From: Chloroflexota bacterium
GTDB lineage: Bacteria; Chloroflexota; DTOL01; JACQYG01
Reading direction: 5' to 3'
Assembly (NCBI GenBank): GCA_016208345.1
Contig: JACQYG010000002.1
Coordinates: forward strand, 1-13,674
Length of the DNA stretch: 13,674 bases
Part shown: positions 1 to 13,674 of the stretch, piece by piece
How positions within the stretch are numbered: the stretch's first letter is position 1
How the letters are laid out: every line of letters starts with the position of its first letter
The notes under the pieces: model-generated
Databases searched by the model: none
Told to the model about the DNA's origin: nothing
The model's input: only the letters and a program-made list of their open reading frames with translations
Position numbers and translations under genes: made by a program

Positions 1-311
1 TTTTGGAAGGCCTACTGGCCGGTTATCCGATCACTGACCTGCGGGTCACCCTGTACGACGGGTCCTATCACCCGGTGGATTCGTCGGAGATGTCTTTCAA
101 GCTGGCGGCAATCGGAGCGATCAGAAAAGGGGTGAGCGACCCCAACGCCCGGCCCGTGCTCCTGGAGCCCATCGTCAACCTGACGATAACTGTCCCGGAG
201 CAATACATGGGCGACGTAATCGGTGACCTGAACTCCAAGCGAGCCCGGGTCTTAGGGATGGAGCCGAAGTCGGGCGTGAGCGTCATCTCCGCCCAGGCGC
301 CGCTGGCGTAG
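1..311 (+). CDS. fusA: Elongation factor G, C-terminal part (5' end outside window, ends at premature TAG)
   Basis: The gene enters from the left edge. The first complete codon is TTG at 3-5, which is internal Leu and not a start. The reading frame shows the end of EF-G domain IV (GYPITDLRVTLYDGSYHPVD, then SSEMSF) and the start of domain V (PVLLEPIVNLTITVPEQYMG, then DVIGDLNSKRARVLGMEP). EF-G is the GTPase that translocates tRNA and mRNA on the ribosome; domains IV and V contact the A site and the GTPase centre. The frame stops at TAG (309-311) after AQAPLA, where the family normally has Glu (PLAE). The next 49 codons continue EF-G without any shift, so the stop is a single-base lesion, GAG to TAG, and not the natural end. 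The sequence looks like an EF-G paralogue (EF-G2-like) rather than certainly the main fusA, but only the C-terminus is visible. Confidence in the family is high; in the exact paralogue, low. Confidence 0.85.
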   Translation, partial: LEGLLAGYPITDLRVTLYDGSYHPVDSSEMSFKLAAIGAIRKGVSDPNARPVLLEPIVNLTITVPEQYMGDVIGDLNSKRARVLGMEPKSGVSVISAQAPLA

Positions 312-461
312 GTACAGAGATATGCCACCGACCTGCGCTCCATCACCCAGGGCCGGGGCATCTTTAGTATGGAGTTCGCGCACTACGAGGAGGTCCCGGG
401 CCACATTGCCCAGGGGATCATCGAACAGGCCAAAAAGGAACGAGAGGCTGCCCAGAAATGA
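312..461 (+). pseudogene. fusA: Remainder of the EF-G gene beyond the premature TAG
   Basis: In the same frame as the upstream EF-G fragment, directly after TAG at 309-311, the sequence reads [20 protein letters not shown] and then [20 protein letters not shown], ending in KKEREAAQK and a TGA at 459-461. This is the standard EF-G C-terminus (YATDLRSxTQGRG...HYEEVP). The natural stop lies just ahead of the hairpin terminator at 482-527. As written it would not be translated unless the TAG is read through. The intact downstream frame points to a very recent mutation or a base-call error. Confidence 0.8.
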
Positions 462-481
462 CGAGCGCTTCCCGTACCAGG

Positions 482-540
482 CAAGCAGAAGCCCCTCATC
501 GTGCATTTGGTGAGGGGCTTCTGCTTGTTCAGCTTCTTTT
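482..540 (+). terminator. Rho-independent terminator after the EF-G gene
   Basis: A perfect 17-bp inverted repeat (482-498 pairing with 511-527) encloses a 12-nt loop (499-510). It is followed on the plus strand by a T-rich tail at 528-540 (TTCAGCTTCTTTT). It sits 20 bp after the natural EF-G stop at 459-461 and directly beyond the tyrS stop codon on the other strand, so it separates two convergent genes. It lacks a clear T-run on the minus-strand side, so as a terminator for tyrS it would be weaker, though the stem itself is symmetric. Confidence 0.85.
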
Positions 541-1732
541 ACTGGTCGTGTTTTAGCAGGGCGCGGCAAAATCGCCGCTTGCCCACTCGAATCACGGAGT
601 TGACTACCGGGAGAACGGGGATCAGGCGGTCCGGGTCCAGTACTTTCTGGCCATCGACCTCCACCGCGCCTTGTAGCGTGAGCCTTTTGGCTTCGCTCTT
701 TGACCTGGCCAGTCCAGCATCAGCCAGGAAAGTGCAGAGCGCCACCGGCGCGGTGAGCTCGAATTCGGGCATGTCGCTGGGGAGCTCTCGTCGCTGGAAG
801 ATCCGGGTGAACTCGCCCTCGGCCGCCTTTGCTGCCCGCGGACCGTGGAATTGAGCCACGATCTCCCTGGCCAGGCGCATCTTTAGATCCCGGGGGTTCA
901 CCGTTCCGACCGCCATCCTCTCCTGCATGTCATCGATCTCGGCCTCCGTGACGTCGGTGGTCAACGTGAAGTACTCGATCAACACCGTATCGGAGATGGA
1001 CATGACCTTGCCATACATCTCCTCGGGCGGCTCAGCCAGGTCGATGGTATTGCCGAAACTCTTGCTCATTTTGCGCCCGTCGGCGCCCGTCAGGAGCGGC
1101 ACCAGGAACACGCTCTGGGGGGTCTTTCCCAGCATGGCCTGAAGCCGGCGGCCGACCAGGATATTGAACTTCTGGTCGGTGCCACCGAACTCCACGTCGG
1201 CATCTATGGCCAGCGAGTCATAGCCCTGCAACAGTGGGTACATCAACTCCATGATAGTTACCGGCTGGCCAGCCTTGAAGCGGCTGTCGTAGGTCTCATG
1301 CTCCATCATGTCGGCCAGAGTGAAGCGCCTGGTCAAATCGTACACGTCAGCCAGGGTGAACTTACCGAACCACTCGCTCTGCCAGCGTACTTCGGTTCGG
1401 TCCTTGTCCACCACCTTGAAAAACTGCTCCATATAGGTCTGGGCATTCTCTCTTACCTGCTCGGGCGAAAGGACAGAGCGGCTTTCGTCCCTGCCCGACG
1501 GGTCTCCAATCTGGGCCGTCCAGTCTCCAACGATCAGGACCACCTGGTGCCCCAGCTCCTGGAATTGCCGCAGCTTGCGCAGGGCGACGGCGTGGCCGAG
1601 GTGCAGGTCTGGCTTGGTGGGGTCAAACCCCAGTTTCAGCCTGAGGGGCCGGCCCGGCCGCAGACGAGCGAGCAGCTCTTCTTCGGTTATTATCTCCGCC
1701 ACGGCGCGATGCAGAAGACGGTCTAGATCCAT
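539..1732 (-). CDS. tyrS: Tyrosyl-tRNA synthetase
   Basis: A 397-residue cytoplasmic class I aminoacyl-tRNA synthetase that activates tyrosine with ATP and loads it onto tRNA-Tyr. The HIGH-like motif HLGH is at residues 44-47 and KMSKS at 221-225. The YPLLQGYD segment at about 165-172 and GGTDQKFN at 183-190 shape the tyrosine pocket. An S4 RNA-binding domain follows at roughly 330-395. Length and motif order match the bacterial TyrRS group with a short HLGH spacing and a C-terminal S4 domain, and the protein appears complete. The ATG at 1732 has a strong ribosome-binding site, AAGGGGG, seven bases upstream. The gene is separated from ribF by 247 bp that hold a dedicated promoter, a Tyr-containing leader peptide and a candidate attenuator, so its expression is probably controlled by tRNA-Tyr charging. 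It faces the EF-G gene and ends against the shared terminator. Confidence 0.97.
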   Translation of the reverse strand: MDLDRLLHRAVAEIITEEELLARLRPGRPLRLKLGFDPTKPDLHLGHAVALRKLRQFQELGHQVVLIVGDWTAQIGDPSGRDESRSVLSPEQVRENAQTYMEQFFKVVDKDRTEVRWQSEWFGKFTLADVYDLTRRFTLADMMEHETYDSRFKAGQPVTIMELMYPLLQGYDSLAIDADVEFGGTDQKFNILVGRRLQAMLGKTPQSVFLVPLLTGADGRKMSKSFGNTIDLAEPPEEMYGKVMSISDTVLIEYFTLTTDVTEAEIDDMQERMAVGTVNPRDLKMRLAREIVAQFHGPRAAKAAEGEFTRIFQRRELPSDMPEFELTAPVALCTFLADAGLARSKSEAKRLTLQGAVEVDGQKVLDPDRLIPVLPVVNSVIRVGKRRFCRALLKHDQ

Positions 1733-1794
1733 ATTCGACCCCCTTCATACAGAAATGCCATGGACGTGACGACGCCCATGGCCAAAAAAGGCAC

Positions 1795-1834
1795 AAAAAT
1801 AGCCACGGGCCTCGGCTTCAGCGTGCCCATGGCT
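1795..1834 (-). terminator. Candidate attenuator terminator in the tyrS leader (segments 3:4)
   Basis: On the minus strand, GCCATGGGC (1825-1833) pairs with GCCCGTGGC (1802-1810), with one G-U pair, plus an outer A-T pair (1834/1801). This gives about 10 bp around a 14-nt loop. A U-run follows at 1795-1799 and a second six-U run at 1784-1789. It lies 60-100 bp before the tyrS start, inside the leader, so it would stop transcription before tyrS unless an alternative fold forms. The 5' arm is the same stretch needed for the antiterminator, so the two structures exclude each other. Confidence 0.6.
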
Positions 1835-1916
1835 TGGTGTTTGGCCCTGCTATGCTTCCACACCAGGCCCCTGGGCACGCCGGCGATAGACATACTTGAA
1901 ACCTCGCGTGCTCAGG
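1821..1916 (-). promoter_or_regulatory. Competing hairpins of a tyrS transcription attenuator (pause 1:2 and antiterminator 2:3)
   Basis: Segment 1 (1906-1916, CCTGAGCACGC) pairs with segment 2 (1870-1880, GCGTGCCCAGG) over 10 of 11 positions. The 25-nt loop between them carries both UAU Tyr codons of the leader peptide. Segment 2, extended to 1861-1880, also pairs with segment 3 (1821-1839): nine uninterrupted pairs (1872-1880 with 1821-1829), then two more, then five (1861-1865 with 1835-1839). Segment 3 contains the 5' arm of the terminator. A ribosome stalled at the first Tyr codon would partly cover segment 1 and leave 2 free to pair with 3. A ribosome reaching the leader stop (1850-1852), in the loop between 2 and 3, would cover 2 and let the terminator form. 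This is the logic of classical amino-acid attenuators. The pairings are read directly; the mechanism is inferred, and no energies were computed. Confidence 0.6.
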
Positions 1917-1924
1917 AAGTCCAT
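1850..1924 (-). CDS. Tyrosine-containing leader peptide of tyrS (24 aa)
   Basis: A 24-codon open frame, ATG at 1924-1922 and TAG at 1852-1850. It begins MDFLSTRGFKYVYRRR and ends AQGPGVEA. Tyr codons 11 and 13 (both UAU) lie at 1892-1894 and 1886-1888. A GAGG ribosome-binding site ends 10 bases ahead of the ATG, and the ATG is about 24 nt from the predicted transcript start. The Tyr codons sit in the loop between attenuator segments 1 and 2, and the frame runs through segment 2 and stops in the 2:3 loop, as a ribosome-sensing leader should. Two Tyr in 24 residues is modest enrichment, so the case rests on position, ribosome-binding site and the surrounding RNA folds. An overlapping 56-codon frame is discussed and rejected elsewhere. 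Confidence 0.5.
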   Translation of the reverse strand: MDFLSTRGFKYVYRRRAQGPGVEA

Positions 1925-1954
1925 TTGACTAATACCTCAACCTAACGTGCACCG

Positions 1955-1983
1955 ATGATAGCACTTCCGTCACCGATTGTCAA
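1955..1983 (-). promoter_or_regulatory. Strong sigma-70-type promoter of tyrS
   Basis: On the minus strand, a perfect -35 box TTGACA (1978-1983) is followed by a 17-bp spacer and a -10 box TATCAT (1955-1960), with TGC just before the -10 (extended -10 type). The predicted transcript start is near 1948, giving a leader of about 216 nt before the tyrS ATG. The -35 box overlaps the ribF stop codon (1980-1982), so tyrS has its own transcription unit beginning exactly where the upstream gene ends. Confidence 0.8.
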
Positions 1984-2951
1984 GGCTCAGCCGGAGTCTC
2001 TTGCGGCCTGAGCGAGGCTTGCAAGTCGGGGCGCCCCAGCAGCATCTTCCGAGCAGCGACCACGTCGGCCTCGATCTGGGCGACCAGCGCGGCCACGGAA
2101 GCGAAACGCTCCTCCCCTCTCAACCGACTCACGAACTCGATCTTCAACTCCTGTCCGTAGATATCCTCGTCGAAATCCAGTATATGGACCTCAACCGTCC
2201 GCAACCCGTTATCGAAAGTGGGCCTGGTGCCGATGCTGGTTACCGCTGGACGTGATTCGCCCCGGATGTAGGCGTAAACCACGTACACGCCATCCAAGGG
2301 GATGGTGCGCTCCGGCGGGACCGCAATGTTGGCAGTTGGAAATCCAATGGCTCGGCCGCGACCTGCCCCTAGCACCACTAAGCCGCCCAGGCTATAGCGG
2401 CGACCCAAGAGCCCCTGTGCTCTGGCAACATCGCCGTTTCTTAGAAGATCCCGGATCCTGGAGCTGCTCACGATTGCCCCGCCGACGACTACTGGCCCCA
2501 CGGCGTTGACGGTGAAGCCCAATTGTTCTCCAATGGACCGCAGCACCTCCACCGTGCCCTCCCGGTGGCGTCCCAACGCAAAACCATCACCTACCACGAG
2601 TTCCTTAACCCGTAGGTGGCTAGAGATCAGTTGCACGAACTCCTGAGCGGAAAGGCACGCTAACTGTGGGGTGAAGGTTAGGGTGGCGACGACATCTATG
2701 CCCAGCGACTTGATCAAGCCGAGACGTTCCGGTAGGTCGTTCAGATAGGTCTGCTGTATGCCCTGGCCGAGAACCGCCCGGGGATGAGGGTGAAAGGTAA
2801 TGGCCGCGCTCAGACAACCCGCCTCCTGGGCTCGAGCGACGGCTCGCCGAAGCAGCTCTTGATGGCCAATGTGAACCCCATCGAAGACCCCTACACTGGC
2901 CACCACATCGCTATCGGGAGCGATCTTCTCCAGCTCTTCAACCACCTGCAT
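1980..2951 (-). CDS. ribF: Bifunctional riboflavin kinase / FMN adenylyltransferase
   Basis: A 323-residue two-domain enzyme that phosphorylates riboflavin to FMN and adenylates FMN to FAD. The N-terminal nucleotidyltransferase domain carries GVFDGVHIGHQ at 21-31 (the HxGH-type nucleotide motif), FHPHPRAVL at about 53-61 and SSSRIRDLL at 162-170. The C-terminal riboflavin kinase domain starts near 182 with GRAIGFPTAN at 199-208, GTRPTF at 241-246 and the acidic VEVHILDFDEDIYG at about 253-266. Length is normal and both domains look complete. It starts 30 bp after the truB stop, the common truB-ribF pairing. The ATG at 2951 has only a modest ribosome-binding site (AGGG seven bases upstream). 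Its TGA is embedded in the -35 box of the tyrS promoter. Confidence 0.97.
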   Translation of the reverse strand: MQVVEELEKIAPDSDVVASVGVFDGVHIGHQELLRRAVARAQEAGCLSAAITFHPHPRAVLGQGIQQTYLNDLPERLGLIKSLGIDVVATLTFTPQLACLSAQEFVQLISSHLRVKELVVGDGFALGRHREGTVEVLRSIGEQLGFTVNAVGPVVVGGAIVSSSRIRDLLRNGDVARAQGLLGRRYSLGGLVVLGAGRGRAIGFPTANIAVPPERTIPLDGVYVVYAYIRGESRPAVTSIGTRPTFDNGLRTVEVHILDFDEDIYGQELKIEFVSRLRGEERFASVAALVAQIEADVVAARKMLLGRPDLQASLRPQETPAEP

Positions 2952-2981
2952 TCACCTGCCCTGTTCCTTACTGTGCTTAGA

Positions 2982-3671
2982 CTATACGAATACCTTGGAT
3001 GGAAGCCAATGGCCGCGCACCTGGTCCCAGCTCATCAGCGCCAGGAACTGGCCCTGAAGAGAATAGGCCCGACACGGCCAGGACCTCTCAGCATGGTCAC
3101 CGGGACCCTTTGAAAAAGACAGGGGCTGGCCATTCTTGAGCCGGTTTGCGTTGGCCTGGCCCAGGATCATGGCATCGTACCCCAGGACCGCTTCGTCCAC
3201 CGGGTACAGGAACTCTTCCCAAAAACCATGAGCAAAGCCCAGTTGCAGGTTTTCCATATCTACGGCATCTTCCAGGAAGAATCGGCCAGAGCTGAGCCGG
3301 ACCAGGCTGCTCAGGTGTGCCCCACAACCCATCAGTTGCCCCAGGTCCCGGGCCAGGGAACGTATGTAGGTCCCTTTGCCGCATTCCACCGCCAAGACCG
3401 CCGTTGGCGGCTCCCAGGCCACCAGTTCAATACGATGAATTCGGACCTCCAGAAAGACCTCGGCGCGATAGCTCTTGGTGCCCTCTTCCAGATAGGAGGC
3501 TAATCTGGTAGCACGGCCCAGGCACAGGATCAACACGCCGGTGGCCAGGGGATCCAGTGTGCCGGCGTGGCCGACCCTCTTCTGCTGGGACCAGATCCTG
3601 ACCGCCTCCACCACATCGTGGGAGGTCAGGCCTCTAGGCTTGTGGACGTTGAGTATCCCGTCTACGCTCAT
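2982..3671 (-). CDS. truB: tRNA pseudouridine-55 synthase, internally deleted
   Basis: The TruB family makes pseudouridine 55 in the T-loop of tRNAs. This 229-residue frame begins canonically (GILNVHKPRGLTSHDVV at 5-21) and keeps the catalytic Asp40 in GHAGTLDPLATGVL. It also keeps the later KGTYIRSLARDLG and CGAHLSSLVRLSSGRF segments. Family members are about 290-310 residues. At residues 74-76 the text jumps from SYRAEVFL directly to VRIHRIELVAWEPP. About 65-70 residues are missing there, normally containing the conserved PPxYSAxK-type motif with its active-site Tyr. The junction is in frame (near 3443-3452). As written the enzyme is probably inactive. The start ATG at 3671 matches the family N-terminus although no clear ribosome-binding site is seen. 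It follows the nrnA-type gene by 30 bp and precedes ribF by 30 bp. Confidence 0.88.
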   Translation of the reverse strand: MSVDGILNVHKPRGLTSHDVVEAVRIWSQQKRVGHAGTLDPLATGVLILCLGRATRLASYLEEGTKSYRAEVFLEVRIHRIELVAWEPPTAVLAVECGKGTYIRSLARDLGQLMGCGAHLSSLVRLSSGRFFLEDAVDMENLQLGFAHGFWEEFLYPVDEAVLGYDAMILGQANANRLKNGQPLSFSKGPGDHAERSWPCRAYSLQGQFLALMSWDQVRGHWLPSKVFV

Positions 3672-3701
3672 AAAGGAAAACCCGAGAAGAGCCCGCGGAG
3701 G

Positions 3702-4679
3702 CTACGAGTCCCCAGGGGCCATCTCGGTCAGCTGCAAGGCCTGGCGCACCAGGCCCAGGACCCTCTTTTCCACCACCGTCATGCTCCCCTTGACCGTACA
3801 GCCTGAGGCGGAGCGATGTCCCCCTCCTCCCAATCGGGCAGCCAGATCGGCCACGTCGACCTTGCCATTGGACCGGAACTCGATCTTAACGCCACCGTTG
3901 CCGTTTTGCACAAAGAGCACCGCCACCAAGGTTCCCTGAGTTCCCCGCAGAAAGCTCACCAGGCCTTTGACCTCGTCCTCCTGAACCCCATGTTCTCTAA
4001 GTAGCGCCTGGCTGATCTTGGCCCAAACTATCGGCCCGTCAACTTGAAACTCAGTAAGCACCTTGCCCCATAAACGCACCGCGGCCAACGCTCGGGCATT
4101 GAAAACCGCCTCTGTGATCTGTGCCAGGGACGCTCCGGCTTCCATCAGTAGAGCTGCGGCCCTCAATGTCCGGGCGGTGACGGAGGTAGTGCGGAATCCC
4201 AGCGTGTCCGTGACCAGGCCCGTCAAAAGACAGGTGGCGATGCGGGGATCGATGGCAACGCCCAGCCGTTGCAGCAGATCCAACACCATCTCGCTTACTG
4301 CGGCGGCGGCCGGGTCGATGAAATTGACCGTGCCGAACCTCCGATTGGTGATGTGGTGATCGATGTTCAGGGTGGGGACGCCTACCAAGAGTCCTGGCTC
4401 GAAAAGCCCCTCCAGCCGGTCCACGTCGCTACAATCGGGCACGATCAATAAATCTGGTCGTTGGGTGACCTGCTGGTGGAATAGCTCAACACCAGGCAAG
4501 AAGGAGAACGACGAAGGAACGGGGCTGGGGCAGGCCAGTTCACAGCTCTTGCCCAGGCGCACCAGTCCGTAGTAAAGCCCCAGAGCAGAGCCCAGGGCAT
4601 CGCCATCCGGATTAATGTGGGCGACGATCAGGATTCGCCGCGCCTGGGAGATCAAAAGAACAGCATCAGCGCTTGCCAT
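3702..4679 (-). CDS. nrnA: DHH-family phosphoesterase, NrnA-type (nanoRNase / pAp phosphatase)
   Basis: A 325-residue cytoplasmic DHH/DHHA1 protein. Motifs are HINPDGDALG at 21-30 (motif I), LIVPDCSD at 78-85 (Asp82), NIDHHITN with DHH at 107-109, GLVTDT at about 154-159 (Asp158), and the DHHA1 glycine motif LGGGGHRSASG at 283-293. These residues bind Mn ions in enzymes that degrade short oligoribonucleotides and, in some members, dephosphorylate pAp or cleave cyclic dinucleotides. Which substrate is used here cannot be decided from sequence. Its place between rbfA and truB is the usual one in several Gram-positive-type and Chloroflexota-like operons. The ATG at 4679 lies six bases after the rbfA stop with AGGA four bases upstream. 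Confidence 0.93.
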   Translation of the reverse strand: MASADAVLLISQARRILIVAHINPDGDALGSALGLYYGLVRLGKSCELACPSPVPSSFSFLPGVELFHQQVTQRPDLLIVPDCSDVDRLEGLFEPGLLVGVPTLNIDHHITNRRFGTVNFIDPAAAAVSEMVLDLLQRLGVAIDPRIATCLLTGLVTDTLGFRTTSVTARTLRAAALLMEAGASLAQITEAVFNARALAAVRLWGKVLTEFQVDGPIVWAKISQALLREHGVQEDEVKGLVSFLRGTQGTLVAVLFVQNGNGGVKIEFRSNGKVDVADLAARLGGGGHRSASGCTVKGSMTVVEKRVLGLVRQALQLTEMAPGDS

Positions 4680-4685
4680 GCAATC

Positions 4686-5054
4686 CTATTCTTCCTTCTT
4701 TTCGATTTCCTTTAAGAGCTGCATGATCCGGTCGCCCTGCTGAATAGATGTGTCCAGCTTGAAGCTGATCTCCGGCACATAGCGCAGCGACAGCCTCTGG
4801 CCAAGCTCGTGGCGAAAGAAACCGGTGGCGTGCACTAAGCTGCCAAAGGCCTCCCTGTTCTCCTCCGCTGATGCCCCCAGGATGCTTACGTAGACCTTGG
4901 CGAACCGCAGGTCATCGGTCAGTTCCACCTGGGTGATGGAGATCACGGAGTTGCCAGACAGCCTCGGGTCGCGAGTCTGCCGGCGCAAGAGCTCGCTGAT
5001 CTCGTCCCGGATCAGCTCGCCGACTCTTTCTGCTCTCCTCGACATTCCTTTCAA
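4686..5054 (-). CDS. rbfA: 30S ribosome-binding factor A
   Basis: A 122-residue KH-like cold-shock and maturation factor that binds the 16S rRNA 5' helix region of the 30S subunit during late assembly. Visible family signatures are RRAERVGELIRDEISELLRR near the N-terminus, DPRL and ITQVELTDDLRFAKVYVS in the middle, and the LSLRYVPEISFKLDTSIQQG then DRIMQLL segment near the end. The frame is complete. The start chosen is TTG (5054) because GGGAGG lies six bases upstream. The first ATG, three codons later (5045), has AGGA directly abutting it and would leave the good ribosome-binding site 15 bases away. It follows infB by 29 bp and leads into nrnA after 6 bp. Confidence 0.95.
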   Translation of the reverse strand: MKGMSRRAERVGELIRDEISELLRRQTRDPRLSGNSVISITQVELTDDLRFAKVYVSILGASAEENREAFGSLVHATGFFRHELGQRLSLRYVPEISFKLDTSIQQGDRIMQLLKEIEKKEE

Positions 5055-5083
5055 GCCAAGCCTCCCTGGCCGAATGCCGAAAG

Positions 5084-7831
5084 TCAGTTCAGGGATACGC
5101 TGGCCCGCTCCTTTCTGTAGGCCTCCAGGATATCCTTCTCCTTGAAATCACTAAAGCCTTCTAAGCCAATGCCGCACTCGTAGCCAGCAGTTACCTCTCG
5201 GACATCCTCCTTGAAACGACGTAGGGAGGCCACCTTTCCGTCGAAGATCGTCTCCCCGTTACGTTGAACTTTTACCAAAGAGGCTCGTGTGATCTGGCCA
5301 TCTAGTACCATGCAGCCGGCCACCATTTCTCCCTTGCTCACCCTGAAGGTAGCACGCACTTCGGCATGGCCCTCGATCACGTTCTCGTACTTCGGCTCCA
5401 AGAGCCCGGTGAGGGCCTTGTTCACCTCATCGACGAGGTTATATATGATGTCGTACTCGCGTACGTCCACCCCCTGGGCCTCCGCCTGGCGCCTGGCTGC
5501 CGCATCCGGGCTAGAATTGAAGCCAATGACAATGGCCTTCGAGGCTGCCGCCAACATGATGTCGGACTCGGAGATATTGCCGGTGCCCTCGTGAATTATC
5601 TTCACTTTGACTTGTTCGTTGCCCAGGCGCAACAGCGAATCGCGAATGGGTTCGATGGAGCCCTGCACATCGGCCTTGAGTATGACGTTTAACTCCTTGA
5701 CCGCTCCAGCCTGGACCTGAGCGAACAGTTCGTCTAGCGTGACTTTGGGCGTGATCTGTGTTGCTGCCTCCCGTTGCTTCTGCTCAGCTCGCTGCGCCGC
5801 GATGGCACGAGCAGTCCCCTCATCGGCCATCACCTCCAGCATGTCCCCCGCTTGGGGCACATCGGTCAGGCCCAGTATCTCCACCGGAGTCGCCGGCTCG
5901 GCCTTTCTGACCCGTTTTCCTTTGTCATTGAACATGGCCCTGATCTTGCCGAAGATGCTGCCCACCACGACATTATCGTTCAACCTCAGGGTTCCGTTCT
6001 GTACGAGAACCGTGGCCAGGGGCCCCTTGTTCCTGTCCATCTCCGCTTCGATGATCGTGCCGGTGGCCCGGCGATTTGGATTAGCTCTAAGATCGGCCAT
6101 CTCAGCTACCAGGAGGATCATCTCCAGAAGGGCTTCGATCCCGATCTTCTTCTTGGCGGAGACGGCCACGCAAATGGCATCACCGCCCCACTCCTCCACC
6201 ACCAAACCAACGTCCGATAGCTGTTGTTTCACTCGATCGGGGTTGGCGTTTTCTTTATCGATCTTGTTCAAGGCAACGATGATGGGGACCTGGGCGGCCC
6301 TGGCATGGTTCATGGCCTCCAGGGTCTGGGGCATGACGCCGTCATCAGCCGCCACTACCAATACGGCAATATCGGTGACCTGCGCACCCCGGGCCCGCAT
6401 GGCGGTGAAGGCCTCGTGGCCAGGCGTATCCAGGAAGGTGATCTTGTGGTCGTTCTTCTCCACCTGATAAGCGCCGATGTGCTGAGTAATGCCTCCTGCC
6501 TCGGTGGCGATGACGTTGGTCTCCCTAATGGCATCCAGAAGCAACGTCTTACCATGATCCACGTGTCCCATGACCGTGACCACCGGCGGCCTGGAAACCA
6601 AATGGGCCCGATCCTCCTCTGCGATGCGCCGAGCCTTAACTGGCTCCTTCTTCATTTCCTGGACAACGGCGGCCGCAGGCACCGGCTCCTGCGCCAATTG
6701 CACCTCGATGCCCAAATCCGAGGCCACGATGGCAGCGGTGTCAAAATCGATGGTCTGATTTATCCCGGCCATGATGCCGTTCTTCATCAGCTCTTTTATA
6801 ACCTCCACCGGCCCAACACCCAAGGCCTCCGCCAGATCTTTGACACTGATGCTCCGCGGGATCGCCAAGGCCCGCGCGGCTTCACCGTTCTCGAGTGCCT
6901 GGACCCCGGGGACGGCTTCCAGGATCAACGGTTTAGGAGAAATATCCACTGGCTCAGGCTTGACCCCGAGCAGCGCCGCCCTTGGTTTTGCCAGCCTGGC
7001 CGGCTTCTTTCCAGCAGTGGGGCGCACCCTCAGCAGCCCGGCCTCTGGTTCGAAGCTAGCTACCTGGAGTTTCTGAGGGCCGACCTTGAGCCGCACATCT
7101 TCTGCTTTTCTTGCCCGCTCGGGCTTTGGCTTGAAGCTGGTGCGGCGGCGCGAATCGGTTTTCGAAACGATCCAACCAGGAGCCTGTGCCGGCCGAGCGC
7201 GGCCTCCTGGCATTGGCCGGCCTGGTTGCGGGGGCGCCCCAAACCTGGGCCCGGCAAGGGGAGGCCGCGGGATAAAGCCGGGCTGGGACGGCGACGGTGG
7301 CCTCATCTGCGGCGTGACCGGCGCCGTAGGCGCCGCCGCAGGCATCGGGGTCTCACCTGATGGACGCGGTGCCTCCACCGGCCGTGGCCCAGGCCCTGGG
7401 CGAAGCGCCTTGGGCTTGGCTGCAGGTGGCGGAGCGGTTGGGGCCAGCTGGACCTGACTTTCCCGACTGGCTCCAGACGGGATCGGCCGCGATACAAACC
7501 CGGCTGGCGGTCGTCCTGCCCCGGGCCAGGGTTGAGGTCTGGGGGCTTGCGGGAACGGCTGTGGCTTTGCTCCAAGGTCAATGCGGCCTTTCACCGGGCT
7601 GGGTGCCGGTGCAGGCTTTTTTGCCTCGGAGCGCGGCCTGATCCAGCTTATGGTGGAGCGGGCAGGCTCCGGCTTACGCCTGGCGGGCGCTGTAGATGGT
7701 TTCCCAACGCCTGGCGGCTTGACCGGCGGTCGGCTGGGTGTTGACCCAGAGGCCTCACTAGCTTTTGAACCCAAGCCAACTGCTGGCTTCTTTTCGTCTT
7801 CGCTTGTCCTATGATCCTCAGTCTCTGTCAT
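5084..7831 (-). CDS. infB: Translation initiation factor IF-2
   Basis: A 915-residue GTPase that places fMet-tRNA on the 30S subunit and promotes subunit joining. Residues 1-220 are a low-complexity Pro/Ala/Gly/Arg-rich region, probably disordered. An IF2 N-domain follows at about 322-375 (ALAIPRSISVKDLAEALGVG). The G domain has G1 GHVDHGKT at 422-429, DTPGHE at 468-473, NKID at 522-525 and SAK at 558-560. Domains II, III and IV follow, with KELNVILKADVQGSIEPI at about 712-729 and the C-terminal fMet-tRNA-binding domain ending near 905. It appears intact. Its ATG overlaps the rnpM stop (ATGA), and AAGGAG six bases upstream supports the start and translational coupling. Confidence 0.98.
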   Translation of the reverse strand: MTETEDHRTSEDEKKPAVGLGSKASEASGSTPSRPPVKPPGVGKPSTAPARRKPEPARSTISWIRPRSEAKKPAPAPSPVKGRIDLGAKPQPFPQAPRPQPWPGAGRPPAGFVSRPIPSGASRESQVQLAPTAPPPAAKPKALRPGPGPRPVEAPRPSGETPMPAAAPTAPVTPQMRPPSPSQPGFIPRPPLAGPRFGAPPQPGRPMPGGRARPAQAPGWIVSKTDSRRRTSFKPKPERARKAEDVRLKVGPQKLQVASFEPEAGLLRVRPTAGKKPARLAKPRAALLGVKPEPVDISPKPLILEAVPGVQALENGEAARALAIPRSISVKDLAEALGVGPVEVIKELMKNGIMAGINQTIDFDTAAIVASDLGIEVQLAQEPVPAAAVVQEMKKEPVKARRIAEEDRAHLVSRPPVVTVMGHVDHGKTLLLDAIRETNVIATEAGGITQHIGAYQVEKNDHKITFLDTPGHEAFTAMRARGAQVTDIAVLVVAADDGVMPQTLEAMNHARAAQVPIIVALNKIDKENANPDRVKQQLSDVGLVVEEWGGDAICVAVSAKKKIGIEALLEMILLVAEMADLRANPNRRATGTIIEAEMDRNKGPLATVLVQNGTLRLNDNVVVGSIFGKIRAMFNDKGKRVRKAEPATPVEILGLTDVPQAGDMLEVMADEGTARAIAAQRAEQKQREAATQITPKVTLDELFAQVQAGAVKELNVILKADVQGSIEPIRDSLLRLGNEQVKVKIIHEGTGNISESDIMLAAASKAIVIGFNSSPDAAARRQAEAQGVDVREYDIIYNLVDEVNKALTGLLEPKYENVIEGHAEVRATFRVSKGEMVAGCMVLDGQITRASLVKVQRNGETIFDGKVASLRRFKEDVREVTAGYECGIGLEGFSDFKEKDILEAYRKERASVSLN

Positions 7832-8178
7832 GCCCTACTCCTTTTCCCGGCCCGCGATTGTCCTAAGGCCTGTTGCCTCCAGCTCCCGACATCCAGGCCC
7901 GATCCACTCTCAGGTACGGATTGACCGAATTCCTCCAGTTTGACCTGGTCGTCGCGTCCGATATGGGTCTGCAAAGCAGATTCCAATGCCTTTTTCTTCA
8001 GGGCGCTCTCCCAGCACTTTCGGTCCCAACAGAGATAGGCGCCCCTTCCGGCTCTCTTCCCGGTGGGGTCTGCCATCACCTGGCCGTCCAGGGTCCGTAC
8101 GATTCTAACTAGTTCGCGCTTGGGCCGGCTTTGGCGGCAGGCCACACAGGTGCGCATAGGGATATGTTTTGGGGACAC
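7828..8178 (-). CDS. rnpM: RNase P modulator RnpM (YlxR/DUF448 family)
   Basis: A 116-residue protein of the YlxR/DUF448 family, found between nusA and infB in many bacteria; a Bacillus member was reported to bind RNase P RNA and modulate its activity. The signature PMRTCVACRQ..PKRELVRIVR is followed by DPTGKRAGRGAYLC and a second Cys in CWDRKCWESALKKKAL. The C-terminal tail (about residues 75-116) is not conserved. I use GTG at 8178 as start. It has GGAG nine bases upstream (and GAGG at four), whereas the ATG seven codons later has none. The longer frame back to 8226 would translate through a perfect palindrome. The stop overlaps the infB start (ATGA), so the two are likely coupled. Confidence 0.9.
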   Translation of the reverse strand: MSPKHIPMRTCVACRQSRPKRELVRIVRTLDGQVMADPTGKRAGRGAYLCWDRKCWESALKKKALESALQTHIGRDDQVKLEEFGQSVPESGSGLDVGSWRQQALGQSRAGKRSRA

Positions 8179-8192
8179 GATACCTCTCTCCA

Positions 8193-8227
8193 CTTGATGT
8201 CCCGGAGTTAAACTCCGGGACATCAAG
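8193..8227. repeat. Perfect 17-bp palindrome (stem-loop) between nusA and rnpM
   Basis: CTTGATGTCCCGGAGTT (8193-8209) is the exact reverse complement of 8211-8227, with one central base (8210). As RNA it would form about 15 pairs with a 5-nt loop. No T-run follows on either strand, so it is not a typical terminator. On the minus strand its 3' edge is directly ahead of the GGAGAGAGG ribosome-binding region of rnpM. A partial third copy of the arm (GACATCA, 8229-8235) lies beside it on the nusA side. It could be a REP-like dispersed palindrome, an mRNA processing or stability stem, or a control element of rnpM. Confidence 0.8.
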
Positions 8228-8242
8228 AGACATCAGGAGAGC

Positions 8243-8824
8243 CTAACCGGTGCTCTCGGAGAGCCTGACCACCTCGGGTTTCGCCGCCTCCTGGCTCTCC
8301 CGGGCCGCCTTTTCCCTCAGGGCCTCTTCCAGCTTTATTTTCAGCAGCGATTCAGCCTCGCTGGCACCAGCCACATGCACGGGCTTCTTGGGCCTGGAGG
8401 CAGAGACCTGCTCCGTAGCCAGATCGCTGCTGCCCTTGATATCTATCCGCCAACCCGTCAATTTGGCTGCCAGGCGGGCGTTCTGTCCCTCCCTGCCAAT
8501 GCACAGCGAGAGCTGCTTGTCTGACACTTTAACGAAAGCGGTCTTCTCCTCGGCATTGATCTCCACCCGCTCGATCTGTGCGGGGCTCAGGGCGTTGGCA
8601 ACGTATACCGCTGGGTCCGGGCTCCATAGCACCACATCGATCTTCTCGCCGTTCAACTCGTTCACGATGTTTTGTATGCGCACCCCCCGTTGCCCCACGC
8701 AGGAACCGACGGGGTCCAACCCCTCCTGTCGAGCGGCCACCGCTACCTTCGACCGCATCCCCGGCTCTCGGGCGATAGATTTCAGCTCGATAGTACCATT
8801 GAATATCTCCGGGACCTCCAGCTC
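8243..8824 (-). pseudogene. nusA: NusA, 3' part (KH domains), out of frame with the 5' part
   Basis: From 8824 the frame reads [20 protein letters not shown], the family's linker into KH1. It continues through KH1 ([20 protein letters not shown], then [12 protein letters not shown]), the [14 protein letters not shown] segment, and KH2 ([20 protein letters not shown]), ending in a Lys/Glu/Ala-rich tail and TAG at 8243. NusA binds RNA polymerase and nascent RNA, controlling pausing and termination. This part is about 193 codons and has no start or ribosome-binding site of its own near the junction; the first in-frame ATG (8758) is internal to the conserved region. It is offset by one frame from the N-terminal part, so the gene as written is broken. 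Confidence 0.85.
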
Positions 8825-9309
8825 AGAATCGCCTCTACTTTGCTGCCCAACTCCAACACCACTGCCCTGGGCTCAATGCGTTGCACCACTCCCGTGACGA
8901 TATCGCCTTCCCGGTCGGTGTACTCGGCATATACCACCTCACGCTCGGCCTCTCGCAGCCTCTGAGTGACCACCTGCTTGGCCGTTTGAGCTGCTATGCG
9001 GCCGAAATCCTTGGGCGTCATCTCAAATTCGACGATGTCGCCGACCTTTGCCTCAGGCAGGACCTTGTTCGCCTCGACCAGGGATATCTCCAGTCGACTG
9101 TCCTGGACCTCTCCCACAACCTGCTTTTGGGCGAAAACCCTGGCCTCGCCGGTGTCCTGGTCGATGCGGGCCACGATGTTTTGACCGGGGCCAAAGTTGC
9201 GCTTGTAGGCAGAGATCAGCGCCGCCTCGATGGCCTGGATCACCACGTCTCGGGAAATCCCCCTTTCCGAGCACAATTGTGAAATGGCAGCGATGAAATC
9301 GTTTTTCAT
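8782..9309 (-). CDS. nusA: Transcription factor NusA, N-terminal fragment (frameshift/deletion in S1 domain)
   Basis: The frame starts at ATG 9309 with GGGAGG nine bases upstream. It shows the NusA N-terminal RNA-polymerase-binding domain ([20 protein letters not shown], then [13 protein letters not shown], and later [20 protein letters not shown]) and the first half of the S1 domain ([20 protein letters not shown], then [10 protein letters not shown], to residue 162). The next 13 residues ([13 protein letters not shown]) are out of frame. Read in the frame of the 3' part, the same DNA gives the conserved ELEVPEI linker. About 45-50 family residues between AIL and ELEVPEI are missing. They are the second half of S1 plus the conserved RSxPxxLxxLF stretch. 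The lesion is therefore a deletion whose length is not a multiple of three. nusA follows its own promoter and precedes rnpM-infB; rimP is absent. Confidence 0.9.
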
Positions 9310-9345
9310 CTATCGTTGCCTCCCGAGAAAATTGCCTGACAACAA

Positions 9346-9370
9346 GAAAAGTGGGGGATACCCACTTTTC
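9346..9370 (-). promoter_or_regulatory. Stem-loop at the predicted 5' end of the nusA transcript
   Basis: A perfect 10-bp stem (9361-9370, GAAAAGTGGG, with 9346-9355) has a 5-nt loop. Its 5' arm starts at or next to the transcript start predicted from the -10 box at 9378-9383. A loosely T-rich stretch follows (TTGTTGTC). If nusA starts here, the mRNA begins with a hairpin, which may protect its 5' end. For read-through from proS the same hairpin could act as a weak terminator. Confidence 0.55.
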
Positions 9371-9377
9371 CGCCGAG

Positions 9378-9406
9378 AGTATAGCACTTTTCTAGCAATA
9401 ACGCAA
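9378..9406 (-). promoter_or_regulatory. Predicted promoter of the nusA-rnpM-infB cluster
   Basis: On the minus strand, the -10 box TATACT (9378-9383) is preceded by TGC (extended -10), then a 17-bp spacer and a weak -35 TTGCGT (9401-9406). It lies in the 122-bp gap after proS. The stretch AAGTGCTAT at its -10 region is shared with the tyrS promoter. Confidence 0.6.
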
Positions 9407-9431
9407 GTCCCGGTTGGACCCATCCTTCACT

Positions 9432-11129
9432 TCACGAGCGTAACCACTCCGGCAGTCGCTGGACCAGGCTGCCATAGCTGGTCGAGGTGGAGCTCTTGTC
9501 CCGGCGGCGTTTGACCTCCACGCAGTCGTTGGAGAGCGTCCGCGGGCTGATGACGACCCGCAGCGGCAATCCAAGCAAGTCGGCATCGTTGAACTTGACC
9601 CCTGGGCTCTCCAAACGATCGTCAAATAGCACTTCGTGCCCGCTGTCGCGAAGAGCGGTGTACAACTTTTCCGCCGCCTGGTGAACGTTACCATTGTCCA
9701 CGCCCAGGGCACAAAGGTGAATCGTGTAAGGGGCAATGGCCTGGGGCCAGATGATGCCCCTTTCGTCGTGATTCTGCTCCACCGCGGCGGCCAAGAGTCG
9801 TCCGATGCCGATGCCATAGCAGCCCATGAGAACTGGCTGTTCATGGCCATTTCTATCCAGAAAGGTTGCCCTCATGGGCTCGCTGTAGAGGGTTCCCAGT
9901 TTGAAAACGTGGCCCACCTCTAGCCCCTTGGTGATCTGCAGAGAGCCCGGGCACCTGGGGCAGCCATCTCCATCCCGCGCCAGGGCGATGTCGGCCAGAG
10001 TTTCTGCCGTGAAATCCCGGGGGTAATTCACGTTCACGAGATGGATATCCGAGCGGTTGCCCCCAGCCACGAAGTTATTTCCATCGGCCACGGAATCGTC
10101 GGCGATGATGGGGATGCCGGTCAACCCCACCGGCGAGGCGGAGCCGGCCACCAGGCCGGCCAACTTCACCTCTTCATCGGAGGCCAGGCGCAACTCCTGG
10201 CATTGTAGCAGGTTTCTCAGCTTCACCTCGTTGATGGTGAGATCACCCCGAATGACCGCGAAGATCAACCGCCCATCGGCGGCATAAAAGACCGCTTTCA
10301 GGGTCTTATGCTCGGGGATCCCCAAGAAGGCAGCCAGCGCGGCTATGGTCTTGACCCCCGGCGTGGAGACTTCGTACAGTGAGGCTGGCGCTCCCTGGGC
10401 AATATGCACTTTCCTGGCCCGGGCCTTCTCCCGGTTGGCAGCATATCCGCACTGCCCACATCGCACCACCTCATCGTCGCCCGCCGGACCCAGCAACATG
10501 AATTCCAGGGATTCTTTTCCGCCAATAGGCCCGCTATCGGCCTCTACCGCCAACCAGGGCAAACCACAACGGTCGAAGATCCTCTCGTAGGCCTTCGCCA
10601 CTTGGTGATAGCTCTCATCCAGGCCATCCTCAGTGGCGTCGAAACTGTAAAGGTCCTTCATGCCGAATTCCCTGGCCCTCAGAAGCCCACCCCGGGGCCT
10701 CAGTTCGTCCCGGAATTTGGTCTGTATCTGATAGAGTAGAAGCGGTAGGTCTCGATAGGACCGCACGTGATGTCGCACCAGGTCCGTCACCACCTCTTCG
10801 TGGGTGGGTCCCAGGCAGAGGCTATGGCCCCGGCGGTCTCGCAGCTTGAATAGCGGGGGCTGGAAGCTTTCCCAGCGGCCGGTTTCCTCCCACCGCTCCC
10901 GCGGTTGCAGCACCGGCATGGATAGCTCTTGAGCGCCGATGGCATCCATCTCCTCCCGGATGATCTGCTCGATTTTCCGATAGGAGCGCCAGCCAAGCGG
11001 CAGGTAGGAGTAGATGCCCGCGGCTGTCTGCCTGATCAGGCCAGCACGAAGCGCTAGCCGGTGGCCCTCAGATTCGGCCTCGGCCGGCGCTTGCCGCAAG
11101 GTGCGGGTGAAGAGCTGCGACATCCGCAT
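9432..11129 (-). CDS. proS: Prolyl-tRNA synthetase (bacterial type with editing domain)
   Basis: A class II synthetase that charges tRNA-Pro; about 565 residues from the chosen start. The N-terminus MRMSQLFTRTLRQAPAEAE and LRAGLIRQTAAGIYSYLPLG aligns with typical ProRS. Class II motifs are visible as LGPTHEEVVTDL, FRDELRPRGGLLRAREFGMK and the late GCYGIGIGRLLAAAVEQNHD. Between motifs 2 and 3 is the inserted editing (INS) domain (about residues 220-400) with TLKAVFYAADGRLIFAVIRG and a GxGxP-like GLTGIPIIAD. The C-terminal anticodon-binding domain includes LFDDRLESPGVKFNDADLLG. The frame extends six codons upstream to a TTG (11147), but the family N-terminus and the GGAG 12 bases upstream favour ATG 11129. 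It follows ispG by 69 bp. Confidence 0.97.
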   Translation of the reverse strand: MRMSQLFTRTLRQAPAEAESEGHRLALRAGLIRQTAAGIYSYLPLGWRSYRKIEQIIREEMDAIGAQELSMPVLQPRERWEETGRWESFQPPLFKLRDRRGHSLCLGPTHEEVVTDLVRHHVRSYRDLPLLLYQIQTKFRDELRPRGGLLRAREFGMKDLYSFDATEDGLDESYHQVAKAYERIFDRCGLPWLAVEADSGPIGGKESLEFMLLGPAGDDEVVRCGQCGYAANREKARARKVHIAQGAPASLYEVSTPGVKTIAALAAFLGIPEHKTLKAVFYAADGRLIFAVIRGDLTINEVKLRNLLQCQELRLASDEEVKLAGLVAGSASPVGLTGIPIIADDSVADGNNFVAGGNRSDIHLVNVNYPRDFTAETLADIALARDGDGCPRCPGSLQITKGLEVGHVFKLGTLYSEPMRATFLDRNGHEQPVLMGCYGIGIGRLLAAAVEQNHDERGIIWPQAIAPYTIHLCALGVDNGNVHQAAEKLYTALRDSGHEVLFDDRLESPGVKFNDADLLGLPLRVVISPRTLSNDCVEVKRRRDKSSTSTSYGSLVQRLPEWLRS

Positions 11130-11163
11130 GGAAGGATAATTCTCCAATCAATTCCGGCATGCT

Positions 11164-11194
11164 GGTCGGTGAAAGCCTGTTTCACGCCCCGACC
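11164..11194 (-). promoter_or_regulatory. Bulged hairpin in the ispG-proS spacer
   Basis: On the minus strand GGTCG pairs with CGACC and, inside a 4-nt bulge, GTGAAA pairs with TTTCAC around loop CAGGC. No T-run follows, so it is not a normal terminator. A role in mRNA processing or in proS expression is possible but unsupported. Confidence 0.3.
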
Positions 11195-11198
11195 TGGA

Positions 11199-12278
11199 TC
11201 AGCTCGTTTCAGCCAGGAGCTTGTCGATCTCTGCCAAGAGCGCAGGATATAGCTCGCTCTCCGGTACGGTACGCACGATCTCGCCTTTCCTGAAGATCAC
11301 TCCTCGGCCTCTTCCCCCGGCGATGCCCACATCGGCCTCTCTGGCCTCCCCCGGCCCATTGACCACACAGCCCATCACCGCCACCTTGATAGGCTTGTCT
11401 ATGCCCTCCAGCCGTTTTTCCACGGCGAGGGCCAGGCCTACCAGGTCTATCTCAGTGCGGCCACAGGTTGGACAGGATATCATCACCGGCCCGTGCTCCC
11501 TGAGGTTCAAGGCCTTGAGTATTTCATAGGCGGTGATGACCTCTTCCACGGGATCGCCGGTTAGCGACACTCTTATCGTGTCTCCCAGTCCCATATGCAA
11601 CAACGTGCCGATGCCCACTGCCGACCGGATGGAGCCAGCCCTGGGTGTTCCAGCCTCGGTGATGCCCAGATGGAATGGATAGCTGACCAGTTCAGCCATT
11701 CGCTGGTAAGCGGCGATGGTGGTGGGCACGTCGAATGCCTTAAGGGAAACCTTGATCAGGTCAAAGTCCAGGTCCTCCAGGAGGCGAATGTGGCTCAGGG
11801 CGGCCTGAACCATCCTCTCACTGACGCCCTGGGGTTTTCCAGATGGCTCCTGGCCGTCCAGGTTAGGTGGCAGGGAGCCGGCATTCACCCCGATGCGAAT
11901 GGGTATCTCTCGCTCTTTGGCAGCCGACACCACAGCTTTAACCTGTTGGTGATTCTGGATGTTACCCGGATTGAGGCGCAAGGCATCGACTCCGCCCGCG
12001 ATGGCGGCCAAAGCCAGACGATAGTCGAAATGGATGTCGGCAACGAGCGGGAGGTTTATTGCCTTTTTGATGGCGGGGATGGCCTGGGCGGCCTCCATGT
12101 CGGGCACTGCCACCCGAACGATCTCGCACCCCTGCTCTCCCAGTCTTTTTATCTGGGCAACGGTGGCAGGCGCATCTCGGGTGTCGGTGTTGGTCATCGA
12201 TTGTACCACCACCGGAGCACCGCCGCCAACGACGACGGCGCCTATGCGCACCGGTTTCGAACCCCTACGTTTGATCAT
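11199..12278 (-). CDS. ispG: 4-hydroxy-3-methylbut-2-en-1-yl diphosphate synthase (flavodoxin/ferredoxin)
   Basis: A 359-residue iron-sulfur enzyme of the MEP isoprenoid pathway, converting MEcPP to HMBPP. The N-terminal TIM-barrel region shows VVVQSMTNTDTRD (23-35), LVADIHFDYRLAL (78-90) and ALRLNPGNI (99-107). The C-terminal 4Fe-4S domain supplies SCPTCGR (Cys269, Cys272) and MGCVVNGPGEA (Cys304, with the conserved Glu311). It appears complete and is of the short form without an extra inserted domain. It follows rseP by 36 bp; GGAG lies 12 bases before the ATG, a rather long spacing. The rseP-ispG-proS order is common in bacteria. Confidence 0.97.
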   Translation of the reverse strand: MIKRRGSKPVRIGAVVVGGGAPVVVQSMTNTDTRDAPATVAQIKRLGEQGCEIVRVAVPDMEAAQAIPAIKKAINLPLVADIHFDYRLALAAIAGGVDALRLNPGNIQNHQQVKAVVSAAKEREIPIRIGVNAGSLPPNLDGQEPSGKPQGVSERMVQAALSHIRLLEDLDFDLIKVSLKAFDVPTTIAAYQRMAELVSYPFHLGITEAGTPRAGSIRSAVGIGTLLHMGLGDTIRVSLTGDPVEEVITAYEILKALNLREHGPVMISCPTCGRTEIDLVGLALAVEKRLEGIDKPIKVAVMGCVVNGPGEAREADVGIAGGRGRGVIFRKGEIVRTVPESELYPALLAEIDKLLAETS

Positions 12279-12314
12279 AGCTTATGTTTGCTCCTTGGTC
12301 AGAACCAGCTCCTT

Positions 12315-13361
12315 TCAGGGCAAGATCCGCTGGCCGCTGAATAAGCGCAGGAGGTCGAAGTAGGAGACCGCCACCAGGAATGTGAAAAGCGCCGCCAGCC
12401 CGAGGAGGTGTACCAAGCCCTCTTTTTCTGGGGCGATGCGTTTGCCCCGGCGAAGCGCTTCCAGGATCACGAAGACCAGGCGCCCGCCATCCAAGGCGGG
12501 GATGGGGAGCAGGTTGAAAATGCCCAGGTTTACGCTGAGAAAAGCAGCAAACTCCAGGGTGGGCAAAAGCCCCAGCCGCGCTATTTCCCCGGTGGCCTGG
12601 GCGATCCCTACCGGTCCGATAGGCTGCACGCTCTGGGCCGGGATCAGGCCCTGCAAGACCGCCACCGGGATGTAGAGCGTCAGTGCCATGACCTTAAAGG
12701 TTTCTCCTGCGGCGAGAAACAGCACCCTCCAAATGGGGTAATACTCCTTGACCGGCTTATTGCCAACGACGCCGATGACCCACCTGTTTTCCGCCTCAAA
12801 GTACTGCGGCTGGACCTGGTAGTCCTGGACCTGTCCGTTTCGGCTAACGGTCACCTTGACGGCCTGCCCATTCTTGGCACCGATCAGCGGCCGGATGTCG
12901 GCGAAGTATCTCACGCTGTGGTCATCGATGGCCAGGATGCGGTCTCCCACCTGGAGCCCGGCTTTGGCCGCTGGCGAATCCGCGGTTATGCTGCTGATCT
13001 CCGGGCTGACCCCAACGACCACACCCTGCGAGAAGGCCAGGGCGAAAAGCAAGATCGCTAATAAAAGATTCATGGCCGGGCCAGCCACCAACACCGCAGC
13101 CCGTTGCCGGGGGCTTCGGCTGGCCAGGCTGCCGGGCACGCTTGGGTCTTCCTCCCCGGCCATCCGGACATACCCACCAAAAGGTATCAGGTTCAGGGCA
13201 TAATCGATCCCACCTCGTTTTATGGCCAGGAGCCGAGGCGGGTAACCGAAGGCGAACTCCTCGATCTTCACCCCTGCCCGTCTGGCGGCCAGGAAATGGC
13301 CTAACTCGTGGACGAAAACCAGCACGCTGAATACCACTACGAAAACTATGATGGTGGTCAT
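12315..13361 (-). CDS. rseP: Site-2 family intramembrane zinc metalloprotease (RIP protease)
   Basis: A 348-residue inner-membrane protease of the RseP/S2P family, which cleaves membrane-embedded substrates such as anti-sigma factors. The first membrane segment carries the zinc motif HELGH at 18-22. A second is at about 86-112, followed by one PDZ domain at about 113-190 (ITADSPAAKAGLQVGDRILA at 125-144). A further membrane segment contains NLLPIPALDGGR (283-294) with the third metal ligand Asp291. The protein ends with a hydrophobic segment at about 316-340. Length fits one-PDZ members (about 340-370). The ATG at 13361 has GGAG five bases upstream. It lies downstream of ispD and upstream of ispG; its substrate cannot be inferred here. 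Confidence 0.96.
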   Translation of the reverse strand: MTTIIVFVVVFSVLVFVHELGHFLAARRAGVKIEEFAFGYPPRLLAIKRGGIDYALNLIPFGGYVRMAGEEDPSVPGSLASRSPRQRAAVLVAGPAMNLLLAILLFALAFSQGVVVGVSPEISSITADSPAAKAGLQVGDRILAIDDHSVRYFADIRPLIGAKNGQAVKVTVSRNGQVQDYQVQPQYFEAENRWVIGVVGNKPVKEYYPIWRVLFLAAGETFKVMALTLYIPVAVLQGLIPAQSVQPIGPVGIAQATGEIARLGLLPTLEFAAFLSVNLGIFNLLPIPALDGGRLVFVILEALRRGKRIAPEKEGLVHLLGLAALFTFLVAVSYFDLLRLFSGQRILP

Positions 13362-13428
13362 TGTGTCTCCATCAGCCAGTATCTAAGACCGGGACAACTG
13401 TGTTCTCCGGGTCGCCTCCGAAACCGAT

Positions 13429-13450
13429 GCCGGGTGAGGGCGCCCCCGGC
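13429..13450 (-). promoter_or_regulatory. GC-rich hairpin at the ispD stop codon
   Basis: On the minus strand GCCGGG (overlapping the end of the ispD TAG) pairs with CCCGGC around a 10-nt loop. It lacks a T-run downstream. The remaining 67 bp before rseP hold no clear promoter. Confidence 0.3.
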
Positions 13451-13674
13451 TAGCCAGGCCGTTTGCGGCGGTGGCATATCAGCTCGGCCAATGCGAAATC
13501 CTCAGGGGTGGTGACCTTGATATTCTCGTAGGAGCCCATGTACAGCTTTACCTTGACCCCCAGTCGCTCCAGAAGCGTGGCGTCGTCGGTGGCCTCACCC
13601 AGGGGGCTGGTGTATCCCTGGTAGATCAGATCGTACCGGAATACCTGTGGCGTCTGTACGGCCCAGAGAAGAGA
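13450..13674 (-). CDS. ispD: 2-C-methyl-D-erythritol 4-phosphate cytidylyltransferase, C-terminal part
   Basis: The last 74 codons of a gene that enters from the right edge. The frame reads SLLWAVQTPQVFRYDLI, then GEATDDATLLERLGVKVKLY and GSYENIKVTTPEDFALAELI, ending at TAG 13450. These are the IspD signatures: the xAxQTPQxF segment, the (T)DDA segment, and ENxKVTTPEDxxxAE near the C-terminus. IspD transfers CMP from CTP to MEP in the same pathway as ispG downstream. The first part, with the nucleotide-binding loop, is outside the window. The end appears normal for the family. Confidence 0.93.
   Translation of the reverse strand, partial: SLLWAVQTPQVFRYDLIYQGYTSPLGEATDDATLLERLGVKVKLYMGSYENIKVTTPEDFALAELICHRRKRPG

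Follow-up and report, generated by a model that had tools for sequence, protein, structure and literature searches.

The tyrS gene of a Chloroflexota bacterium is very probably controlled by a ribosome-mediated, tyrosine-specific transcription attenuator, a mode of regulation that we infer from the sequence of its leader. The leader lies on the minus strand of the 13,674-nt stretch of DNA that we analysed (the window; contig C2 of bin G000, which is 74% complete). In the proposed mechanism, RNA polymerase would start near position 1948 with a ribosome close behind it, translating a 24-codon leader. When charged tRNA-Tyr is scarce, this ribosome would stall at the UAU of codon 11 and mask RNA segment 1, leaving segment 2 free to pair with segment 3 before segment 4 is made; no terminator would form and tyrS would be transcribed. 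When charged tRNA-Tyr is ample, the ribosome would instead reach the stop codon (1852–1850), where segment 2 could not reach segment 3; segments 3 and 4 would then pair and transcription would end near 1795–1784.

The mechanism itself is known; what is apparently new is the gene (tyrS), the specificity (a Tyr codon signal) and the phylum (Chloroflexota), to which classical attenuation would be extended. Among the matches listed in our searches of open-licence papers there was no Tyr leader of tyrS, in keeping with the sequence-only reading that preceded this analysis, and no leader-peptide system for Chloroflexota. Like the tyrS leader, the ribosome-mediated attenuators of the enterobacterial trp, his, leu, thr, ilv and pheA operons (a list given in PMC1183508) have a leader peptide in which codons for the cognate amino acid cluster, 2:3 and 3:4 helices that compete, and a U-run; unlike them, the tyrS leader precedes a synthetase gene, carries two Tyr codons one apart and belongs to Chloroflexota. 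Leader-peptide control of aminoacyl-tRNA synthetase genes also has precedents. PMC1262725 reports that attenuators precede trpS and leuS in Streptomyces; it also cites the gamma-proteobacterial pheST case and places tyrosine under T-boxes; these systems concern Trp, Leu and Phe in other phyla, in contrast to Tyr here. In bacilli, according to PMC2965389, leader peptides with His codons stand in front of hisS and hisZ, likewise at synthetase genes that are elsewhere under T-boxes, with His and Firmicutes in place of Tyr and Chloroflexota.

In Firmicutes the same gene, tyrS, is under a T-box, which binds tRNA directly; here, in line with the sequence-only reading, which saw no T-box consensus, no T-box reached the Rfam gathering score in the window, and the same was found for 20 + 20 loci of relatives. 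The signal of the Firmicutes tyrS T-box is uncharged tRNA-Tyr, as proposed here. The window matched no Rfam family at that family's gathering score; three matches were weak, and sX11 was the best of them (23.5 bits, its gathering score being 70; E = 0.018).

Anatomy of the tyrS leader

In the window, tyrS (539–1732, minus strand), encoding tyrosine--tRNA ligase (TIGR00234, 357.7 bits, cut-off 113.8), is preceded by ribF (1980–2951, minus strand), with a 247-nt leader between the two. Before ribF, on the same strand, are a TruB-like and an NrnA-like gene, both below the NCBIfam cut-off, and rbfA. The sequence-only reading had described in this leader a promoter, a 24-aa leader peptide with UAU at codons 11 and 13, four RNA segments and U-runs, and direct reading confirmed their coordinates. 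The putative sigma-70-type promoter, TTGACA-17-TATCAT (1983–1955; TTGACA at 1983–1978, TATCAT at 1960–1955), is a consensus match only, at 11 of 12 positions, and is the sole such site in 1600–2100, where shuffles average 0.2; it would place the transcription start near 1948. A probable Shine–Dalgarno sequence, GAGG (1938–1935), also kept in the sister genome, lies 10 nt before the ATG of the leader ORF (1924–1850), whose 24 codons, closed by TAG, are predicted to encode MDFLSTRGFKYVYRRRAQGPGVEA. Codons 11–13 are the putative regulatory codons UAU GUC UAU (1894–1886), with UAU at 1894–1892 and 1888–1886.

The four segments follow in order on the minus strand. Segment 1 (1916–1906) can pair with 1880–1870 at 10 of 11 positions. 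Segment 2 (1882–1860), in which GGCGTGC is invariant across three genomes, has segment 1 or segment 3 as alternative partners. Segment 3 (1840–1819) can form the antiterminator with segment 2, or pair through 1834–1825 with segment 4 (1810–1801), the 3′ arm of an intrinsic terminator of 10 pairs that is followed by U-runs at 1799–1795 and 1789–1784, the first of which is also present in both relatives described below. The predicted 2:3 helix agrees with that of the sequence-only reading and is larger than its 9+2+5 pairs, the fold giving 11+3+6 (1882–1872/1829–1819, 1869–1867/1833–1831 and 1865–1860/1840–1835). The comparison of 2:3 with 3:4 that this reading had suggested gives −38.1 and −20.3 kcal/mol, each helix being folded alone. 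The 1:2 hairpin is clear both in the window (−19.3 kcal/mol) and in the sister (−20.4 kcal/mol) and is not resolved in the more distant relative. The leader thus combines mutually exclusive antiterminator and terminator helices, the latter with a U-run, with a putative promoter, a long leader and clustered Tyr codons, as expected of an attenuator.

A second strong hairpin (1782–1757, 11 pairs, weak U-tract), absent from the sequence-only reading, adjoins the tyrS ribosome site on its upstream side; in the 5′ arm of this hairpin a part of segment 3 recurs. The sister keeps the stem with a changed loop; none was seen in the more distant relative.

Conservation in related genomes

The best named matches of the window TyrS are from Chloroflexota, which makes the earlier guess of a Gram-positive-type bacterium imprecise. 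Our comparison set contained a single congener (G001, locus L003, the sister), none further at family or order level, and others classed as same phylum, among them G011, the sole representative of its class. The TyrS of G001 is 97% identical to that of the window. Its leader peptide, MDFLSTRGFKYIYRRRAQGPGVGA, differs at V12I and E23G only, its promoter, TTGACG-17-TATCAT, by one hexamer change, and its helices, 1:2 among them, are kept, with the loss of the outermost 3:4 pair alone. In G011, whose TyrS is 63% identical to that of the window, the leader was found through a Tyr-pair screen of tyrS upstream regions: it has TTGACA-17-TATCAT, AGGAG, a 32-codon ORF ending QYIYLWRARGWGAIS, matching segments 2, 3 and 4 and the U-run, and is on these grounds of sequence homologous to the window element.

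The sequence-only reading had held that its proposal would fail if related leaders lacked both the Tyr-coding peptide and the base pairs. The related leaders that carry the element retain UAU-NNN-UAU, the spacing and both the 2:3 and 3:4 helices, which supports a tyrosine attenuator of tyrS. UAU AUC UAU stands in both relatives; 14 nt separate the first Tyr codon from segment 2, and 19 nt the segment 2 core from the stop codon, in all three genomes, with 10, 10 and 18 codons before the first Tyr codon in the window, G001 and G011. Among ten 2:3 pairs compared across the three, seven are invariant, two are one-sided variants and one is a double change, A-U to G-C, whose 3′ base remains paired in 3:4 (U-G to C-G); among nine 3:4 pairs, seven are invariant and two are one-sided variants. 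In register, all cells of both helices pair, against 23–43% in slid registers. The covariation that the sequence-only reading had proposed to look for is thin within this type: the Tyr codons are conserved and there is the one 2:3 double change, yet partner shuffling reaches the observed values in 157 of 500 and 500 of 500 rounds, three sequences leaving such a comparison powerless.

With blastn, the leader matched its own genome and the congener only (2 of 400 phylum genomes). A covariance model, R1, matches G011 at E = 7e-24, having been built with G011 included; searched against the 400 genomes with the stricter filters of Infernal, it matched 82 of them at E ≤ 1, and the matches in three (the window genome, G001 and G011) were convincing. 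Five further matched loci that we inspected (L140, L141, L142, L144 and L145) were rejected, since they proved to be coding sequence, DNA with no relation to the element or a common terminator-like hairpin.

Modelled folding around a stalled ribosome

In our folding model, the ribosome blocked 18 nt behind and 13 nt ahead of the start of its A site, the RNA upstream was kept unpaired and equilibrium folding was computed up to the end of the first U-run. Under these assumptions, a ribosome at the first Tyr codon is predicted to favour 2:3 (P = 0.97, 0.97 and 1.00 in the window, G001 and G011) and one at the stop codon 3:4 (P = 1.00 in each of the three); with segment 4 still unmade, the stalled ribosome gives 2:3 a probability of 0.99. 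Covering 9 or 11 nt ahead gave the same outcome as 13 nt; covering 15 nt lowered P(2:3) at the first Tyr codon to 0.09 in the window and 0.34 in the sister. When the RNA behind the ribosome was free to pair, P(2:3) at the first Tyr codon of the window became 0.42, 0.89, 0.75 and 0.24 for 9, 11, 13 and 15 nt. With the ribosome at the stop codon, this freedom made the sister favour 2:3 (0.58–0.68) while the window and G011 retained 3:4 (0.99–1.00); the stop-codon result arises partly because the RNA behind the ribosome was constrained not to pair. Placing the ribosome at the second Tyr codon favoured 3:4 in most settings, and ribosome-free folding gave P(3:4) of 1.00 in the window, 0.01 in G001 and 0.99 in G011.

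The geometry that the sequence-only reading had invoked, with stalling at the Tyr codons favouring antitermination, thus holds for the first Tyr codon at 9–13 nt with unpaired upstream RNA, fails at 15 nt in the window and the sister, and does not fit the second Tyr codon. That the stall and stop positions suit attenuation is plausible, not proved, because the outcome depends on the assumed footprint and on pairing behind the ribosome.

Probable Tyr leaders at other tyrS genes

Attenuation of tyrS through Tyr leader peptides is likely to be recurrent in Chloroflexota and to take at least two forms, that of the window and G011 and that of family f5, between which no obvious sequence similarity is seen by eye; most f5 leaders would be short and leaderless, with some genera sensing through the C-terminus of a conserved protein of about 167 aa (YYYSRP/YYARA). 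We surveyed 253 tyrS upstream regions, mostly from Chloroflexota with some from other phyla, the same genome possibly being present twice. A terminator was found in 37, and 13 of these had a Tyr-pair ORF before it, four of them in f5; the other 240 were negative in this combined screen. Two loci (L034 and L108) came without upstream sequence, and L132, one of the 253, was without the feature on recutting.

Family f5 was searched more widely: tyrS was obtained from 106 of 120 genomes, giving 107 upstream regions. A terminator is present in 97 of these, and in 93 an in-frame Tyr pair is shortly followed by a stop codon and then by the terminator. Some of the misses are contig edges, and L288, outside the 93, ends YYYSRL before a terminator; within the 93, the calls at L324, L333, L369, L371 and L379 are in doubt or have wrong boundaries. 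In an alignment of 39 leaders, bases pair in 218 of the 224 cells of six 2:3 pairs, against 21–71% when slid by 1–4, and double-change cells number 8 in the proposed register against 11 at slide −3, where only 71% of cells pair. The helices interchange between GCGATGGTG/CATCATCGC, GCGGTAGT/ACTATCGC and GCGAGGG/CCCTCGC. Linkers score 21.0 with their own hairpin and 18.9 with those of other genomes, the score with the own hairpin exceeding that mean for 34 of the 39, and linker shuffles gave p < 0.05 in 49 and p < 0.01 in 25 of the 93. The family offers about a hundred natural variants, some of them apparent losses, for probing what the switch requires.

In 15 of the 93 f5 hits an RPEL-like motif lies within a long frame that ends YYYSRP, YYARA and similar. 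In the other 78, a TANAAT-type box lies 4–9 nt before an in-frame start in 72, and at 6 nt in 49 (counts that carry no shuffle control), which suggests that the short f5 leader peptides are translated leaderless. Such short Tyr leaders, for example at L310, L309, L303, L312 and L109, start about 6 nt past a TATAAT-like box. At L292 (854–1354), and also at L294, L296, L306 and L313, the ORF just before tyrS is conserved, is about 167 aa long with stretches that look hydrophobic by eye, and carries tandem Tyr codons at its end, a terminator coming next in most cases. The 167-codon ORF of L292 has sub-threshold Pfam matches only (best bPH_6, E = 0.017). A full-length gene may here double as a leader.

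Outside f5, Tyr pairs precede terminators in seven of the other 31 terminator-bearing regions of the survey (shuffle mean 0.4, maximum 2) and Cys pairs in five (mean 1.0, maximum 3); the window and its sister are absent from the seven, the best-scoring hairpin used in this count being their second one. The Tyr pairs of f22 (CYYRC) and f17 (FSFC.YY) were dropped, their TATTAT and TACTAT reading by eye as −10 boxes. Two further loci, L068 and L197 (G191), have YTY and YIY with a terminator and are candidates only, no 2:3 helix standing out (p about 0.9). Their leaders are related, ending AYTYHSGL and TYIYSSGL, with a long hairpin that spans the stop and then a terminator, perhaps a different switch layout.

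Alternative explanations

The tyrS terminator could be governed by a protein, such as TyrRS itself, or directly by tRNA, the short ORF being incidental. Stable alternative helices would suit such control too, and the ribosome model is sensitive to its assumptions. Against it stand the fixed distances of the Tyr codons and the stop codon from segment 2 in diverged genomes and the absence of any T-box at gathering score from the window and the 40 relatives' loci. The codon specificity of the f5 leaders also speaks against it: among 96 regions with enough sequence, a Tyr pair precedes the best terminator in 89 (mean of 40 shuffle rounds 2.8, maximum 10), the next amino acid being Ser (25 of 96; mean 14.0, maximum 20). 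Ser exceeds its shuffle maximum too, as does Ala (18 of 96; mean 10.2, maximum 17), both by far less. We consider control by protein or tRNA unlikely and favour the ribosome-mediated attenuator.

More improbable still is a leader peptide that works through nascent-chain arrest, or that responds to a different amino acid such as arginine, and not to Tyr codon starvation. Three Arg codons, CGC CGG CGT, do follow the second Tyr codon in the window and the sister, but G011 carries Leu-Trp-Arg there, the core shared by the three peptides is Y-x-Y and R-A-x-G, with the R-A stretch encoding segment 2, and the controlled gene is tyrS.

Shuffling placed the anatomy of the leader well outside random expectation. 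The leader (1948–1733) folds with a z-score of −3.2, none of 200 shuffles being equally stable. Of 3,000 dinucleotide shuffles, 179 produced a terminator, one a terminator together with a Tyr-pair ORF, and none these two plus a 2:3 helix; the 2:3 helix score was matched by none of 200 linker shuffles. A chance meeting of an ordinary terminator, hairpins and a meaningless ORF, a reading that draws on some surveyed Tyr-pair ORFs seeming by eye to overlap −10 boxes, is hardly credible given the absence of the full anatomy from those 3,000 shuffles and its conserved homologue in G011.

Other observations

Tyrosine auxotrophy was dropped as a rationale for the switch, since all 6 genomes tested have PDH_N (prephenate dehydrogenase); the prephenate dehydrogenase family is present in G000, G001 and G011. 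In the same three genomes the chorismate-binding enzyme family (PF00425) was not found, all 14 controls being positive, and PheS (PF01409) was found in G011 alone, the two congeneric bins being incomplete.

At one surveyed locus (L119, in G149), a promoter-like sequence, an ORF without Tyr, MHALFANTRRSAAPDPG, and a terminator stand before tyrS. Elsewhere in the window, on the plus strand, an EF-G-like gene carries an in-frame TAG (309–311) in its C-terminal part (EFG_IV/EFG_C), at a position that is a sense codon in the congener L003; the TAG is either an assembly error or a real truncation.
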